Part shown: one piece after another, positions 1 to 64,000 of the stretch
Position numbering within the stretch: position 1 is the first letter of the stretch
Layout of the letters: the number at the start of each line of letters is the position of its first letter
NCBI RefSeq assembly: GCF_013201545.1
Contig: NZ_CP053746.1
Span: 1,825,001 to 1,889,000, forward strand
Source: Pseudomonas graminis
GTDB lineage: Bacteria > Pseudomonadota > Gammaproteobacteria > Pseudomonadales > Pseudomonadaceae
Direction of reading: 5' to 3'
Length of the DNA: 64,000 nt
Position numbers and translations under genes: made by a program
Notes under the pieces: generated by a model
Told to the model about the DNA's origin: nothing
What the model saw: only the letters and a program-made list of their open reading frames with translations
The model's database searches: none

Positions 1-1
1 G

Positions 2-52
2 GTCGATCAGTCGGATTACGCGACGCCCAAAATGCGAAGGATGGATACGTGA
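2..52 (+). CDS. hemD: Uroporphyrinogen-III synthase, C-terminal end only (partial)
   Basis: An open frame enters from the left edge and ends with a TGA at 50-52, giving a tail of about 16 residues that finishes KMRRMDT. Its stop overlaps the GTG start of hemX in a GTGA arrangement, typical of a translationally coupled operon. The identity rests on position: in Pseudomonas hemD directly precedes hemX and hemY. The fragment is too short to show any family motif, so hemD is an inference from gene order. Confidence 0.5.
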   Translation, partial: VDQSDYATPKMRRMDT

Positions 53-1191
53 GCGAAACAGTCTTGCCAAAAGATGACGTTGAACCGGTACTGGCCAAAC
101 CTGAGCCGCTGCCGGATCCAGCGTACAAAGAACCGTCGAGTCGCCGTAGCAGCAACGGGCTCGCCATACTGGCGCTGTTGCTGGGCGCTGCGGGCGTTGC
201 CGTTGGCGGCTGGAGTGTTTGGCAACTGCGCGCCATGCAGACCGGTCACCAGGAGCAGTCAGGTCAGCTGCAGGACATCGGTTCGCAGACCCAGGCGCTC
301 AAGCAGAGCGAGCAGCAAATCGCCGCACGTCTGGCGCAATTGCCACCGGCGCAGGAGCTGGAGGATCGCCGTCGCCTCGTTACGCAGTTGCAGGGTGATC
401 AGCAGCGACTGAGCCAGCGTGTGGAGACTGTGCTCGGCGCCAGCCGCAAGGATTGGCGTCTGGCCGAGGCGGAGCATCTGCTACGGCTGGCGAGCCTGAG
501 ACTGTCTGCACTGCAAGACGTCAACAGCGCTGCAGCGCTGGTTCAGGGCGCCGACGAGATTCTGCGCGAGCAGGACGATCCGGGTGCGTTCGCGGCTCGC
601 GAGCAATTGGCCAAAAGCCTGACCGCGCTGCGCAGCGTCGACCAACCGGATCGCACCGGACTGTTTCTGCAATTGGCGGCCGTGCGGGATCAAGTCGCGC
701 AGTTGAATGAGCTGGCGCCGGAATACAAGGACAAGGGCGATTCGCTGTTCGGTTTGACCGATGGCAGTGAGGACAGCTATTGGGCCAAGTGGTGGGACAA
801 GATTTCCCAGTTCGTGCGCATCGACTTCAACGCAGACAAGAATATTCGTCCGTTGCTGGCAGGCCAGAGCCTGACCCAGGTTCGTCTGGCGTTAAGCCTG
901 GCTATCGAGCAGGCGCAATGGGCTGCGCTCAACGGCCAGGCCCCGGTCTACGAGAAGGCCGTGGCTGAAGCGCGCAGCGTCCTGGACGACAATTTCAATC
1001 GCGATAACCAGCAAAGCAAAGCGCTTGGGCAGCGTCTGGACGAGCTCAGCAAACAGCCGGTCTCCGTCGCGACCCCTGACCTGACACAAAGTCTGGCGGC
1101 GGTGCAGGCGTATCTCGAACAGCGTCATACGCCTGTCGGCGGTGCGCTGGAGAAACGCCCTGACGAGGCGCAGCCTGGGAAACAGCCATGA
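49..1191 (+). CDS. hemX: HemX, membrane-anchored protein of the haem cluster
   Basis: A 380-residue protein of the HemX family, long annotated as a uroporphyrin-III C-methyltransferase but without a recognisable methyltransferase fold. A charged N-terminal stretch is followed by one membrane segment at about residues 37-58, then a glutamine-rich probable coiled coil (about 65-135) and a helical domain expected in the periplasm. The GTG start at 49 overlaps the preceding stop and the TGA overlaps the hemY ATG by four bases, so hemD, hemX and hemY should be co-transcribed. The exact biochemical role of the family is unsettled; a scaffold or quality-control role in tetrapyrrole synthesis is often suggested. 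Confidence 0.93.
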   Translation: MSETVLPKDDVEPVLAKPEPLPDPAYKEPSSRRSSNGLAILALLLGAAGVAVGGWSVWQLRAMQTGHQEQSGQLQDIGSQTQALKQSEQQIAARLAQLPPAQELEDRRRLVTQLQGDQQRLSQRVETVLGASRKDWRLAEAEHLLRLASLRLSALQDVNSAAALVQGADEILREQDDPGAFAAREQLAKSLTALRSVDQPDRTGLFLQLAAVRDQVAQLNELAPEYKDKGDSLFGLTDGSEDSYWAKWWDKISQFVRIDFNADKNIRPLLAGQSLTQVRLALSLAIEQAQWAALNGQAPVYEKAVAEARSVLDDNFNRDNQQSKALGQRLDELSKQPVSVATPDLTQSLAAVQAYLEQRHTPVGGALEKRPDEAQPGKQP

Positions 1192-2435
1192 AGCGCGCTT
1201 ACGTCATCCTCTTTGTGCTGGTCGTGGCGGCGGCGCTAATAGGCGTCGCGATCTCCCGTCATGCGGGCTACGTGCTGATTTCCTACGACACCTTCCGCTA
1301 CGAATCGAGCATCTGGGCAGCCCTGGCGCTGCTGGTCGCCGTCCTCTTTATTCTGTGGCTGGTGCGCGTGCTGATCACGTTGCTGACGACCTCTGGTGGG
1401 GTGGTCAATCCCTGGTCACGCCGCAATCGAAGCCGTCGTGTGCAGAACGCGATCGAACAAGGGCAGATGGATCTCGCAGAAGGACGTTGGGCCAGTGCGC
1501 AACGCAACTTGCATCGCGCCGCTGAAGCGGAGCTTCAGCCGCTGCTGTACTACCTCGGTGCTGCCCGGGCAGCGAACGAGCAGGGGCGTTATGAAGAAAG
1601 CGATAACCTGCTCGAACGCGCGCTTGAGCGTCAGCCACAGGCTGAACTGGCCATCGCGCTGAGTCACGCGCAGCTGCAGGTGGACCGTGGCGACCTCGAT
1701 GGAGCACTGGTTACCCTGCAGGCCATGCAAGAACGCCATCCGCATAACCCGCAGGTCTTGCGCCATTTGCAGCGCCTTTACCGCGAGCGTGGCGCGTGGC
1801 CGGAGTTGATTCGTCTGATGCCGGAGCTGCGCAAGGATAAAGTCCTTCCGGCGCAGGAGCTGGCTGAACTGGAGAGACGCGCCTGGGGCGAAAACCTCTC
1901 CTTGGCTGCCCATCGGGAATCAGGCAGCGATACTGTCGCCACCGGTTTGCCTTCGCTGGAGCACGCCTGGCAGCAATTGACTTCGGCTCAGCGCCAGGAG
2001 CCCGCACTTGTGTTGGCGTATGCCGAGCAGTTGCGGCGCCTGGGCGCCGACGTGCAGGCCGAAGAGGTTTTGCGTACGGCGATGAAGCGCGATTACAACA
2101 CTCACCTTGCGCGGCTGTATGGCTTGGTGCGCGGCGCCGACCCTGCCAGGCAACTGCAGACCGCCGAAGGCTGGCTGAAAAGTCATACCGATGACCCAGG
2201 CTTGCTGTTGACCCTGGGTCGTCTGTGCCTGCAAAGCAGCTTGTGGGGTAAAGCGCGTGATTACCTCGAGTCGAGCTTGAGGTTGCAGCGCAACCCGGAA
2301 GCGTGTGCCGAACTGGCTCGTCTGCTTGCGCAGCTGGGCGAGACTGATCGCAGCAATCAGCTGTTTCAGGAAGGTCTGGGTTTGCTGGATGAGCGTTTGC
2401 TCGCCCGTCCGTTGCCAGCACTGACACGCGCTTAG
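1188..2435 (+). CDS. hemY: HemY, TPR-containing inner-membrane protein of the haem cluster
   Basis: A 415-residue HemY family protein. Two hydrophobic segments lie near the N-terminus (about residues 5-22 and 42-62), consistent with inner-membrane anchoring, and the rest is helical with TPR-like repeats, for example around LYYLGAARAANEQGRYEES and again near the C-terminus. It should not be confused with the Bacillus HemY protoporphyrinogen oxidase, which is an unrelated enzyme. The start overlaps the hemX stop (ATGA), indicating coupling. The operon appears to end here, because a strong hairpin follows 21 bases after the stop. Confidence 0.93.
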   Translation: MKRAYVILFVLVVAAALIGVAISRHAGYVLISYDTFRYESSIWAALALLVAVLFILWLVRVLITLLTTSGGVVNPWSRRNRSRRVQNAIEQGQMDLAEGRWASAQRNLHRAAEAELQPLLYYLGAARAANEQGRYEESDNLLERALERQPQAELAIALSHAQLQVDRGDLDGALVTLQAMQERHPHNPQVLRHLQRLYRERGAWPELIRLMPELRKDKVLPAQELAELERRAWGENLSLAAHRESGSDTVATGLPSLEHAWQQLTSAQRQEPALVLAYAEQLRRLGADVQAEEVLRTAMKRDYNTHLARLYGLVRGADPARQLQTAEGWLKSHTDDPGLLLTLGRLCLQSSLWGKARDYLESSLRLQRNPEACAELARLLAQLGETDRSNQLFQEGLGLLDERLLARPLPALTRA

Positions 2436-2456
2436 ACTGGGGTAAGACGTCAACTC

Positions 2457-2482
2457 GAAGAGGCCCGCTTGCGGGCCTCTTC
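2457..2482 (+). terminator. Hairpin terminator after hemY
   Basis: A perfect 12-base inverted repeat (GAAGAGGCCCGC and its complement) with almost no loop begins 21 bases after the hemY stop. A moderately T-rich stretch follows at 2494-2503 rather than an immediate T run. It probably ends the hemCDXY transcript. Confidence 0.75.
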
Positions 2483-2686
2483 AGTGTCTGAGTCTTTTAT
2501 TTGTGTAGGGCATTTCCGTGCTTCGTGTGGCTTGTTGAGAGGATCTTTGGGCTACCGGTATAACGTCTTAAACACGGCGTCGGGATTTACCTACATCAAC
2601 AAAGAAATATCCTCCGTTGAGCGCCTTGAAAGCGACTCGCGCTTTCCTCTACCGTAGCCGCCTTCGTCTTTTGTTACGGATTTTCC

Positions 2687-3214
2687 ATGCAGCTGGCTCG
2701 TACGCGCTCCTTGTTCTCTCTGGCGTTTCTGGCCTGCGCATCGATTGTGGGAGCGACAGTTTATCTCGGCCCTGTAGTTGATGCGGCGCCATGTCCGATG
2801 TGTCTGCTTCAGCGTGTGCTCATGGCGGTATCTGCGGGTGTGTGTTTGCTCGCCGCGCTGCACGCGCCGGGCAAATCTGGCTGGCGTATCTACGCGGGCT
2901 TTCTTTTACTGTTTTCCGCTTTGGGAGCGAGCGTCGCGGCACGTCAGGTCTGGTTGCAGGCTTCGCCGCCCGAGAACATGGCAGCGTGTATTGAAAACCT
3001 GCACTACCTCATGGAAACGCAAAGCTACGTGAAGGTCATGGCGATGGTGCTGGCGGGAAGCGCAGGGTGCTCCGAGATCAACTGGTCGCTGTTTGGCATC
3101 AGCTTGCCGGAGTGGAGCCTGTTGGCGTTTTCAGGTTTAAGCCTGTTCGCGCTGTACTACCTTTTTATCGAGTTTCGCCGCTTCAGATCAATGGATGTGG
3201 GGACGGCCGATTAA
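2687..3214 (+). CDS. dsbB: Disulfide bond formation protein B (DsbB family)
   Basis: A 175-residue inner-membrane protein with four hydrophobic segments, the usual size for DsbB. It reoxidises periplasmic DsbA and passes electrons to quinone. The first redox pair is visible as C36-P-M-C39 in the first periplasmic loop, and a second pair as C101 and C128 in the long second loop. An LQR following the CxxC matches the arginine region implicated in quinone interaction. Pseudomonas carry more than one DsbB; the copy next to algQ is called dsbH or dsbB1 in P. aeruginosa. It stands alone: a terminator lies upstream and algQ has its own promoter-like region downstream. Confidence 0.93.
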   Translation: MQLARTRSLFSLAFLACASIVGATVYLGPVVDAAPCPMCLLQRVLMAVSAGVCLLAALHAPGKSGWRIYAGFLLLFSALGASVAARQVWLQASPPENMAACIENLHYLMETQSYVKVMAMVLAGSAGCSEINWSLFGISLPEWSLLAFSGLSLFALYYLFIEFRRFRSMDVGTAD

Positions 3215-3245
3215 ACACTTGTATGAACTTTATGTCCTGCGTACC

Positions 3246-3272
3246 TTGATGGGCTAGTCATGCGGGCATAAT
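3246..3272 (+). promoter_or_regulatory. Candidate sigma-70 promoter for algQ
   Basis: TTGATG (3246-3251) and CATAAT (3267-3272) are separated by 15 bases, or 16 if CTTGAT is taken as the -35. They lie about 125 bases before the algQ start. The -10 is good, the spacing short. Confidence 0.35.
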
Positions 3273-3396
3273 CTGGGCCGCACGCATCATCGGATCAATG
3301 CTGCTGTTTGCGCTTTTCCCGGCCGGCTCCGACACGTCTCGGACCGAACCGCAAAGCGCTTGAAGCAGCATGCCCCTGAAGGGAAGAGAGAACATC

Positions 3397-3855
3397 ATGC
3401 TGGAAAGTTGTCAGAACGCTCAGGAACGCTGGGGTGGGGTTCACAAGCTGATTGACCGCTGGTTGCTGGAGCGCAACGAGTTGATCACGGCTTATTACGC
3501 CTTGAGTGCAGATCCGGAAGCGTTTGCCGAAAAAAGCACGCCCTTGCAGGAATTCTGCGGCTCGTTGGTCGATTACGTGTCGGCGGGTCATTTCGAAATT
3601 TACGAGCAGCTCACCAACGAGGCCAAGGCGTTCAAGAATCAGCGCGGCCTTGAGCTGGCTGACACGATCTATCCTCGTATCGACGTCATCACCGAGAAGT
3701 TGCTGGCGTTCAACGATCTCTGTGACGAAGGCAAATGCGTCGCCGAGAAATTCAAGGAGTTGGGCGGCTTGCTGCACGAGCGCTTTGAACTGGAAGACTG
3801 CCTGATCGAAGTGCTGCATAACGCGCACAAGGAACAGATTGAGGCAGAGGTCTGA
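3397..3855 (+). CDS. algQ: Anti-RNA polymerase sigma-70 factor AlgQ/Rsd
   Basis: A 152-residue member of the Rsd/AlgQ family. These proteins bind the housekeeping sigma factor and free core RNA polymerase for alternative sigma factors; in P. aeruginosa AlgQ affects alginate and siderophore genes. The N-terminus [16 protein letters not shown] is characteristic of the Pseudomonas proteins. The frame is open from an ATG at 3370, but the ATG at 3397 was chosen because a GGAAGAGAG ribosome site sits just before it and because it gives the family's usual length and start. A symmetrical terminator follows 15 bases after the stop. Confidence 0.95.
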
Positions 3856-3870
3856 GCAGACCGCTGATGA

Positions 3871-3900
3871 AAAAAAGGGTGCCTTGGGCACCCTTTTTTA
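3871..3900. terminator. Bidirectional terminator between algQ and the FKBP gene
   Basis: AAAAAAGGGTGCC, a three-base loop, then GGCACCCTTTTTTT. The A tract on one side and T tract on the other let it work in both directions, between algQ (plus) and the convergent isomerase gene (minus). Confidence 0.92.
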
Positions 3901-3948
3901 TGGTCTGTCTTTAGGGCTGCCGCCGACGAGCCTGAGCCACTGCCAGCG

Positions 3949-4626
3949 TTACGGCGACACCCCGAGCAGCTCGATGTCGAACACCAGCGGCGTGTAGGGA
4001 TCGATCAGGTCGCCTGCGCCCTCTGCACCGTACGCCTGGGCCGAGGGGATGACCAGCCGCCATTTGGCACCCACCGGCATGTCGGCGAGGGCTGTGGTCC
4101 AGCCAGCGATGACGCTGTCCAGGCGGAACCATTGTGGCTGCTGGCTCTGATCGAAGATCGTGCCATCAGGCAGACGGCCCACGTACTTCACCTGCACACG
4201 GCCATTGATGTCGGGTTTGGCGCCGTTGCCCGGCGTCAGTTCGGTCATCAGGATGCCATCCGCGAGTTGGCGAACGCCAGGTTTGGCCTTTTCGACGTCC
4301 ATGAATTTGCGTTCGTCCTTCAGCGCCGCTTCGGTTTGCGGTTCAGTCTGGCCAGAGCTTTCAGCCTGGGCGAGGGCGGCGTCGTGGTCGCTGAGGATCT
4401 GCTCCATGCGTTCCTGTTTGATCGCCAGCGGCTTGCCTTGATACGCCGACTGCAGACCTTCAAGCAGTGCGGGCAGCTGCAGGTCAGGTGCTTCCTGGCG
4501 CAGACGCTCCCCCAGACTTGCGCCAAGGCTGTATGAAAGGTCGTGAGTGTTGTCGGACGCCGGAGCATCAGTCGCGTGAGCAAAGGGTACCAAGAGGAAC
4601 AACGATATAAACAGGTAGCGCGACAT
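3949..4626 (-). CDS. FKBP-type peptidyl-prolyl cis-trans isomerase, periplasmic
   Basis: A 225-residue protein with a clear signal peptide (cleavage expected after PFAHA, about residue 18), an FKBP N-terminal dimerisation region (the YSLGASLGERL segment is typical of FkpA/Mip/FklB proteins) and a C-terminal FKBP domain with VQVKYVGRLPDGTIFDQS and the substrate-pocket tryptophan and tyrosine region VIAGWTTAL. It should catalyse prolyl isomerisation and act as a folding chaperone in the periplasm. It is divergent from algP, the same arrangement as PA5254/algP in P. aeruginosa. CATAAT on the minus strand at 4655-4660 could be its -10 element. Confidence 0.92.
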   Translation of the reverse strand: MSRYLFISLFLLVPFAHATDAPASDNTHDLSYSLGASLGERLRQEAPDLQLPALLEGLQSAYQGKPLAIKQERMEQILSDHDAALAQAESSGQTEPQTEAALKDERKFMDVEKAKPGVRQLADGILMTELTPGNGAKPDINGRVQVKYVGRLPDGTIFDQSQQPQWFRLDSVIAGWTTALADMPVGAKWRLVIPSAQAYGAEGAGDLIDPYTPLVFDIELLGVSP

Positions 4627-4805
4627 GAATGCTCTCCGGCCTGGGAAGTGAGCGATTATGCCAGCGCTGAAGCCCGAGCGTGACGGGTATTGCCGCGCTT
4701 TTCGGCGTCTTGCAACAGAGCGGGGATCGTAGTGTCAAGATGCCCTAGCGGCGGTGCGGGCGGAGGTCTAGTATGGCCGCACTCAAATCAGCCAGGAGGT
4801 AAGTC

Positions 4806-5735
4806 ATGTCGGCCACCAAGAAGCCAGTAAACACTCCGTTGCATTTGCTTCAACAGCTTTCGAGCAGCCTGCTCGAGCATCTCGAAGAGGCCTGCTCTCA
4901 AGCATTGGCTGACGCTGAAAAACTGCTTGCCAAACTCGAAAAACAACGTGGCAAGGCGCAGGAAAAACTGCACAAGTCGCGCACCAAATTGCAGGACGCT
5001 GCCGCCGCCGGTAAAGCCAAGGCCCAAGGCAAGGCCAAAGACAGCGTGGCCGAGCTCGAATCGCTGCTCGACGCTTTGAAAGATCGTCAGACTGAAACCC
5101 GCAGCTACATCCTCAACCTCAAGCGTGATGCTCAGGAAAGCCTTAAGCTGGCCCAAGGCATTGGCCGCGTGAAGGAAGCCGTTGGCAAAGCGCTGAACGA
5201 TCGCGCTGCAAAACCTCCGGTTCAAGCAGCTGCCAAGTCTGTCGCTGTAAAATCGCCTGCGAAATCACCTGCAAAACCTGCGGTTAAAGTCGTCCCGGCA
5301 AAGCCTGCTGCTAGAACTGCGGTCAAAGCCGTCGCTGAGAAAACCGTTGCCAAAGTGACTGCGAAAACCGTGGCCGCCAAGCCAGCTGCGAGCAAGCCGG
5401 CGGCGAAAACGCCTGTTGCCGCGAAATCGGCCGCCAAGCCTGTAGCCAAGAGCACCGCTGCCAAACCGGTTGCCGTGAAAGCCACTGCCAAACCTGCTCC
5501 AGCTAAAGCGCCTGCGGCAAAACCAGGCGCCACTGCCGCCGCCAAGCCGGCCGCGAGCAAAGTAGCCGCCAAGCCTGCCGTCAAGCCAGCTGCATCAAAA
5601 CCTGCTGCCGCCAAGCCAGTCGCAGCCAAGCCTGCGGCAAAGCCAGCCGCCACGTCTGTCGCTCCGGCGGCCTCCGCTGCGCCAGCCGCTCCGGCAGCGC
5701 CAGCTGCTGATTCGACCTCGAACAGCGCGTCCTAA
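4806..5735 (+). CDS. algP: AlgP, histone H1-like alginate regulatory protein
   Basis: A 309-residue protein with two parts. Residues 1-135 form a helical, probably coiled-coil domain. From about residue 140 to the end it is almost entirely lysine, alanine, proline and valine in degenerate KPAA-type repeats that resemble the tail of eukaryotic histone H1. AlgP (AlgR3) was described in P. aeruginosa as a DNA-binding regulator of alginate genes. An AGGAGG ribosome site precedes the ATG. The repeats are degenerate at DNA level, so length variation between strains is likely. The stop overlaps the stop region of the convergent TIGR02444 gene by four bases. Confidence 0.93.
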   Translation: MSATKKPVNTPLHLLQQLSSSLLEHLEEACSQALADAEKLLAKLEKQRGKAQEKLHKSRTKLQDAAAAGKAKAQGKAKDSVAELESLLDALKDRQTETRSYILNLKRDAQESLKLAQGIGRVKEAVGKALNDRAAKPPVQAAAKSVAVKSPAKSPAKPAVKVVPAKPAARTAVKAVAEKTVAKVTAKTVAAKPAASKPAAKTPVAAKSAAKPVAKSTAAKPVAVKATAKPAPAKAPAAKPGATAAAKPAASKVAAKPAVKPAASKPAAAKPVAAKPAAKPAATSVAPAASAAPAAPAAPAADSTSNSAS

Positions 5736-6205
5736 GCGATATCGGTCCCGGCGCGAAGCAGGATATGCAACGCGTCGGGACTGGCTTGAGCGGCACCTCC
5801 CGCCAGCGCTTCCAGCCATACACCCGTAGGTTGAGCATCTCGCTGAGGCCAGTCTTCGGTCAGCCGTTGCAATCGCACCAGCAGCTCACGCTCGGCATCA
5901 AGCTCCAGGGTTTTCAGCCTGTCGCGTAACGCCTTTAGTTCTTCGTCGCCGGTCGCGTCAGCCTTCCAGCGTGTCCGAATATCCCGCAAAGGCCCCACCA
6001 CCTGCTCGTGCCACGGGTCGGCCAATTGTCCGATTTGTCGTGCACGCTCCGGGTCGAACTGCACACCACGCCGGTCCATCCAGACCCCGCACAGCAGCGC
6101 GCAGACATTGGCGCCATTGGCTTGCAGGTTCAGGCACGCCTGCTCGACGCCTGGGCGCGCATAAAAATCGAGGGTGAAACTCCATAGGTCCGAAAGCATC
6201 GTCAT
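5732..6205 (-). CDS. TIGR02444 family protein of unknown function
   Basis: A 157-residue cytoplasmic protein with the N-terminal signature LWSFTLDFYARPGVEQACL and a conserved LLCGVWMDRRG segment, recognised as the TIGR02444 family found beside the ABC-F gene in many Pseudomonas. No catalytic motif is visible and there is no signal peptide. Two ATGs, at 6205 and 6199, are possible; an AGG lies better spaced for the second. It is divergent from yheS with only 40 bases between them and overlaps the end of algP. Function unknown. Confidence 0.85.
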   Translation of the reverse strand: MTMLSDLWSFTLDFYARPGVEQACLNLQANGANVCALLCGVWMDRRGVQFDPERARQIGQLADPWHEQVVGPLRDIRTRWKADATGDEELKALRDRLKTLELDAERELLVRLQRLTEDWPQRDAQPTGVWLEALAGGAAQASPDALHILLRAGTDIA

Positions 6206-6245
6206 CTACCTGTTTTGGGCGAAGCTGGTAGACTCCGCGGCCATT

Positions 6246-8156
6246 ATGATCAGACTTCAAAGCCTTACCTTACAGCGTGGTCCGCAACGTCTGCTAGAAG
6301 ACGCCGAGCTGACCCTGCACGCCGGCCAGAAAGCCGGCCTGATCGGCGCCAACGGCGCCGGTAAATCCAGCCTCTTTGCGTTGCTTCGGGGTGAACTGAC
6401 CCCCGACAACGGCGATTGCCTGCTGCCCGCCGATTGGCGCATCGCCCACATGCGTCAGGAGGTCGATACCCTCGATCGGCTGGCGGTGGATTACGTTCTT
6501 GACGGCGACCTGCGTCTGCGTCAGGTGCAGCATGACCTTGCTGCTGCCGAAGCTTCCCAGGACGGCGCCGCGCAGGCGCGTCTGCATTCGGAGCTCGACA
6601 GCGCCGATGGCTACACGGCCGACGCGCGGGCGCGCAAGTTGCTGGCAGGTCTGGGCTTTACCAACGAGCAGATGGAGCGCCAGGTCAGCGATTTCTCCGG
6701 TGGCTGGCGGATGCGTCTCAACCTGGCGCAGGCGTTGATGTGTCCTTCGGACCTGCTGCTGCTCGATGAACCGACCAACCACTTGGACCTCGATGCCATT
6801 CTCTGGCTCGAAGACTGGCTCAAGAGCTACCAGGGCACGCTGCTGCTGATCTCCCACGACCGCGATTTTCTGGATGCGGTGGTCGATCACGTTGCCCACG
6901 TCGAGCAGAAAAAGATCACGCTTTATCGCGGCGGTTACAGCGCTTTCGAACGCGCTCGTGCCGAACGCCTGGCCCAGCAACAGCAGGCCTACGACAAACA
7001 ACAGGCCCAGCGCGCGCACATGGAGAAATTCATCACGCGCTTCAAGGCCCAGGCCACCAAGGCCAAACAGGCCCAGAGCCGGATCAAGGCGCTTGAGCGA
7101 ATGGAAGAGCTGTCGGCGGCCCACGTCGATTCTCCATTCGACTTCACCTTCCGTGAATCGACCAAGATCTCCAGCCCGCTGATGGATTTGTCTGACGCAA
7201 GACTCGGTTATGGCGACAAAGCCATTCTGCAAAAGGTGAAGCTGCAACTGACGCCGGGTGCACGCATCGGTTTGCTGGGCCCGAACGGTGCCGGTAAATC
7301 CACGCTGATCAAAAACCTCGCAGGCGAACTCGAACCACTGAGCGGGCGTATGGTGCGCGGCGAAAACACGGTGGTCGGCTACTTCGCGCAGCATCAGCTT
7401 GATTCCCTGGACGCCAAGGCCAGTCCGCTGCTGCACCTTCAGCGTATCGCGCCCACCGAGCGCGAACAGGCCTTGCGGGATTTCCTCGGCGGTTTCGATT
7501 TCCGCGGTGCGCGCCTCGACGAGCCGGTGCTGAATTTCTCCGGTGGCGAGAAAGCGCGGCTGGCGCTGGCCCTGATTGCATGGGACAAACCCAACCTGCT
7601 GCTGCTCGACGAACCGACCAACCACTTGGATCTGGAAATGCGCCTGGCCCTGACCATGGCGCTTCAGGAGTTCAGTGGCGCGGTGCTGGTGGTCTCACAC
7701 GATCGGCATTTGCTCAAGAGCACGACTGACAACTTCCTTCTCGTCGCCGATGGCCTGGTTCAGGAGTTCGATGGCGATCTGGATGACTATGCGCGATGGC
7801 TGGTGGACTACCGCCTGCGCAATGCGCCGGCCAGTAATACACCGGTCAATGTCGACAAGACCGACAAGAAGGCCCAGCGTCAGCAGGCTGCCGCACTGCG
7901 CCAGCAACTCGCGCCCCACAAACGCGAAGCCGACAAGCTTGAAAAAGAGCTTGGCACGCTGCACGAGAAGCTGGCGAAGATAGAAGCGGCCTTGGGCGAC
8001 AGCGGTATCTACGAAGCGGCCAACAAAGACAAATTGCGCGACCTGCTGGCCGATCAGGCGAAGCTCAAATCCCGTGAGGCCGAACTCGAAGAAGCCTGGA
8101 TGGAAGCGCTGGAGTTGCTGGAGTCGATGCAAGCCGAGCTGGAAGCGTTGTCCTGA
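6246..8156 (+). CDS. yheS: ABC-F family ATPase YheS
   Basis: A 636-residue soluble protein with two ABC ATPase domains and no membrane domain, so an ABC-F translation factor rather than a transporter. Walker A motifs GANGAGKSS and GPNGAGKST, signature motifs DFSGGWRMRL and NFSGGEKARL and Walker B runs LLLLDEPTNHLDL occur twice. A charged linker lies between the domains (about residues 235-310) and a coiled-coil extension follows the second. Length and extension fit YheS; these proteins bind the ribosomal E site and help stalled ribosomes. The ORF can be extended to 6174, but the ATG at 6246 (MIRLQSLTL) fits the family start. Confidence 0.93.
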   Translation: MIRLQSLTLQRGPQRLLEDAELTLHAGQKAGLIGANGAGKSSLFALLRGELTPDNGDCLLPADWRIAHMRQEVDTLDRLAVDYVLDGDLRLRQVQHDLAAAEASQDGAAQARLHSELDSADGYTADARARKLLAGLGFTNEQMERQVSDFSGGWRMRLNLAQALMCPSDLLLLDEPTNHLDLDAILWLEDWLKSYQGTLLLISHDRDFLDAVVDHVAHVEQKKITLYRGGYSAFERARAERLAQQQQAYDKQQAQRAHMEKFITRFKAQATKAKQAQSRIKALERMEELSAAHVDSPFDFTFRESTKISSPLMDLSDARLGYGDKAILQKVKLQLTPGARIGLLGPNGAGKSTLIKNLAGELEPLSGRMVRGENTVVGYFAQHQLDSLDAKASPLLHLQRIAPTEREQALRDFLGGFDFRGARLDEPVLNFSGGEKARLALALIAWDKPNLLLLDEPTNHLDLEMRLALTMALQEFSGAVLVVSHDRHLLKSTTDNFLLVADGLVQEFDGDLDDYARWLVDYRLRNAPASNTPVNVDKTDKKAQRQQAAALRQQLAPHKREADKLEKELGTLHEKLAKIEAALGDSGIYEAANKDKLRDLLADQAKLKSREAELEEAWMEALELLESMQAELEALS

Positions 8157-8160
8157 CAGC

Positions 8161-8192
8161 GTCGCCTGCGTTAGCCGTCTACCGCAGGCGAC
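8161..8192 (+). terminator. Hairpin after yheS
   Basis: Perfect 10-base stem GTCGCCTGCG / CGCAGGCGAC with a 12-base loop, five bases after the yheS stop. There is no T run, so termination is plausible but not certain. A second small hairpin (CAGTCA-GAAA-TGACTG) lies at 8222-8237. Confidence 0.5.
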
Positions 8193-8295
8193 CGTTACAG
8201 CTGTCTGGCAAGTCGCCGCAACAGTCAGAAATGACTGGCCTTCAAGGGCCCGGAAACACTAGGTTAAGCGTAGATTTCGTTGCCTGAGGTGTGTG

Positions 8296-8922
8296 ATGTC
8301 GCTCGAAACATGGTTGGGGTTCTTCGCCGCTTGCTGGGTTATCAGCCTGTCTCCGGGTGCGGGCGCTATTGCCTCGATGTCCAGCGGTCTGCAATACGGG
8401 TTCTGGCGTGGCTACTGGAACGCGCTGGGCCTGCAGGTCGCCCTTGTCGTGCAGATCGCTGTGGTCGCCGTAGGGCTAGGCGCGGTTCTGGCCACTTCGG
8501 CATTGGCATTCACCCTGATTAAATGGTTTGGCGTCGCCTACCTGGTCTATCTGGGCATCAAACAGTGGCGTGCGCTGCCGAGCGATCTGGCGGATGATTC
8601 AGCAGTCCGGCCGGTGGGCAAGCCGCTTGTGCTCATGGCCCGCGGTTTTCTGGTGAACATCAGCAACCCCAAGGCGCTGGTGTTCATCCTGGCGATCCTG
8701 CCGCAGTTCATTGACACGCATCTGCCGCTGCTGCCGCAATACCTGATCATCGCCTCGACCATGGTCTGCGTGGATCTGATCGTCATGGCGGGCTACACCG
8801 GGTTGGCTTCGAAAGTACTCCGCGCCCTTAAAACCCCCAAACAGCAGCGTCGAATGAACCGCACCTTCGCCGGATTGTTCGTCAGCGCCGCGGCCTTCCT
8901 CGCCACCTTGCATCGGGCTTGA
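8296..8922 (+). CDS. LysE/RhtB family amino-acid or metabolite exporter
   Basis: A 208-residue inner-membrane protein with about six hydrophobic segments and the hallmark N-terminal motif ISLSPGAGAIASMSSG of the LysE/RhtB superfamily, which exports amino acids such as homoserine, threonine or lysine. WFGVAYLVYLGIKQWR and NPKALVFILAILPQF are further family signatures. A GAGG six bases before the ATG at 8296 decides this start over the in-frame GTG at 8293. The substrate cannot be told from sequence. Two REP pairs follow. Confidence 0.88.
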   Translation: MSLETWLGFFAACWVISLSPGAGAIASMSSGLQYGFWRGYWNALGLQVALVVQIAVVAVGLGAVLATSALAFTLIKWFGVAYLVYLGIKQWRALPSDLADDSAVRPVGKPLVLMARGFLVNISNPKALVFILAILPQFIDTHLPLLPQYLIIASTMVCVDLIVMAGYTGLASKVLRALKTPKQQRRMNRTFAGLFVSAAAFLATLHRA

Positions 8923-8960
8923 ATCGGAGAAAGCCAGTTGGATGCATACGATGTCTCAGT

Positions 8961-9052
8961 AGGACCGGCTTCAGCCGGGAAGAGGCCGGTGTGAGCGCCC
9001 TCAATTTTGCAGCGTGGCCACTGACGCATTCCCGGCTGAAGCCGGTCCTACA
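8961..9052. repeat. REP pair (BIME), copy 1
   Basis: GGACCGGCTTCAGCCGGGAAGAGGCCGGT on one side and CCCGGCTGAAGCCGGTCC on the other, in opposite orientation around about 35 bases of less conserved sequence. This is the Pseudomonas REP doublet, also found at 9073, 17509, 17619, 42634 and 52810. Confidence 0.9.
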
Positions 9053-9072
9053 TGAGGAATACGTGCTGTCAG

Positions 9073-9166
9073 CAGGACCGGCTTTAGCCGGGAAGAGGCC
9101 ATTGGCAGCACCCTCATTTTTGCGGTGTGACACCTGACGTCTTCCCGGCTGAAGCCAGTCCCACAG
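9073..9166. repeat. REP pair (BIME), copy 2
   Basis: A second inverted REP pair about 20 bases after the first: CAGGACCGGCTTTAGCCGGG opening and CTTCCCGGCTGAAGCCAGTCC closing. The closing arm has one change (CCAGTCC for CCGGTCC). Together copies 1 and 2 fill most of the 335-base gap before the iron permease gene. Confidence 0.88.
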
Positions 9167-9257
9167 TTGAGTCATAGCCATCAACTCAGCGCTTGAGTCC
9201 TCAGCGCCTAACATGAACAATGGCAACCCCTCGCATTCCTGATTGAGATCCACCCTC

Positions 9258-11150
9258 ATGTTCCGCTCCCGCTTTTTGACCTGCCTGAGCCTCGTGCTGT
9301 TGAGCCTGTTCAGCGCCAGTGCCTGCGCAGCGCCTGCCGAGGACGCGGCTCAGGCGTTGCATTTACTCGATTACGTCGGAGCGGACTACCCGGCGACGAT
9401 CGCGGACGGCAAGGTCGTGGATGACGCCGGATACCGCGAGCAGCTGGAATCTCTCGCGGCGCTGCAGGGCACGATCGCCGCGTTACCCGCCAAGCCAGAG
9501 CAGGCAGCGCTGGAACAGGGCCTCACAGCGCTGTTGAATGCGGTCAACCAGAAGCAGGACGGCGCTCAAGTGTCCCGTCAGGCGCGTCAGCTCGGCGCAA
9601 AGCTGGCAGTGGCGTACGAAGTCAGTCAGGCCCCAGTGATTACCCCGGATCCCGCCCGTGGCGCGCCCTTGTATGCGCAGTATTGTTCGGTGTGCCATGG
9701 CGATGCCGGCGCAGGCGACGGGCCGGCCGGGATTGGTCTCACGCCGCCGCCTTCGAATTTGCGTGACGCGGTGCGGCTCGACCGCCTGAGTCTCTACGAC
9801 ATCTACAACACCCTCGGGCTGGGCCTTGAAGGCACTGAAATGCCAGCCTTCGCGGACCAATTGGATGACCGCCAGCGTTGGGACCTCGCCACTTACATCG
9901 CAGGCTTCAGCGCGGATTCTGCTGCGAAGCAGGACAAGCCCTACAACCTCGCTGATCTGGCGCGGCAGACACCGGCAGAAGTCAGCGCCAGCGAAGGGCC
10001 GCAAGCCGCTGCCAGCTTCCGTGCCCAGCGCGCGCAGCCGCCGCAGGTTCAACGCGGCCCGGCGCAGCTGCTCGACTACACCAGCGCAACTCTGGACAAG
10101 AGCCTTGCCGCGTACCAGGCCGGCGATCGCGAGCAGGCGTATGACCTGTCCGTCGCAGCGTATCTGGAGGGCTTCGAGCTGGTCGAAAGCTCGCTGGACA
10201 ACGTCGACGCCACCGTGCGCAAGGACACCGAAAAAGTGCTCATGGCCTACCGGCAGTCGTTGCAGGATGGCCTGCCCGCAGCACAAGCGGCGCAGAAGCT
10301 CGCTGATGCCAAGGTCAAACTCAAGGAGTCGGCCGATCTGCTTGGCAGCGATGGCCTGAGCACCACATTGAGCTTCATCTCCGGTTTGCTGATCCTGCTG
10401 CGCGAAGGGCTGGAAGCGATTCTCGTGCTCGCCGCCATTCTCGCGTTCCTGCGCAACACCGGTCAGCAATCGGCGGTGCGCAGCGTCAACATTGGTTGGG
10501 GGCTGGCGTTGCTGGCGGGCCTAGGCACCTGGGCGCTGGCAGCGTACGTCATCGATGTCAGCGGTTCGCAGCGCGAGCTATTGGAGGGCGCCACCGCGCT
10601 GTTCGCCAGCGTCATGGTGCTGTGGCTGGGCGTGTGGATGCACGACCGACGTCATGCCGCCGCTTGGCAGGATTACATCAAGAGCAGCCTGGTAGGCGGC
10701 GGTGGCCGTTTTGGTTTTGCGGTGCTGGCGTTCTTCTCGGTCTATCGCGAGCTGTTCGAAGTCATTCTGTTCTACGAGACCCTGTGGCTGCAGGCAGGCC
10801 CCGCCGGCCACAACGCCGTCTTGGCGGGAGGCGCCACGGCGCTGGTGCTGCTTGTCGGCTTGGCGTGGGTGATCTTGCGGGGTTCGGCGAAGCTGCCGCT
10901 GACGCTGTTCTTCGGCATCAATGCTGCGCTGCTGTGCGCGCTGTCGGTGGTGTTCGCGGGCCATGGCGTCAAGGCGCTGCAGGAAGCCGGGATTTTCGGA
11001 ACGCGTCCGGTACCGTTCTTCGATTTCGACTGGCTTGGGATCCACGCCGACGCCTATTCGCTCGGTGCGCAAGCCATAGCGTTGTTGGCGATTGTGGTGC
11101 TGTATGGCCGCAGCCGGATAGCCGAGAAGCGCCGAGCGGCTGCTGCATAA
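9258..11150 (+). CDS. Cytochrome c-FTR1 fusion iron permease
   Basis: A 630-residue protein that joins a periplasmic electron-transfer module to an iron permease. A signal peptide (residues 1-24, ending SACA) is followed by a cytochrome c domain with the haem site C143-S-V-C-H147 and a probable axial methionine in EGTEMPAF (M195). A helical linker runs to about residue 370. The C-terminal part has seven membrane segments of the FTR1/EfeU family, with REGLE (382-386) and RELFE (497-501), the glutamate motifs that bind iron during permeation. The haem domain probably replaces the ferroxidase partner of yeast Ftr1, oxidising Fe(II) before transport. The ATG at 9258 was preferred to the TTG at 9243. 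Confidence 0.9.
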   Translation: MFRSRFLTCLSLVLLSLFSASACAAPAEDAAQALHLLDYVGADYPATIADGKVVDDAGYREQLESLAALQGTIAALPAKPEQAALEQGLTALLNAVNQKQDGAQVSRQARQLGAKLAVAYEVSQAPVITPDPARGAPLYAQYCSVCHGDAGAGDGPAGIGLTPPPSNLRDAVRLDRLSLYDIYNTLGLGLEGTEMPAFADQLDDRQRWDLATYIAGFSADSAAKQDKPYNLADLARQTPAEVSASEGPQAAASFRAQRAQPPQVQRGPAQLLDYTSATLDKSLAAYQAGDREQAYDLSVAAYLEGFELVESSLDNVDATVRKDTEKVLMAYRQSLQDGLPAAQAAQKLADAKVKLKESADLLGSDGLSTTLSFISGLLILLREGLEAILVLAAILAFLRNTGQQSAVRSVNIGWGLALLAGLGTWALAAYVIDVSGSQRELLEGATALFASVMVLWLGVWMHDRRHAAAWQDYIKSSLVGGGGRFGFAVLAFFSVYRELFEVILFYETLWLQAGPAGHNAVLAGGATALVLLVGLAWVILRGSAKLPLTLFFGINAALLCALSVVFAGHGVKALQEAGIFGTRPVPFFDFDWLGIHADAYSLGAQAIALLAIVVLYGRSRIAEKRRAAAA

Positions 11151-11177
11151 ATTCATTTTCTGGAATTGGAGTCGCTT

Positions 11178-11660
11178 ATGCGCGTCTGGATCGATGCCGA
11201 CGCCTGCCCCAAGGCCGCGAAGGACCTGGTCATCAAGTTCGCCCTCAAACGCAAGTTTGAAGTGGTGCTGGTGGCGGGGCAGAGTCAGATCAAGCCGAGC
11301 CTGACCCTGGTGAAGTTGATCGTAGTGCCCAGCGGGCCGGATGCGGCTGACGATTATCTGGTGGAGCATGCCGTGCCGGGCGAGCTGGTGATCTGCAGCG
11401 ATGTGCCCTTGGCTGATCGGCTGGTCAAGAAGGGCGTTGCGGCGCTCGATCCCCGGGGCAAGGAGTTCGATGCGCAGAATATGGGTCAGCGCCTGGCGAT
11501 GCGTAATCTCTTCACGGATCTGCGAGAGCAAGGCCAGGCGAGCGGCGGGCAGGGCGCCTATGGCGAACGGGAGAAACAGGCCTTCGCTAATTGCCTGGAC
11601 CGGATCCTGACGCGGCTGGCCCGCGAGTATCCCGCGCCGCCAGCAGGCGAGAGCCATTAG
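11178..11660 (+). CDS. YaiI/YqxD family (UPF0178) protein
   Basis: A 160-residue protein of the YaiI/YqxD family, recognised by the opening RVWIDADACPKAAKDL and by SDVPLADRLV with ALDPRGKEFD. The fold is related to PIN/NYN nuclease domains and the aspartates at the start are the likely metal ligands, but no activity is established. Start ATG at 11178 with TTGGAG upstream; 27 bases separate it from the permease gene, so co-transcription is possible. Confidence 0.9.
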   Translation: MRVWIDADACPKAAKDLVIKFALKRKFEVVLVAGQSQIKPSLTLVKLIVVPSGPDAADDYLVEHAVPGELVICSDVPLADRLVKKGVAALDPRGKEFDAQNMGQRLAMRNLFTDLREQGQASGGQGAYGEREKQAFANCLDRILTRLAREYPAPPAGESH

Positions 11661-11710
11661 GGCCGAGTCAGGGTGAGCAGTGGATGTGTCACCCGCCCCG
11701 CTTTAAAAGA

Positions 11711-12391
11711 TCAGTCGGCGAGACGGTCATCATTTTCCTGCACCAGCTCCAGGACTCGATCCACCAGCTTGTTGATTCCGGACGCTGCTTCGCCGATGGA
11801 CGTGGCGACCATGTAAGCGGGCGTGCTCACCAACTTGCGGTCCTTGTCTTCAACGATTTCCGTCACCTCGCACTCTTGGTGAGTGCCGCCCATGCGGTTG
11901 ATCGCTGCAGCGGTATCGGCATCGTTGCCGATCGTGCAGGTGACGCCGGGGCCGTAGATTTTGGCCGCCAGCGCAGGCGATACGCAGATGAGCCCGATGG
12001 GTTTGCCGGCTGCCGCAAACGCTTCGGCCATTGCCAGCACTTCAGCCTGGACCTTGCAGCCAGCGCCTTGGGTGGAGAAGTTCGACAGGTTTTTCGCGGC
12101 ACCGGAGCCGCCGGGGATGATCAATGCGTCGAATTCAGTGACGTCGGCTTCGCGGAGGTCTTCAATGGCGCCGCGGGCGATGCGGGCTGATTCGACCAGC
12201 ACGTTGCGCGATTCGGGCATCTCTTCGCCGGTCAGATGATTGATGACGTGGTGCTGGGGAATATTGGGTGCAAAGCACTTTACGACTGCGCCTCGCTGAT
12301 CAAGGCGCAGCAGCGTGAGCACGCTTTCGTGGATTTCCGCGCCGTCGTAAACGCCACAGCCAGAAAGAATAACGGCCACTGTTTTGGTCAT
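11711..12391 (-). CDS. elbB: ElbB, DJ-1/PfpI family glyoxalase-like protein
   Basis: A 226-residue protein of the DJ-1/PfpI superfamily matching ElbB (also ElbA/YhbL, isoprenoid biosynthesis glyoxalase). Visible motifs are VILSGCGVYDGAEIHE at the N-terminus, ALIIPGGSGAAKNLS, and the nucleophile elbow GLICVSPAL with the conserved cysteine (about residue 137). Glyoxalase activity converting glyoxal to glycolate has been reported for E. coli ElbB. A GGAGGAA ribosome site lies just upstream of the ATG at 12391. Convergent with the YaiI gene. Confidence 0.92.
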   Translation of the reverse strand: MTKTVAVILSGCGVYDGAEIHESVLTLLRLDQRGAVVKCFAPNIPQHHVINHLTGEEMPESRNVLVESARIARGAIEDLREADVTEFDALIIPGGSGAAKNLSNFSTQGAGCKVQAEVLAMAEAFAAAGKPIGLICVSPALAAKIYGPGVTCTIGNDADTAAAINRMGGTHQECEVTEIVEDKDRKLVSTPAYMVATSIGEAASGINKLVDRVLELVQENDDRLAD

Positions 12392-12526
12392 TCGCGTGTT
12401 CCTCCTTCGGGCGCTCCGGCCATTTGCCGGTTACGCAGGTCAGCATTGCGCTGATTGTCGCAAGCCATGAACCTAGGACAACGCCGTCAGCGAATGTCTC
12501 CGGACTCATCGGCCTGCGTCGAGGAT

Positions 12527-13156
12527 TTACTCATCAGGGGTTTTTCTGGCTTCTACCTTGGCTTCGGCATTGGCCGCAACGGCCAGCTTCTCTTCCCGGG
12601 CTATGCGCGCATTTTTGATGCGGCGGCGAATCCACAGCAACACGCCAATCACAAGCAGCGCGCCAAGCACCCACAGCTCGTACTTCTTGACGTTGCCCAG
12701 CAGGCCTTCCAGCACGGAGCCGAACTTGTACGCCGCTGCGCCCAACGCTGCTGCCCATACCGCTGCGCCGATGCCGTTGAGCAACAGGTAGCGCCCCGGC
12801 GGATAGCCGGACAGGCCGATGGCGACCGGCATGACCGTGCGCAAGCCGTAAACAAAGCGGAAGCTCAGCACCCAGATGTCGGGGTGGCGGCGGATATGCT
12901 CCAGCGCGCGGTCGCCCATCAACTGCCAGCGAGGCTTGCGCGCCAAAAGCTTGCGGCCATGCTTGCGTCCCATGAAATACCACAGCTGGTCGCCTGCGTA
13001 GCTGCCAAAAAAGGCAACCACCACGACCAGATTGATATCCATGTATCCGCGGAACGCAAGAAAGCCGGCAAGCACCAAAATGGTCTCGCCTTCAAAAAAG
13101 GTCCCGAGGAAAAGGGCGAAGTAGCCAAATTCTTGTAAAAAATGCTGGAGCATCAT
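12527..13156 (-). CDS. DedA family inner-membrane protein
   Basis: A 209-residue membrane protein with the DedA (VTT domain/SNARE-associated) signatures FGYFALFLGTFFEGETILV at the N-terminus and FFGSYAGDQLWYFMGRKHG, followed by FRFVYGLRTVMPVAIGLSG, whose conserved arginines are needed in E. coli YqjA/YghB. Members are implicated in undecaprenyl-phosphate or phospholipid flipping and in membrane potential maintenance. The C-terminus ends in a basic tail. Two adjacent ATGs open the frame and no strong ribosome site separates them. Confidence 0.9.
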   Translation of the reverse strand: MMLQHFLQEFGYFALFLGTFFEGETILVLAGFLAFRGYMDINLVVVVAFFGSYAGDQLWYFMGRKHGRKLLARKPRWQLMGDRALEHIRRHPDIWVLSFRFVYGLRTVMPVAIGLSGYPPGRYLLLNGIGAAVWAAALGAAAYKFGSVLEGLLGNVKKYELWVLGALLVIGVLLWIRRRIKNARIAREEKLAVAANAEAKVEARKTPDE

Positions 13157-13674
13157 TTGGGTGCTGGCGAAATGAACGCGCAGCCTAACGCGCCCAAGGC
13201 ATTCAGGAAAGTATGCAAATGTGTCACCGCGTTAAAGTTTCCTACGTTCGGGAGCGATTATTCGCGCGAAGAGCAGGTTTGTGTCGCACACGTTACGTCG
13301 CAATTACGCTTGTCACGCAAGCGTCATAATCGCCACTTATAAATGTCACGCTTGATCGTCTGGATGGGCTCGGAGCCCCTCCTTGCACATTGCCATCCAC
13401 CTGGCACCACCCGAATGTTTGCAGGTCAGGGCTTGCACCGTACGGAGAAATCCGTAGCGTGGAGAGTCAAACCGCTCACAGCATCGAGCCTGACGCCGGT
13501 CGCCCCGCCGCACGACATAGAGTCAGGCTGCAAACATCTTCAGAACCGCCACGCCTTGGGCGTGACCGTTGCCCCACGCTGTACGTCACCACTGTTGTGG
13601 CGCAAGCGGCATTCCGACATCGGCCGTATGCGCGGCCCAACTGTTACAAGGCCAATTGCCTTACAGGATTATTC
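13157..13674. other. 518-base gene-free region between dedA and ppk
   Basis: No gene is supported here. It holds a candidate Pho box and -10 element (13310-13343), then an unusually long presumptive ppk leader of roughly 320 bases. The ppk frame stays open back to an ATG at 13390, but that 95-codon extension is rich in proline, arginine and cysteine and has no ribosome site, so it looks untranslated. An overlapping open frame at 13343-13678 looks equally accidental. Confidence 0.6.
13310..13343 (+). promoter_or_regulatory. Candidate Pho box and -10 element for ppk
   Basis: TTGTCAC-GCAA-GCGTCAT (13310-13327) matches 10 of the 14 fixed positions of the PhoB-binding consensus CTGTCAT-N4-CTGTCAT. 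TATAAA follows at 13338-13343, ten bases downstream, the distance expected when a Pho box replaces the -35. ppk is a known phosphate-starvation gene in other gamma-proteobacteria, so the location makes sense. Not tested. Confidence 0.55.
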
Positions 13675-15912
13675 ATGAGCACCGAAGGATCTACCGAAGC
13701 CGCAATCGAGCTTGACCCTCAGCCTGTCAATCAGCCGCCCGTCAACCAAGAGGTCACTGCCGTGGTCGAGCCGACCATTGAAGTGGTCCCCGCGCTGGAA
13801 CCGCCTCATCCAGCTCCGCATGTCATCGCGGTGCCCAATCTGGATGACAGCAGTCTCTACATCCATCGCGAGCTGTCGCAGCTGCAGTTCAACATCCGCG
13901 TGTTGGAACAGGCGCTGGACGAGTCCTACCCTCTGCTCGAGCGGCTCAAGTTCCTGCTGATCTTCTCTAGCAACCTCGACGAATTCTTCGAAATCCGCGT
14001 CGCCGGCCTCAAGAAGCAAATCACCTTCGCCCGCGAACAAGCTGGCGCTGACGGCCTGCAGCCTCATCAGGCGCTGGCGCGCATCAGCGAACTGGTTCAC
14101 GGCCATGTGGATCGCCAGTACGCCATTCTCAACGACATCCTGTTGCCTGAGCTGGAAAAGCATCAAGTGCGCTTCATCCGGCGTCGCAACTGGAATGCCA
14201 AGATCAAGGCCTGGGTGCGCCGTTATTTCCGTGACGAGATCGCGCCGATCATCACGCCAATCGGCCTGGACCCGACGCACCCGTTCCCGCTGCTGGTGAA
14301 CAAGTCGCTGAACTTCATCGTCGAGCTGGAGGGCATCGATGCCTTCGGTCGCGATTCCGGTCTGGCGATCATCCCGGCACCGCGCCTGTTGCCGCGCATC
14401 ATCAAGGTGCCGGAAGACGTGGGCGGCACAGGCGATAACTATGTATTCCTGTCGTCGATGATTCACGCCCATGCCGATGACCTGTTCCAGGGCATGAAGG
14501 TCAAGGGCTGCTACCAGTTCCGTCTGACCCGGAACGCTGACCTGGCCCTCGATTCCGAAGACGTGGAAGACCTTGCCCGCGCGCTGCGTGGCGAGCTGTT
14601 CTCCCGTCGCTACGGCGATGCGGTGCGTCTGGAAGTGGCAGACACCTGCCCGAAACTGCTGTCGGACTACCTGCTCAAACAGTTCAACCTTAGCGAGACC
14701 GAGCTGTATCAGGTCAATGGCCCGGTGAACCTGACGCGGCTGTTCAGCATCACTGGCCTCGACAGTCACCCCGAGCTGCAGTACATGCCGTTTACCCCGG
14801 CGATTCCAAAGCTGCTGCAGAACAGCGAAAACATTTTCAACGTCATCAGCAAGCAGGACATTCTGCTGCTGCACCCGTTCGAGTCCTTCACGCCGGTCGT
14901 CGACCTGCTGCGCCAGGCGGCAAAGGACCCTCACGTGCTGGCCGTGCGGCAGACGTTGTATCGCAGCGGCGCCAACTCGGAAATCGTCGATGCGCTGGTG
15001 GATGCCGCGCGCAACGGCAAAGAAGTCACCGCCGTCATCGAGCTGCGTGCGCGTTTTGACGAAGAGTCGAACCTGCAACTGGCGAGCCGCCTGCAAGCGG
15101 CGGGTGCGGTCGTGATCTACGGTGTGGTCGGTTACAAGACCCACGCCAAGATGATGCTGATCCTGCGCCGTGAGGCCGGCGAGATCGTCCGCTATGCGCA
15201 TTTGGGCACCGGCAACTATCACGCCGGCAACGCGCGTCTCTATACCGACTACAGCCTGCTGACCTCGGACGATGCGTTGTGCGAAGACGTCGGCAAACTG
15301 TTCAGTCAGCTGATCGGCATGGGTAAGACCCTGCGCATGAAGAAGCTGCTGCACGCGCCGTTCACCCTGAAAAAAGGCATGCTGGATATGATTGCCCGCG
15401 AGACGCAGTTCGCGTCCGAGGGCAAGCCTGCGCACATCATCGCCAAGTTCAACTCGCTGACCGACCCGAAGATCATTCGCGCGCTGTACAAGGCCAGCCA
15501 GACCGGGGTCAAGATCGACCTCGTCGTGCGCGGCATGTGCTGCCTGCGGCCAGGCGTGCCGGGCGTGTCCCACAACATTCAGGTGCGCTCGATCATCGGT
15601 CGCTTCCTTGAGCACACGCGGGTGTTCTACTTCCTCAATGGCGGCGACGAGCAGATGTTCCTGTCGAGCGCCGACTGGATGGAGCGCAACCTCGACAAGC
15701 GCGTCGAGACCTGCTTCCCGGTGGAAGGCAAGAAGCTGATCTTGCGTGTGAAGAAAGAGCTGGAAGGGTATCTGACCGACAACACCCATAGCTGGCTGCT
15801 GCAGCCGGACGGGCGCTACATTCGCAGCACCCCGACCGGCAACCAGAACGCCCGCAATGTGCAGGCGAGTCTGCTTGAGAAGCTGAGCAACCCGGTCCTC
15901 AGCGTACGTTGA
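13675..15912 (+). CDS. ppk: Polyphosphate kinase 1
   Basis: A 745-residue PPK1, which reversibly polymerises the terminal phosphate of ATP into inorganic polyphosphate. After a low-complexity, valine/proline-rich N-terminus (residues 1-55) come the N domain ([20 protein letters not shown]), the head domain and two phospholipase D-like catalytic domains. His490 (YKTHAKMM) and His509 ([11 protein letters not shown]) correspond to the two essential histidines of E. coli PPK, the first being phosphorylated. An AGGA lies just before the ATG at 13675. The gene converges on ppx and their ends overlap by 14 bases, the usual Pseudomonas arrangement, unlike the ppk-ppx operon of E. coli. Confidence 0.97.
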
Positions 15913-17401
15913 GGATGATGCCGACTCGGGTCAGCCACTCCGCTTCGAGCGCGAAGTCGGCCTGAGTCAGCTGGTTGTTTTCCAGCCAGCCATCCGGGAA
16001 CACGATGTCCAGGTGGTTTTCGTTGGCGGTCAGCACAGGCTGCGGCATCTCCTGGGTGCCGCGAATGTGGTGAAACAGGATCGCGAAACGCAGCAGCACG
16101 CACAGACGAATCAGCTTCACGCCTTCGTTGCCGAATTCGGCAAACTTGTCCTTCGGAATATTACGGCGATGACCGCGCACGAGCAGGCCAAGCATTTGCT
16201 GGTCCTCGCGGGAGAAACCAGCCAGGTCAGAGTGCTCGATCAGGTACGCGCCATGCTTGTGGTAGTGATAGTGGGCGATGTCCAGACCCACTTCATGCAC
16301 CTTGGCGGCCCAGCTCAGTAATTCGCGATACGAATTGTCCTCAAGCTCCCACGCTTTTGCCACTTGCTCCAGCGCTGACAGCGCCTTGCGCTCGACACGG
16401 GCGGCTTGCTCAAGATCAACGTGGTAGCGCTCCATCAGCGAGCTGAGGGTGCGTTCACGCACGTCTTCGTGGTGGTGACGGCCGAGCAGGTCGTAGAGCA
16501 CGCCTTCACGCAGTGCGCCTTCGCAATGGTCCATGCGCTTGAGGTCGAGGGCATCGAAGATGGCTTCGAGAATCGCCAGCCCTGCCGGGAAGATCGCCCG
16601 ACGATCAGGCTTGAGGCCTTCAAAATCAATCTTGTCGACTTCCCCAAGCTTCATCAGCTTGCGCTTGAGCCAGGCCAGGCCTTCGGCGTTGACCTCGCCA
16701 TTGCCGTGGCCGCCTGCCTTCAGCGCCAAGCCGATGGCGCGAATGGTCCCGGACGAGCCGATGGCCTCATCCCACGTCAGACGATGCAGCGCGTGCTCGA
16801 TGCTCATGATCTCCAACCGCGCTGCCGTGTAGGCCTGTGCGTAGCGCGCCGGGGTGATCTTGCCATCCTTGAAATAACGCTGAGTGAAGCTGACGCAGCC
16901 CATCTGCAGGCTTTCGCGCAGCAGCGGTTCAAAGCGCTGGCCGATGATGAACTCGGTGCTGCCGCCGCCGATGTCGGCGACCAGGCGTTTGCCAGGCGTG
17001 TCGGCCAGGGTGTGGGAGACGCCGAGGTAGATCAGGCGCGCTTCTTCACGGCCGGAGATGACCTCGACCGGATGGCCGAGGATTTCTTCGGCGCGGTGGA
17101 TGAATTCGTTACGGTTGCGGGCCTCGCGCAAGGCGTTGGTGCCAACGATGCGCACGGCGCCGGGCGGCATACCGTTGATCAGCTGAGCGAAACGCTTGAG
17201 GCAGTCGAGCCCGCGCTGCATGGATTCTTCGCTGAGGCGGCGGTCGTCATCGATCCCCGCGGCCAGCTGCACTTTCTCACCGAGCCGCTCAAGGATGCGA
17301 ATTTCGCCCTCATTGGCTTTGGCGACAACCATGTGGAAACTGTTGGAGCCCAGGTCGATCGCGGCGATCAGCGAGAGTTTTTTGGCTGTGGATAGCGGCA
17401 T
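15899..17401 (-). CDS. ppx: Exopolyphosphatase
   Basis: A 500-residue Ppx/GppA phosphatase, which removes terminal phosphates from polyphosphate and opposes ppk. The actin-like ATPase fold is marked by [15 protein letters not shown] near residue 20 and [14 protein letters not shown] (about 155), with a C-terminal HD-like helical region. The open frame runs on to 17746 through REP sequence; ATG 17401 ([18 protein letters not shown]) was chosen because it gives the family length and start and lies before the repeats. Its 3' end is antisense to the last 14 bases of ppk. Confidence 0.95.
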
Positions 17402-17508
17402 GGTCAAAAGGTCTCGGTCGATAACCCCGACATCGTGCCACGATCCATCCCCGTCGCCAAACCGGCAACGCCTCGCGGATGCATTTGCGGCACGAGCATC
17501 GCTGTTTA

Positions 17509-17602
17509 GTGGGACCGGCTTCAGCCGGGAAGAGGCCGGTGGGTGCACCATCAATTTTGCGGCATGGCAGCTGACGCTTTCCCGGCTAAAGCCGGTCCCA
17601 CT
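17509..17602. repeat. REP pair (BIME), copy 3
   Basis: Opening arm GTGGGACCGGCTTCAGCCGG, closing arm TTTCCCGGCTAAAGCCGGTCC, with about 45 bases between that are also shared with copy 4. It begins about 107 bases upstream of the ppx start. Confidence 0.92.
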
Positions 17603-17618
17603 AGTGCGCATTATGACT

Positions 17619-17711
17619 GTGGGACCGGCTTCAGCCGGGAAGAGGCCGGTGGGTGCAACATCAATTTGCGGCATGGCAACTGACGCTTTCCCGGCTAAAG
17701 CCGGTTCTACA
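17619..17711. repeat. REP pair (BIME), copy 4, near-identical tandem of copy 3
   Basis: Repeats the whole of copy 3, including the internal GGTGGGTGCA and GGCATGGCA segments, with only a few changes and one base less in a T run, at a 110-base period. A half arm (AAAGCCGGTCC) follows at 17720-17730. The near-identity suggests a recent tandem duplication. Confidence 0.92.
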
Positions 17712-17742
17712 ATTTGAGCCAAAGCCGGTCCTGCACCCGGGC

Positions 17743-18477
17743 TCAAGCCTGCTCGACTGAGCCAATAAAATTCGCCAGCTCGGGCGTCTTCGGGTTGGCC
17801 ATCAATTCTTTCGGGTCGCCCACTTCATGCACCTTGCCCTGATGCATGAACACCAGCTTGTCGCCCACTTCACGGGCGAAGCGCATTTCGTGGGTCACCA
17901 TGATCAGCGTCATGCCGTCTTTGGCCAGCTCGCGAACGACGGCAAGGACTTCGTTGACCAGCTCCGGGTCGAGTGCCGAGGTGATTTCGTCGCACAGCAG
18001 CACTTTGGGCGACATCGCCAGCGCACGGGCAATCGCCACGCGCTGTTGCTGACCGCCAGACAACCGGTCCGGAAACGCGTCGAATTTCTCGCCCAGGCCC
18101 ACGCGATTCAGCATTTCCTTTGCCAGCCTGGTCGCTTCGGCTTTGGAGACCTTCTTCACCACTTGGGGCGCGAGCATCACGTTCTCGCCCACCGTCAGGT
18201 GCGGGAACAGGTTGAATTGCTGGAAGACCATGCCGACTTTCTGTCTGAGGCTGCGCAGGTCAGCTCGCGCGGCGTCGAGGTATTCGCCGTCGACCTCGAT
18301 CACGCCGTCATTGATCGACTCCAGTCCGTTGAGCGTGCGTAGCAGCGTGCTTTTGCCGGAACCGCTGCGCCCGATGATCGCCACGACCTGGCCTTCCTCG
18401 ACGCTGAGGTCGATGCCCTTGAGCACGTGGTGGTCGCCGTAATACTTGTGCAGGGCGGAAATTCTAAGCAGAGGCAT
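17743..18477 (-). CDS. Polar amino-acid ABC transporter, ATP-binding protein
   Basis: A 244-residue ATPase of the HisP/GlnQ/ArtP type that powers uptake through the two permeases encoded upstream in the operon. Walker [10 protein letters not shown], signature [15 protein letters not shown], Walker [15 protein letters not shown] and the switch histidine in MVTHEM are all present. The last gene of a four-gene minus-strand operon; it starts inside the end of the preceding permease gene (overlap 14 bases). GGAGA precedes ATG 18477; the longer open frame to 18582 reads through permease sequence in another frame. Confidence 0.95.
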
Positions 18478-19111
18478 GAAGTCTCCTTTCCAGGTAGCGC
18501 GCGCTGAGCGACAACGGATAGCAAAGCAGGAAGTAGCCCAAGGCGACGAAGCCGTAGACCATGAAGGGCTGGAACGTGGCATTGGCGAGCATGCCGCCGG
18601 TTTTGGTCAGCTCGGTAAAGCCGATGATCGAAGTCACCGCTGTGCCTTTGACCACCTGCACCGAGAACCCCACCGTCGGCGCCACCGCGATGCGCAACGC
18701 CTGCGGCAGAATCACATAACGCAGTTGCTCGAAAGGCGTCAGCGCCAGGCTGGCGGAAGCTTCCCACTGGCCGTTGGAGATCGACTCCACGCACCCCCGC
18801 CAGATTTCAGCCAGATAGGCGCTGGTGAACAATGTCAACGCCAGCGCCGCCGCCAGCCAGGGCGAAATATCGATGCCCATCAGCGCCACGCCGAAGAACA
18901 CCAAAAACAGCTGCATCAACAGCGGCGTGCCTTGAAACAGCTCGATGTAGCAACGTGCCAGCCTGCGCGGGGCCGCTTTTTCGGAGATGCGCAGGGTCAT
19001 CACCAGCAACCCGATCACACCGCCGCCGATGAACGCCACCAGCGACAATGCCAGCGTCCATTGCAGCCCGGTCAGCAAGTTGCGCACGACGTCCCATAGG
19101 GTGAAATCCAT
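18464..19111 (-). CDS. Polar amino-acid ABC transporter, permease 2
   Basis: A 215-residue inner-membrane protein of the HisMQ family with about five membrane segments. The family start LLTGLQWTLALSLVAFIGGG, the ELFQGTPLLMQLFLVFFG segment and the EAA loop (GQWEASASLALTPFEQLRYVILPQALRIA) that docks on the ATPase are visible. Its ATG shares one base with the stop of the preceding permease (TGATG). It should pair with that permease as a heterodimer. Confidence 0.94.
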   Translation of the reverse strand: MDFTLWDVVRNLLTGLQWTLALSLVAFIGGGVIGLLVMTLRISEKAAPRRLARCYIELFQGTPLLMQLFLVFFGVALMGIDISPWLAAALALTLFTSAYLAEIWRGCVESISNGQWEASASLALTPFEQLRYVILPQALRIAVAPTVGFSVQVVKGTAVTSIIGFTELTKTGGMLANATFQPFMVYGFVALGYFLLCYPLSLSARYLERRLHASA

Positions 19112-19776
19112 CAGCGGGTCCTCGCGATGTAGCGTCGGCCGATCCACGCCAGCAACTGACGCACCAGCAGCGCCATGCACATGTAGATCAGCGTGGTGAT
19201 GATGTACGTCTCAAACGCGCGGAAATTGCGCGACTGAATGAAGTTCGCGGCAAAGCTCAGCTCCTCGGTGGCGATCTGCGAACAGACGGCCGAGCCCAGC
19301 ATCACGATGATGATCTGGCTGCTCAGCGCCGGCCAGACCTTGCCCAGCGCCGGGACCAGCACGACATGGCGAAACGTCTCGAAGCGAGTCATCGCCAGCG
19401 CGGCCGAGGCCTCGATCTGGCCGCGGGGAATCGCCTGGACACCTGCACGGATGATTTCTGTCGAATAGGCGCCAAGGTTGATGACCATCGCCAGCACGGC
19501 GGCCTGCCACTCGGATATCTGCAGCCCCAGCGACGGCAGCCCGAAGAAAATGAAAAACAGCTGCACCAGAAACGGCGTATTGCGGATCAGCTCGACGTAG
19601 ACACCGAAAACGGCCGAGAGCGGCTGGATTTTCCATGCTCTGACCACCGCCCCGACTATGCCGAGACTGACGCCTAACAGAGTGCCGATGGCGGTCAGTT
19701 CCAGCGTGAACAGCGCGCCGCGCAGGAGCAGGTCAGTGTTTTGCAGGACCGGAATGAAGTCGAACTGATAAGCCAT
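19111..19776 (-). CDS. Polar amino-acid ABC transporter, permease 1
   Basis: A 221-residue HisMQ-type permease. RNTPFLVQLFFIFFGLP and the EAA loop with GQIEASAALAMTRFETFRHV identify it. It lies 23 bases after the receptor gene and overlaps the second permease by one base, so the three are tightly coupled. Together with permease 2 it forms the membrane channel. Confidence 0.94.
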   Translation of the reverse strand: MAYQFDFIPVLQNTDLLLRGALFTLELTAIGTLLGVSLGIVGAVVRAWKIQPLSAVFGVYVELIRNTPFLVQLFFIFFGLPSLGLQISEWQAAVLAMVINLGAYSTEIIRAGVQAIPRGQIEASAALAMTRFETFRHVVLVPALGKVWPALSSQIIIVMLGSAVCSQIATEELSFAANFIQSRNFRAFETYIITTLIYMCMALLVRQLLAWIGRRYIARTR

Positions 19777-19799
19777 TTATGCGCCTCGGCAGTCGATGA

Positions 19800-20585
19800 T
19801 CAGAGGTCGGCAGGCAATGGCTGCTTGAGCCAGGTCTGCGCGTTCTTTTCCAGCGAGCCGTCTTGTTTCGCCGCTTCGAGAATCTCGTTCACTTTGGCGA
19901 GCAACTCGGGTTGACCTCTGTTCACACCGACGTAGACCGGCGAGTCCTTGAGCTTCACTTTCAGTTCAGGGATGCGCTTGGGGTTCTTCTCGCTGATGGC
20001 GACCATGACCACGTTGCCGCTGGCGATCAGATCGGTCTGCTTGGCCAGGTAGGCCGCGATGGTCGAGTTGTTGTCTTCGAAGCGTTTGATCGTGGCTTCC
20101 TTCGGAGCGACGGCGGTCAGCTCAATGTCCTCGATGGCGCCGCGGGTCACGCTGATGGTTTTGCCCTTCAGGTCGTCCACGGTTTTGATCGCGTCTTCCG
20201 GCGGACCGAACACAGCGAGGTAGAACGGTGCGTAGGCGCGGGAGAAGTCGATGACCTTTTCGCGATCCGGGTTTTTACCGAGGCTGGAAATGACCAGGTC
20301 AACCTTGCCAGTAGTCAGATACGGGATGCGGTTGGTGCTGTTGACCGGCGTCAGCTCAAGCTTGACCTTCAACTGATTGGCGATGAGTTGTGCGGTGTCG
20401 ATGTCCAGACCGCGCGGTTTCATGTCGGGGCCGACCGAGCCAAAGGGAGGGAAGTCTTGCGGAACGGCGACTTTTAACGTGCCGCGGGCGGTTACATCAT
20501 CCAGGCCGGTAGCGTGAGCGGGAGCCTGGCCGAGCATGAGGCTGGCAAACAGGGCGGCGAGAAGGGCGCTGTAACGCTGGGTCAT
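19800..20585 (-). CDS. Periplasmic amino-acid-binding protein of the ABC operon
   Basis: A 261-residue solute receptor (SBP family 3) with a signal peptide cleaved after QAPAHA (about residue 25). The mature domain begins with GTLKVAVPQDFPPFGSVGPD and contains GLDIDTAQLIANQLKV and DREKVIDFSRAYAPF, which form the ligand cleft in this family. It is the first gene of the operon. The ligand is probably a polar or charged amino acid or a derivative, but the sequence does not settle which. No catabolic enzyme is encoded beside it, so the context gives no further clue. Confidence 0.92.
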   Translation of the reverse strand: MTQRYSALLAALFASLMLGQAPAHATGLDDVTARGTLKVAVPQDFPPFGSVGPDMKPRGLDIDTAQLIANQLKVKLELTPVNSTNRIPYLTTGKVDLVISSLGKNPDREKVIDFSRAYAPFYLAVFGPPEDAIKTVDDLKGKTISVTRGAIEDIELTAVAPKEATIKRFEDNNSTIAAYLAKQTDLIASGNVVMVAISEKNPKRIPELKVKLKDSPVYVGVNRGQPELLAKVNEILEAAKQDGSLEKNAQTWLKQPLPADL

Positions 20586-20708
20586 GGGGTGTCTCCGAAT
20601 CGATCAGTGTGTAGGCAAAGCCCAAATGATGGCCAAGCTCCAGTGCACAGCCCATGCCAGCCGCTCGCTCGCGACCATGGAACGCGGGCCGCATGCACGA
20701 TCCGGTCT

Positions 20709-20725
20709 AACTGGTCTGAACAGTG
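20709..20725. promoter_or_regulatory. FadR-like operator between the ABC operon and its regulator
   Basis: AACTGGTCTGAACAGTG matches the E. coli FadR-type palindrome AACTGGTCNGACCAGTT at 15 of 17 positions (the N counted as a match) and forms a near-perfect inverted repeat centred on the middle T. It sits in the divergent promoter region, 124 bases before the ABC operon and 127 before the regulator gene, and is the most likely binding site of that regulator. A partial second half-site (CCGGTCTAA) adjoins it on the left. Confidence 0.6.
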
Positions 20726-20851
20726 AGTGCGAAGGCCGCCCCGCTTTGGCGCGCCTGAAAGCCCCGGCGCCCCTCGCTTGGGCGTCACTTGCCGGATGCC
20801 TCCGGGGGCGATACAAGGGGTTTTACCCACGGTTTACGCACGTTGATCGCC

Positions 20852-21556
20852 ATGCATCCGAGCCCTGTAGCAGTGCCTGAAGCCGCCTTCCAGGCGATCC
20901 GCAAATTGATCGCCGAGCAAGGCTATGTCCCCGGCGACAGCCTGCCATCCCAGCGGGATCTGGCAATTCGTCTGGGCGTCAGTCGCGCTTCGTTGCGTGA
21001 GGCGTTGTCGTCACTGAGCGCTTTGGGGATGGTCAGTGTTCAGCCCGGCAAAGGTGTTTTCGTGCAGGCGGTTTCTGAACCACAACGGAGCACGAGTGGA
21101 TTTTCCTGGCCGTATGCAGCGCACGCCTCGCCCGCAGAGACTTTCCAGTTGCGCTATGCGCTGGAAGGGTTTGCCGCCGGGCTTGCAGCGGTCACGCTGA
21201 CAGCCGACGAGCGCGATGTGCTGGAAGACAACGTCGAGGCCATGCGCCTTGAACTCAAGGCAGGGGATTTTGACTGCGCGGCCCGGCTGGACTTTGATTT
21301 CCACCGGCGCATCCTCGTCGCCAGTGGCAATCAGGCCATTCTGGGGATCATCACCGCCAGCGCCGACATTTTTCTGGAGAGCCAGAAGCTTCCTTTTATT
21401 CGGGCGGGCAGGGCGATGGAGACTTGGCAGGAGCACCGCAAGATCCTGCGGGCGCTGGCGCGAAACGCGTCTGGCCCGGCTCAGAAGGCCATGCAAGAGC
21501 ACATTCGGGGCGCGGCGTTACGCACCGGCATCGTGTTCGTCGCTCCCTCCGGCTGA
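20852..21556 (+). CDS. GntR-family regulator, FadR subfamily (FCD domain)
   Basis: A 234-residue transcription factor. The N-terminal winged helix has AFQAIRKLIAEQGYVPGDSL, PSQRDLAIRLGVSRASLREAL and a wing ending GKGVFVQ; the C-terminal FCD domain (about residues 90-220) contains the metal-ligand pattern DFDFHRRILVASGN and a later histidine in EHRKIL. FadR-subfamily proteins bind short palindromes and release them on binding small carboxylates or amino acids. Divergent from the ABC operon with a matching operator between, so it very probably controls the operon and itself. The open frame can be extended to 20789; ATG 20852 is a compromise without a strong ribosome site. Confidence 0.88.
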   Translation: MHPSPVAVPEAAFQAIRKLIAEQGYVPGDSLPSQRDLAIRLGVSRASLREALSSLSALGMVSVQPGKGVFVQAVSEPQRSTSGFSWPYAAHASPAETFQLRYALEGFAAGLAAVTLTADERDVLEDNVEAMRLELKAGDFDCAARLDFDFHRRILVASGNQAILGIITASADIFLESQKLPFIRAGRAMETWQEHRKILRALARNASGPAQKAMQEHIRGAALRTGIVFVAPSG

Positions 21557-21679
21557 ATACCGTCGATTGAGGCAACCCTATCGAGTCATAGCGAGAGACA
21601 ATCAACCTCGGCTTCCTGTCGCCGCGCGACACAGTTATGATGGCCCACGTTTTTTTGCCTATGACCTCGGAGAAATCTC

Positions 21680-22009
21680 ATGAGTAACGACCTGATCAAA
21701 CACGTCAGCGACGCGAGCTTCGAAGCCGATGTCCTGAAGGCCAGCGGCCCTGTACTGGTCGATTACTGGGCTGAATGGTGTGGCCCGTGCAAGATGATTG
21801 CTCCGGTTCTGGACGACATCGCTACTACCTACGAAGGCAAGCTGACCATTGCCAAGCTCAACATCGATGACAACCAGGAAACCCCAAGCAAGCACGGCGT
21901 TCGTGGTATCCCGACGCTGATGCTGTTCAAGGACGGTCAAGTTGCGGCGACCAAGGTCGGCGCACTGTCCAAGTCACAGTTGCAGGCGTTCCTCGACGCC
22001 AATATCTGA
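21680..22009 (+). CDS. trxA: Thioredoxin 1
   Basis: A 109-residue cytoplasmic thioredoxin with the active site W33-C-G-P-C37, the buried aspartate in VDYWAEW and the cis-proline in GIPTLMLF. It reduces disulfides in ribonucleotide reductase, methionine sulfoxide reductases and other proteins. GGAGAAA lies upstream of the ATG. A strong terminator follows at once. Position beside rho is conserved across gamma-proteobacteria. Confidence 0.98.
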
Positions 22010-22020
22010 TGACGTTAAAG

Positions 22021-22045
22021 CCCCGCAAATCGCGGGGTTTTTTTT
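22021..22045 (+). terminator. Terminator after trxA
   Basis: Stem CCCCGC / GCGGGG with a five-base loop followed by eight T residues; begins 12 bases after the trxA stop. Confidence 0.95.
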
Positions 22046-22057
22046 CTGGCGTCGTAC

Positions 22058-22238
22058 TAGACGCTTAGAAAATCAAGTGGTACATTCGGCCCCGCAACGG
22101 CTTCTCCGTTGCCCCCTGCTAGCCGTCGCCGACCGTCTCCTTTCGATTTGCACGCGATCCTGTCGCCTTCTCTGCGGCGCGGCCTCATTAAGCCAAAAGC
22201 TTAATTTCCCCCTCCATACATGATTACGTCATTCCTAT
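22058..22238 (+). promoter_or_regulatory. rho promoter and structured leader (likely Pseudomon-Rho motif)
   Basis: TAGACG (22058) and TACATT (22081) are 17 bases apart and each match four of six consensus bases. The leader then has a perfect 7-base hairpin (GCAACGG-CTTCT-CCGTTGC, 22094-22112) and a C-rich, G-poor run to about 22175. Pseudomonas rho leaders are known to carry a conserved structured element, the Pseudomon-Rho RNA motif; I infer this is it from position and structure only. There is no Shine-Dalgarno before the rho ATG: the preceding bases are CATTCCTAT. Confidence 0.55.
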
Positions 22239-23498
22239 ATGAACCTGACTGAACTCAAGCAAAAGCCTATTACCGATCTGCTCGAAATGGCCGAACAGAT
22301 GGGCATAGAAAATATGGCCCGTTCGCGCAAGCAGGACGTGATTTTCTCCCTGCTGAAGAAGCACGCGAAAAGCGGCGAGGAAATCTCGGGTGACGGCGTG
22401 CTGGAGATCCTCCAGGATGGCTTCGGCTTCCTTCGTTCTGCAGACGCCTCCTATCTCGCCGGCCCAGACGACATTTACGTCTCGCCCAGCCAGATCCGCC
22501 GCTTCAACCTGCGCACGGGCGACACCATTGTCGGCAAGATCCGTCCGCCGAAGGAAGGCGAGCGTTACTTCGCACTGCTCAAGGTCGACACCATCAACTT
22601 CGACCGTCCGGAAAACGCGAAGAACAAGATCCTGTTCGAAAACCTGACGCCGCTGTTCCCGACCATTCGCATGAAGATGGAAGCCGGTAACGGTTCCACG
22701 GAAGACCTCACCGGTCGCGTCATCGATCTGTGTGCCCCGATCGGTAAAGGTCAGCGCGGCCTGATCGTTGCTCCGCCAAAAGCGGGCAAGACCATCATGC
22801 TGCAGAACATTGCGTCGAACATCACGCGCAACAACCCTGAGGTCCATCTGATCGTTCTGTTGATCGATGAGCGTCCGGAAGAAGTTACCGAAATGCAGCG
22901 CACCGTGCGCGGCGAAGTGGTTGCGTCCACCTTCGACGAGCCACCGACCCGTCACGTGCAGGTCGCCGAAATGGTGATCGAAAAGGCCAAGCGCCTGGTC
23001 GAGCACAAGAAAGACGTGGTCATCCTGCTCGACTCCATTACCCGTCTGGCTCGCGCCTACAACACTGTCATTCCGAGCTCCGGCAAGGTCCTGACCGGTG
23101 GTGTCGATGCACACGCCCTTGAGAAGCCAAAGCGTTTCTTCGGTGCGGCACGTAACATCGAAGAAGGCGGCTCGCTGACCATCATCGCCACCGCGCTGGT
23201 TGAAACCGGCTCGAAGATGGACGAAGTGATCTACGAAGAATTCAAAGGCACCGGCAACATGGAGCTGCCTCTGGATCGCAAGATCGCAGAGAAACGCGTC
23301 TTCCCGGCCATCAACATCAACCGCTCCGGCACACGCCGCGAAGAGTTGCTGACGGCCGACGACGAGCTGCAGCGCATGTGGATTCTGCGCAAGCTGCTGC
23401 ATCCCATGGATGAAGTCGCAGCCATCGAGTTCTTGATCGACAAGCTGAAACAGACCAAGACCAACGATGAGTTCTTCCTGTCGATGAAGCGCAAGTAA
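22239..23498 (+). CDS. rho: Transcription termination factor Rho
   Basis: A 419-residue hexameric RNA helicase, the same length as E. coli Rho and closely similar throughout. The N-terminal RNA-binding domain ([34 protein letters not shown]), Walker A (APPKAGKT), Walker B ([15 protein letters not shown]), the Q loop and the R loop (SGKVLTGG) are recognisable. It loads on C-rich unstructured RNA and ends transcription. Its own leader is C-rich, which fits autogenous control as in E. coli. An intrinsic terminator follows. Confidence 0.98.
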
Positions 23499-23520
23499 CA
23501 CCGCGCTGAGCCGATCGTAG

Positions 23521-23552
23521 AAAAATGGTGTCCTTCTGGGCACCATTTTTTT
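23521..23552 (+). terminator. Terminator after rho
   Basis: AAAAATGGTG-CC stem pairing with GG-CACCATTTTT, followed by further Ts (23546-23553). Begins 22 bases after the stop. Confidence 0.93.
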
Positions 23553-23592
23553 TGACCTTTTTACTAGATATCTCCCGTAGACAAGGAGCGTC

Positions 23593-25551
23593 ATGCACAC
23601 GTTTGGCAATCGCCGTGATATCGATGGGCTGCGAGCCTTGGCCGTGGTCCCGGTGCTGTTGTTTCACTTCGGTCTTGGCCTGAACGGTGGGTTCGTCGGC
23701 GTCGACGTGTTTTTCGTCATCTCCGGCTTCCTGATCACGTCCATCATCTTCCGCGAGATCAGCGCAGGACGCTTCAGCTTCGTCGACTTCTGGGCCCGTC
23801 GCGCGCGGCGTATCGTCCCCGCCGTGACCGTTGTCGTGCTGGCCACGTTGGCGTTTGGCTGGATATTGCTGACGCCCAAGGACTACGCCGAGCTGGGCCG
23901 GGAGGTGCGCTATCAGTCGATGTTCATGTCCAACCTGCTGTTCATGCGCCAGGACGGCTACTTCGATTCCGCTTCAGACTTCAAACCACTCCTTCACACC
24001 TGGTCGCTGGCGGTGGAAGAGCAGTACTACATTTTCTTTCCATTGCTGATGGTTCTGGCGACGCGGTACGTACGGCATTGGCGCTGGTTGCTGCTTGGCT
24101 TGCTGGTGCTGTCCTTCGGGCTGAACATCTGGGCGATGAAGCACAAACCCGAAGCCGCGTTCTTTCTGCTGCCGATGCGTGCATGGGAGCTGCTGTGCGG
24201 GGCGATGCTGGCCGTCGCGCCGACGCCCAAAGACCGGCTGCCGAGCTGGCTTTATCAAGCGATCAGCCTGAGCGGTTTTGCTGCAGTGGTGCTGGCGATG
24301 CTGAGCTTTGACAAAACCACTCAATTCCCCGGCTGGGCGGCGCTGCTGCCGGTGCTGGGCACGACCGCGATGATCTGGGCCAACGGTCATCCCGCGTCAT
24401 GGGTAGGGCGCTTCCTGAGTATCAAACCGTTGGTGGCGATCGGGCTTATTTCCTACTCGCTGTACCTGTGGCACTGGCCTATTCATGTCTACGCCAACGC
24501 CATTTCCGCCGACGGTATTTCCGATCCGGAAGCGATCGGCTGGATCCTGCTGGCGGCTGTGCTTGCCTGGCTGAGCTGGCGGTTCGTCGAGCTCCCATTC
24601 CGTGAGCGCCGCGTATTGGCCGGCCGCAAGCCGATACTGATTGGCGGCCTGCTGACCTTGGCCGTGCTGGCGCTGATGGGGCAGGCGGTGCGCTCCAATG
24701 AAGGCGTGCCGCAACGCCTGTCCGGCCAGGCCCTGCAATATGCGCAGTCGCGGGAGTGGGGCGCCGGGCAGATGGACTGCTTCCTGCTGGGATCAAAGAA
24801 AAGCAAAGACCTGGACAAGCTCTGTCGAGCGGGGGGCAGCACGGACGCCGCGCCGTCCCATCTGATCTGGGGCGACAGTCATGCAGCGGCCTTGTGGCCT
24901 GGGGTCAGAAGTGCGGCCGAGCAAGCCCACGTGCCTGTCTGGCTGGCGAGCATGAGCGGATGCGCGCCGCTTGTCAGCACTGCAACAAGCAAACGTTGTC
25001 AGGACTTCAACGCCCTGAACGTCGAGCGCGTTCGAGCACAGAAAATCCCTGACGTGACGCTGGCCGCACGCTGGAGTTTGTATATCTACGGCCTGGAAGA
25101 CGGCAACAAGAGCAACGTGCTGCGGAAACACGAATCCATTCCCCGAAACGAAGCGTATTTCGCCGAGGCTTTGAAAGCGCAGATCGCTGAATTGCGGGCT
25201 GCCGGCGCGCAGGTCTGGTTGTTCAAGGAGGTGCCGCAGCAGCGCAAGGGATCCATCGAAAGATTGAGCAGTCTGGCGCGGGTTGGGCTCTCCGCTGCAC
25301 AGGTTGGGCGGCCGGCAGCGGAGCTCGATGCGCGGCAAGCGTTCATCAATCAGCTGTTTGCCACCCTTAGCGAAGCGGATCCGGGCGTTCACCTGATTGA
25401 TCCAGAGCCGCTGCTGTGTGAGGGCGGCCTTTGCCGTGCCGAAGTCGACGGGCATTCTCTGTACAAGGACGAAGATCACCTGTCGGATCTGGGCGGCGAG
25501 AAGATGCAGCCGCTGTTCATACCGGTATTCCGCGCAACACCGCGCATTTGA
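23593..25551 (+). CDS. OatA-type acyltransferase (acyltransferase 3 plus SGNH domain)
   Basis: A 652-residue membrane protein. Residues 1-370 are an acyltransferase-3 domain with about ten membrane segments, opening with DIDGLRALAVVPVLLFHFG and containing FFVISGFLITSIIF and the RR-arginine region RRARRIVPA; the histidine in LLFHFG is the expected catalytic residue. An extracytoplasmic SGNH domain follows (about 400-652) with WGDSHAAALWPG as block I and DEDHLSDLGG as the catalytic Asp-x-x-His. Such proteins O-acetylate LPS O-antigen, peptidoglycan or other surface sugars. The target is not determined by context. A homologue sits in the same place in P. aeruginosa (PA5238). Confidence 0.9.
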   Translation: MHTFGNRRDIDGLRALAVVPVLLFHFGLGLNGGFVGVDVFFVISGFLITSIIFREISAGRFSFVDFWARRARRIVPAVTVVVLATLAFGWILLTPKDYAELGREVRYQSMFMSNLLFMRQDGYFDSASDFKPLLHTWSLAVEEQYYIFFPLLMVLATRYVRHWRWLLLGLLVLSFGLNIWAMKHKPEAAFFLLPMRAWELLCGAMLAVAPTPKDRLPSWLYQAISLSGFAAVVLAMLSFDKTTQFPGWAALLPVLGTTAMIWANGHPASWVGRFLSIKPLVAIGLISYSLYLWHWPIHVYANAISADGISDPEAIGWILLAAVLAWLSWRFVELPFRERRVLAGRKPILIGGLLTLAVLALMGQAVRSNEGVPQRLSGQALQYAQSREWGAGQMDCFLLGSKKSKDLDKLCRAGGSTDAAPSHLIWGDSHAAALWPGVRSAAEQAHVPVWLASMSGCAPLVSTATSKRCQDFNALNVERVRAQKIPDVTLAARWSLYIYGLEDGNKSNVLRKHESIPRNEAYFAEALKAQIAELRAAGAQVWLFKEVPQQRKGSIERLSSLARVGLSAAQVGRPAAELDARQAFINQLFATLSEADPGVHLIDPEPLLCEGGLCRAEVDGHSLYKDEDHLSDLGGEKMQPLFIPVFRATPRI

Positions 25552-25621
25552 GTTGGACACAAGCTGCCGTCTGCGGTCAGAGCAGGTAGGATGTGCATCT
25601 ATTTGGTGAGTGGCCGGGTTA

Positions 25622-27088
25622 ATGAAATTCAAGGATCTACGGGATTTCGTGCAGCAGCTTGAGCAGCGCGGAGAGTTGAAACGCATTCAGGTACCCATTT
25701 CCCCTGTACTGGAAATGACCGAAATCTGCGACCGGACCCTGCGCGCCAAGGGGCCGGCACTGCTGTTCGAAAAACCGACGGGTTTCGACATTCCAGTGCT
25801 CGGCAATCTGTTCGGCACACCTGAGCGCGTCGCCATGGGCATGGGCGCCGAATCGGTGTCCGAGCTACGGGAAATCGGCAAGCTGCTGGCGTTCCTCAAA
25901 GAGCCCGAGCCACCCAAGGGCTTGAAAGACGCCTGGTCCAAGCTGCCTATCTTCAGAAAAGTCATCGCCATGGCGCCGAAAGTCGTCAAGGACGCCCCGT
26001 GTCAGGAAATCGTGATCGAGGGCGACGACGTCGACCTTGGCATGCTGCCTGTGCAAACCTGCTGGCCCGGCGATGTCGGCCCGCTGATCACGTGGGGCCT
26101 GACGGTCACTCGCGGGCCCAATAAAGAACGGCAGAATCTGGGCATCTACCGCCAGCAGGTGATTGGCCGCAACAAGGTGATCATGCGCTGGCTCAGCCAT
26201 CGTGGCGGTGCGCTGGACTTCAAGGACTGGTGCGACAAGCACCCGGGTCAGCCATTCCCGGTGTCCGTGGCCTTGGGCGCTGACCCCGCCACCATTCTCG
26301 GCGCCGTCACGCCAGTGCCTGACAGCCTCTCCGAGTACGCATTCGCCGGCCTGCTGCGTGGCAACCGTACCGAGCTGATCAAGTGCCGTGGCAACGACCT
26401 CCAGGTCCCGGCCAGTGCAGAGATCGTCCTCGAAGGCGTTATTCATCCCGGCGAAATGGCCGATGAAGGCCCGTACGGCGATCACACCGGCTATTACAAC
26501 GAGGTCGACAGCTTCCCGGTCTTCACGGTCGAGCGGATCACCCACCGCATCAAGCCGATTTACCACAGCACCTACACAGGCCGGCCGCCTGACGAGCCCG
26601 CGATTTTGGGTGTCGCGCTGAATGAAGTGTTCGTGCCGATCCTGCAGAAGCAGTTCCCGGAGATCGTCGACTTCTACCTGCCGCCCGAGGGTTGCTCGTA
26701 CCGCATGGCGGTCGTCACGATCAAGAAGCAGTACCCCGGCCATGCGAAGCGCGTGATGTTGGGCGTCTGGTCGTTTTTGCGACAGTTCATGTACACCAAG
26801 TTCGTTATCGTCACCGACGACGACATCAATGCCCGTGACTGGAATGACGTCATCTGGGCGATCACCACGCGCATGGACCCCAAGCGCGACACGGTGATGA
26901 TCGACAACACGCCAATCGACTACCTCGATTTCGCCTCGCCGGTCTCAGGTCTCGGCTCGAAAATGGGGCTCGATGCCACCCATAAGTGGCCGGGCGAAAC
27001 CACCCGTGAATGGGGTCGCGCTATCGTCAAGGACGAAGCGGTGACCCGCCGGATCGATGAAATCTGGACTCAGCTGGGAATTGATTGA
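25622..27088 (+). CDS. ubiD: 3-octaprenyl-4-hydroxybenzoate decarboxylase UbiD
   Basis: A 488-residue UbiD decarboxylase of the ubiquinone pathway, which needs prenylated FMN made by UbiX. The N-terminus [22 protein letters not shown], the prFMN-binding region [19 protein letters not shown] and the catalytic E(x)nE(x)nD region around [22 protein letters not shown] are clear. ATG 25622 is chosen; an upstream GTG at 25610 is in frame but lies away from any ribosome site. The stop shares a base with the start of the next gene (TGATG). Confidence 0.96.
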
Positions 27089-28056
27089 TGCGTGTAACCT
27101 TGCAGCCATCGGGCGCGGTCATCGAGACATTGCCAGGCGAGCGGATCCTCGACGCCGCTCAACGTCTGGGCTACGAATGCCCTCAGAGCTGTCGCAACGG
27201 CAATTGTCACATCTGTTCCGCGCTGCTGGTTGAAGGCAGCGTCGAGCAGGCCGGAGAGATCCGCAACCACGGCGAAATCTATACGTGCCTGGCGGTGCCG
27301 CAGGAAGACTGCGTCGTGCTGTGGGACAGCGTTCTGGCGCTCGGTGAGCTGCCGGTGCGCACCTTTGCCTGCCAGGTCAGCGAGTGTGTAGAAGTGGGCG
27401 GCGATGTCTGGCGCGTCATGCTCAGAGCGCCTGCAGGCAAGCCGCCGCGTTATCACGCCGGCCAGTACCTGATGATCCATCGGGACGACGGAGAGAAATC
27501 CGCATTTTCCATGGCCTCAGCGCCGGAAAGCGGGCGAGATCTGGAATTTCACGTGCTCGCCCGTGAGGCGAGTGCGCAAAATCTGATCAAGCAGCTGCAG
27601 CGCGATGGCATGGCGCGGGTTGACCTGCCCTTCGGTGATACTCACTTGGGCGAATTGCCCGATGGTCCGCTGGTATTGATCGCGGCAGGCACCGGTATGG
27701 GGCAGATGCACAGCCTGATCGAGCATTGCCGCTCCAAAGGCTTTCCGTATCCGGTGCATGTGTATTGGGGAATGCGCCGTCCGGAAGATTTTTACCAGCT
27801 CAAGCACTGGGATGAATGGCAGACGCTGCCCAACCTGTTCCTGCACAAAGTTGTCAGTGACCTGTGCGGTTGGGAAGGGCGCTGCGGCATGCTGCACGAG
27901 GCGGTCTGCGAGGACTTCAGCGATCTGAAGTCCCTTTATGTGTACGCCAGCGGTTCACCAGCGATGGTCTATTCGACCCTGGATGCGCTGGTGCTGGCCG
28001 GCATGGACGCGCATCAAATGCGTGCCGATGTCTTCGCTTATGCGCCGAGACCCTGA
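27088..28056 (+). CDS. 2Fe-2S flavodoxin reductase-like protein (CDP-6-deoxy-delta-3,4-glucoseen reductase family)
   Basis: A 322-residue electron-transfer protein with a plant-type ferredoxin domain at the N-terminus (C35, C40, C43 and C67 as cluster ligands; C31 is an extra cysteine), then an FAD-binding domain (RYHAGQYLMIHRDDGEKSAFSMAS) and an NAD(P)-binding domain (LVLIAAGTGMGQMHSL). The annotation as a glucoseen reductase is by family similarity only; no deoxysugar pathway is nearby. Its TGATG overlap with ubiD, conserved in Pseudomonas, suggests it might supply electrons for quinone or prFMN chemistry, which is an inference. Confidence 0.88.
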   Translation: MRVTLQPSGAVIETLPGERILDAAQRLGYECPQSCRNGNCHICSALLVEGSVEQAGEIRNHGEIYTCLAVPQEDCVVLWDSVLALGELPVRTFACQVSECVEVGGDVWRVMLRAPAGKPPRYHAGQYLMIHRDDGEKSAFSMASAPESGRDLEFHVLAREASAQNLIKQLQRDGMARVDLPFGDTHLGELPDGPLVLIAAGTGMGQMHSLIEHCRSKGFPYPVHVYWGMRRPEDFYQLKHWDEWQTLPNLFLHKVVSDLCGWEGRCGMLHEAVCEDFSDLKSLYVYASGSPAMVYSTLDALVLAGMDAHQMRADVFAYAPRP

Positions 28057-28268
28057 AGCGCAGCCACTCGTTGACACAGGATGTGGACAGCGTATTGCAT
28101 GACTGTTTGTCAGATAACGGTTTCTCCGGCGTGACCCATGCGCCGGTGACCAAGTCACAACGTCACACTGCCTGCGATGCCGTCTGATTGTTCATTCGTT
28201 GTTGCCAGACCCGTTTCATGAGTGTTCAGCGTTGCACCGGCGTCAGCCTTGCCGGTGGGGGGAACCAG

Positions 28269-28943
28269 ATGGGTAATCAAATCAATATCCTGGCGGAAGC
28301 TGTCCATGACGGCTTGGGGTTGTCCTACCCGCCGGTCATCGATCTTGGGCCGAAGCTCACCCGGGAACAGCTTCTTGCCTCCATCCACGCCACGATGAGT
28401 CGTCACCAGGGCGGCCCGATCTGGTTATTCGCGTACGGATCATTGATCTGGCGGCCCGAGTGCAGCGCCGTCGAGCGTCAGCGCGGTCGGGTCCACGGCT
28501 ATCACCGCGGTCTCTATCTCTGGTCCCACGAACACCGGGGCACGCCCGAGCAGCCAGGGCTGGTCTTCGGTCTCGACCGCGGCGGCTCCTGCAGCGGCTT
28601 CGCGTACCGTTTGCCCGAAGACAATATCGACGAGTCCCTGCTGGCGTTGTGGCAGAGAGAAATGCCGTTCCCGTCCTATCGCCCACACTGGCTCAACTGC
28701 CGACTTGAAGACGGCACCAAGGTGCAGGCTTTGGGGTTTGTGCTGGAGCGGCATCTGCCCAGTTACGCCGGCAACCTGCCAGACAGCGTGCTCACCCAGG
28801 TGCTGGCCAATGCCAGCGGGCGGTACGGGACCACGTGGGAATATGTCGAGCAAACTATCCACGCGCTGCGCACCCACGCCATGCCGGACCTGAGCCTGGA
28901 GGCGCGATTCAAGCGCTGCAGGCCGGTGTTGTTGGCGATATAG
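28269..28943 (+). CDS. ChaC-like gamma-glutamylcyclotransferase
   Basis: A 224-residue protein of the ChaC family, which degrades glutathione to 5-oxoproline and Cys-Gly. The substrate-binding motif WLFAYGSLIWRPE and a catalytic glutamate in the LWQREMPFPSYRP region are present. The ORF could begin at 28188, but ATG 28269 has a GGGGGGA site a few bases upstream and gives the family length. TTGACA at 28071-28076 with TATTGC 16 bases downstream may be its promoter. The gene is followed by a toxin-antitoxin pair. Confidence 0.85.
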   Translation: MGNQINILAEAVHDGLGLSYPPVIDLGPKLTREQLLASIHATMSRHQGGPIWLFAYGSLIWRPECSAVERQRGRVHGYHRGLYLWSHEHRGTPEQPGLVFGLDRGGSCSGFAYRLPEDNIDESLLALWQREMPFPSYRPHWLNCRLEDGTKVQALGFVLERHLPSYAGNLPDSVLTQVLANASGRYGTTWEYVEQTIHALRTHAMPDLSLEARFKRCRPVLLAI

Positions 28944-29018
28944 CATCTGGTCACGATCTTCCGTCCAGTCCCGCGTGCGAGGCGCTAGACTGCATTGAAA
29001 TCGATTGAGGAGTTCATC

Positions 29019-29213
29019 ATGAGTGCTCGGCTTTCTCCGCTTGTGTCGGAGTTCGAATCAGAGGAGCAGGCTGCGCGCTACGACGCCTGGCTGCGTGCAA
29101 AAGTGCAAGCTTCACTGGACGATCCAAGACCGAATATCGCCCACTCTGAAGCCATGGCCGAACTGAAATCGAGACTGGCCGCCAAGCGCGACAAGCGTAG
29201 CGATGATCGTTGA
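29019..29213 (+). CDS. Antitoxin of a type II toxin-antitoxin pair (StbD/RelB-like)
   Basis: A 64-residue acidic-then-basic protein directly before and overlapping a RelE/ParE toxin gene by 11 bases. The C-terminal segment DDPRPNIAHSEAMAEL followed by a basic tail resembles the toxin-wrapping end of StbD/RelB-type antitoxins; the N-terminal DNA-binding part is short (SARLSPLVSEFESEEQAARYDAWL). GAGGAG at 29007-29012 selects ATG 29019. It should neutralise the toxin and repress the operon. The assignment depends largely on the neighbour. Confidence 0.8.
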   Translation: MSARLSPLVSEFESEEQAARYDAWLRAKVQASLDDPRPNIAHSEAMAELKSRLAAKRDKRSDDR

Positions 29214-29472
29214 GTGGCGCCCGGAGGCAGTCGCCGATCTGTGGGAGATACTTGAGTATATCGATGAGCGAAATCCACAAGCGGCGGAGGAGCTTTATGC
29301 TGAAATTGAGAGAGCTACTTCAGCACTGCCCGAGCATCCTTACCTTTACCGCTTAGGTCGCGTGCCCAATACCCGCGAAATCATTGTCCACCCGAATTAC
29401 CTGGTTATTTACCGGTTAACGGATGGGATCGAAATCCTGAGTGTCCTTCACGCTCGCCAGCAATACCCTTGA
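29203..29472 (+). CDS. RelE/ParE superfamily toxin
   Basis: An 89-residue toxin of the RelE/ParE superfamily. The N-terminal WRPEAVADLWEILEYI, the central PYLYRLGRVPNTREIIVHPNY and the C-terminal ILSVLHARQQYP are the usual conserved blocks of ParE-like proteins; the arginine in REIIVHPNYLVIYR and the last HARQQYP suit the active face. Whether it cleaves mRNA (RelE) or poisons gyrase (ParE) is not decided by sequence; the C-terminal pattern favours ParE. Translationally coupled to the antitoxin, with a terminator after it. Confidence 0.88.
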   Translation: MIVEWRPEAVADLWEILEYIDERNPQAAEELYAEIERATSALPEHPYLYRLGRVPNTREIIVHPNYLVIYRLTDGIEILSVLHARQQYP

Positions 29473-29481
29473 AATGGGCGG

Positions 29482-29516
29482 GGCTTGATCAGCGCACTGA
29501 CCAAGCCTTTTCGTTT
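29482..29516 (+). terminator. Terminator after the toxin gene
   Basis: An 11-base stem with one mismatch (GGCTTGATCAG / CTGACCAAGCC), loop CGCA, then TTTTCGTTT. Its position between convergent genes may also help separate them. Confidence 0.8.
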
Positions 29517-29521
29517 GAGAC

Positions 29522-30871
29522 TTAAGCCATCTCCTCTCGCGACTGGCTCGCCACCCGCGTATGGCGCAGGGTCGGCACCAGGAACGCTATCGCCAGGATG
29601 CAGGCGGACACCAACAGCACGAAGCCGCCGTCCCAGCCGAAGTGGTCTACCGTGTAACCCATCAGCGCGCTTGCGGCGACCGACCCACCGAGATAGCCGA
29701 ACAGGCCTGTGAATCCTGCCGCGGTGCCAGCGGCTTTCTTTGGAGCCAACTCAAGCGCCTGCAAGCCGACCAGCATGACCGGGCCGTAGATCAGGAAGCC
29801 GATCGAGACCAGCGCAATCATGTCGACGGTGGGGTTGCCTGGCGGGTTGAGCCAGTAGACCAGCGTCGCAACGGTCACCATCGCCATGAACACGATGCCG
29901 GTCAGGCCACGGTTGCCACGGAAGATCTTGTCGGACATCCAGCCGCACAGCAGCGTGCCCGGAATACCTGCCCACTCATAGAAGAAGTAGGCCCACGAGG
30001 TCTTGTCGACGTCGAAGTGTTTGGCTTCTTTCAGGTACGTTGGCGCCCAGTCCAGCACGCCATAACGCAGCAGGTAGACGAACACGTTGGCCAACGCGAT
30101 GTACCAGAGCATTTTGTTGCGCAGCACGTATTTGACGAAGATTTCCTTGGCGGTGAATTCCTCTTCGTGGCTCGCGTCGTAGCCCTCCGGATAGTCGTTC
30201 TTGTAGTCCTCGACCGGTGGCAAGCCCACGGACTGCGGGGTATCGCGCATGGTCACGAAGGCAAACAGGGCGACAAACAGGGCAACCGCCGCAGGCACGT
30301 AAAACGCTGCGTGCCAGTCGTTGGTCCAGCCAAGCCCAAGCAGGAACAGCGGGCCGATCAAGCCGCCGCCGACGTTGTGCGCCACGTTCCACACCGACAC
30401 TACGCCGCCACGTTCCTTCTGCGACCACCAGTGCACCATCGTGCGTCCGCTTGGCGGCCAGCCCATGCCCTGTGCCCATCCGTTGATGAACAGCAGAATG
30501 AACATGATCGTCACGCTGGACGTCGCCCAGGGTGCGAATCCGAACACGAACATCACCAGCGCGGAAATCAACAGCCCGAATGGCAGGAAGTAACGCGGAT
30601 TGGAGCGATCCGACACCAGCCCCATGAGGAACTTTGACAGGCCGTACGCAATGGCGATCGCCGAGATCGCAAGACCCAGCTGACCCCGTGTGTATCCCTC
30701 ATCGATCAGGTAGGGCATGGCCAGCGAGAAATTCTTGCGAAGCAAGTAGTAGCCGGCGTAACCGAAGAAGATACCGGCGAAAATCTGCCAGCGAAGGCGG
30801 CGGTAGGTGGAGTCGACACGCTCCGCAGGCAGCGGAGCCTGATGCGCGGCAGGACGGAAAAAGGCAAACAT
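29522..30871 (-). CDS. glpT: Glycerol-3-phosphate transporter GlpT
   Basis: A 449-residue MFS antiporter of the organophosphate:phosphate family, exchanging glycerol-3-phosphate for phosphate. Twelve membrane segments are expected. Signatures include the N-terminal [28 protein letters not shown], and [20 protein letters not shown], with the two substrate arginines in YLLRK and [13 protein letters not shown] ribosome site precedes ATG 30871. GlpT also takes up fosfomycin in P. aeruginosa. No other glp genes are in the window. Confidence 0.96.
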
Positions 30872-30916
30872 CGGGACACTCCATTTATTTTCTTGTTATG
30901 CGAATCCGAATATTAC

Positions 30917-30934
30917 ATTTTCGTTACAGAAAAT
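30917..30934. promoter_or_regulatory. Palindrome upstream of glpT (possible GlpR operator)
   Basis: ATTTTC-GTTACA-GAAAAT is a perfect 6-base inverted repeat with a six-base centre, 46 bases upstream of the glpT ATG. The TTTCG/CGAAA character resembles GlpR sites of gamma-proteobacteria, and glpT is a usual GlpR target. The assignment is by location and resemblance only. Confidence 0.4.
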
Positions 30935-31088
30935 AGGAAGGCTTCTCATCGGATAAAAAGGGCGTAAACACGGGCCGAGAGGAAATTCCTTTGCGAACAT
31001 CCCGTTTGTGCAGGGCTGCCCAACGATGGGTTTCGTTGCGCGGGACAGATAAAATGCGCGCTCACGCGCTCACGATTGGCAAACCCAC

Positions 31089-32078
31089 ATGCAGTCACCC
31101 CCGCTTGAGATTCAGAATCAAAAGATCATCATTCTGTGCCGCGATGTCGGCGGATACCTCGCCCGGCTCGGCAACTTTCTCGGCAAGTCGAACGACGTTG
31201 TGTTCATTGACCTGACCCGCGGCGCGAAGGAACTGCCATGGCTTCCGGGGAAACTGCGGCGATGGCTGAAAAAGTACCTGATCGTTAAGCGTGCTCGTGC
31301 AGCCATTCGGGCGGCGGGCCATGTCGATGCATTGCTGGTGGTGAATCCAAGCCAGCTGGATCAGGTTTTGGTCACGCAGGCCCAGGCTGCGGCGGCACTC
31401 AGCGTCGCGTATCTGTCTGACGGGATTGCGCGATTATCGATGCCGATTGATCAACTGGCGACGTTTGACAAGGTCTACACCTTCGATGGCGCTGATGCTC
31501 GCGAGTATCGACTGCGCAAGCTCTACAACTACATCTACGAAGAACACGCCGATTTCAAAACAACGTCCGACTTCAAGGCCTTTGTCGTGATGGGCGGCAA
31601 GCACCGCGTTGATGTGCTTGGCCGAGTGGCTCAAGCGTTTGAACAGCTGGGGTACACCAGCACCTGCAAATTCCTGGTGCAGAGCAAACCAGTGCCCGGA
31701 GCCAGTCCATCACTGACATTCTTTCGCCAGCGCATGGACATCGATGAAACGGCCGAATACGTCAGGCGTTCGGAAATACTCATCGACATCGTCCGGCCGG
31801 GCCACGCGGGTTTGAGCTTCCGTTTTTTTGAGGCGCTGCTGTATCGCAAGAAAATGATCACCAACAATGCATCGGTGGCGGATTACGACTTCTATGATCC
31901 GTGCAACATTCTGATCATCGACAGCGATCACCCCGTTATCCCTGAGTCGTTCATTAACGGGGACTACGTGGACCTGCCCGAAGAAGTCGTGCGGCGGTAC
32001 AGCATGGCCAGTTGGGCGAACGAGGTTTTCAGTCCGCCCCCAGCCAGCCCGCCGCGGTTACCCGCTACCGAACCTTAA
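31089..32078 (+). CDS. Putative GT-B-like sugar transferase of unknown family
   Basis: A 329-residue protein that I do not recognise with certainty. The N-terminal half opens with a Rossmann-like strand-helix (IIILCRDVGGYLARLGNFLG) and contains the KVYTFDGADAREYRLRKLYN segment typical of bacterial glycosyltransferases that process LPS or capsule. The C-terminal half has IDIVRPGHAGLSFRFFEALL followed by KKMITNN, resembling the donor-binding helix of GT-B enzymes. There are no signal peptide or membrane segments; the tail is proline-rich. It ends tail-to-tail with a membrane acyltransferase gene, overlapping by four bases, so both may act on a surface glycan. The gene is absent from this position in P. 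aeruginosa. Confidence 0.6.
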   Translation: MQSPPLEIQNQKIIILCRDVGGYLARLGNFLGKSNDVVFIDLTRGAKELPWLPGKLRRWLKKYLIVKRARAAIRAAGHVDALLVVNPSQLDQVLVTQAQAAAALSVAYLSDGIARLSMPIDQLATFDKVYTFDGADAREYRLRKLYNYIYEEHADFKTTSDFKAFVVMGGKHRVDVLGRVAQAFEQLGYTSTCKFLVQSKPVPGASPSLTFFRQRMDIDETAEYVRRSEILIDIVRPGHAGLSFRFFEALLYRKKMITNNASVADYDFYDPCNILIIDSDHPVIPESFINGDYVDLPEEVVRRYSMASWANEVFSPPPASPPRLPATEP

Positions 32079-33217
32079 GCATTCGGCAGGGTTGCTTTGG
32101 CACTTGGCGATGCCTTGCGTAGGAATGGGTGCTCGATGCACCAGTACGTCGCGACGCTGATACTGCTGGTGAGCAGGATGATCAGCGGTAAGTACAGCGA
32201 GTAGCTGAGCGGATCCGGCGTGGCGAAGTCATACGCGTCCAGCAGGCTGAACACGCTGTAGATGACGATGCCATGCAGCAGATAGATGCTGAAGCTGGCC
32301 TCGCCCAGAATCTTCAACCCGCGGATCTCCAGTACCCCGTGCAAACTGTTGCCGAGCACGAACAGCGCGAACGGGACGCCGAGAATCAGCATTTGCAGCG
32401 TTGAGTACGATTTGAGCTTCATGCAGATCAGCAGTATCGCGACTGCAACCAACGTGCAGCGCACGCCCGAGAAGTCGATTTTCCACTGGCGCATCCGGTC
32501 TTCAAAGACCGCCACTGCAATGCCGACAGCAAACAGTTTGATGAACCGGTTGTGAAAGTGATGGTGGTATTCGCCCCACAGGCACGCCAGCACTATCAGC
32601 GCGACGACGACCGCCATGCCGGGGAGCTTGCGCCGAAGCAGGCAATACAGCACCGGCAGCGACAGGTAGAAAACCGCTTCATAGAGCAGCGTCCACTGCA
32701 CCGAGGCGTTGATACGCACGGTGTCCGGGAAACCGTTGATGGGGCTGCCGATCAAAATCACCCATCGGCCGAGCGACTTGATGGTGTCCATGACCGGCGC
32801 GCTGATGCCTGCGGACTGGTGCAGCGCGATCGCCGTAATCAGCGCGACGCTGAAGAGGTACATCGGGAAGATTCGTCGTATCCGTGACGACAGAATCTGA
32901 CCCCATTTAGGCTCGCTTCGGTAGATCTTCGCGGTAAACAGGTAACCCGTAATCATGAAAAACAACGACACCGGCACCGTGCCCATGTTGTTCAGAACTC
33001 GGCTGTCCGTGGTTTCCCAGACGCCGTTGACGTGCCAGTAATAGCTGACGATGAAGTGATGAACGATGACAGCGGTTGCGAGCACGCCACGCAGCCCGTC
33101 CAGCGACGAAACGCGGTGGAGCGCGTCCTGGGAGAGAATCGGCAGACGCCGGGTGGCGAAGCAAAATAGCGCGATCGACAGCGCGTATAGCGTGATCAAA
33201 ATCAGAGTGACGGTCAT
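32075..33217 (-). CDS. Acyltransferase 3 family membrane protein
   Basis: A 380-residue integral membrane protein with about ten hydrophobic segments. RVSSLDGLRGVLATAVIVHHF at the start, SLFFMITGYLFTAKIY and SSRIRRIFPMYLFSV are the conserved blocks of acyltransferase 3; the HH pair carries the likely catalytic histidine. It lacks the SGNH domain of the homologue at 23593. Such enzymes acylate extracytoplasmic sugars. The open frame reaches 33304, but the N-terminal extension is polar and M at 33217, just before the first membrane helix, is more plausible; neither start has a clear ribosome site. Not part of the P. aeruginosa order. Confidence 0.85.
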   Translation of the reverse strand: MTVTLILITLYALSIALFCFATRRLPILSQDALHRVSSLDGLRGVLATAVIVHHFIVSYYWHVNGVWETTDSRVLNNMGTVPVSLFFMITGYLFTAKIYRSEPKWGQILSSRIRRIFPMYLFSVALITAIALHQSAGISAPVMDTIKSLGRWVILIGSPINGFPDTVRINASVQWTLLYEAVFYLSLPVLYCLLRRKLPGMAVVVALIVLACLWGEYHHHFHNRFIKLFAVGIAVAVFEDRMRQWKIDFSGVRCTLVAVAILLICMKLKSYSTLQMLILGVPFALFVLGNSLHGVLEIRGLKILGEASFSIYLLHGIVIYSVFSLLDAYDFATPDPLSYSLYLPLIILLTSSISVATYWCIEHPFLRKASPSAKATLPNA

Positions 33218-33472
33218 CAATACGGGGTCCGCAGTTTGTATTGGAGTCGATACCGAATGAGAGCCCGTTCGGTATGTATCGGCCGTGAAATATACGGAAC
33301 ACATCAGGCGCCGTCGTGGGTTGTTTAGCTAAGTGTCCTTTTTGGGACCGATCCTACGCAGTCCTGGGAAGTCATGAGCTGTTGCCGCCGCAGACCGGCG
33401 CACAGAATGCGCGCCAGCCTTTTGCACCCGCGCAGGAGGCAGACTGGAAGAAACGCGCAGGTGATTGCATTA

Positions 33473-34108
33473 ATGAGCAGGTGGATTTTATGGATGATGT
33501 TCGCGGCATGTATCGGTGCCAATGCAGATGAGCGCAGTGTGGAGTTTGATTACCGCAGGGCGCCCGCCTGGCCGTATTCGCTTTCGAAATCCGGAATATC
33601 CGGGTGGGTCGTCTACGACCTGAAGGCGCACCATGACGGACGGGTTTCCAAGCCTGAGGTGCTGGACAGCTCTCACCCTCTGTTTTCCCTCTCCGTCGTA
33701 AACGTTGTGCCAACGTGGCGCGTAAAACCCTGGGTCGTCAGTGAGCAGCGTCCGGCAGTCATTTCGCTGCGTCAGGAGCATTACTTCGTCCACCCGCGTG
33801 AAGGAAATGCTCCCGTCCCTTGGCTTCATCGCAGTCTGCGCCACCTGTCCTGCGCGAAATTCAGCAAACGCTTCGACGACTTCCAGCAGAACTCGTCTGA
33901 TCTTGAACAGGTGGAGATGAGCGTGTTCCGGCACACCTACAGCGTGCTTGCAAGGGTGGCGACTTACAGAAAGCTGTCTGACGAGCAAAGGTTCGCGCTC
34001 GGTGATGCGCTGGCAGAGGCAGTGCCGGAGGTCATTCAGCGATGCCGGGCGAATCCGGCACTGCGCTATAAGGACGTGTTGCCTGATCAGGTGAGCATGA
34101 TGCTGTGA
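33473..34108 (+). CDS. Secreted protein with a TonB C-terminal-like domain
   Basis: A 211-residue protein with a signal peptide (MSRWILWMMFAACIGANA). Residues about 28-90 look like an energy-transducer TonB C-terminal domain: PAWPYSLSKSGISGWVVYDL, then a GRVSKPEVLDSSHP strand and a VVPTWRVKPWV end. The remaining 120 residues are helical with no recognised domain. It lacks the proline-rich spanner and membrane anchor of real TonB, so it is more likely a periplasmic protein with a TonB-like fold. The open frame runs back to 33374, with an arginine-rich extension unlikely to be translated. Confidence 0.65.
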   Translation: MSRWILWMMFAACIGANADERSVEFDYRRAPAWPYSLSKSGISGWVVYDLKAHHDGRVSKPEVLDSSHPLFSLSVVNVVPTWRVKPWVVSEQRPAVISLRQEHYFVHPREGNAPVPWLHRSLRHLSCAKFSKRFDDFQQNSSDLEQVEMSVFRHTYSVLARVATYRKLSDEQRFALGDALAEAVPEVIQRCRANPALRYKDVLPDQVSMML

Positions 34109-34168
34109 GCGCGTGGGGGGAGTACCGCCACGTCGGCCCCTTCGGAACGGAGGCGATCCCGATGCACG

Positions 34169-35146
34169 CTACCTGATGCTCACCACCACCTTGCCAACCG
34201 CTTTTCTCTGCGCCAACGATTCAATGGCTTCCCCCGCCTGCTCCAGCGGGTAAACCTTCGACACCAACGGCTTCAGCTTGCCCTCGCCGAACCAATTGAA
34301 CAGTTGCTGGAAGTTCGCCGCGTTGTCCTGGGGCTGGCGTTGAGCAAATGAGCCCCAGAACACACCTACAACCGAGGCACCTTTCAACAACGCGAGATTG
34401 ACGGGCAGTTCGGGGATGCGGCCACTGGCGAAGCCGACGACCAACAGGCGACCGTTCCAGGCGATGCCGCGAACAGCCTGATCAAAAAGGTCACCGCCCA
34501 CAGGGTCGTAGATCACATCGACGCCGTTGCCGTTGGTGAGGCGCTTGATTTCATCCTTCAGATTGTGCTCGCTGTAGTTGATCAACTCGTCGGCGCCTGC
34601 GGTTTTGGCGACCTCCAGCTTTTCTGCGCTGCTGGCGGCGGCGATCACGCGAGCGCCCATGGCTTTGCCGATCTCTACCGCGGCTAGGCCGACGCCCCCG
34701 GAGGCGCCGAGGACGAGGAGCGTTTCGCCTGCCTGTAGCTTGGCGCGCTGTGTGAGGGCGTGCATGGACGTGCCGTAGGTCATACTGAATGCGGCGGCGG
34801 TGGTGAAGTCCATCGTTTCGGGAATGGGCAGGACGTTGTAACCGGCGACGGCGATCTGTTCAGCGAAGCTGCCCCAGCCGGTCAGCGCCATCACCCGGTC
34901 ACCGACACGGACATGGCTGACCTTCTCGCCGACAGCGGTCACAACGCCCGAGGCTTCACCTCCGGGCGAAAACGGAAAAGGCGGCTTGAACTGGTATTTG
35001 CCTTCGATGATCAGCGTGTCCGGGAAGTTGACCCCGGCAGCGTGCACGTCCAGAAGAATCTCGTTTTTCTTCGGCTCCGGGCTGGGGATTTCCTCCAGCA
35101 CCAAATCTGCAGCGGGACCGAAGGCTTTACAAAGCACGGCTTTCAT
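34169..35146 (-). CDS. NADPH:quinone oxidoreductase family protein (MDR, Qor-like)
   Basis: A 325-residue medium-chain dehydrogenase/reductase. The opening MKAVLCKAFGPAADLVLEEI, the substrate-side VNFPDTLIIEGKYQFKP, and the nucleotide motif LVLGASGGVGLAAVEIGKAMG place it with Qor-like NADPH-dependent reductases, with no zinc-ligand cysteines. It should reduce quinones or alkenals. It corresponds to PA5234, which adjoins glpT in P. aeruginosa, so the three genes between 31089 and 34108 are extra here. Confidence 0.9.
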   Translation of the reverse strand: MKAVLCKAFGPAADLVLEEIPSPEPKKNEILLDVHAAGVNFPDTLIIEGKYQFKPPFPFSPGGEASGVVTAVGEKVSHVRVGDRVMALTGWGSFAEQIAVAGYNVLPIPETMDFTTAAAFSMTYGTSMHALTQRAKLQAGETLLVLGASGGVGLAAVEIGKAMGARVIAAASSAEKLEVAKTAGADELINYSEHNLKDEIKRLTNGNGVDVIYDPVGGDLFDQAVRGIAWNGRLLVVGFASGRIPELPVNLALLKGASVVGVFWGSFAQRQPQDNAANFQQLFNWFGEGKLKPLVSKVYPLEQAGEAIESLAQRKAVGKVVVSIR

Positions 35147-35281
35147 CGAGGGCTATTCCTTTTTCGGGGATGGCCGATAAGTACAGGTAGCGAGGTTGTG
35201 GGGTCAATGAGCATGGCCCGGCCTGATAGGTGTGCATAAGCTGAAGTAAGCTATGCGGCGAAACGGATTGAGGAGCGGACT

Positions 35282-35692
35282 GTGAAAGCGTGGATTGTAA
35301 TGTTGATGGCATTGTCGATGCCTGTTGTAGCGCTGGCGGAAGAGGGCGGCGAGAAAGAAGATCCGAACAAGGTTTCCTACGTGGCGTTGACGCCTCCCTT
35401 CGTAGGCAACTACTCACTGGACGGCAGCCCGAAATTGCACGTCTACAAGGCCGATGTCGCCTTGCGCGTGACCGGCGCCGAGGCGCAGAAACTGGTGAAG
35501 CAGAACGAGCCGCTGATTCGCAACCAACTGGTGGCATTGTTCACTCAGCAAACGGTCGACAGCATGGGCAACGTCGATGCCAAGGAAAAACTGCGTCAGG
35601 AAGCGCTGAAGCAGACCCAGCAAGTGCTCACCCAGGAAACGGGCAAGCCTGTGGTTGATGATCTGCTGTTCAATAACTTTATTGCCCAGTAA
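35282..35692 (+). CDS. FliL-like flagellar basal-body-associated protein
   Basis: A 136-residue secreted protein, GTG start at 35282 with GAGGAG upstream. After a signal peptide (MKAWIVMLMALSMPVVALA) comes a FliL-like domain: PNKVSYVALTPPFVGNYSLDG, HVYKADVALRVTG, and a C-terminal helix ending in VDDLLFNNFIAQ. True FliL has an N-terminal membrane anchor; here the hydrophobic stretch looks cleavable. No flagellar genes are near; the same isolated homologue occurs in P. aeruginosa (PA5233). A role outside the flagellum is possible. Confidence 0.82.
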   Translation: MKAWIVMLMALSMPVVALAEEGGEKEDPNKVSYVALTPPFVGNYSLDGSPKLHVYKADVALRVTGAEAQKLVKQNEPLIRNQLVALFTQQTVDSMGNVDAKEKLRQEALKQTQQVLTQETGKPVVDDLLFNNFIAQ

Positions 35693-35709
35693 AGCGCGAC
35701 ACTCCGAAT

Positions 35710-36159
35710 TCAGCGCAGGTCAAGCACGGCGGCCCATTGCTCGTCGGTCACCGGCATGACGGACAGACGGCTGCCTTTCTGCACCAGCGGCAACTGTTCA
35801 AGGGCAGCTTGTTGTTTCAGAAAACCCAGCCCCAGCACATTCGGAAACGTCTCGAAGAATGCCACATCAACGGCGGTCCAAGGGTTCTTCTCTTCGGTGG
35901 CTTTAGCGTCGTAGTAGGGGCTTTTGTGGTCCAGCGCAGTGGGATCGGGATACGCAGCCTTGACGATTTCTCCGATCCCGGCGATCCCGGGCTCGGGGCA
36001 GCTGGAATGGTAGAAAAAGAACTGATCGCCCACGGCCATCGCGCGCAGAAAGTTGCGGGCCTGATAGTTGCGGACACCGTCCCAGCGCGTCTGCCCGAGC
36101 TTTTTCAACCCGCTGATCGAGAGCTCGTCGGGCTCGGATTTCATCAGCCAATAGGCCAT
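35710..36159 (-). CDS. EVE domain-containing protein
   Basis: A 149-residue single-domain EVE protein, recognised by AYWLMKSEPDELSISGL, TRWDGVRNYQARNFLRAM and VGDQFFFYHSS. EVE belongs to the PUA-like group that binds modified bases and is related to YTH readers; stand-alone versions are widespread housekeeping proteins of unknown role. AGGAG lies before ATG 36159. Convergent with the FliL-like gene, 17 bases apart. Confidence 0.92.
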   Translation of the reverse strand: MAYWLMKSEPDELSISGLKKLGQTRWDGVRNYQARNFLRAMAVGDQFFFYHSSCPEPGIAGIGEIVKAAYPDPTALDHKSPYYDAKATEEKNPWTAVDVAFFETFPNVLGLGFLKQQAALEQLPLVQKGSRLSVMPVTDEQWAAVLDLR

Positions 36160-36352
36160 TTACAAGGCTCCTGAACAGGTGTTGGGAAAGTTGTCCTACG
36201 GTTTGATGACAACCCGACGGTCGGCTGGCGTCAGTATTTGCGTGTTGCATCACGTTGCCGCAGAATGCCGGGATTTTAAGGGCTGCACGATGTGGCAGCC
36301 TGTTTAAACGTTATCGATTTTAGATACTGATTCGTTACAAAGGGGACGATGA

Positions 36353-36502
36353 ATGCGACGCAAGCCGGATGTACTGTGGATTTTGGCGATTTTGTTCGGC
36401 TTGGGAATCGTCACCACCGGTTACGCGCAAAGTCTGTGGGCTGCCAAGGCTGACGCGCCGGTCGAAATCACTCAGCAACAGCAGCCACAGCTCCGCCGCT
36501 AA
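36353..36502 (+). CDS. Small single-pass membrane protein, 49 residues
   Basis: A short gene with AGGGGA six bases before the ATG. The product begins MRRKPDVLWILAILFGLG, a basic start and one membrane helix (about residues 8-24), and ends in a glutamine-rich tail (ITQQQQPQLRR). The strong ribosome site, coherent membrane profile and hairpin directly after the stop support a real gene. Function unknown; no domain recognised. Confidence 0.7.
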   Translation: MRRKPDVLWILAILFGLGIVTTGYAQSLWAAKADAPVEITQQQQPQLRR

Positions 36503-36512
36503 ACCGCTATTT

Positions 36513-36545
36513 CGAGGCGCGCTCTCTTCGAAGGAGCGCGCCTCG
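36513..36545. terminator. Hairpin between the small protein gene and 5-FTHF cyclo-ligase
   Basis: Perfect 12-base stem CGAGGCGCGCTC / GAGCGCGCCTCG with a nine-base loop, 11 bases after the small-protein stop and 9 bases from the convergent cyclo-ligase stop. No T run, but placed as a shared terminator. Confidence 0.65.
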
Positions 36546-36553
36546 ATGACGAC

Positions 36554-37183
36554 TCACCCCGCCATATACCAACGCTTATCCGTCACCGTTCCCGCCAACG
36601 GGACGTCCCAACTGGCGACCGCCAGCTTCGCGACTTTCTGACACTCATGGGCCAGGCCTAGCAATATCGGCTTGCGCCAGGTTTTACGGCGCGCGAGATA
36701 CGCCAGGCTGCGGTCGTAAAAGCCGCCACCCATGCCAAGGCGTCCCCCTTCCGGATCGAACCCCACGAGCGGCATCAGCACCAGATCCAGCGTCCAGATC
36801 TTCCGCTGTCGCCTGGCATTGATACGTGGCTCCGGGATACGGAACCGGTTCGGCTTGAACTTCTCACCAGGTCGGACGCGCTGAAACACCATTTTCGTTC
36901 GCGGCCAGGCACTGAGTACTGGCAAGTACGTGGTCTTGCCGCGTTTTTGAGCGGCACGAAGCAGCAGGCGCGGGTCGATCTCACCGTCCATCGGAAGGTA
37001 GAGAGAAACGTGCCGGGCGCGGCGAAAGAGAGGGATTTGCGCAAGCTGACGGTACAAACCCTTCGCCGCCTGTCGCTGTTCTGCCGGGCTGAGCGCGCGA
37101 CGATTGTGACGAAGCAGCCGACGCAACTGGGGCCGAGAGAGGTTTGAATGATCTGGGAGGGGAGCGGCGCCGGATGAGGTCAT
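36554..37183 (-). CDS. 5-formyltetrahydrofolate cyclo-ligase
   Basis: A 209-residue enzyme (YgfA/FAU1 family) that converts 5-formyl-THF to methenyl-THF with ATP. RPQLRRLLRHNRRALSPAEQ, the phosphate-binding LVLMPLVGFDPEGGRLGMGGGFYDR and ILLGLAHECQKV are diagnostic. It follows the 6S RNA gene on the same strand, as in many gamma-proteobacteria, and may be transcribed by read-through from it. Confidence 0.95.
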   Translation of the reverse strand: MTSSGAAPLPDHSNLSRPQLRRLLRHNRRALSPAEQRQAAKGLYRQLAQIPLFRRARHVSLYLPMDGEIDPRLLLRAAQKRGKTTYLPVLSAWPRTKMVFQRVRPGEKFKPNRFRIPEPRINARRQRKIWTLDLVLMPLVGFDPEGGRLGMGGGFYDRSLAYLARRKTWRKPILLGLAHECQKVAKLAVASWDVPLAGTVTDKRWYMAG

Positions 37184-37282
37184 GCTGGCGGGTCCGTGAG
37201 GCTTTGGAAGGTGATGTCGTGTAATCAGGCGGATTCACGATGCCCACCGCCAGACGGGGCGCCTGGCGATGGGTAGAAGGTT

Positions 37283-37465
37283 CGAGACTCCCCGACGAAC
37301 CGCTGTCGGTGTAGCCCTTGAACCCGAAAGTTCAAGGTGGAGATTGCAGGAGGTTTTAAGGCTTTCCGTCGAGCGGACATGCACACCAACCCCAACGTGC
37401 AACCCCCGTGGTTGTGCGTATCGGCTCAGGGACATGACCGACTGGCAAGCACTCCAGGGAGCGGT
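37283..37465 (-). ncRNA. ssrS: 6S RNA
   Basis: Read on the minus strand, this region contains blocks nearly identical to E. coli 6S RNA: CCCTGAGCCGATA near the 5' side, GGTTGGTGTGCATG, AAGCCTTAAAAC in the middle and CACCTTGAAC with GGGTTCAAGGGCTAC toward the 3' side. A closing stem can form between CTCCC near 37458 and GGGGAG near 37291. 6S RNA mimics an open promoter and sequesters the sigma-70 holoenzyme in stationary phase. It lies between zapA and the cyclo-ligase gene, the conserved location. Ends are estimated from the -10 box and closing stem. Confidence 0.96.
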
Positions 37466-37469
37466 CGCA

Positions 37470-37475
37470 AGTATA
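37470..37475 (-). promoter_or_regulatory. -10 element of 6S RNA
   Basis: TATACT on the minus strand, about five bases before the inferred 5' end of 6S RNA. The matching -35 is weak, which may mean extra contacts or partial processing from a zapA transcript. Confidence 0.6.
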
Positions 37476-37494
37476 CCGAATCATGTCCGAACAA

Positions 37495-37818
37495 TCAGCC
37501 TTGTGCTTTATCCGAATCCGTGGCAAGGACCAGGTCAACACGGTCCAGCAAATCGCGAACCTGCTCGCTATTGGCGCTATTGGCCTGGGCCTTTGCCGTT
37601 GGCAGTTCCTGTTTGTGCAGAAGGTCATGGGTAATGTTCAGCGCGGCCATCACCGCAATACGGTCGGCGCCGATGACTTTACCGCTGCTGCGGATCTCGC
37701 GCATTTTGCCGTCCAGGTAACGCGCGGCGCTGACCAGATTGGTGCGCTCCTCTTGCGGACAGATGATCGAATATTCTTTGTCGAGGATTTGCACGGTGAT
37801 GCTGTTGCCATTACTCAT
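37495..37818 (-). CDS. zapA: Cell division protein ZapA
   Basis: A 107-residue ZapA, which bundles FtsZ filaments at midcell. The start NSITVQILDKEYSIICPQEE and the central SAARYLDGKMREIR with IAVMAALNITHDLL are typical; the C-terminus is a coiled coil. It overlaps the upstream TIGR02449 gene by four bases (ATGA), so the two are coupled, and 6S RNA follows downstream. Confidence 0.95.
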   Translation of the reverse strand: MSNGNSITVQILDKEYSIICPQEERTNLVSAARYLDGKMREIRSSGKVIGADRIAVMAALNITHDLLHKQELPTAKAQANSANSEQVRDLLDRVDLVLATDSDKAQG

Positions 37819-38024
37819 GAGTCTTGCTCCAGGGCCTTGAGGCGCGAAATCATGGACTCGACCTTTTGCCGGGCGATTTCGTTTTTTTCAATGAGTTGAG
37901 CGCGTTCCTCGCGCCAGGATTTTTCCTGAGCTAATAGGAGTCCGTTTTGACTTTTTAGTTGCTCGACACGATTGATCAATAACTCCAGTCGAGCCATCAG
38001 CGCTTGCAGGTCATTGTCTTCCAT
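37815..38024 (-). CDS. TIGR02449 family coiled-coil protein (ZapB-like)
   Basis: A 69-residue protein that is almost wholly coiled coil (LMARLELLINRVEQLKSQNG, then a charged helix). The TIGR02449 family always lies beside zapA in Pseudomonas and relatives, and by size and structure resembles ZapB, the partner of ZapA. Its role in division is inferred from coupling to zapA. Confidence 0.88.
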   Translation of the reverse strand: MEDNDLQALMARLELLINRVEQLKSQNGLLLAQEKSWREERAQLIEKNEIARQKVESMISRLKALEQDS

Positions 38025-38173
38025 TGTTTTCCACTGATTACTTTCAGATGAGTGGTGCAGGCGCTGGCGTCTGGATTCGCCCCGGGCATCGCCTGATAGC
38101 TTGGGCGCGTCTGCCGGTGCTACGATACAAGGCCTTCATTCTAGACATTGCGCCGCTTGGCGCCTAGTTGCCC

Positions 38174-38731
38174 ATGCCTATTCAGAATTCCCCGTACAAC
38201 GGCTTCGCCACCCTGCTCACCAGCAGTGGTCATCACGTATCTCCTGCCGAATTGCACGGCCTTTTGCTGGGGCGCAGTTGCGCCGGCGCAGGCTTCGATG
38301 CAGAGGAGTGGCTGGCCGACGCTCATCTGCTGCTGGAAACAGAGCCTGACGACAAAGTGCGCCAGGCGCTGATCGGCCTGCAGGCAATGGTCAAAAGCGA
38401 ACTGACCGGCGACGACATGACCGTCGTGTTGCTGTTGCCTGGCGATGATGAGCCTCTGGCTGCCCGCACTGCCGCCATGGCCCAGTGGTGCCAGGGTTTC
38501 CTCAGCGGCTTTGCCCGGGTGGGTGGTCAGTCACTGAGCGATGACGCCAGGGACGTGCTGCAAGACTTGGCCGCCATCGCTCAGGTTCATGACGCGCTGG
38601 ACGAGTCCGAAGACGGCGAGAGCGACTACATGGAAGTCATGGAGTACCTGCGCGTTGCGCCGTTGCTGCTGTTCACAGAGTTCAACCAGAAATCCGACGC
38701 TGAAGACGAAGCCAAGCCCTCTTTGCACTGA
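38174..38731 (+). CDS. ygfB: YgfB/UPF0149 family protein
   Basis: A 185-residue acidic protein of the UPF0149 family: [12 protein letters not shown] near the start and [14 protein letters not shown] in the middle. In P. aeruginosa YgfB has been reported to lower ampDh3 expression by interfering with the AlpA antiterminator, affecting beta-lactam resistance. A TTG at 38168 is two codons upstream of the ATG chosen here. Followed by pepP and the ubi genes in the conserved order. Confidence 0.9.
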
Positions 38732-38812
38732 CAGCGCGTCAATGCTGCATCGGCCACGCCGCCCATGCGCGGCGGTGGCCGACGCGCACCACCCGGAGAA
38801 CCGCACTTGCCC

Positions 38813-40147
38813 ATGATTCATATCCCGAAAGCCGAATATGCCCGCCGCCGCAAGGCGTTGATGGAGCAGATGGAGCCCAACAGCATCGCCATTCTGCCAG
38901 CGGCGGCTGTGGCCATTCGGAACCGGGACGTTGAACATGTGTATCGCCAGGACAGCGACTTTCAGTACCTGAGTGGCTTCCCCGAACCTGAGGCGGTGAT
39001 CGTGCTGATCCCCGGCCGCGAGTACGGTGAGTACGTCCTGTTCTGTCGCGAGCGCAACCCCGAGCGCGAGCTGTGGGACGGCCTGCGCGCAGGCCAAGAC
39101 GGCGCGGTGCGCGAGTACGGCGCCGACGATGCCTTCCCGATCACCGACATCGACGACATCCTGCCCGGCCTCATTGAGGGTCGCGACCGGGTGTATTCGT
39201 CCATGGGCAGCAACCCCGAATTCGACCGGCATGTGATGGAGTGGATCAACGTCATCCGTTCCAAAGCGCATCTGGGCGCGCAGCCGCCGAAAGAGTTCGT
39301 TGCGCTGGATCACCTGCTGCACGACATACGCCTGTATAAATCGGCGGCCGAAGTGAAAGTGATGCGCGAGGCGGCACAGATCTCGGCCCGAGCCCACGTG
39401 CGGGCGATGCAGGCCAGTCGCGCGGGGCTCTACGAGTTCAGCCTGGAAGCGGAACTTGATTACGAATTCCGCAAGGGGGGCGCGAAGATGCCGGCCTATG
39501 GCTCGATCGTTGCCTCGGGGCGCAACGCCTGCATCCTGCATTATCAGGAGAACGATGCGCTGCTCAGAGACGGCGATCTGGTGCTGATCGATGCCGGTTG
39601 CGAGATCGACTGCTACGCCAGCGATATCACCCGTACCTTCCCGGTAAGCGGCAAATTCTCCGCCGAACAGAAAGCGATTTACGAGGTGGTGCTCAAGTCC
39701 CAGGAAGCAGCGTTTGCTGCGATCAAACCCGGCAATCACTGGAATCAGGCCCACGAGGCGACCGTTCGGGTCATCACCGAAGGCTTGGTTGAGCTTGGGC
39801 TGCTGCGAGGCGCGGTGGATGAACTGATTGCCGCCGAAGCGTACAAAGCCTTTTACATGCACCGCGCCGGACACTGGCTGGGCATGGACGTGCACGATGT
39901 CGGCGAATACAAGGTCGGCGGAGAATGGCGTGTGCTGGAGGCCGGGATGGCGCTGACGGTCGAGCCCGGTATTTATGTGTCCCCGGACAATCAGACCGTC
40001 GCTAAAAAATGGCGCGGGATTGGCGTGCGAATCGAGGATGACGTCGTGGTGACCAAAAAAGGCTGTGAAATCCTGACGGGCGATGTGCCGAAGACCGTGG
40101 CCGAGATCGAGGCGTTAATGGCCGCCGCACGAACGCAAGCCGCATGA
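38813..40147 (+). CDS. pepP: Xaa-Pro aminopeptidase (aminopeptidase P)
   Basis: A 444-residue metallopeptidase that removes N-terminal residues before proline. The aminopeptidase P N-terminal domain (EYARRRKALMEQM, RNRDVEHVYRQDSDFQYLSG) precedes the pita-bread catalytic domain with the metal ligands in LIDAGCEIDCYASDITRTF, GHWLGMDVHDVGEY, LTVEPGIYV and GVRIEDDVVV. ATG 38813 is used, but the GGAGAA at 38795-38800 is better spaced for the in-frame TTG at 38807, so two more residues are possible. Overlaps ubiH by ATGA; the same operon order exists in E. coli (ygfB-pepP-ubiH-ubiI). Confidence 0.96.
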   Translation: MIHIPKAEYARRRKALMEQMEPNSIAILPAAAVAIRNRDVEHVYRQDSDFQYLSGFPEPEAVIVLIPGREYGEYVLFCRERNPERELWDGLRAGQDGAVREYGADDAFPITDIDDILPGLIEGRDRVYSSMGSNPEFDRHVMEWINVIRSKAHLGAQPPKEFVALDHLLHDIRLYKSAAEVKVMREAAQISARAHVRAMQASRAGLYEFSLEAELDYEFRKGGAKMPAYGSIVASGRNACILHYQENDALLRDGDLVLIDAGCEIDCYASDITRTFPVSGKFSAEQKAIYEVVLKSQEAAFAAIKPGNHWNQAHEATVRVITEGLVELGLLRGAVDELIAAEAYKAFYMHRAGHWLGMDVHDVGEYKVGGEWRVLEAGMALTVEPGIYVSPDNQTVAKKWRGIGVRIEDDVVVTKKGCEILTGDVPKTVAEIEALMAAARTQAA

Positions 40148-41331
40148 GCCGCTTTAATCTGGCCATCGTCGGTGGCGGGCTGGTCGGCGCAAGCCTGGCT
40201 CTCGCCCTGCAAGCTGGAGCGAAGGCTCGGGGCTGGAAGATTGTCCTGATCGAGCCGTTTGCGCCCGGCGACACGTACCAGCCCAGCTACGACGCCCGCT
40301 CTTCAGCGCTGTCGTTCGGCGCGCGGCAGATCTACGAGCGCCTGGGCCTGTGGCAGCAGATCAGCCACCGCGCCGAGCCCATCCTCAAAATTCACGTTTC
40401 AGACAAAGGCCGGTTTGGCGCAGCGCACCTGTCTTCGATGGAGGAAGGCGTTCCGGCCCTGGGCTATGTGGTTGAAAACGCCTGGCTGGGCCAATGCCTG
40501 TGGCAGGCGCTGGACAAGGACGTGATCAGTTGGCGTGTGCCGGCCGAGGTCACGCACATGCAGGCGCTGCCCGATGGCTACCAACTCACGCTCAACGACG
40601 AAACTCTGCTCACCTGCGACCTCGCGGTGCTGGCCGACGGTGGCCGTTCCAGCCTGCGCGAGCAGTTGGGGATTGCCGTGCGACACACGCCGTACGATCA
40701 GAGCGCGCTGATTGCCAACGTCACGCCGGGCGCTGCCCATGGTGGTGAGGCCTTCGAGCGGTTTACCGAAAATGGCCCCATGGCGTTGCTGCCGCTTCCG
40801 GATAACCGCTGCGCACTGGTCTGGACGCGCACCGGCGATGACGTTCAGCGGCTGATGGCGCTGGACGACCGAAGCTTTCTCAAAGAACTGCAGGGCGTCT
40901 TCGGCTACCGTCTGGGCGCGCTGAAGCAAGTGGGTGCGCGCCACAGCTATCCGCTGGCGTTGATCGAGGCCGAAGAGCAGATCCGCTCCCACCTGGTGGT
41001 GCTCGGCAACGCTGCCCACAGTCTGCATCCGATTGCGGGGCAGGGCTTCAACCTGTCCTTGCGTGATGCTGCCTCCCTGGCCGAGGCACTGCTGGCCAGT
41101 GACGCGCCGTTGGGCGAGCTGTCGACGTTGCAGGCCTACCGCGAGCGTCAGCGGGTTGATCAAAAACTGACCGTCGGCTTTTCGGATCAAGTCACCCGGC
41201 TGTTCAGCAGTCAGCAGTCCCTCGTCACAGCGGGCCGCAACCTGGGCCTTCTGGGCCTGGATCTGCTGCCTTCCGCCAAGAGCTGGTTTGCCCGTCAGGC
41301 CATGGGCCTGGGAACGCGAAGCGATGTCTGA
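40144..41331 (+). CDS. ubiH: 2-octaprenyl-6-methoxyphenol hydroxylase UbiH
   Basis: A 395-residue FAD monooxygenase of aerobic ubiquinone synthesis. FAD-binding GGGLVGASLALAL near the N-terminus, the ARSSALSFGARQIYERLGLW block, and GNAAHSLHPIAGQGFNLSL, the second FAD motif of the UbiH/COQ6 family, are visible. Start coupled to pepP. UbiH acts at C1 of the ring; it is distinguished from UbiI here by order and by closer likeness in the N-terminal region. Confidence 0.93.
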   Translation: MSRFNLAIVGGGLVGASLALALQAGAKARGWKIVLIEPFAPGDTYQPSYDARSSALSFGARQIYERLGLWQQISHRAEPILKIHVSDKGRFGAAHLSSMEEGVPALGYVVENAWLGQCLWQALDKDVISWRVPAEVTHMQALPDGYQLTLNDETLLTCDLAVLADGGRSSLREQLGIAVRHTPYDQSALIANVTPGAAHGGEAFERFTENGPMALLPLPDNRCALVWTRTGDDVQRLMALDDRSFLKELQGVFGYRLGALKQVGARHSYPLALIEAEEQIRSHLVVLGNAAHSLHPIAGQGFNLSLRDAASLAEALLASDAPLGELSTLQAYRERQRVDQKLTVGFSDQVTRLFSSQQSLVTAGRNLGLLGLDLLPSAKSWFARQAMGLGTRSDV

Positions 41332-41380
41332 ACACTCCATTCATTCGTGGCCTTCGCCACAACCGAGAACGATTTAAAGC

Positions 41381-42601
41381 ATGGAAACGCGCGCAGATCT
41401 GCTAATTGTCGGGGCCGGAATGGTGGGGAGCGCGCTGGCGCTGGCGCTGCGAGACAGTGGGCTGAACATCCTCGTGGTGGATGGCGGTCCCCTGACGGTC
41501 AAACCGTTCGTGGCTGATGCCCCATTTGAAGCCCGGGTCAGCGCACTGTCCATCGCCAGTCAGCGCATTCTCGAGCGGCTCGGCGTCTGGGACGGCATTG
41601 TTGCGCGGCGGGTCAGCCCCTACAGCGACATGCACGTGTGGGATGGCAGCGGCACAGGCAAGGTGCATTTTTCTGCCTCAAGCGTTCACGCTGAGGTGCT
41701 TGGGCACATCGTCGAAAACCGCGTGGTGCAGGATGCGCTGGTCGAACATCTGCATGACAGCGACATCGGCTTGTTGGCCGATGCACGTCTGGAGCAGATG
41801 CGCCACTCCGGCGATGACTGGCTTCTGACCCTGTCCGACGGCCGCACATTGCGCGCGCCGCTGGTGGTCGCGGCCGATGGCGCCAACTCGACTGTGCGGC
41901 GCATGACCGGCACCGCAACGCGGGAATGGGACTACCTGCATCACGCCATTGTGACGAGCGTGCGCACGGCGGATTCCCACCGCAAAACCGCGTGGCAGCG
42001 CTTTACAGACGACGGCCCGCTGGCCTTTTTGCCGCTGGATCGAGAGGGTGAGCATTGGTGCTCCATCGTCTGGTCGGTGACACCGGAGCAATCCGAGCGG
42101 TTGATGAAGCTTGATGACGAACGCTTCTGCCGTGAGCTGGAGAATGCGTTCGAAGGCTGTCTCGGGCAGGTGATATCGGCTGATTCGCGGGTTTGCGTCC
42201 CGCTGCGTCAACGCCATGCCAAGCGCTACGTGGCGCCAGGCCTTGCGTTGATCGGCGATGCCGCCCACACCATCCATCCATTGGCAGGGCAGGGCGTCAA
42301 CCTGGGTTTTCTCGACGCAGCAGTGCTCGCCGAAGTGCTGCGCGATGCGGTCGAGCGCGGGGAACGGCTGGCTGATGAACGTGTGTTGAGCCGTTACGAG
42401 CGTCGGCGCATGCCGCATAACCTGGCGTTGATGGCGGCGATGGAGGGCTTCGAGCGGCTGTTCCAGGCCGACGCACTGCCAGTTCGCCTGTTGCGCAACG
42501 CCGGGTTGAAGATGGTCGATCGTTCGGCAGAAGCCAAAGCGTTGTTCGTTCGCCAGGCCTTGGGGCTGACCGGGGATTTGCCGACGCTGGCACGGCTCTG
42601 A
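41381..42601 (+). CDS. ubiI: Ubiquinone-pathway FAD hydroxylase UbiI (VisC)
   Basis: A 406-residue paralogue of UbiH, 49 bases downstream. FAD motif LIVGAGMVGSALALAL, VVAADGANSTVRR and GDAAHTIHPLAGQGVNLGF are present. In E. coli the second gene of the pair, ubiI, hydroxylates C5. The operon probably ends here; a degenerate REP pair follows. Confidence 0.9.
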   Translation: METRADLLIVGAGMVGSALALALRDSGLNILVVDGGPLTVKPFVADAPFEARVSALSIASQRILERLGVWDGIVARRVSPYSDMHVWDGSGTGKVHFSASSVHAEVLGHIVENRVVQDALVEHLHDSDIGLLADARLEQMRHSGDDWLLTLSDGRTLRAPLVVAADGANSTVRRMTGTATREWDYLHHAIVTSVRTADSHRKTAWQRFTDDGPLAFLPLDREGEHWCSIVWSVTPEQSERLMKLDDERFCRELENAFEGCLGQVISADSRVCVPLRQRHAKRYVAPGLALIGDAAHTIHPLAGQGVNLGFLDAAVLAEVLRDAVERGERLADERVLSRYERRRMPHNLALMAAMEGFERLFQADALPVRLLRNAGLKMVDRSAEAKALFVRQALGLTGDLPTLARL

Positions 42602-42633
42602 CAACACAGCACTGTCTGTACGCGCGCTTCACC

Positions 42634-42727
42634 GTGGGACCGGCTTTAGCCGGGAAAGCGCCACTCGTTACGCCGGGACTCTGATGGCGTTCAAGCTGGC
42701 CTTTTCCTGACTCAAACCGGTCCCACT
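42634..42727. repeat. Degenerate REP pair
   Basis: The opening arm (GTGGGACCGGCTTTAGCCGGG) is intact, but the closing arm has decayed to TTTTCCTGACTCAAACCGGTCC. An old copy, in the gap between ubiI and the iron-receptor gene. Confidence 0.8.
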
Positions 42728-42879
42728 AAAACTGCGCGCGGTCAGTGGTTCTGAACGTGGCACTGCGGGCACTCCGCAACATCCGGTAACGGCTCAATCC
42801 TGACTTCGGTTGAGAAGGTAGATGCGATTCACTACCATTTCGCCTCGTTTTTCCCCTCTCTCGAATCAGGAGAACCTGC

Positions 42880-43881
42880 ATGCAGGCGAGCAAGCGTCTT
42901 TTGGCTGCCCTGGCATTAACCATGCTCGGCAGCACCGCCCAGGCCGCAGATGAAGTGGTGGTGTATTCCTCCCGAATCGATGAGCTGATCAAACCGGTGT
43001 TCGACGCCTATACCGCCAAAACCGGCGTGAAGGTCAAGTTCATCACCGACAAGGAAGCGCCGCTGATGCAGCGCATCAAGGCCGAGGGCCAAAACGCAAC
43101 GGCTGACCTGCTGCTCACCGTCGACGCAGGTAACCTTTGGCAAGCTGAACAGATGGGCATCCTGCAGCCGTTCACCTCGCCGGTCATCGATGCCAACATT
43201 CCCTCGCAATACCGTTCTTCCACCCACAGCTGGACCGGCCTGAGCCTGCGCGCCCGGACCATTGCCTACTCCACCGACCGCGTCAAACCTGAAGAACTCA
43301 CCACCTACGAAGCGTTGGCCGACAAACAGTGGGAAGGGCGTCTGTGCATGCGTACAGCCAAAAAGGTCTATAACCAGTCGCTGACCGCCACGCTGATCGA
43401 AACCCATGGTGCCGAGGCGTCTGAAAAGATCCTAAAGGGCTGGGTGAATAACTTGTCGACCGACGTGTTTTCCGATGACATCGCGGTGCTGGAAGCCATC
43501 AATGCCGGACAATGCGACGTCGGCATCGTCAACACCTACTATTACGGTCGCTTGCACAAGGACAATCCGGACCTCGCTGTGCGCCTGTTCTGGCCCAATC
43601 AGTCGGACCGCGGCGTGCACGTCAACCTGTCCGGGATTGGCCTGACCAAGTACGCGCCCCATGCCGACGCCGCCAAAGCGTTGGTGGAATGGATGACAGG
43701 CCCCGAAGCCCAGACGATATTCGCCGGAACCAACCAGGAATTCCCCGCCAACCCCAAAGTCGCACCGTCTGAGGAAGTGGCAAGCTGGGGCGCGTTCAAG
43801 GCGGACACTGTCCCGGTTGAAGTGGCCGGTCGGCGGCAGGCCGAGGCAATCCGCATGATGGACCGTGCTGGCTGGAATTGA
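42880..43881 (+). CDS. Ferric-iron ABC transporter, periplasmic binding protein (HitA/FbpA-like)
   Basis: A 333-residue receptor with a signal peptide ending STAQA (about residue 22). The mature start [22 protein letters not shown], the [15 protein letters not shown] segment and the iron-ligand tyrosine cluster VNTYYYGRL identify the FbpA/HitA/FutA group that binds Fe(III) in the periplasm. It corresponds to PA5217 in P. aeruginosa. The permease gene follows after a repeat-bearing gap of about 200 bases. Confidence 0.93.
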
Positions 43882-43930
43882 TCTTTCGCGAAAGAAGCCC
43901 GAATTACGCCGGTTTTGCATGGTGAAGCTC

Positions 43931-44036
43931 TTGTGGGAGTGAGCTTGCTCACGAAGACGGCATTTTAATCGCTGGAGATCTAGCGGATGTGCCGGCCTCT
44001 TCGCGAGCAAGGTGGAGCGCCACCCCGGTCGCTCCC
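43931..44036. repeat. Repeat of a second type between receptor and permease genes
   Basis: Left arm TTGTGGGAGTGAGCTTGCTCACGAAG, right arm CTTCGCGAGCAAGGTGGAGC then GGTCGCTCC. This is the GAGC-TTGCTC type of Pseudomonas intergenic repeat, unlike the CCGGCT-AGCCGG type elsewhere in the window. The right arm is longer and not a simple complement of the left. Confidence 0.65.
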
Positions 44037-44079
44037 CCCGAGGGCTTCGTCAATCCGCACCTCTCCATGAGTAACCCCT

Positions 44080-45696
44080 TTGGCCCATTCCCTCCAGCGT
44101 CGCTGGTACCCCCTGGTTCTTACCATTGCCGCGCTGGTGCTGCTGCCATTGAGCGTATTGCTGTTCTCCTGGCAGACCATCGATCAGCAGATCTGGTCGC
44201 ACCTCTGGGAAACCCAGATGCCAAGGTTGCTCGGCAACACCCTGACGCTGGTGCTTGGCGTGGGGCTGGGCGTCACGGTGCTGGGAGTGAGTCTGGCGTG
44301 GCTGACGGCGCTGTGTGAGTTTCCGGGGCGGCGCTGGCTGGACTGGGCGCTGATGCTGCCGTTTGCCATCCCGGCGTATGTGCTGGCGTTCGTCTTTGTG
44401 GGTTTGCTGGATTTCGCAGGCCCTGTGCAAACGCTGTTGCGCGAGTGGTTCGGCTCCGGCCTGCGTCTGCCGCGAGTCCGCTCTACCGGCGGTGTGATCA
44501 TCGTGCTGGTGCTGGTGTTTTACCCCTACGTGTATCTGTTGGCGCGCACGGCGTTTCTGGCCCAGGGCAAAGGCCTGATGGAGGCGGCACGTATTCTCGG
44601 TCAGTCGCCGTGGCAAGCGTTCTGGCGCGTAGCTCTGCCCATGGCGAGGCCGGCGATCGGTGCTGGTGTGGCGTTGGCGTTGATGGAAACCCTGGCCGAT
44701 TTCGGCGCGGTGTCGGTGTTTAACTTCGACACTTTCACCACCGCGATCTACAAAACCTGGTACGGCTTCTTCAGTTTGTCGAGCGCGGCGCAACTGGCGA
44801 GCCTGCTGCTGCTGGCCGTCATGGTCCTGCTGTACGGCGAGCATCGCGCGCGCGGGGCGAGCCGGCCCAGCAACGAGCGCCCGAGGGTCAAGGCGCTGTA
44901 TCACCTGCATGGCCTGAAAGCCATCGCCGCCAGCACATGGTGTGGGCTGGTGTTCGCCTGCGCGTTTGTGGTGCCACTGCTGCAGTTGATTGTCTGGGTC
45001 TGGCAACGCGGGCGTTTCGACCTCGACGAGCGCTACGCCGGGTTGATCCTGCACACGCTTTACTTGGGCGGTATCGCTGCGCTGGTCACGGTGTGCGTCG
45101 CGATGATCCTCGTGTTTGCCCGGCGTCTCGCCCCCACACGCGCCATTCGCGCGGGCGTCAGCGTCGCCAACATTGGTTACGCGCTGCCCGGCTCGGTGCT
45201 GGCGGTGTCGATCATGTTGGCGTTCAGTTATCTGGACCGGGAACTGGTCGTGCCGTTATCCAGCTGGCTGGGCGGCGCTGGCCGGCCATTGCTGCTGGGC
45301 AGCCTGGGGGCGCTCGTGCTTGCGTACCTGGTGCGCTTCATTGCGGTCGCGTACGGGCCGCTCGAGAACAGCCTGTCGCGCATTCGTCCGTCACTGCCCG
45401 AAGCCGCGCGCAGTCTGGGGGTCAGCGGGCCACGATTGTTTTTCAGGATTTATCTGCCGCTGCTCATACCCGGCACGCTGAGCGCTGCGCTGCTGGTCTT
45501 CGTCGATGTCCTCAAGGAAATGCCCGCCACGCTGCTCATGCGGCCGTTTGGCTGGGACACGCTGGCCGTGCGCATCTTCGAAATGACCAGCGAAGGTGAG
45601 TGGTCGCGTGCGGCTTTGCCTGCGCTGACGCTGGTGCTGGTCGGGCTGCTGCCGGTCATCGGTCTGATTAGACGTTCGGCCAGGCCGATTGGTTAG
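44080..45696 (+). CDS. Ferric-iron ABC transporter, fused permease (HitB/FbpB-like)
   Basis: A 538-residue inner-membrane protein with two ABC permease domains and about twelve membrane segments. Each half has an EAA-type loop: EAARILGQSPWQAFWRVALP and EAARSLGVSGPRLFFRIYLP. It starts with TTG at 44080 (MAHSLQRRWYPLVLTIAALV); the ATG at 44067 is in another frame. The TTG is supported by the protein start rather than by a ribosome site. No ATPase gene is present on either side, so the energy-supplying subunit must be encoded elsewhere. Confidence 0.92.
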   Translation: MAHSLQRRWYPLVLTIAALVLLPLSVLLFSWQTIDQQIWSHLWETQMPRLLGNTLTLVLGVGLGVTVLGVSLAWLTALCEFPGRRWLDWALMLPFAIPAYVLAFVFVGLLDFAGPVQTLLREWFGSGLRLPRVRSTGGVIIVLVLVFYPYVYLLARTAFLAQGKGLMEAARILGQSPWQAFWRVALPMARPAIGAGVALALMETLADFGAVSVFNFDTFTTAIYKTWYGFFSLSSAAQLASLLLLAVMVLLYGEHRARGASRPSNERPRVKALYHLHGLKAIAASTWCGLVFACAFVVPLLQLIVWVWQRGRFDLDERYAGLILHTLYLGGIAALVTVCVAMILVFARRLAPTRAIRAGVSVANIGYALPGSVLAVSIMLAFSYLDRELVVPLSSWLGGAGRPLLLGSLGALVLAYLVRFIAVAYGPLENSLSRIRPSLPEAARSLGVSGPRLFFRIYLPLLIPGTLSAALLVFVDVLKEMPATLLMRPFGWDTLAVRIFEMTSEGEWSRAALPALTLVLVGLLPVIGLIRRSARPIG

Positions 45697-45712
45697 GTGC
45701 GGGGTCCTAACC
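45691..45712. terminator. Inverted repeat spanning the permease stop codon
   Basis: GGTTAGG-TGCGGGGT-CCTAACC, a perfect 7-base inverted repeat that includes the TAG stop. Without a T run it may be a weak terminator or a protein-binding site in the gcvT promoter region. Confidence 0.4.
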
Positions 45713-45719
45713 TTGCGGC

Positions 45720-45782
45720 TACAATGCGCCGCAATCGACTCGGTCTGTCAGACAATTCCTCAAATTAGCAAAGGTGTCAGAC
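45720..45782 (+). promoter_or_regulatory. Candidate gcvT promoter -10 and paired TGTCAGAC motifs
   Basis: TACAAT at 45720-45725 could be the -10. Downstream, TGTCAGAC occurs twice (45746-45753 and 45775-45782), 29 bases apart, the first inside a perfect palindrome GTCTG-T-CAGAC (45743-45753). Such an arrangement suggests an operator, but no regulator is identified. A glycine riboswitch was looked for and not seen. Confidence 0.4.
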
Positions 45783-45850
45783 CCCAATTCACGGGGGATC
45801 TGCGGGATTGCCAGTGACCGCGTCTTCGCCACGCCCGGAAGGAGAAACCC

Positions 45851-46933
45851 ATGGGACAGCGTACGCCCCTCTTTGACCTACACCTCGCGCTTGGCGCGAA
45901 GCTGGTTGATTTTGGTGGTTGGGACATGCCCTTGCACTACGGATCGCAGGTCGAGGAGCACCATCAGGTGCGCCGGGATTGCGGGATTTTCGACGTGTCC
46001 CACATGCATGTGCTCGACGTATCTGGCAGCCAGGCCAAGCTTTGGCTGCAACATCTGCTGGCCAACGACGTCGGCAGGTTGCAACAGACCGGGCAGGCGC
46101 TCTACAGCGCGATGCTGGACACTCAGGGCGGTATCGTCGACGACATGATCGTCTACCTGACCGACGAGGGTTATCGCCTGGTGGTCAACGCAGCCACCGG
46201 CGATAAGGATCTGGCCTGGATGAACGCCAACGTTGCCGGCTACGACGTGCGCGTCAAACACCGCTCGGAACTGGCGATGCTTGCCATTCAGGGGCCAAAC
46301 GCCCGGCAGAAGATCGGCGAACTGGTTAATCAGGAACGCACTGCGCTTATCCACACCCTCAGGCCCTTCGAAGGCCAGCAAGAGGGCGACTGGTTCATTG
46401 CCCGCACAGGTTATACCGGTGAAGACGGCCTGGAGATCATCCTGCCCGCCACCGAAGCCTGCAGTTTTTTCAACGACATGGTCGGTGCCGGCATCTCGCC
46501 GATCGGTCTGGGCGCCCGCGATACGCTGCGGCTGGAAGCGGGCATGAATCTGTACGGTCAGGAAATCGACGAGCAGGTTTCGCCCCTGATCTCCAATATG
46601 GCCTGGACGGTCGCGTGGATACCTGAAGACCGTAAGTTCATCGGGCGCGCTGCACTCGAAGCAGAGCGAGCGCGAGGCATCGCCTCAAGGCTTGTAGGGC
46701 TGGTCCTGGAAGAGCGCGGCGTTTTGCGTGCTCATCAGGTCGTCCGAATAGCGGAAGTTGGCGAAGGAGAGATCACCAGTGGTAGTTTCTCTCCTACGCT
46801 AAGCAAGTCGATCGCGCTGGCGCGAGTGCCGATGGCTACCGCTGACCGTGCCGAGGTGGAAATCCGGGGCAAGTGGTACCCGGTCCGAGTGGTTCGACCC
46901 GCATTCGTGCGGCACGGCAAGGCCTTGATATAA
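45851..46933 (+). CDS. gcvT: Glycine cleavage system T protein (aminomethyltransferase)
   Basis: A 360-residue T protein that transfers the methylene group from the H-protein lipoyl arm to tetrahydrofolate, releasing ammonia. RTPLFDLHLALGAKLVDFGGWDMPLHYGS and CGIFDVSHMHVLDV at the N-terminus, GYTGEDGLEIILP and GLGARDTLRLEAGMNLYGQ are characteristic; the catalytic aspartate lies in the first DVSHM block. AAGGAG precedes the ATG. gcvH follows after 67 bases. Confidence 0.96.
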   Translation: MGQRTPLFDLHLALGAKLVDFGGWDMPLHYGSQVEEHHQVRRDCGIFDVSHMHVLDVSGSQAKLWLQHLLANDVGRLQQTGQALYSAMLDTQGGIVDDMIVYLTDEGYRLVVNAATGDKDLAWMNANVAGYDVRVKHRSELAMLAIQGPNARQKIGELVNQERTALIHTLRPFEGQQEGDWFIARTGYTGEDGLEIILPATEACSFFNDMVGAGISPIGLGARDTLRLEAGMNLYGQEIDEQVSPLISNMAWTVAWIPEDRKFIGRAALEAERARGIASRLVGLVLEERGVLRAHQVVRIAEVGEGEITSGSFSPTLSKSIALARVPMATADRAEVEIRGKWYPVRVVRPAFVRHGKALI

Positions 46934-47000
46934 CCCTGATTTTGAAAGCCATCCCTGGCGGGTTTTTCCGCTGACCTGATGAAGTAGAGAGGATAAGAAC

Positions 47001-47384
47001 ATGAGCACTATTCCCGCCGAACTGCGTTTTGCCGAGAGCCACGAGTGGGCCAAGCAAGAGGGTGATCTGATCGTTGTCGGTATTTCCGATCATGCGCAGG
47101 AAGCGCTGGGTGACGTGGTGTTCGTCGAGCTGCCTGAGGTGGGTAAGGTTTTCGCGGCCCCAGGTGATCAGGCCGGTGTCGTCGAGTCGGTAAAGGCTGC
47201 CTCTGACATCTACTCGCCCGTGGCGGGCGAAGTCGTCGAAGTCAACGAGGCGCTGGCTGATGGCCCAGAGGCATTGAACGAGGCGCCATACGCGTCGTGG
47301 ATCTTCAAGGTCAAGCCAGCCAATACCGAAGACCTGGGCAAGCTGCTCGACGCAGCGGGCTACAAGGCACTGATCGGCGAATAA
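47001..47384 (+). CDS. gcvH: Glycine cleavage system H protein
   Basis: A 127-residue lipoyl carrier. The lipoylated lysine is K65 in [24 protein letters not shown] and [19 protein letters not shown] are the usual N-terminal blocks. GAGAGGA lies upstream of the ATG. In P. aeruginosa gcvP follows; here a strong terminator follows instead. Confidence 0.97.
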
Positions 47385-47401
47385 GCCGGTCGGTCAGGCA
47401 C

Positions 47402-47430
47402 AAAAAAGCCGCTCAAGTGAGCGGCTTTTT
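47402..47430 (+). terminator. Terminator after gcvH
   Basis: AAAAAAGCCGCTC, loop, GAGCGGCTTTTT; begins 18 bases after the stop. The A tract also lets it serve the convergent DUF2388 gene. Confidence 0.93.
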
Positions 47431-47481
47431 ATTGGGAGCGAGATTGGCGTTATGCCGCCAACTCGTCACAACAGATCCGAC

Positions 47482-47799
47482 TTATTGCTCGGCAACCAGA
47501 TTCTTCGCCAGGATGGCGTTTGCCAGGTCCATGTCCGATGCCTTCAGGGCCGGATTGTCTTTGCGCACCTGATCCATGGCTGCTTCCAGGTATGGGCCGC
47601 GGATTTCGCCGTTGCTGGCGACGAAGCTGCCAGCGTCGTCTTGTGCGGCGACGATCAGCTTGTGGTGACGGAAGGTAAGGTAGGTGGAACCGGTTGTGGC
47701 ACCAGACGACAGCACGTCCCGCAGAAAACCGTCAGCCATCGCTGAACCGACCGGCAGGGAAAGCAAAGCTAACGTGGCTACAGCAAGTTTGAGACGCAT
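47482..47799 (-). CDS. DUF2388 (TIGR02448) family secreted protein
   Basis: A 105-residue protein with a signal peptide (MRLKLAVATLALLSLPVGSAMA). The mature part contains LSSGATTGSTYLTFRHHKLI, DDAGSFVASNGEIRGPYLEAA and a C-terminal helical segment with SDMDLANAILA, the pattern of DUF2388, a Pseudomonas-specific family often found in tandem copies. Only one is here. ATG 47799 is preceded by GGAG; the longer frame to 47871 would place the signal peptide internally. Function unknown. Confidence 0.85.
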   Translation of the reverse strand: MRLKLAVATLALLSLPVGSAMADGFLRDVLSSGATTGSTYLTFRHHKLIVAAQDDAGSFVASNGEIRGPYLEAAMDQVRKDNPALKASDMDLANAILAKNLVAEQ

Positions 47800-48070
47800 G
47801 AGAGGTACTCCGATGTTTGTTTGTTCTGAAACGATTTGATACGCCGTTCCCTGCTCTAGTTCCCCAGGCACAGGGCGTCATAGCGCGACGGCCTGCCAAG
47901 TCGGCTCGCGCCGGGAGTTGATCAACGTTCAGAGGGTCACGGTTGATGACGGTGGGAAGTCGATCGGGCAGAGTAAGGCGACTGCAATCTGCGCGGCTTC
48001 TGTGTTTGAGCGGAGGAACGGCTGGCGCAGCCCATCGAGATTCAAGCCGCAAAAACAATAGGAGGGCGTC

Positions 48071-48841
48071 ATGGCTGTTCTGGAAAGTTTTCGTCTCGAC
48101 GGCAGGGTGGCGCTGATCACCGGCTCCAGCGCAGGCATTGGTCTGGCGATTGCCCGGGGCCTGGCGGAAGCGGGCGCCACGGTCGTGCTCAACGGCCGAA
48201 ATGCCGAGACGCTGCAATCGGCCGCCCAAGCCCTGATCGCGGAGGGTCATGCAGTTCACACGCAGAGTTTTGATGTGACGGACAGCAAGGCGGTCGCCGT
48301 TGCGGTTCAGGACATCGAAGAACGCGTCGGACCGCTGGAAATCCTGGTCAACAACGCCGGCATCCAACGGCGCGGGCCGCTGGCGGAGTTCGCCGAGGCG
48401 GACTGGCACGAGCTGATGCGCACCAACCTCGACAGCGCGTTCTTCGTCGGCCAGGCCGTCGCGCGCTGCATGATCCCCCGTGGACGCGGGCGCATCATCA
48501 ACATCTGTTCCGTGCAAAGCGAGCTGGGCCGGCCGGGTATCGCGCCGTACACCGCGAGCAAAGGCGCGCTGAAGATGCTGACCAAGGGCATGGCGATCGA
48601 CTGGGGCCCGTTCGGTCTCAACGTCAACGGAATCGGACCGGGATACTTCAAGACCGAGCTGAACGCTGCGCTGGTCGCCAATACCGAATTCAGCGACTGG
48701 CTGGTGCAGCGCACGCCGAGCCGTCGTTGGGGCGAAGTGTCGGAGCTGGCGGGCGCGGCGGTGTTTCTGGCCTCGGACGCAGCCAGCTTCGTCAATGGCC
48801 ATATTCTTTACGTCGACGGTGCCATTACGGCATCGCTGTAA
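48071..48841 (+). CDS. idnO: Gluconate 5-dehydrogenase (SDR family)
   Basis: A 256-residue short-chain dehydrogenase with TGSSAGIGLAIARGLAEAG, NNAGIQRRGPLAEF and the catalytic Y-x-x-x-K in APYTASKGALKML. The IQRRGP motif and the WHELMRTNLDSAFFV block fit 5-keto-D-gluconate reductase (IdnO/Gno). It reduces 5-ketogluconate to gluconate. AGGAGGG precedes the ATG. It forms a two-gene operon with idnD, 14 bases apart. No transporter or idonate regulator is adjacent. Confidence 0.9.
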   Translation: MAVLESFRLDGRVALITGSSAGIGLAIARGLAEAGATVVLNGRNAETLQSAAQALIAEGHAVHTQSFDVTDSKAVAVAVQDIEERVGPLEILVNNAGIQRRGPLAEFAEADWHELMRTNLDSAFFVGQAVARCMIPRGRGRIINICSVQSELGRPGIAPYTASKGALKMLTKGMAIDWGPFGLNVNGIGPGYFKTELNAALVANTEFSDWLVQRTPSRRWGEVSELAGAAVFLASDAASFVNGHILYVDGAITASL

Positions 48842-48855
48842 CCCGGAGAACGAAC

Positions 48856-49905
48856 ATGCAAGCGATTGTCTGCCACGCCGCGAAAGACCTGCGTGTCGAG
48901 CCCGGCAACGAAGCACTGCCCCTGTCTGCCGGACAGTTGCGCGTACGCGTTGCTCGCGGCGGTATCTGCGGCTCGGATCTTCACTACTACCAGCACGGCG
49001 GATTCGGTGCCGTTCGGCTGAAAGAGCCGATGGTCCTTGGCCATGAAATTTCGGCAGTCATCGAGGAAGTCGGCGACGCCCAGAGCGCTTTCAGCGTCGG
49101 GCAACGGATTTCCGTGTCGCCGTCACGGCCGTGCGGAGACTGCAAATACTGTCACGAAGGCCTGCTCAACCATTGCCTGAACATGCGTTTTTACGGCAGC
49201 GCGATGCCGTTTCCGCACATTCAGGGCGCCTTCCGGGAGCACTTGGTGATCGAATCGAACCAGGCCCATGTGCTGGCGCCGACCGCGACGCTGGCTGAAG
49301 GCGCCCTGGCCGAGCCCCTGTCGGTCGGGCTTCACGCGATCCAGCGCGCCGGCGGCGTGTTCGGCAAGCGCGTCCTGGTGACCGGCTGCGGCCCGATAGG
49401 CAACTTGCTAATCGGCAGTCTGCGCGCGGCGGGTGCGTTGCAGATTATTGCCGCAGATCTGAGCGACAGCGCGTTGGCCTGCGCGCGCCGCATGGGTGCC
49501 AGCGAAACCCACAATCTGCGCGACGAGCCCGAAGCACTGGCGCGCTATACCGCCGACAAGGGTTATTTCGACGTGATGTTCGAGGCCTCCGGCAGTGCGC
49601 AAGCCCTGCGCGATGGCCTGACCTGCATGCGACCGCGTGGGGTTGTGGTGACAGTCGGGCTCGGTGGCGATGTGGCAATTCCGCTGAACCTAGTGGTGGG
49701 CAAGGAAATCGACCTGCGCGGTACCTTTCGCTTCCATCCCGAATTCGCCCAGGCGGTGGACTTGCTCAATCGCAAGGTGATCGACGTGACCCCGGTGATC
49801 TCCCACACCCTCGCGTTTCAGGACGCGGTCCAGGCGTTCGAGCTGGCCGGGGACAAGCAGCAAGCGATGAAAGTCGTGCTGGATTTCGGGGTGCCGGACC
49901 AGTAA
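48856..49905 (+). CDS. idnD: L-idonate 5-dehydrogenase
   Basis: A 349-residue zinc-dependent medium-chain dehydrogenase. The catalytic zinc cysteine in GGICGSDLHYYQHGG, the structural zinc cysteines in SRPCGDCKYCHEGLLNHC, and the nucleotide motif VTGCGPIGNL are present. It oxidises L-idonate to 5-ketogluconate, which idnO then reduces. CGGAGAA precedes ATG 48856. The TAA is followed with no gap by the stop codon of the convergent GspE gene. Confidence 0.9.
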   Translation: MQAIVCHAAKDLRVEPGNEALPLSAGQLRVRVARGGICGSDLHYYQHGGFGAVRLKEPMVLGHEISAVIEEVGDAQSAFSVGQRISVSPSRPCGDCKYCHEGLLNHCLNMRFYGSAMPFPHIQGAFREHLVIESNQAHVLAPTATLAEGALAEPLSVGLHAIQRAGGVFGKRVLVTGCGPIGNLLIGSLRAAGALQIIAADLSDSALACARRMGASETHNLRDEPEALARYTADKGYFDVMFEASGSAQALRDGLTCMRPRGVVVTVGLGGDVAIPLNLVVGKEIDLRGTFRFHPEFAQAVDLLNRKVIDVTPVISHTLAFQDAVQAFELAGDKQQAMKVVLDFGVPDQ

Positions 49906-51690
49906 CTAACGCTGCTCGCTCTGCGGTGTCACGCGTAGCACCTCTTCAACCGTCGTCAGGCCCGCCGCGACCTTCTGTGCGCCGGACAAGCGCAGGCTGC
50001 GCATGCCGTCTTTGAAGCCCTGACGGCGCAACGCCGTCAGGTCCAGGTCCGCCGTGATCAGCGACTTCACGGCGTCCGACATCAGCATGATTTCGTACAC
50101 CCCCGCACGCCCGCGATAGCCCGTGTCGCGGCACTCCGCGCAACCCACGGCCCGATGCGCGCCGGTGGGCACCGGCGCCTGCCATGGCCGCGTCAGGGTC
50201 TGCCAGTCCACCTCATCCATTTCGATCGGCGCCTTGCAGTGCGGGCACAGCGTACGCACCAGACGCTGCGCCATCACGCCGAGGATCGTTGCCTTGAGCA
50301 GATAATGCGGCACACCCAACTCCAGCAGACGGCTAATGGCGCTGGGCGCGTCGTTGGTGTGCAGCGTCGACAGCACCAAGTGACCGGTCAACGCCGCCTG
50401 AATCGCCATTTCTGCGGTTTCCAGGTCGCGAATCTCGCCGATCATGATGATGTCCGGGTCTTGCCGCATCAGCGCGCGCACGCCGCTGGCAAAGGTCAAA
50501 TCAATGTTGTGCTGCACCTGCATCTGATTGAACGCAGGCTCAACCATCTCGATCGGGTCTTCGATGGTGCAGAGGTTCACCTCCGAAGTCGCCAGCATTT
50601 TCAGCGTCGTGTACAGCGTGGTGGTCTTGCCGGAACCTGTCGGGCCGGTCACCAGAATGATGCCGTTGGGCTGTCGGGTCATGCCCTCCCATCGACGCAA
50701 GTCATCGCCGGAGAATCCGAGCTGGTCGAAGTCCTTGAGCAGCACTTCCGGGTCAAAAATCCGCATGACCATCTTTTCGCCGAAGGCCGTGGGCAGCGTC
50801 GACAGCCGCAGCTCCACCTCGCCACCGTCAGGCGTTTTGGTCTTCACCCGGCCGTCCTGGGGCTTGCGCTTTTCGGCCACGTTCATCCGGCCCAGGCTTT
50901 TCAGGCGGCTGGTCACGGCCATCGCCACCTGGGGCGGGAATTGATAAACGTTGTGCAGCACGCCGTCGATGCGGAAGCGTACGGTACCGGCCTCGCGGCG
51001 GGGCTCGATGTGAATATCGCTCGCCCGCTGCTGATAGGCGTACTGGAACAGCCAGTCGACAATATTGACGATGTGCGCGTCGTTGGCGTCCGGCTCTTGA
51101 TCGCTGGCGCCGAGCTTGAGCAACTGTTCAAAGTTGCCCATGTTGCTGATTTTCTGATCGCTGGCACTCGCGCCGCTGACCGATTTCGCCAGCCGGTAAA
51201 ACTCGACGGCCAGTTTCTGTACGTCAACGGGATTGGCGACGACGCGCTTGATCGGCATCTTCAGCACGTGGGTGAGGTCGGCTTCCCACGCATTCACGTA
51301 CGGTTGCGCGCTGGCGATGGTCACTGCGTCGCGATCAACGTCCACCGCAAGAATCTTGTGGCGTTGGGCGAAGGCGTAGGACATCAACGGGGTCACGGCG
51401 GCGACGTTGATCTTCAGCGGGTCAATGCGCAGATAGGGCTGGCCCGATTGCTCCGCCAGCCAGGCGGTCAGGGTTTCGAGGTCTAGTTTCTTGCCGGGCC
51501 GCTTGTGGTTGTCGAACTGCTGGGTGGCGATGAGTTCGAGCGGGTGGGCGTGGAGGTTCTGCGCGGCTCGGCGCAGCGTGAGCGCATATTCGGCGTTGTC
51601 CTGATCGAGGTATCCCTGCGCGACGAGGTCACGCAGTACTTCGTTCAGATCCAGCCAGCGGTCCTGAGATGATGAGGCGAGGACGGACAT
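49906..51690 (-). CDS. Orphan GspE/PilB family secretion ATPase
   Basis: A 594-residue hexameric ATPase of the type II secretion/type IV pilus class. After an N-terminal GspE-like domain come the Walker A GPTGSGKTTTLY, Asp box, Walker B (IIMIGEIRDLETAEMA) and His box (HLVLSTLHTNDA), and a zinc motif CPHC with CAEC near residues 490-540. AAGGAG precedes the ATG. No secretin, pseudopilin or other Gsp/Pil gene is nearby; the orthologue in P. aeruginosa (PA5210) is equally isolated. It might serve another secretion machine in trans. Confidence 0.92.
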   Translation of the reverse strand: MSVLASSSQDRWLDLNEVLRDLVAQGYLDQDNAEYALTLRRAAQNLHAHPLELIATQQFDNHKRPGKKLDLETLTAWLAEQSGQPYLRIDPLKINVAAVTPLMSYAFAQRHKILAVDVDRDAVTIASAQPYVNAWEADLTHVLKMPIKRVVANPVDVQKLAVEFYRLAKSVSGASASDQKISNMGNFEQLLKLGASDQEPDANDAHIVNIVDWLFQYAYQQRASDIHIEPRREAGTVRFRIDGVLHNVYQFPPQVAMAVTSRLKSLGRMNVAEKRKPQDGRVKTKTPDGGEVELRLSTLPTAFGEKMVMRIFDPEVLLKDFDQLGFSGDDLRRWEGMTRQPNGIILVTGPTGSGKTTTLYTTLKMLATSEVNLCTIEDPIEMVEPAFNQMQVQHNIDLTFASGVRALMRQDPDIIMIGEIRDLETAEMAIQAALTGHLVLSTLHTNDAPSAISRLLELGVPHYLLKATILGVMAQRLVRTLCPHCKAPIEMDEVDWQTLTRPWQAPVPTGAHRAVGCAECRDTGYRGRAGVYEIMLMSDAVKSLITADLDLTALRRQGFKDGMRSLRLSGAQKVAAGLTTVEEVLRVTPQSEQR

Positions 51691-51802
51691 GCGGGCTCCT
51701 TGGTACGAGACGGCTTACTTCGGTGTTGAGCAAGAGTAGTCCCAAGCGTGCCAGTTGTAGCGCCCTGCCGGTAGCGAAGCGTTGCCAATATTTTCGGAGC
51801 AC

Positions 51803-52150
51803 TCAACTGGCGGCGAGTGAGACGACCTCGGTTACGACGTGCAAATTGCCCATGGGTTCAAGTTCAACCGAGCAAACACTGACCAGATTGCGCATTTTTT
51901 CGCCAATCACCTGAGCGCGGTGCCACGTCATGCCGCCCACCTCGACATTCACCATCAGCATGCCGTCCTGCTGCAGCACGCTGACCTGTTGGGGGATCAG
52001 GTACTGCATCGCGAACAGGTTGAGCAGCCGGCAGAGCACGTCAGCCTCTGCCTCGGCGAGGATTTGGTAGCGCGACAGGCAATGAGCGTTGCCGACCGAC
52101 CAGACGTCGTGGCGAAACGGAGCAGGGCTGACGGTTTCGAAATGTGGCAT
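51803..52150 (-). CDS. Small protein with an ACT-like domain, divergent from an Lrp regulator
   Basis: A 115-residue protein with a perfect AGGAGG ribosome site. From about residue 33, ADVLCRLLNLFAMQYLIPQQ, QDGMLMVNVEVGG and MRNLVSVCSVELE follow the strand-helix-strand-strand-helix-strand order of ACT domains and recall small acetolactate synthase subunits (IlvM/IlvN). No enzyme domain is attached. The family is not one I can name. Divergent from the Lrp/AsnC gene with 148 bases between, so it is likely a target of that regulator, possibly an amino-acid sensor. Confidence 0.65.
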   Translation of the reverse strand: MPHFETVSPAPFRHDVWSVGNAHCLSRYQILAEAEADVLCRLLNLFAMQYLIPQQVSVLQQDGMLMVNVEVGGMTWHRAQVIGEKMRNLVSVCSVELEPMGNLHVVTEVVSLAAS

Positions 52151-52298
52151 GGGATACCTCCTGACAATCTCGTCGTGGCAATGACGTTGAATGGCAGAAA
52201 GTTTTACACGTTGAAAAAGAAATTTCTGATCGAAGATGCGCTGTATTAGGCTGTATTGGACTTGTTTATGTGACAGAGCCTACTTTCAGGAATTGACT

Positions 52299-52769
52299 AT
52301 GCAAACTGACCTGGATGCCTACGACCGGAAGATTCTCGCGCTGCTGCAGGAGGATGCGTCGCTGTCCAGCGCGCAAATCGCCGAGCAGGTGGGCCTGTCG
52401 CAATCGCCTTGCTGGCGCAGGATCCAGCGGCTCAAAGATGAGGGCGTTATCCGACGGCAGGTGACGCTGCTGGATCGCAAGAAGATCGGCTTGAATACGC
52501 AAATTTTTGCAGAGGTGAAACTCAACGCCCACGGTCGGTCCAACTTCACTGAATTCACCGAGGCAATCCGTAGTTTCCCGGAAGTGCTGGAGTGTTATGT
52601 GCTAATGGGGTCGGTGGACTTTTTGCTGCGTATCGTGACGCCGGACATCGAAGCGTACGAGCGATTCTTCTTCGAAAAGCTCTCGCTGGTGCCGGGGATT
52701 CAAGAGGTGAATTCGACCGTGGCGCTGTCGGAAATCAAATCGACGACGAGCTTGCCAATTGGCAGATAG
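52299..52769 (+). CDS. Lrp/AsnC family transcriptional regulator
   Basis: A 156-residue regulator. N-terminal helix-turn-helix LDAYDRKILALLQEDASLSSAQIAEQVGLS with SPCWRRIQRLKDEGVI, C-terminal RAM (ligand-binding) domain including VLECYVLMGSVDFLLRIV. Such proteins form octamers and respond to amino acids. The open frame reaches back to 52236; ATG 52299 (MQTDLDAYDRK) matches the family start. Its ligand is unknown; the divergent ACT-like gene is the natural candidate target. Confidence 0.92.
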   Translation: MQTDLDAYDRKILALLQEDASLSSAQIAEQVGLSQSPCWRRIQRLKDEGVIRRQVTLLDRKKIGLNTQIFAEVKLNAHGRSNFTEFTEAIRSFPEVLECYVLMGSVDFLLRIVTPDIEAYERFFFEKLSLVPGIQEVNSTVALSEIKSTTSLPIGR

Positions 52770-52809
52770 GCCGCTTATCCCACGTATTTGGTAGGACCGT
52801 ATACATCTA

Positions 52810-52902
52810 GTGGGACCGGCTTTAGCCGGGAAAGCGTCGGTGGCACACCATAAAGATAAGGGTGTACAACCCGGCCTCTTCCCGGCTAAAGCCGGTCCTA
52901 CG
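52810..52902. repeat. REP pair (BIME)
   Basis: GTGGGACCGGCTTTAGCCGG at the left and CTTCCCGGCTAAAGCCGGTCC at the right. The GGCCTCTTCC side lies at the right here, so the unit is inverted relative to copies 3 and 4. It lies between convergent genes and ends about six bases from the CHAD gene stop. Confidence 0.9.
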
Positions 52903-52907
52903 CGTAC

Positions 52908-54275
52908 TTACAACTTCAGCAATGTCTTCCACGCCCGGCTTTGCAGCACGGTGATGGTCTGCTGCATGCGGGCATCGAGGATTTCGTCGGTGATGTCCAG
53001 GTGCGCCAGTTGCTCGAGCTTGTTCAACTCGCCATACAAGCGGTCCAGCTCAGGCAGGTCGAGGGCCTGGCGGGCATAGTGCAGCCAGACCTGGATGCGC
53101 TCGATGCGTGGCAGTTGCTCGGCAAGGTCTTCCGGCTGCTGCTGGTAGCGCGGCAGGTTCAGCGCGGTCGCTTCATCGCCCAGGAAACGCGGTACCCAGC
53201 TGCTGAGCATCGCGTGGCCCTGACGATTGCCACGATTATTGCGCTCGACTGTCCAGCTGCGCGCCATCAACCAGCGTGAGGTGGTCAGTGAGAACAGGCC
53301 CCAGCGGGTGTCCTGCAACTCTTCGATGAACTGCTCATGGGCAGCGGCGCGTACGTCGCCATCTTCCTGGCCGGCGAGCACCAGCGTGCGCCAGTCTTCC
53401 AGCAAGGCGTCCAGCGCGGCGCGCAGGTCATGGGTCGTTGAGCGCGGAGCGGCTTGGCCCAGGCTGCCGGCCAGAGCGCGCAGTTCAGCGAGCACTTCGA
53501 CCCACTCCTGCAACAGGCTCCAGTGACCATTGAAACGGTATTGCTCGGCCAGACGCTGGCTGCTGCCGAGCAGGAACCAGGCGATGGCGTTAAACGCGTC
53601 GTCTACCGAGAGTTCGCCATGCAGCTCGGGCGTCGGCAACTTGATCGAGTAGCTGCTGGCGTCGAACAGGCGATAGCCACGCTCGGCCTTGCTGATATCG
53701 CAGGGCATCAGCGGCAGCTTCTCGGCCAGCTCTGCGGCCAGTTCCAGCAGCGCGGCAGGGTCGCCTTCGCGCAACTCCAGTTCCAGCTCGCATATTTCTT
53801 CCTGCTGCTTGCCGGCGACAACCTTGCCCAGGTCCAGCGCTGCTTCGATCACCACCTTGGTCTTGCCACGGCCCCAAGCGATTTCCGCTTTCTCGCGGAC
53901 GAAATCAGTGGTGAACACCGGCTTGATGGTTTTCTTGTCCAGATCCGCCAGTTGCTCGGGCCAGCATTCGCCGTCGAGCTTCTTTAGGTCCAGCTTGGCC
54001 TTGGGCACGTCCCAGTTGTATTCGTTGCGCTCGGACAGGCCCGCCACGCTCTGGCCGCGGGTCTTGAGGGTCTGAATGATTGCGTCGCCATCGCGGCGAA
54101 GGCGCAGCGCAACTTTGGCATGGGCCAGCTCACGCTCGGGAGTGTCGAAGTACTGATTGAACAGCTCCAACCGCTCCCAGCCACCCTTGTTGCGCTTCTT
54201 CAGCAACGGGTGCTCGCGCAGGGCTATGAGGGTTTCGCGGCTGACGCGGAGTTTGATTTCGGTTTCTTTCTGCAT
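52908..54275 (-). CDS. CYTH-CHAD domain protein (inorganic triphosphatase-like)
   Basis: A 455-residue protein. The N-terminal CYTH domain has the signature E-x-E-x-K in KETEIKLRVS and alternating charged strands (ALRLRRDGDAIIQTLKTRG) that line a phosphate tunnel; it resembles E. coli YgiF, a triphosphatase. The C-terminal CHAD domain (about residues 215-455) is helical with conserved histidines and arginines, as in RRDGD and DLRAALDALL; CHAD domains bind polyphosphate. ATG 54275 is preferred to the TTG at 54290. Divergent from argE. A link to polyphosphate metabolism (ppk, ppx in this window) is an inference from domain knowledge. Confidence 0.9.
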   Translation of the reverse strand: MQKETEIKLRVSRETLIALREHPLLKKRNKGGWERLELFNQYFDTPERELAHAKVALRLRRDGDAIIQTLKTRGQSVAGLSERNEYNWDVPKAKLDLKKLDGECWPEQLADLDKKTIKPVFTTDFVREKAEIAWGRGKTKVVIEAALDLGKVVAGKQQEEICELELELREGDPAALLELAAELAEKLPLMPCDISKAERGYRLFDASSYSIKLPTPELHGELSVDDAFNAIAWFLLGSSQRLAEQYRFNGHWSLLQEWVEVLAELRALAGSLGQAAPRSTTHDLRAALDALLEDWRTLVLAGQEDGDVRAAAHEQFIEELQDTRWGLFSLTTSRWLMARSWTVERNNRGNRQGHAMLSSWVPRFLGDEATALNLPRYQQQPEDLAEQLPRIERIQVWLHYARQALDLPELDRLYGELNKLEQLAHLDITDEILDARMQQTITVLQSRAWKTLLKL

Positions 54276-54441
54276 GGCCGGAGAATCCAAACGCTCTATC
54301 GCTGATAACAGGGGGCGCAGCCGGAATCGACACAGCTGCGTGGGCCGTGCAGTGTACAGGACATCAACCGTGACAGTTTATTCATGCGGGCCAATCGACC
54401 TATGATGGCTGGCGTGTCGCACCCCATCACCGGAGTCGCCT

Positions 54442-55590
54442 ATGCCGTTGCCGTCCATGAAAGACCAGTTCGCCGCCCTGATCGCCGCGCCGTCTGTGAG
54501 CTGTACGCAGCTCGCGCTCGACCAGTCCAATCGCGCCGTCATTGACCTGCTGGCGGGCTGGCTGGGCGATCTGGGTTTCGCCTGCGACATCCAGCAGGTA
54601 AGCCCCGGCAAGTTCAATCTGCTGGCGACGTATGGAACTGGCCCCGGCGGGCTGGTGCTGGCGGGCCACAGCGATACCGTTCCTTACGACGATGCATTGT
54701 GGAAGACCGATCCGCTGAAGCTGACCGAAGTCGACGGCAACTGGGTAGGACTGGGCAGCTGCGACATGAAGGGCTTTTTCGCGCTGGCCATCGAGGCGCT
54801 TCAACCGCTGCTCGATCAGCCGTTCAAGCAGCCGCTGATCATTCTCGCCACCTGCGACGAAGAAAGCTCGATGGCCGGTGCCAAGGCATTGGCTGCGGCG
54901 GACGGTGTGCTGGGTCGCGCGGCGGTTATTGGCGAGCCGACGCGCCTCAAGCCGGTCCGCCTGCACAAGGGCGTGATGATGGAGCGCATCGAGATTCTCG
55001 GCCGCAGCGGTCACTCCTCTGACCCGAGCCTGGGGCGTAGCGCCCTTGAAGCCATGTACGACGCCATCGGCGAGCTTAAAGGCCTGCGCCGCCAATGGCA
55101 GGAGCAACACCGCAATCCGCAGTTCAGCGTGCCGCAACCGACCCTGAACTTCGGCTGCATCCATGGCGGCGACAACCCGAACCGGATCTGCGGGCAATGC
55201 TCGCTGGAGTTCGACCTGCGCCCGCTGCCGGGCATGGACCCTGAAGTGCTGCGCGCGGCGATTCGGCAGAAGCTGCAACCCGTTGCCGAACTCCATCAGG
55301 TGCAGATCGATTACGCGCCACTGTTTTCGGAAGTCTCACCGTTTGAAGAAAGCGCCGACGCGGAACTGGTGCGAATCGCCGAGCGTTTGACCGGTCATAC
55401 GGCCGAAGCAGTGGCATTTGGCACCGAAGCGCCTTATCTTCAGCGCCTTGGTTGCGAAACCATCGTGATGGGGCCCGGGGACATTGCCTGCGCGCACCAG
55501 CCCGGTGAGTATCTTGAAATGTCACGTTTGCAGCCTACAGTGCGTCTGTTACGTCAATTGATCGAACATTACTGCCTGGCTACCCCTTGA
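54442..55590 (+). CDS. argE: Acetylornithine deacetylase
   Basis: A 382-residue M20 family metallohydrolase that yields ornithine from N-acetylornithine. Metal ligands are in LAGHSDTVPYDD, LGSCDMKGFFALAIEA and TCDEESSMAGAKAL; GEPTRLKPVRLHKG starts the dimerisation domain. Pseudomonas also recycle acetyl groups through ArgJ, so ArgE may be auxiliary. 149 bases and a leader peptide separate it from argA. Confidence 0.92.
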   Translation: MPLPSMKDQFAALIAAPSVSCTQLALDQSNRAVIDLLAGWLGDLGFACDIQQVSPGKFNLLATYGTGPGGLVLAGHSDTVPYDDALWKTDPLKLTEVDGNWVGLGSCDMKGFFALAIEALQPLLDQPFKQPLIILATCDEESSMAGAKALAAADGVLGRAAVIGEPTRLKPVRLHKGVMMERIEILGRSGHSSDPSLGRSALEAMYDAIGELKGLRRQWQEQHRNPQFSVPQPTLNFGCIHGGDNPNRICGQCSLEFDLRPLPGMDPEVLRAAIRQKLQPVAELHQVQIDYAPLFSEVSPFEESADAELVRIAERLTGHTAEAVAFGTEAPYLQRLGCETIVMGPGDIACAHQPGEYLEMSRLQPTVRLLRQLIEHYCLATP

Positions 55591-55634
55591 GTGCACCCAG
55601 GTGCTGCATGAGGCAGGGCCTGTCTCAGAATCAA

Positions 55635-55737
55635 CCGAAAAGGAGAGTACGCGTGTTGCGATGCCTGTTCCGACGATAAAGCTCATGCCGTCTTGAGTGT
55701 TTCCACCCTTCGTCCATCCACTACAGGCTCCTTTCGG
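55635..55737 (+). promoter_or_regulatory. Predicted leader structure controlling argA translation
   Basis: CCGAAAAGGAG (55635-55645), which contains the leader-peptide Shine-Dalgarno, is complementary to CTCCTTTCGG (55728-55737), just before the argA ATG, over ten base pairs with a single bulged A. The pairing would hide the leader site and the argA start region together. Seen directly in the sequence; regulatory meaning is inferred. Confidence 0.5.
55653..55679 (+). CDS. Putative arginine-rich leader peptide MLRCLFRR upstream of argA
   Basis: A GTG start seven bases after a strong AAGGAG site, then eight codons including three CGA arginine codons (two just before the TAA). It lies 61 bases before argA, the first enzyme of arginine synthesis. 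Short leader ORFs rich in the end product's codon are the classical sign of attenuation or stalling control. Alternative: an ATG at 55661 in another frame (11 codons, no arginine) with poorer spacing. Confidence 0.5.
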   Translation: MLRCLFRR

Positions 55738-55739
55738 AT

Positions 55740-57038
55740 ATGCCCGATTACGTTAATTGGCTCCGCCACGCGTCTCCCTACATCAATGCCCACCGGGATT
55801 GCACGTTCGTCGTCATGCTTCCAGGCGATGGCGTCGAGCACCCGAACTTCGGCAACATCGTCCACGACCTCGTGTTGCTGCACAGCCTCGGCGTGCGCCT
55901 CGTACTGGTTTACGGCTCCCGCCCGCAGATCGAAAGCCGCTTGCAGGCCCGTGGCCTGACGCCGCATTTTCATCACGACATGCGCGTGACCGATTTCGCC
56001 ACCCTCGAATGCGTGATCGACGCCGTCGGCGCCCTGCGCATCGCCATCGAAGCGCGTTTGTCGATGGACATGGCCGCCTCGCCGATGCAGGGCTCGCGAT
56101 TGCGCGTCACAGGCGGCAACTTCGTCACGGCGCGCCCGATCGGCGTCCTTGAGGGCGTCGATTTCCAACACACCGGTGAAGTACGCCGCATCGACCGCAA
56201 GGGCATCAGCCGGCTGCTCGACGAACGCTCCATCGTGTTGCTGTCACCGCTGGGGTATTCGCCCACTGGCGAGATTTTCAACCTTGCCTGCGAAGACGTT
56301 GCGACGCGTGCGGCGATTGATCTGGGGGCGGAAAAGCTGCTGTTGTTTGGCGCCGAGTCAGGCCTGCTGGACGAGCAGGGCCGATTGGTCCGTGAGCTGC
56401 GTCCACAACAGGTCCCCGCGCACCTTCAGCGGCTGGGCAGCAACTACCAGGCAGAGCTGCTGGATGCGGCGGCTCAGGCCTGTCGCGGTGGTGTGGCGCG
56501 CAGCCATATCGTCAGCTACGCCGAAGATGGCGCGCTGCTCTCGGAGCTGTTCACCCGCGCCGGTGGCGGCACACTGGTGGCCCAGGAGCAGTTCGAACTG
56601 GTGCGCGAAGCGTCGATTGGCGACGTTGGCGGGCTCATCGACCTCATCACGCCGCTTGAAGAGCAGGGCATCCTGGTGCGTCGTTCGCGGGAAGTGCTTG
56701 AGCGTGAAATCGAGCAGTTCAGCGTGGTTGAGCGCGAAGGCCTGATCATCGCCTGCGCGGCGCTGTACCCGATTGCCGATTCCGAGACGGGTGAGTTGGC
56801 CTGTTTGGCGGTTAACCCGGAATACCGTCACGGCGGGCGCGGCGACGAACTGCTCGAACGCATCGAAGAACGCGCCCGGGCGCTGGGTCTGAAAACCCTG
56901 TTCGTCCTCACCACGCGCACCGCCCACTGGTTCCAGGAGCGCGGTTTCGAGGCCAGCAGCGTTGATCGCCTGCCCAGCGCACGTGCGTCGCTCTACAACT
57001 ACCAGCGTAATTCGAAGATTTTCGAGAAGGCGATCTAA
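55740..57038 (+). CDS. argA: N-acetylglutamate synthase
   Basis: A 432-residue classical ArgA. The amino-acid-kinase-like domain (residues 1-280; VVMLPGDGVEHPNFGNIVHDL, LVYGSRPQIESRL) binds arginine as feedback inhibitor, and the C-terminal GNAT domain (about 290-432; YPIADSETGELACLAVNPEYRHGG) acetylates glutamate. It commits carbon to arginine. No good ribosome site lies right before the ATG; the bases there (GGCTCCTTTCGGAT) are complementary to the leader Shine-Dalgarno. A terminator follows. Confidence 0.96.
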   Translation: MPDYVNWLRHASPYINAHRDCTFVVMLPGDGVEHPNFGNIVHDLVLLHSLGVRLVLVYGSRPQIESRLQARGLTPHFHHDMRVTDFATLECVIDAVGALRIAIEARLSMDMAASPMQGSRLRVTGGNFVTARPIGVLEGVDFQHTGEVRRIDRKGISRLLDERSIVLLSPLGYSPTGEIFNLACEDVATRAAIDLGAEKLLLFGAESGLLDEQGRLVRELRPQQVPAHLQRLGSNYQAELLDAAAQACRGGVARSHIVSYAEDGALLSELFTRAGGGTLVAQEQFELVREASIGDVGGLIDLITPLEEQGILVRRSREVLEREIEQFSVVEREGLIIACAALYPIADSETGELACLAVNPEYRHGGRGDELLERIEERARALGLKTLFVLTTRTAHWFQERGFEASSVDRLPSARASLYNYQRNSKIFEKAI

Positions 57039-57050
57039 GCGAGTTGCATC

Positions 57051-57083
57051 AGGGTCTGCCGCTTTCGCGAGCAGGCCCTTTTA
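57051..57083 (+). terminator. Terminator after argA
   Basis: AGGGTCTGC and GCAGGCCCT pair with one wobble around an 11-base loop, then TTTTA. Lies between argA and the convergent gshA. Confidence 0.75.
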
Positions 57084-57105
57084 CAACATCTTGAACAGCC
57101 TCGCG

Positions 57106-58692
57106 TCAGTTACTGATCGCCAGAATGCTCGCCTGATACGCACCCACAAACGTGTCGAAATCCACTTTCTCTTCGGTCTGTTCCAGCTCCGCCTGCTGGG
57201 CCAGGGACTCGCGTGCCTTGCTTTCGAAAGAGGTCTGCTCTTCGGCGCTCAGCGGATTACTGCGGAAATGATCAGCGTGAACCTGTGACTGGCGCAGCGA
57301 GAAGGCCGTGAAGCCTTCCTTATGCTCAGTCATCGCTGCGAGCACCTGTGCCGAAGGCGTCAGGGAGGCGTCCGCCACTTTCGCTCGCTGAACGTCCAGC
57401 GATTTGACGTGCTGATCCGTGCCGTGGCTGGCGTCGAGCAGTTCACAGATCGGCCTGATCGTGTCCAGCATCTCGTTGGCCCAGACTTTCAGATCAATCG
57501 TCGTGTCGTTGCGGTTCAGTTGCAGGCCTGGGCGGCGACCTTCCTTGACCACGGTCAGGAAGTTCGTGCTGGCGTTGCAGCACTCGTTGCTCGCCAGTTG
57601 CGGGCTGTCGTGCAGTGCGCAGTACAGAATGAACGCATCAATGAAGCGCGATTGCTGAAGGTCGATGCCCACCGGCAGGAACGGGTTGATGTCCAGGCAG
57701 CGAACTTCCACGTACTGCACGCCGCGCGCCACCAGCGCCTGAATCGGACGTTCGCCGGAATAAGTCACGCGTTTCGGACGGATCGTCGAGTAATACTCGT
57801 TCTCGATCTGCAGCACGTTGGTGTTGAGCTGAATCCACTCGCCATCCTTGTGCGTGCCGATTTCAACGTAAGGCGCGTAGGGCGTTGCCACTGCACGGCG
57901 CAGGCTGTCGGTGTAGGTCAGCAGGTCGTTGTAGCAAGGCGTCAGATCCGCCTGGGCATTGCTCTGGTAACCCAGATCGCTCATCCGCAGGCTGGTGGCG
58001 TAAGGCAGATACAGCGTCTCGGCGTCGAACTGCTCCAGCTGATGCGAGCGGCCGCGCAGGAAGCTCGCGTCCAGGGCCGGCGACGCGCCGAACAGGTACA
58101 TCAGCAGCCAGCTGTAACGGCGGAAGTTGCGGATCAGGCCGATATAGCTTTCCGACTGGAAATCACGGTCACTGCCTTCGAATTTCGCGTCCTGCCTGAG
58201 CACGGGCCAGATGGCTTCGGGCAGCGAGAAGTTGTAATGAATGCCGGCGATGCACTGCATGGTTTTGCCGTAACGCAAGGCAAGGCCCTGACGATAGACA
58301 TATTTCAGCTTGCCGATATTGGAGGTGCCGTAATAGGCGATCGGGATATCCGCTTCGGCCGGCAGCGGGCACGGCATCGAAGGGCTCCAGATGTATTCGC
58401 TACCCAGTTTGCTGTACGCGAAGCGATGAATCTTCTCAAGGCTTTCCAGCGTGTCGGCAGGGTTGGCCAGGGCCGGAGTGATGAACTCCAGCAAAGACTC
58501 GGAGTAATCGGTGGTGATTTGCTCATTGGTCAGCGCCGCGCCGAGGGCTTCCGGGTGCGGGGTTTGTGCCAGGCGGCCTTCGCCCGTAACGCGCAGGCAT
58601 TCACGCTCGATGCCATGCAAGCACTTCTCCAGAAGGGAGAGGTTGGAGTGCTCGCCAAGCAGAGTCAGGCGGCGGTTGAGAAGTTCGCTCAA
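57106..58692 (-). CDS. gshA: Glutamate-cysteine ligase
   Basis: A 528-residue class I enzyme, first step of glutathione synthesis. [16 protein letters not shown], the SPSMPCPLP loop, [21 protein letters not shown] and [14 protein letters not shown] are diagnostic. The open frame goes to a GTG at 58707, but AAGGA sits seven bases before the in-frame TTG at 58692 and the resulting start, [13 protein letters not shown], agrees with the P. aeruginosa protein as I recall it (MSDLLSRR..., 527 residues). TTG is therefore taken. Confidence 0.94.
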
Positions 58693-58832
58693 GTTGGAAT
58701 CCTTCACGCGTCAGTCGGCCCTATATGGGGGCGATATGGCGGTCTACAAGGGTGAAGAAAGGAACTGGCGTTTTCGCCTCGTCGATGGCCCTAACGCCGA
58801 TGCCCGTCGCTGATCGTTCCTACTAGGAAATC

Positions 58833-58867
58833 AGAAAATTTCGACACTGCTGAACAGTGCCGAAATT
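58833..58867 (-). terminator. Terminator of the tex-thioesterase operon
   Basis: On the minus strand, AATTTCGGCACTG, a five-base loop, CAGTGTCGAAATT (one G-U pair), then TTTTC. Begins 22 bases after the thioesterase stop. Confidence 0.85.
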
Positions 58868-58889
58868 AACTCATAACGCTATCGGACAG

Positions 58890-59273
58890 CTAGACGATCG
58901 CGAACGTGCCCTGCGCTTTGGCAACCAGCTTGTCGTTCTGGCGAACGTCAGCTTCAACCACCAGCGTTCGGCGTCCGGCATGCAGCACCGTGCTGGTGCA
59001 GATGACTTCGCCCTCGGCCACGGCGCGCATGTAATTAATCTTGCATTCCACGGTGACGCTTTGCTTGTCGAAGCCGTGGGCGCTGGAGCAGGCCAGGCCC
59101 ATGGTGATGTCGACCAGACTGAACAGCGCGCCGCCATGCATAACGTTGCCGCGATTGCGCAGGTGTGGCTCCAGCGGCAAGGCCACCACAGCAACGCCTT
59201 CGTCCAGTTGCACCACTCGGCATCCGAGCGTCTTGAAGTAGGCGCTCTGGGTCAGTTCGTCAGGGATATCCAT
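58890..59273 (-). CDS. PaaI-type hotdog thioesterase
   Basis: A 127-residue single hotdog-domain protein. NVMHGGALFSLVDITMGLA is the family motif, with the nucleophile-side aspartate, and INYMRAVAEGEVICTSTVL continues the domain. It should hydrolyse an acyl-CoA of unknown identity. The ATG shares one base with the tex stop (TGATG), and the pair is conserved in Pseudomonas (PA5202-PA5201). Confidence 0.92.
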   Translation of the reverse strand: MDIPDELTQSAYFKTLGCRVVQLDEGVAVVALPLEPHLRNRGNVMHGGALFSLVDITMGLACSSAHGFDKQSVTVECKINYMRAVAEGEVICTSTVLHAGRRTLVVEADVRQNDKLVAKAQGTFAIV

Positions 59274-61597
59274 CAGCGCTTCTTCAGTTGCTTGGCGTTG
59301 GCGAACAGCGACGCCATCGGGTTATTGCTCGGCGCCGGGGTGGCGGCTTCCTTGCGAGGGGCATTGCTTTGCTGCTGACGCGGCGCGGCTCCCGGACGGG
59401 CACCGCGAGCGCCATCTACTTTCTCACCCGGTGTATCGCTCATGCGCATCGACAGACCCACGCGCTTACGCGGGATGTCCACCTCCATCACCTTGACCTT
59501 CACCACATCGCCGGCTTTGACCGCCTCGCGTGGGTCCTTGATGAACTTCTCCGAAAGCGCGGAGATATGCACCAAACCGTCCTGATGCACGCCGATATCA
59601 ACGAACGCGCCAAAGTTGGTGACGTTGGTGACCACGCCTTCGAGGATCATGCCCGGCTGAAGGTCCTTCAAGTCCTCAACGCCGTCCTGGAACTCGGCGG
59701 TCTTGAAGCCCGGACGCGGATCCCGGCCTGGCTTTTCCAGCTCTTGAAGGATGTCGGTGACGGTCGGCAGGCCGAAGGTTTCGTCTGTGAATTTCTTCGG
59801 ATCGAGACGCTTCAGGAAACTCGCGTCGCCGATCAGCGAGCGGATGTCGCGATCGGTCTGGGCGGCAATGCGTTGCACCAGCGGATACGCCTCAGGGTGT
59901 ACGGCTGACGAGTCCAGCGGGTTGTCACCGTTCATCACGCGCAGAAAGCCTGCAGCCTGCTCGAAGGTTTTCTCGCCCAGACGCGGGACTTTCTTCAGCG
60001 CAGCGCGGGTTTTGAACGCGCCGTTCTGGTCGCGGTGGGAAACGATGTTCTGCGCCAGCGTGGTGTTAAGGCCGGAAATCCGCGCCAGCAGGGCCACGGA
60101 AGCGGTGTTCACATCCACACCGACGGCGTTCACGCAGTCTTCCACCACTGCGTCGAGGCCGCGGGCCAGCTTCAGCTGCGATACGTCATGCTGGTACTGG
60201 CCAACGCCGATGGATTTCGGGTCGATTTTCACCAGTTCGGCGAGCGGGTCCTGCAGGCGGCGGGCGATGGACACGGCGCCGCGGATCGAAACGTCGAGGT
60301 CCGGGAATTCCTTGGCGGCGAGTTCCGACGCCGAGTACACCGAAGCGCCGGCTTCGGAGACCATGACTTTGGTCATCTTCAGGCCTGGGTACTTTTTGAT
60401 CAGATCGCCGGCCAGCTTGTCGGTTTCGCGGCTGGCAGTGCCGTTGCCGATCGCGATCAGGTCAACCGAGTGCTTGGCGCACAGGGCAGCCAGCACGGCG
60501 ATGGTCTGATCCCACTGGTTTTTCGGTACGTGCGGGTAAACCGTGGCGTAGTCCAGCAATTTGCCGGTGGAATCGACCACGGCGACCTTGCAGCCCGTGC
60601 GCAGGCCCGGGTCGAGGCCCAGCGTGGCGCGCGGCCCCGCAGGAGCGGCCAGCAACAGGTCGTGCAGGTTGTGAGCGAATACGTTGATCGCTTCGGTTTC
60701 AGCACCTTCGCGCAGCTCGCCGAGCAGGTCGGTTTCGAGGCTGGAGTACAGCTTGACCTTCCAGGTCCAGCGCACCACTTCAGCCAGCCATTTGTCCGCA
60801 GGGCGGTTCTGATTCTGCAGGCCGAAGCGCTCGCTGATCATCATCTCGCAGGGGTGCAGGGTGCCTGGCAGTTCTTCACCGACTTTCAGCGCCGAGCTCA
60901 GCACGCCCTCGTTGCGACCCCGGAAGATCGCCAACGCGCGGTGCGACGGCATGCTCTTGAGCGGCTCGTCATGTTCGAAGTAGTCGCGGAACTTGGCGCC
61001 TTCTTCCTCTTTACCTGGCACCACCCGGGCACTGATCACGGCCTCGTGCTTGAGGAAACTGCGCAGCTTTTCCAGCAGCGTCGCGTCTTCGGCAAAGCGC
61101 TCCATCAAAATGTATTTGGCGCCTTCAAGTACGGCCTTGACGTCGGCGAAGCCTTTTTCGGCATCGACGAAGCGCGCGGCTTCAGTTTCAGGGGACAGGG
61201 TCGGATCGTTGAAGATGCCGTCGGCCAGCTCGCCCAGGCCGGCTTCCAGTGCGATCTGGCCCTTAGTGCGGCGCTTCTGCTTATACGGCAGGTACAAGTC
61301 TTCAAGGCGGGTCTTGGTGTCGGCGAGCTTGATGTCGCGCGCCAGTTCAGGGGTCAGCTTGCCTTGCTCTTCGATGCTGGCAAGGATGCTGATGCGGCGC
61401 TCGTCGAGTTCGCGCAGGTAGCGCAGGCGCTCTTCCAGATGACGCAGTTGAGTGTCATCGAGGCTGCCAGTGACTTCCTTGCGGTAGCGAGCGATGAAAG
61501 GCACCGTTGAGCCTTCATCCAGCAGCGCTACGGCCGCTTCGACCTGTTGCGGGCGGACGCCGAGTTCCTCGGCGATGCGGCTGTTGATACTGTCCAT
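59273..61597 (-). CDS. tex: Tex, S1-domain RNA-binding transcription accessory protein
   Basis: A 774-residue Tex protein. N-terminal helical region with [20 protein letters not shown], a YqgF/RNase H-like domain ([18 protein letters not shown]), helix-hairpin-helix repeats ([19 protein letters not shown]) and a C-terminal S1 domain ([20 protein letters not shown]). A glutamine/alanine/arginine-rich tail follows. Tex binds nucleic acids and is often essential or linked to toxin expression. ATG 61597 gives the family start [14 protein letters not shown]. Confidence 0.96.
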
Positions 61598-61682
61598 AAA
61601 ACCACCTGGCAAATGTGTGTGCATAAAATCAGCGACTGGCGAACCGCCTTGAACGAGCGTTGCCTGACCTTGAAGGCGGCGC

Positions 61683-61688
61683 ATTATA
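61683..61688 (-). promoter_or_regulatory. -10 element for tex
   Basis: A perfect TATAAT on the minus strand, 85 bases before the tex ATG. No convincing -35 at 16-18 bases. Confidence 0.45.
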
Positions 61689-61877
61689 CCCAGTGAGCCC
61701 TGAATAGGGGATCGGCCCGTCGATACGCCGGTTTCAGCCCGCTCAGACGCTGTGAATTCCCCTCAGGCGACTGGACGAGAGCGCCCATGTGGAGTCAGGA
61801 AAAATCTGCTAACAATGCACACGGTGCGCATAACTGCAGCTACGCCATAATGCGCGCCGAGATCAAAGGAGCTTCCA

Positions 61878-62618
61878 ATGAGCAGCACTGCACAAACGGC
61901 TGAAGGCGAGAAAATCCTCATCGTTGACGATGACCCGGGCTTGAGCAGCCTGCTAGAACGCTTTTTCAACAGCAAGGGCTACCGCGCCCGGGCTGTGCCC
62001 AACGTGGAGCAAATGGATCGGCTGCTGGCGCGCGAAGTGTTCCACCTCGTGGTGCTGGACCTGATGCTGCCGGGCGAGGACGGCTTGTCCGCCTGCCGCC
62101 GTCTGCGCGCCGCGAACAATCAAGTCCCCATCATCATGTTGACCGCCAAGGGCGACGAGCTTAGCCGCATCAAGGGCCTTGAGCTCGGCGCCGACGACTA
62201 CCTCGCAAAACCTTTCAATCCTGACGAACTGATGGCTCGCGTCCGCGCCGTGCTGCGTCGTCAATCCGCACCCGTACCCGGCGCACCCGCCACCGAAGAC
62301 GAAACCGTCACCTTTGGCGATTACGCTCTGTCGCTCGCCACTCGCGAGCTCAAGCGCGGCGACGAAGTTCACATGCTCACCACCGGTGAATTCGCCGTGC
62401 TGAAGGCATTGGTCATGCATGCCCGTGAACCGTTGACGCGGGACAAACTGATGAACCTGGCCCGTGGCCGCGAATGGGACGCGCTGGAGCGCTCCATTGA
62501 CGTCCAGATCTCCCGCCTGCGTCGTCTGATTGAAGTGGACGCTGCCAAGCCGCGTTACATTCAGACGGTTTGGGGAGTGGGATATGTTTTCGTGCCAGAC
62601 GGTGCCAACAAGCAGTAA
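61878..62618 (+). CDS. ompR: Response regulator OmpR (AmgR)
   Basis: A 246-residue OmpR-type regulator. Receiver domain with acidic pocket IVDDDP and phospho-acceptor D61 in VVLDLMLPGEDG, and the conserved lysine in LAKPFNPDEL; a winged-helix output domain ends with DVQISRLRRLIEVD and YIQTVWGVGYVF. In P. aeruginosa the orthologue, AmgR, controls the response to membrane protein stress, including aminoglycoside tolerance. AAAGGAG precedes the ATG. envZ follows after 166 bases. Confidence 0.96.
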   Translation: MSSTAQTAEGEKILIVDDDPGLSSLLERFFNSKGYRARAVPNVEQMDRLLAREVFHLVVLDLMLPGEDGLSACRRLRAANNQVPIIMLTAKGDELSRIKGLELGADDYLAKPFNPDELMARVRAVLRRQSAPVPGAPATEDETVTFGDYALSLATRELKRGDEVHMLTTGEFAVLKALVMHAREPLTRDKLMNLARGREWDALERSIDVQISRLRRLIEVDAAKPRYIQTVWGVGYVFVPDGANKQ

Positions 62619-62784
62619 CAGCAAGTTCGACGGTAACCTGCCGGGCCAGTCTTACGCCCGCCTCCGTTAGCCAGTCACCTCAATGTTCGCGAAAGCGGCC
62701 ATTGGCGTGACTGGTTTTTGCTGTGTCATGTGTTCCGCAAATTCGCGAGCCCGCCTCGCTTCCGCAAAGTGTATAGCTGCTGTT

Positions 62785-64000
62785 ATGAAGACACCGCTCT
62801 GGTTCCCGCAAAGCTTTTTCTCCCGCACCCTGTGGCTGGTGCTCATTGTCGTGCTGTTTTCGAAGGCGCTGACCCTCGTCTATCTGCTGATGAACGAGGA
62901 TGTTCTGGTGGATCGCCAGTACAGCCACGGCGTTGCACTCACTTTGCGGGCTTACTGGGCGGCCGATGAGAGCGACCGGCAGACCATCGCCGACGCTGCC
63001 GGGCTTATCCGTGTGGTAGGCGGCGGTGTGCCTGAAGGCGAGCAGCACTGGCCGTACTCAGAGATCTATCAGCGGCAGATGCAGGATGAGTTGGGCGCTG
63101 ACACCGAAGTGCGCCTGCGTGTCCACGCGCCCCCCGCACTGTGGGTGAGGGCGCCGAGTCTCGGCGATGGCTGGCTGAAGGTGCCGCTGTACCCGCATCC
63201 CTTGCGCGGGCAGAAAATCTGGAGCGTGTTGGGCTGGTTCCTGGCGATCGGGTTGCTCTCGACGGCATCGGCGTGGATCTTCGTCAGCCAGCTCAATCAG
63301 CCGCTCAAACGCCTTGTTTTTGCCGCGCGCCAGTTAGGGCAGGGGCGCAGTGTGCGTTTGCCGGTCGGCGACACGCCCAGCGAGATCACCGAGGTGTACC
63401 GCGCGTTCAACCAGATGGCCGAAGACGTTGAGCAAGCCGGTCAGGAGCGCGAGCTGATGCTGGCCGGGGTTTCCCACGATTTGCGGACGCCGCTGACCCG
63501 GTTGCGCCTGTCACTGGAGTTGATGCCGACCAACAACGAGTTCATGGAAGGCATGGTGCGCGACATCGAAGACATGGACGCCATCCTCGATCAGTTCCTG
63601 GCATTTATCAGGGATGGGCGTGATGAAGAGGTCGAGGAAGTCGATCTGGTCGAGCTGGTCCACGAAGTTGTCGCGCCATACAACAACCCGGTGGAGCAGG
63701 TCCGGCTGTGTCTGGAGTCCATTCCGCCTTTCCCGCTACGACGGGTTTCCATGAAGCGGCTGCTCAATAACCTCATCGGCAATGCCATGCACCATGCTGG
63801 TGACGGCGTTGAAGTGGCGGCCTACGTTTCCGGCGACAGCGGTGCGCCCTATGTGGTGCTAAGCGTGCTGGATCGCGGTATGGGTATTGATCCGTCGGAA
63901 CTGGAGGGGATTTTCAATCCCTTCATCCGTGGCGACCGCGCCAGAAGTGGCAAGGGCACAGGACTTGGCCTGGCGATCGTCAAGCGCATTGCGGCGATGC
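62785..64000 (+). CDS. envZ: Sensor histidine kinase EnvZ (AmgS), 3' end beyond the window
   Basis: 405 complete codons of an open frame that runs off the right edge. Membrane segments at about residues 15-36 and 150-170 bracket a periplasmic domain. A HAMP domain follows (QLNQPLKRLVFAARQLGQG), then the phospho-acceptor His231 in GVSHDLRTPLTRLRLSLEL, the N box LLNNLIGNAMHHAG and the G boxes DRGMGIDP and GKGTGLGLAIVKR. Only the last few dozen residues should be missing. It should phosphorylate OmpR. Confidence 0.95.
   Translation, partial: MKTPLWFPQSFFSRTLWLVLIVVLFSKALTLVYLLMNEDVLVDRQYSHGVALTLRAYWAADESDRQTIADAAGLIRVVGGGVPEGEQHWPYSEIYQRQMQDELGADTEVRLRVHAPPALWVRAPSLGDGWLKVPLYPHPLRGQKIWSVLGWFLAIGLLSTASAWIFVSQLNQPLKRLVFAARQLGQGRSVRLPVGDTPSEITEVYRAFNQMAEDVEQAGQERELMLAGVSHDLRTPLTRLRLSLELMPTNNEFMEGMVRDIEDMDAILDQFLAFIRDGRDEEVEEVDLVELVHEVVAPYNNPVEQVRLCLESIPPFPLRRVSMKRLLNNLIGNAMHHAGDGVEVAAYVSGDSGAPYVVLSVLDRGMGIDPSELEGIFNPFIRGDRARSGKGTGLGLAIVKRIAAM

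Follow-up and report, generated by a model that had tools for sequence, protein, structure and literature searches.

The argA gene of Pseudomonas graminis is preceded by a mini-ORF that has its own Shine-Dalgarno (SD) site and ends in two in-frame CGA arginine codons immediately before the stop codon, and, as judged from sequence comparison across the genus and family, this mini-ORF is probably translated, acting in cis as a sensor of the arginine supply on behalf of argA. It lies in the window (the whole 64,000-nt stretch of DNA that was analyzed), and its sequence, conservation, codon identity and, in one set of genomes, fusion to argE are observed directly. Arginine synthesis is usually taught as a case of ArgR repression; if our reading is true, a second, RNA-level control operates at argA, the committed step, in well-studied bacteria, throughout the genus as well as in several neighboring genera. 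The first gene of arginine synthesis is argA, and the leader would report arginine shortage to it.

In the proposed mechanism, where translation itself, pausing, the direction of the response (low arginine raising argA) and the route to argA are all predicted, ribosomes would load at the strong leader SD and then meet the CGA pair that adjoins the stop. When charged Arg-tRNA is ample they would complete the mini-ORF and depart; when it is scarce, a ribosome would pause on the CGA pair, and its presence there would either keep the weak argA start from being masked by the leader RNA or protect the transcript against Rho and decay, allowing argA to be made.

Results

The mini-ORF in the Pseudomonas graminis window

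The features under study are collected in Table 1. A GTG-started ORF of eight codons with an AAGGAG site ahead of argA, as proposed by the first-pass annotation of this DNA, is indeed present. Two Pseudomonas graminis records (L239, L240) encode an ArgA 100% identical to that of the window, which points to P. graminis or a near relative as its source.

Table 1. Leader mini-ORF, its component signals and the flanking genes in the window.
Feature	Position	Strand	Basis
Leader mini-ORF GTG TTG CGA TGC CTG TTC CGA CGA TAA (MLRCLFRR*)	55653..55679	+	direct reading; counterparts in other genomes
Shine-Dalgarno AAGGAG of the leader mini-ORF	55640..55645	+	direct reading; 7 nt 5' of GTG
Conserved core CGA CGA stop (Arg-Arg-stop)	55671..55679	+	all mini-ORFs from any-Arg-codon scans
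GCCUGU within the mini-ORF, able to pair with the weak argA SD	55663..55668	+	6-7 pairs in 84/100 same-genus genomes
ACAGGC, partner of GCCUGU; putative weak argA SD	55723..55728	+	helix comparison
CCGAAAAGGAG, pairing arm 1 of the first-pass annotation, local	55635..55645	+	direct reading, relatives compared
CTCCTTTCGG, pairing arm 2 of the first-pass annotation, local	55728..55737	+	direct reading, relatives compared
argA (N-acetylglutamate synthase), presumed regulated gene; start codon ATG at 55740	55740..57038	+	432-aa ORF; relatives family-wide; name from the first-pass annotation
Upstream argE-like gene (presumably argE, from the usual argE-argA gene order)	54442..55590	+	ORF list; stop at 55590

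The mini-ORF is more than a chance occurrence. A pattern of SD, start, up to ten codons, CGACGA and stop matched once on both strands of the window, namely at the mini-ORF (reported at its TTG, 55656), against a chance expectation of 0.00025 per 200-nt region in first-order simulated DNA. A looser pattern without a frame check was searched in 12 genomes. In G000, the genome whose frames were read by eye, it gave 10 matches genome-wide; apart from that of argA, one of the 10 is in frame, at a place where the opposite strand has a 335-aa ORF of L208.

Pattern matching in window positions 55300-55900 gave no terminator-like site, in agreement with the first-pass statement that a T-run terminator is lacking, and thus the terminator hairpin that characterizes transcription attenuation is not seen there. 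A single promoter-like site (a pattern match in the same interval) lies at 55514-55541, within argE. A scan of 53000-58500 with Rfam covariance models yielded no match in the leader; two matches at E values up to 5 fall outside it and are under their gathering scores.

Phylogenetic distribution

An Arg-Arg-stop mini-ORF was found 52-129 nt 5' of argA in all 100 same-genus genomes read, at each of 80 named Pseudomonas loci (the best 80 of more matches) and in 35 of 77 genomes from other genera of the family, which supports the first-pass reading of an arginine-rich leader ORF before argA. The mini-ORF of the 100 same-genus genomes ends in CGA CGA (one extra Arg codon allowed) plus stop; an SD-like word of at least four bases 5' of it was a condition of the any-Arg-codon scan that listed it. 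The 100 same-genus regions comprise 95 from the 199 ArgA-bearing genomes (ArgA is present in 199 of 199) and five further ones; for the other genera, upstream DNA came from 77 of 106 searched genomes, 68 placed by script and nine read separately. Named carriers include P. graminis, P. cichorii, P. congelans, P. amygdali, P. avellanae, P. putida and isolates named P. fluorescens.

Among the other genera, the leader occurs in every genome read of g2 (2/2), g4 (2/2), g6 (7/7), g8 (1/1), g9 (8/8), g12 (12/12) and g14 (1/1), and in part of g13 (1/2) and g16 (1/2). It was not found in the genomes placed of g3 (1), g5 (9), g7 (3), g10 (2), g11 (1), g15 (8), g17 (4), g18 (2) and g19 (1); since these nine genera of the family are leaderless in the genomes read, argA can work without the leader. 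For L143-L146, L151, L160, L161, L163 and L179 (g10, g11, g18), CGACGA-stop is absent from the 500 nt before argA. L145 has CGA CGG TAA at -85, apparently within the end of argE. Outside the family but within the same order, CGACGA-stop occurs in 0 of 22 readable loci (300 nt before argA), out of a set of 25 loci (L214-L238) from 145 genomes searched, three of which (L221, L222, L236) were not placed. A different Arg-Arg-stop stands at -224 in one of these order-level loci, L217.

In a 41-row ArgA tree, many forks of which are weak, the leader trait requires at least four changes; the leader is present in the deep g13 row and absent from several inner groups. This distribution, read with due regard to the weak forks, suggests an old element that has been lost repeatedly. 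In L159 (G226, genus g13), a TTG-started frame, read by eye, retains CGA CGA and continues to ..RRNNKHLNK* without a stop there. Two leaderless loci of genus g15, L139 and L142, have an inverted repeat (GGAGCAGG..CCTGCTCC) after argE, possibly a terminator or another control.

Codon identity at the end of the mini-ORF

The encoded peptides are diverse (among them MLRCLFRR, MSPSLFRR, MLPSLFRR, MTPSLFRR, MTASLFRR, MLPSLLRR, MTPSLNRR and MKLPQLRR, with the further, mostly shorter forms MFMRRR, MLMRRR, MLLRRR, MLRRR, MLRR, MQRR and MKRR), and the terminal Arg pair is all that is constant across them, the N-terminal residues, the length (4-9 codons) and the stop codon being variable. What persists is CGA-CGA in frame, with the stop next to it or separated from it by a single further Arg codon. 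In the scans that allowed any Arg codon, the first two terminal Arg codons were CGA CGA in every mini-ORF listed, and six genomes have CGC as an extra third Arg codon. The first-pass annotation had pointed to three CGA codons in the window ORF, and of these the last two are conserved and the first is confined to P. graminis and its near relatives.

Elsewhere in the window, CGA makes up 42 of 706 Arg codons (20 long ORFs, not verified as genes). Across 134 leader-bearing genomes, the conserved Arg of argA NWLR is encoded by CGC (80 genomes) or CGT (54); as these genomes were selected by CGACGA, only the argA column is informative for codon choice. In the same 134 genomes the leader stop codon is TAA in 99, TGA in 34 and TAG in one. 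From the third base of both CGA codons being held while the stop and flanks drift, we infer translation with selection on codon identity, and not a plain DNA motif.

In L074, the usual GTG is GTA and a new in-frame ATG adjoins it. In six same-genus genomes (L084, L087, L090, L097, L098, L100), the argE frame itself ends ..VQRR* at CGACGATGA (CGACGA-stop), and these genomes also have a GTG with GGAG upstream at that place; such an argE-stop reading is false for L035, probably so for L096, and none was obtained for L114. Overall, at the level of sequence, the feature has the makings of a leader peptide: a conserved short ORF with an SD before a biosynthetic gene, in which Arg codons are enriched and conserved.

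A stricter version of this reading, which we put forward tentatively, is a minimal codon-based sensor: any frame ending CGA-CGA-stop would suffice, be it only four codons long or the 3' end of argE itself, and the sensing would be done by a slowly read CGA by the stop, a place at which pausing and rescue are likeliest, whatever the peptide and with no need for a fixed RNA structure. Candidate reasons for the CGA pair are slow reading, as CGA is read slowly by an inosine-bearing tRNA, and ribosome rescue at stops after rare Arg codons, which Hayes, Bose and Sauer reportedly identified in 2002 as SsrA-tagging determinants in E. coli. The argA mini-ORF resembles those determinants in having rare Arg codons right before the stop, which provoke ribosome rescue, but SsrA tagging at such stops is protein quality control and not a regulatory leader like that of argA. 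The strictness of CGA at the stop, together with the freedom elsewhere, offers a clean test of codon identity and pausing near termination versus the peptide as the sensor.

Alternative explanations

A variant compatible with the preferred leader reading, which we regard as possible yet somewhat doubtful, is that the leader ribosome, moving or paused, gates the access of Rho or a nuclease to the C-rich spacer. The spacers (leader stop to argA mostly 52-83 nt, overall 52-129 nt) average C 0.352, G 0.215 and YC 0.207 in 63 representatives, and are richer in C and YC than the DNA before 17 other window ORFs, whose starts are unverified (C 0.299, G 0.265, YC 0.145); the lack of a terminator-like site in 55300-55900 points the same way, and Salmonella orf34-speF involves Rho and RNase G (PMC6386406). 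However, the upstream regions of leaderless argA genes (16 loci) are equally C-rich (C 0.387, G 0.217, YC 0.212), so that the presence of a leader does not account for the C bias. Moreover, by a common rule of thumb, most spacers, at 52-83 nt, are short for a full Rho site before argA.

Alternatively, the short nascent peptide could respond to arginine or ornithine as its ligand by arresting the ribosome at the stop, thereby switching argA. The invariance of the terminal Arg-Arg, which adjoins the stop or is separated from it by one codon, and the prevalence of LFRR as the commonest ending in the genus would suit this explanation, which nevertheless appears unlikely: the residues before Arg-Arg are free (LF, LL, LY, LI, LS, LN, QL, ML, K, Q or the C-terminus of argE), the mini-ORF can be as short as four codons, and CGA is kept over other Arg codons, which a peptide sensor would not need. 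Peptide conservation of the kind that marks arrest peptides was not seen beyond the terminal Arg pair in the scanned mini-ORFs.

It is quite improbable that CGACGA-stop is an untranslated DNA or RNA site for a protein, e.g., ArgR. CGACGA is conserved at the nucleotide level, and TGTCGC near the MSPSLFRR forms looks like a half-site of Pseudomonas ArgR, but this neighbor is absent from the MTASLFRR and MLRR forms. The conserved unit is instead an in-frame start with an SD, Arg-Arg and a stop, with variation in spacing, flanks and both start and stop codons, and in the six argE-fused genomes CGACGA-stop prolongs the argE frame.

Highly improbable is the switch of the first-pass annotation, in which CTCCTTTCGG, 5' of the argA ATG, is the pairing partner of the leader SD (CCGAAAAGGAG) and ribosome loading on the leader frees argA: both arms exist in the window (their pairing requires one bulged A), but the pairing is local. 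Of the 11 nearest named relatives, four (L240-L243) have it complete and seven do not, among them P. graminis DSM 11363 (L239) with a mismatch. As the window leader also masks argA no more than shuffled leaders do (z 0.48), the pairing is not supported as a general switch.

Possible masking of the argA start

Masking was assessed by folding 63 representatives of 135 loci (at most 14 per clade). The real leader raised the cost of opening the argA start (-20 to +6) relative to shuffled leaders in 43 of the 63 (mean z 0.75), a count to which no strict probability attaches because the representatives are related sequences. The effect is strongest in particular clades: z is 0.1-5.1 in g12 (2.0-5.1 in five of seven representatives) and 1.5-1.7 in g6 (4 of 4), and masking is high in the single loci L075, L080 and L107. 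It is reversed in genus g9, all four representatives of which have negative z values (-0.40 to -2.08), and the window, together with several same-genus clades, masks no better than shuffled leaders. Removing the leader to 12 nt past the first base of the first CGA lowered the opening cost by at least 1 kcal/mol in 49 of 63 (a count from rounded values, real leaders only); in g9 the same removal left it unchanged or raised it on average. Given these mixed folding results, the leader likely masks argA in some clades, and, as modeled, masking is not the conserved core of the element, the window falling at the shuffled level and g9 being reversed.

A recurrent helix joins GCCUGU in the mini-ORF with ACAGGC, the putative weak argA SD. 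Of the 100 same-genus (g1) genomes, 84 retain 6-7 of its pairs without interruption, and the remaining 16 have a weaker helix or none. Changes in it are one-sided G.U only; a two-sided compensatory change was seen in none of the 100 genomes. In L291, ACCUGU possibly pairs with its own ACAGGU (by eye). An AGG about 9-18 nt 5' of argA is also visible by eye in several leaderless genera. Consensus folds computed clade by clade have few informative changes and differ between clades, which speaks against one common RNA structure. In several clades these folds pair the leader ORF with argA codons of about 3-11 (in the window, 55653-55679 with approximately 55746-55775), a pairing that may be due to chance because those codons are conserved for protein reasons.

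Relation to known leader systems

Classical leader-peptide attenuators (trp, his, leu and phe operons) possess an ORF rich in codons for the end product. The argA mini-ORF is likewise an end-product-codon-rich leader ORF before a biosynthetic gene, but it is shorter and differs from them in the absence of a terminator-like site from 55300-55900. The trp and phe attenuators are mentioned in PMC5343134; no arginine gene of E. coli is under attenuation control according to PMC6245113; and the main text of the premature-terminator survey of Naville and Gautheret (PMC2965389) names neither argA nor arginine. For carA of Pseudomonas aeruginosa, a leader peptide is reported and attenuation is discussed for pyrimidines (PMC4997734). 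This case is similar in that a Pseudomonas gene feeding arginine synthesis has a leader peptide, but it involves a different gene and a pyrimidine context.

Salmonella orf34-speF provides a working precedent: there, pausing at two consecutive Arg codons in low arginine alters mRNA folding and raises expression (PMC6386406). The two systems share a leader ORF with two consecutive Arg codons, but orf34 is 34 codons long with a conserved peptide domain, carries the pair at codons 12-13, far from its stop codon, and controls polyamine synthesis from a transcription start 516 nt 5' of speF (PMC6386406), whereas the argA mini-ORF has 4-9 codons, the Arg pair at the stop, CGA kept, and a place before an arginine synthesis gene. 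In the Salmonella leader, frequent Arg codons are as effective as rare ones, and replacing a stop-adjacent rare Arg codon by Gln is without effect (PMC6386406); this precedent thus leaves the strict CGA at the stop unexplained.

Our best reading is that the argA leader is a variant of leader-peptide control, for which we found no prior description in the openly licensed literature: among the matches listed, titles and abstract starts gave neither a description of a Pseudomonas argA leader nor a paper on its ribosome profiling in Pseudomonas.

Upstream DNA and spacer

In eight loci with the MSPSLFRR form (L010, L012, L013, L015, L018-L021), conservation starts at TAAATTGCC, which precedes the leader SD by about 25-30 nt, and the DNA 5' of TAAATTGCC is variable and rich in repeats. 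TAAATTGCC resembles a -10 box, so the leader would belong to the argA mRNA in these loci. A -10-like TAAATT was read by eye before the leader in eight MSPSLFRR loci; a count of the motif TANAAT/TANACT, which TAAATT does not fit, gave 0 of 54. At the other end of the leader, four loci (L105, L106, L112, L178) have CCCTCTCC or GGGAGAGG repeats in the spacer, which is about 120-129 nt long there.
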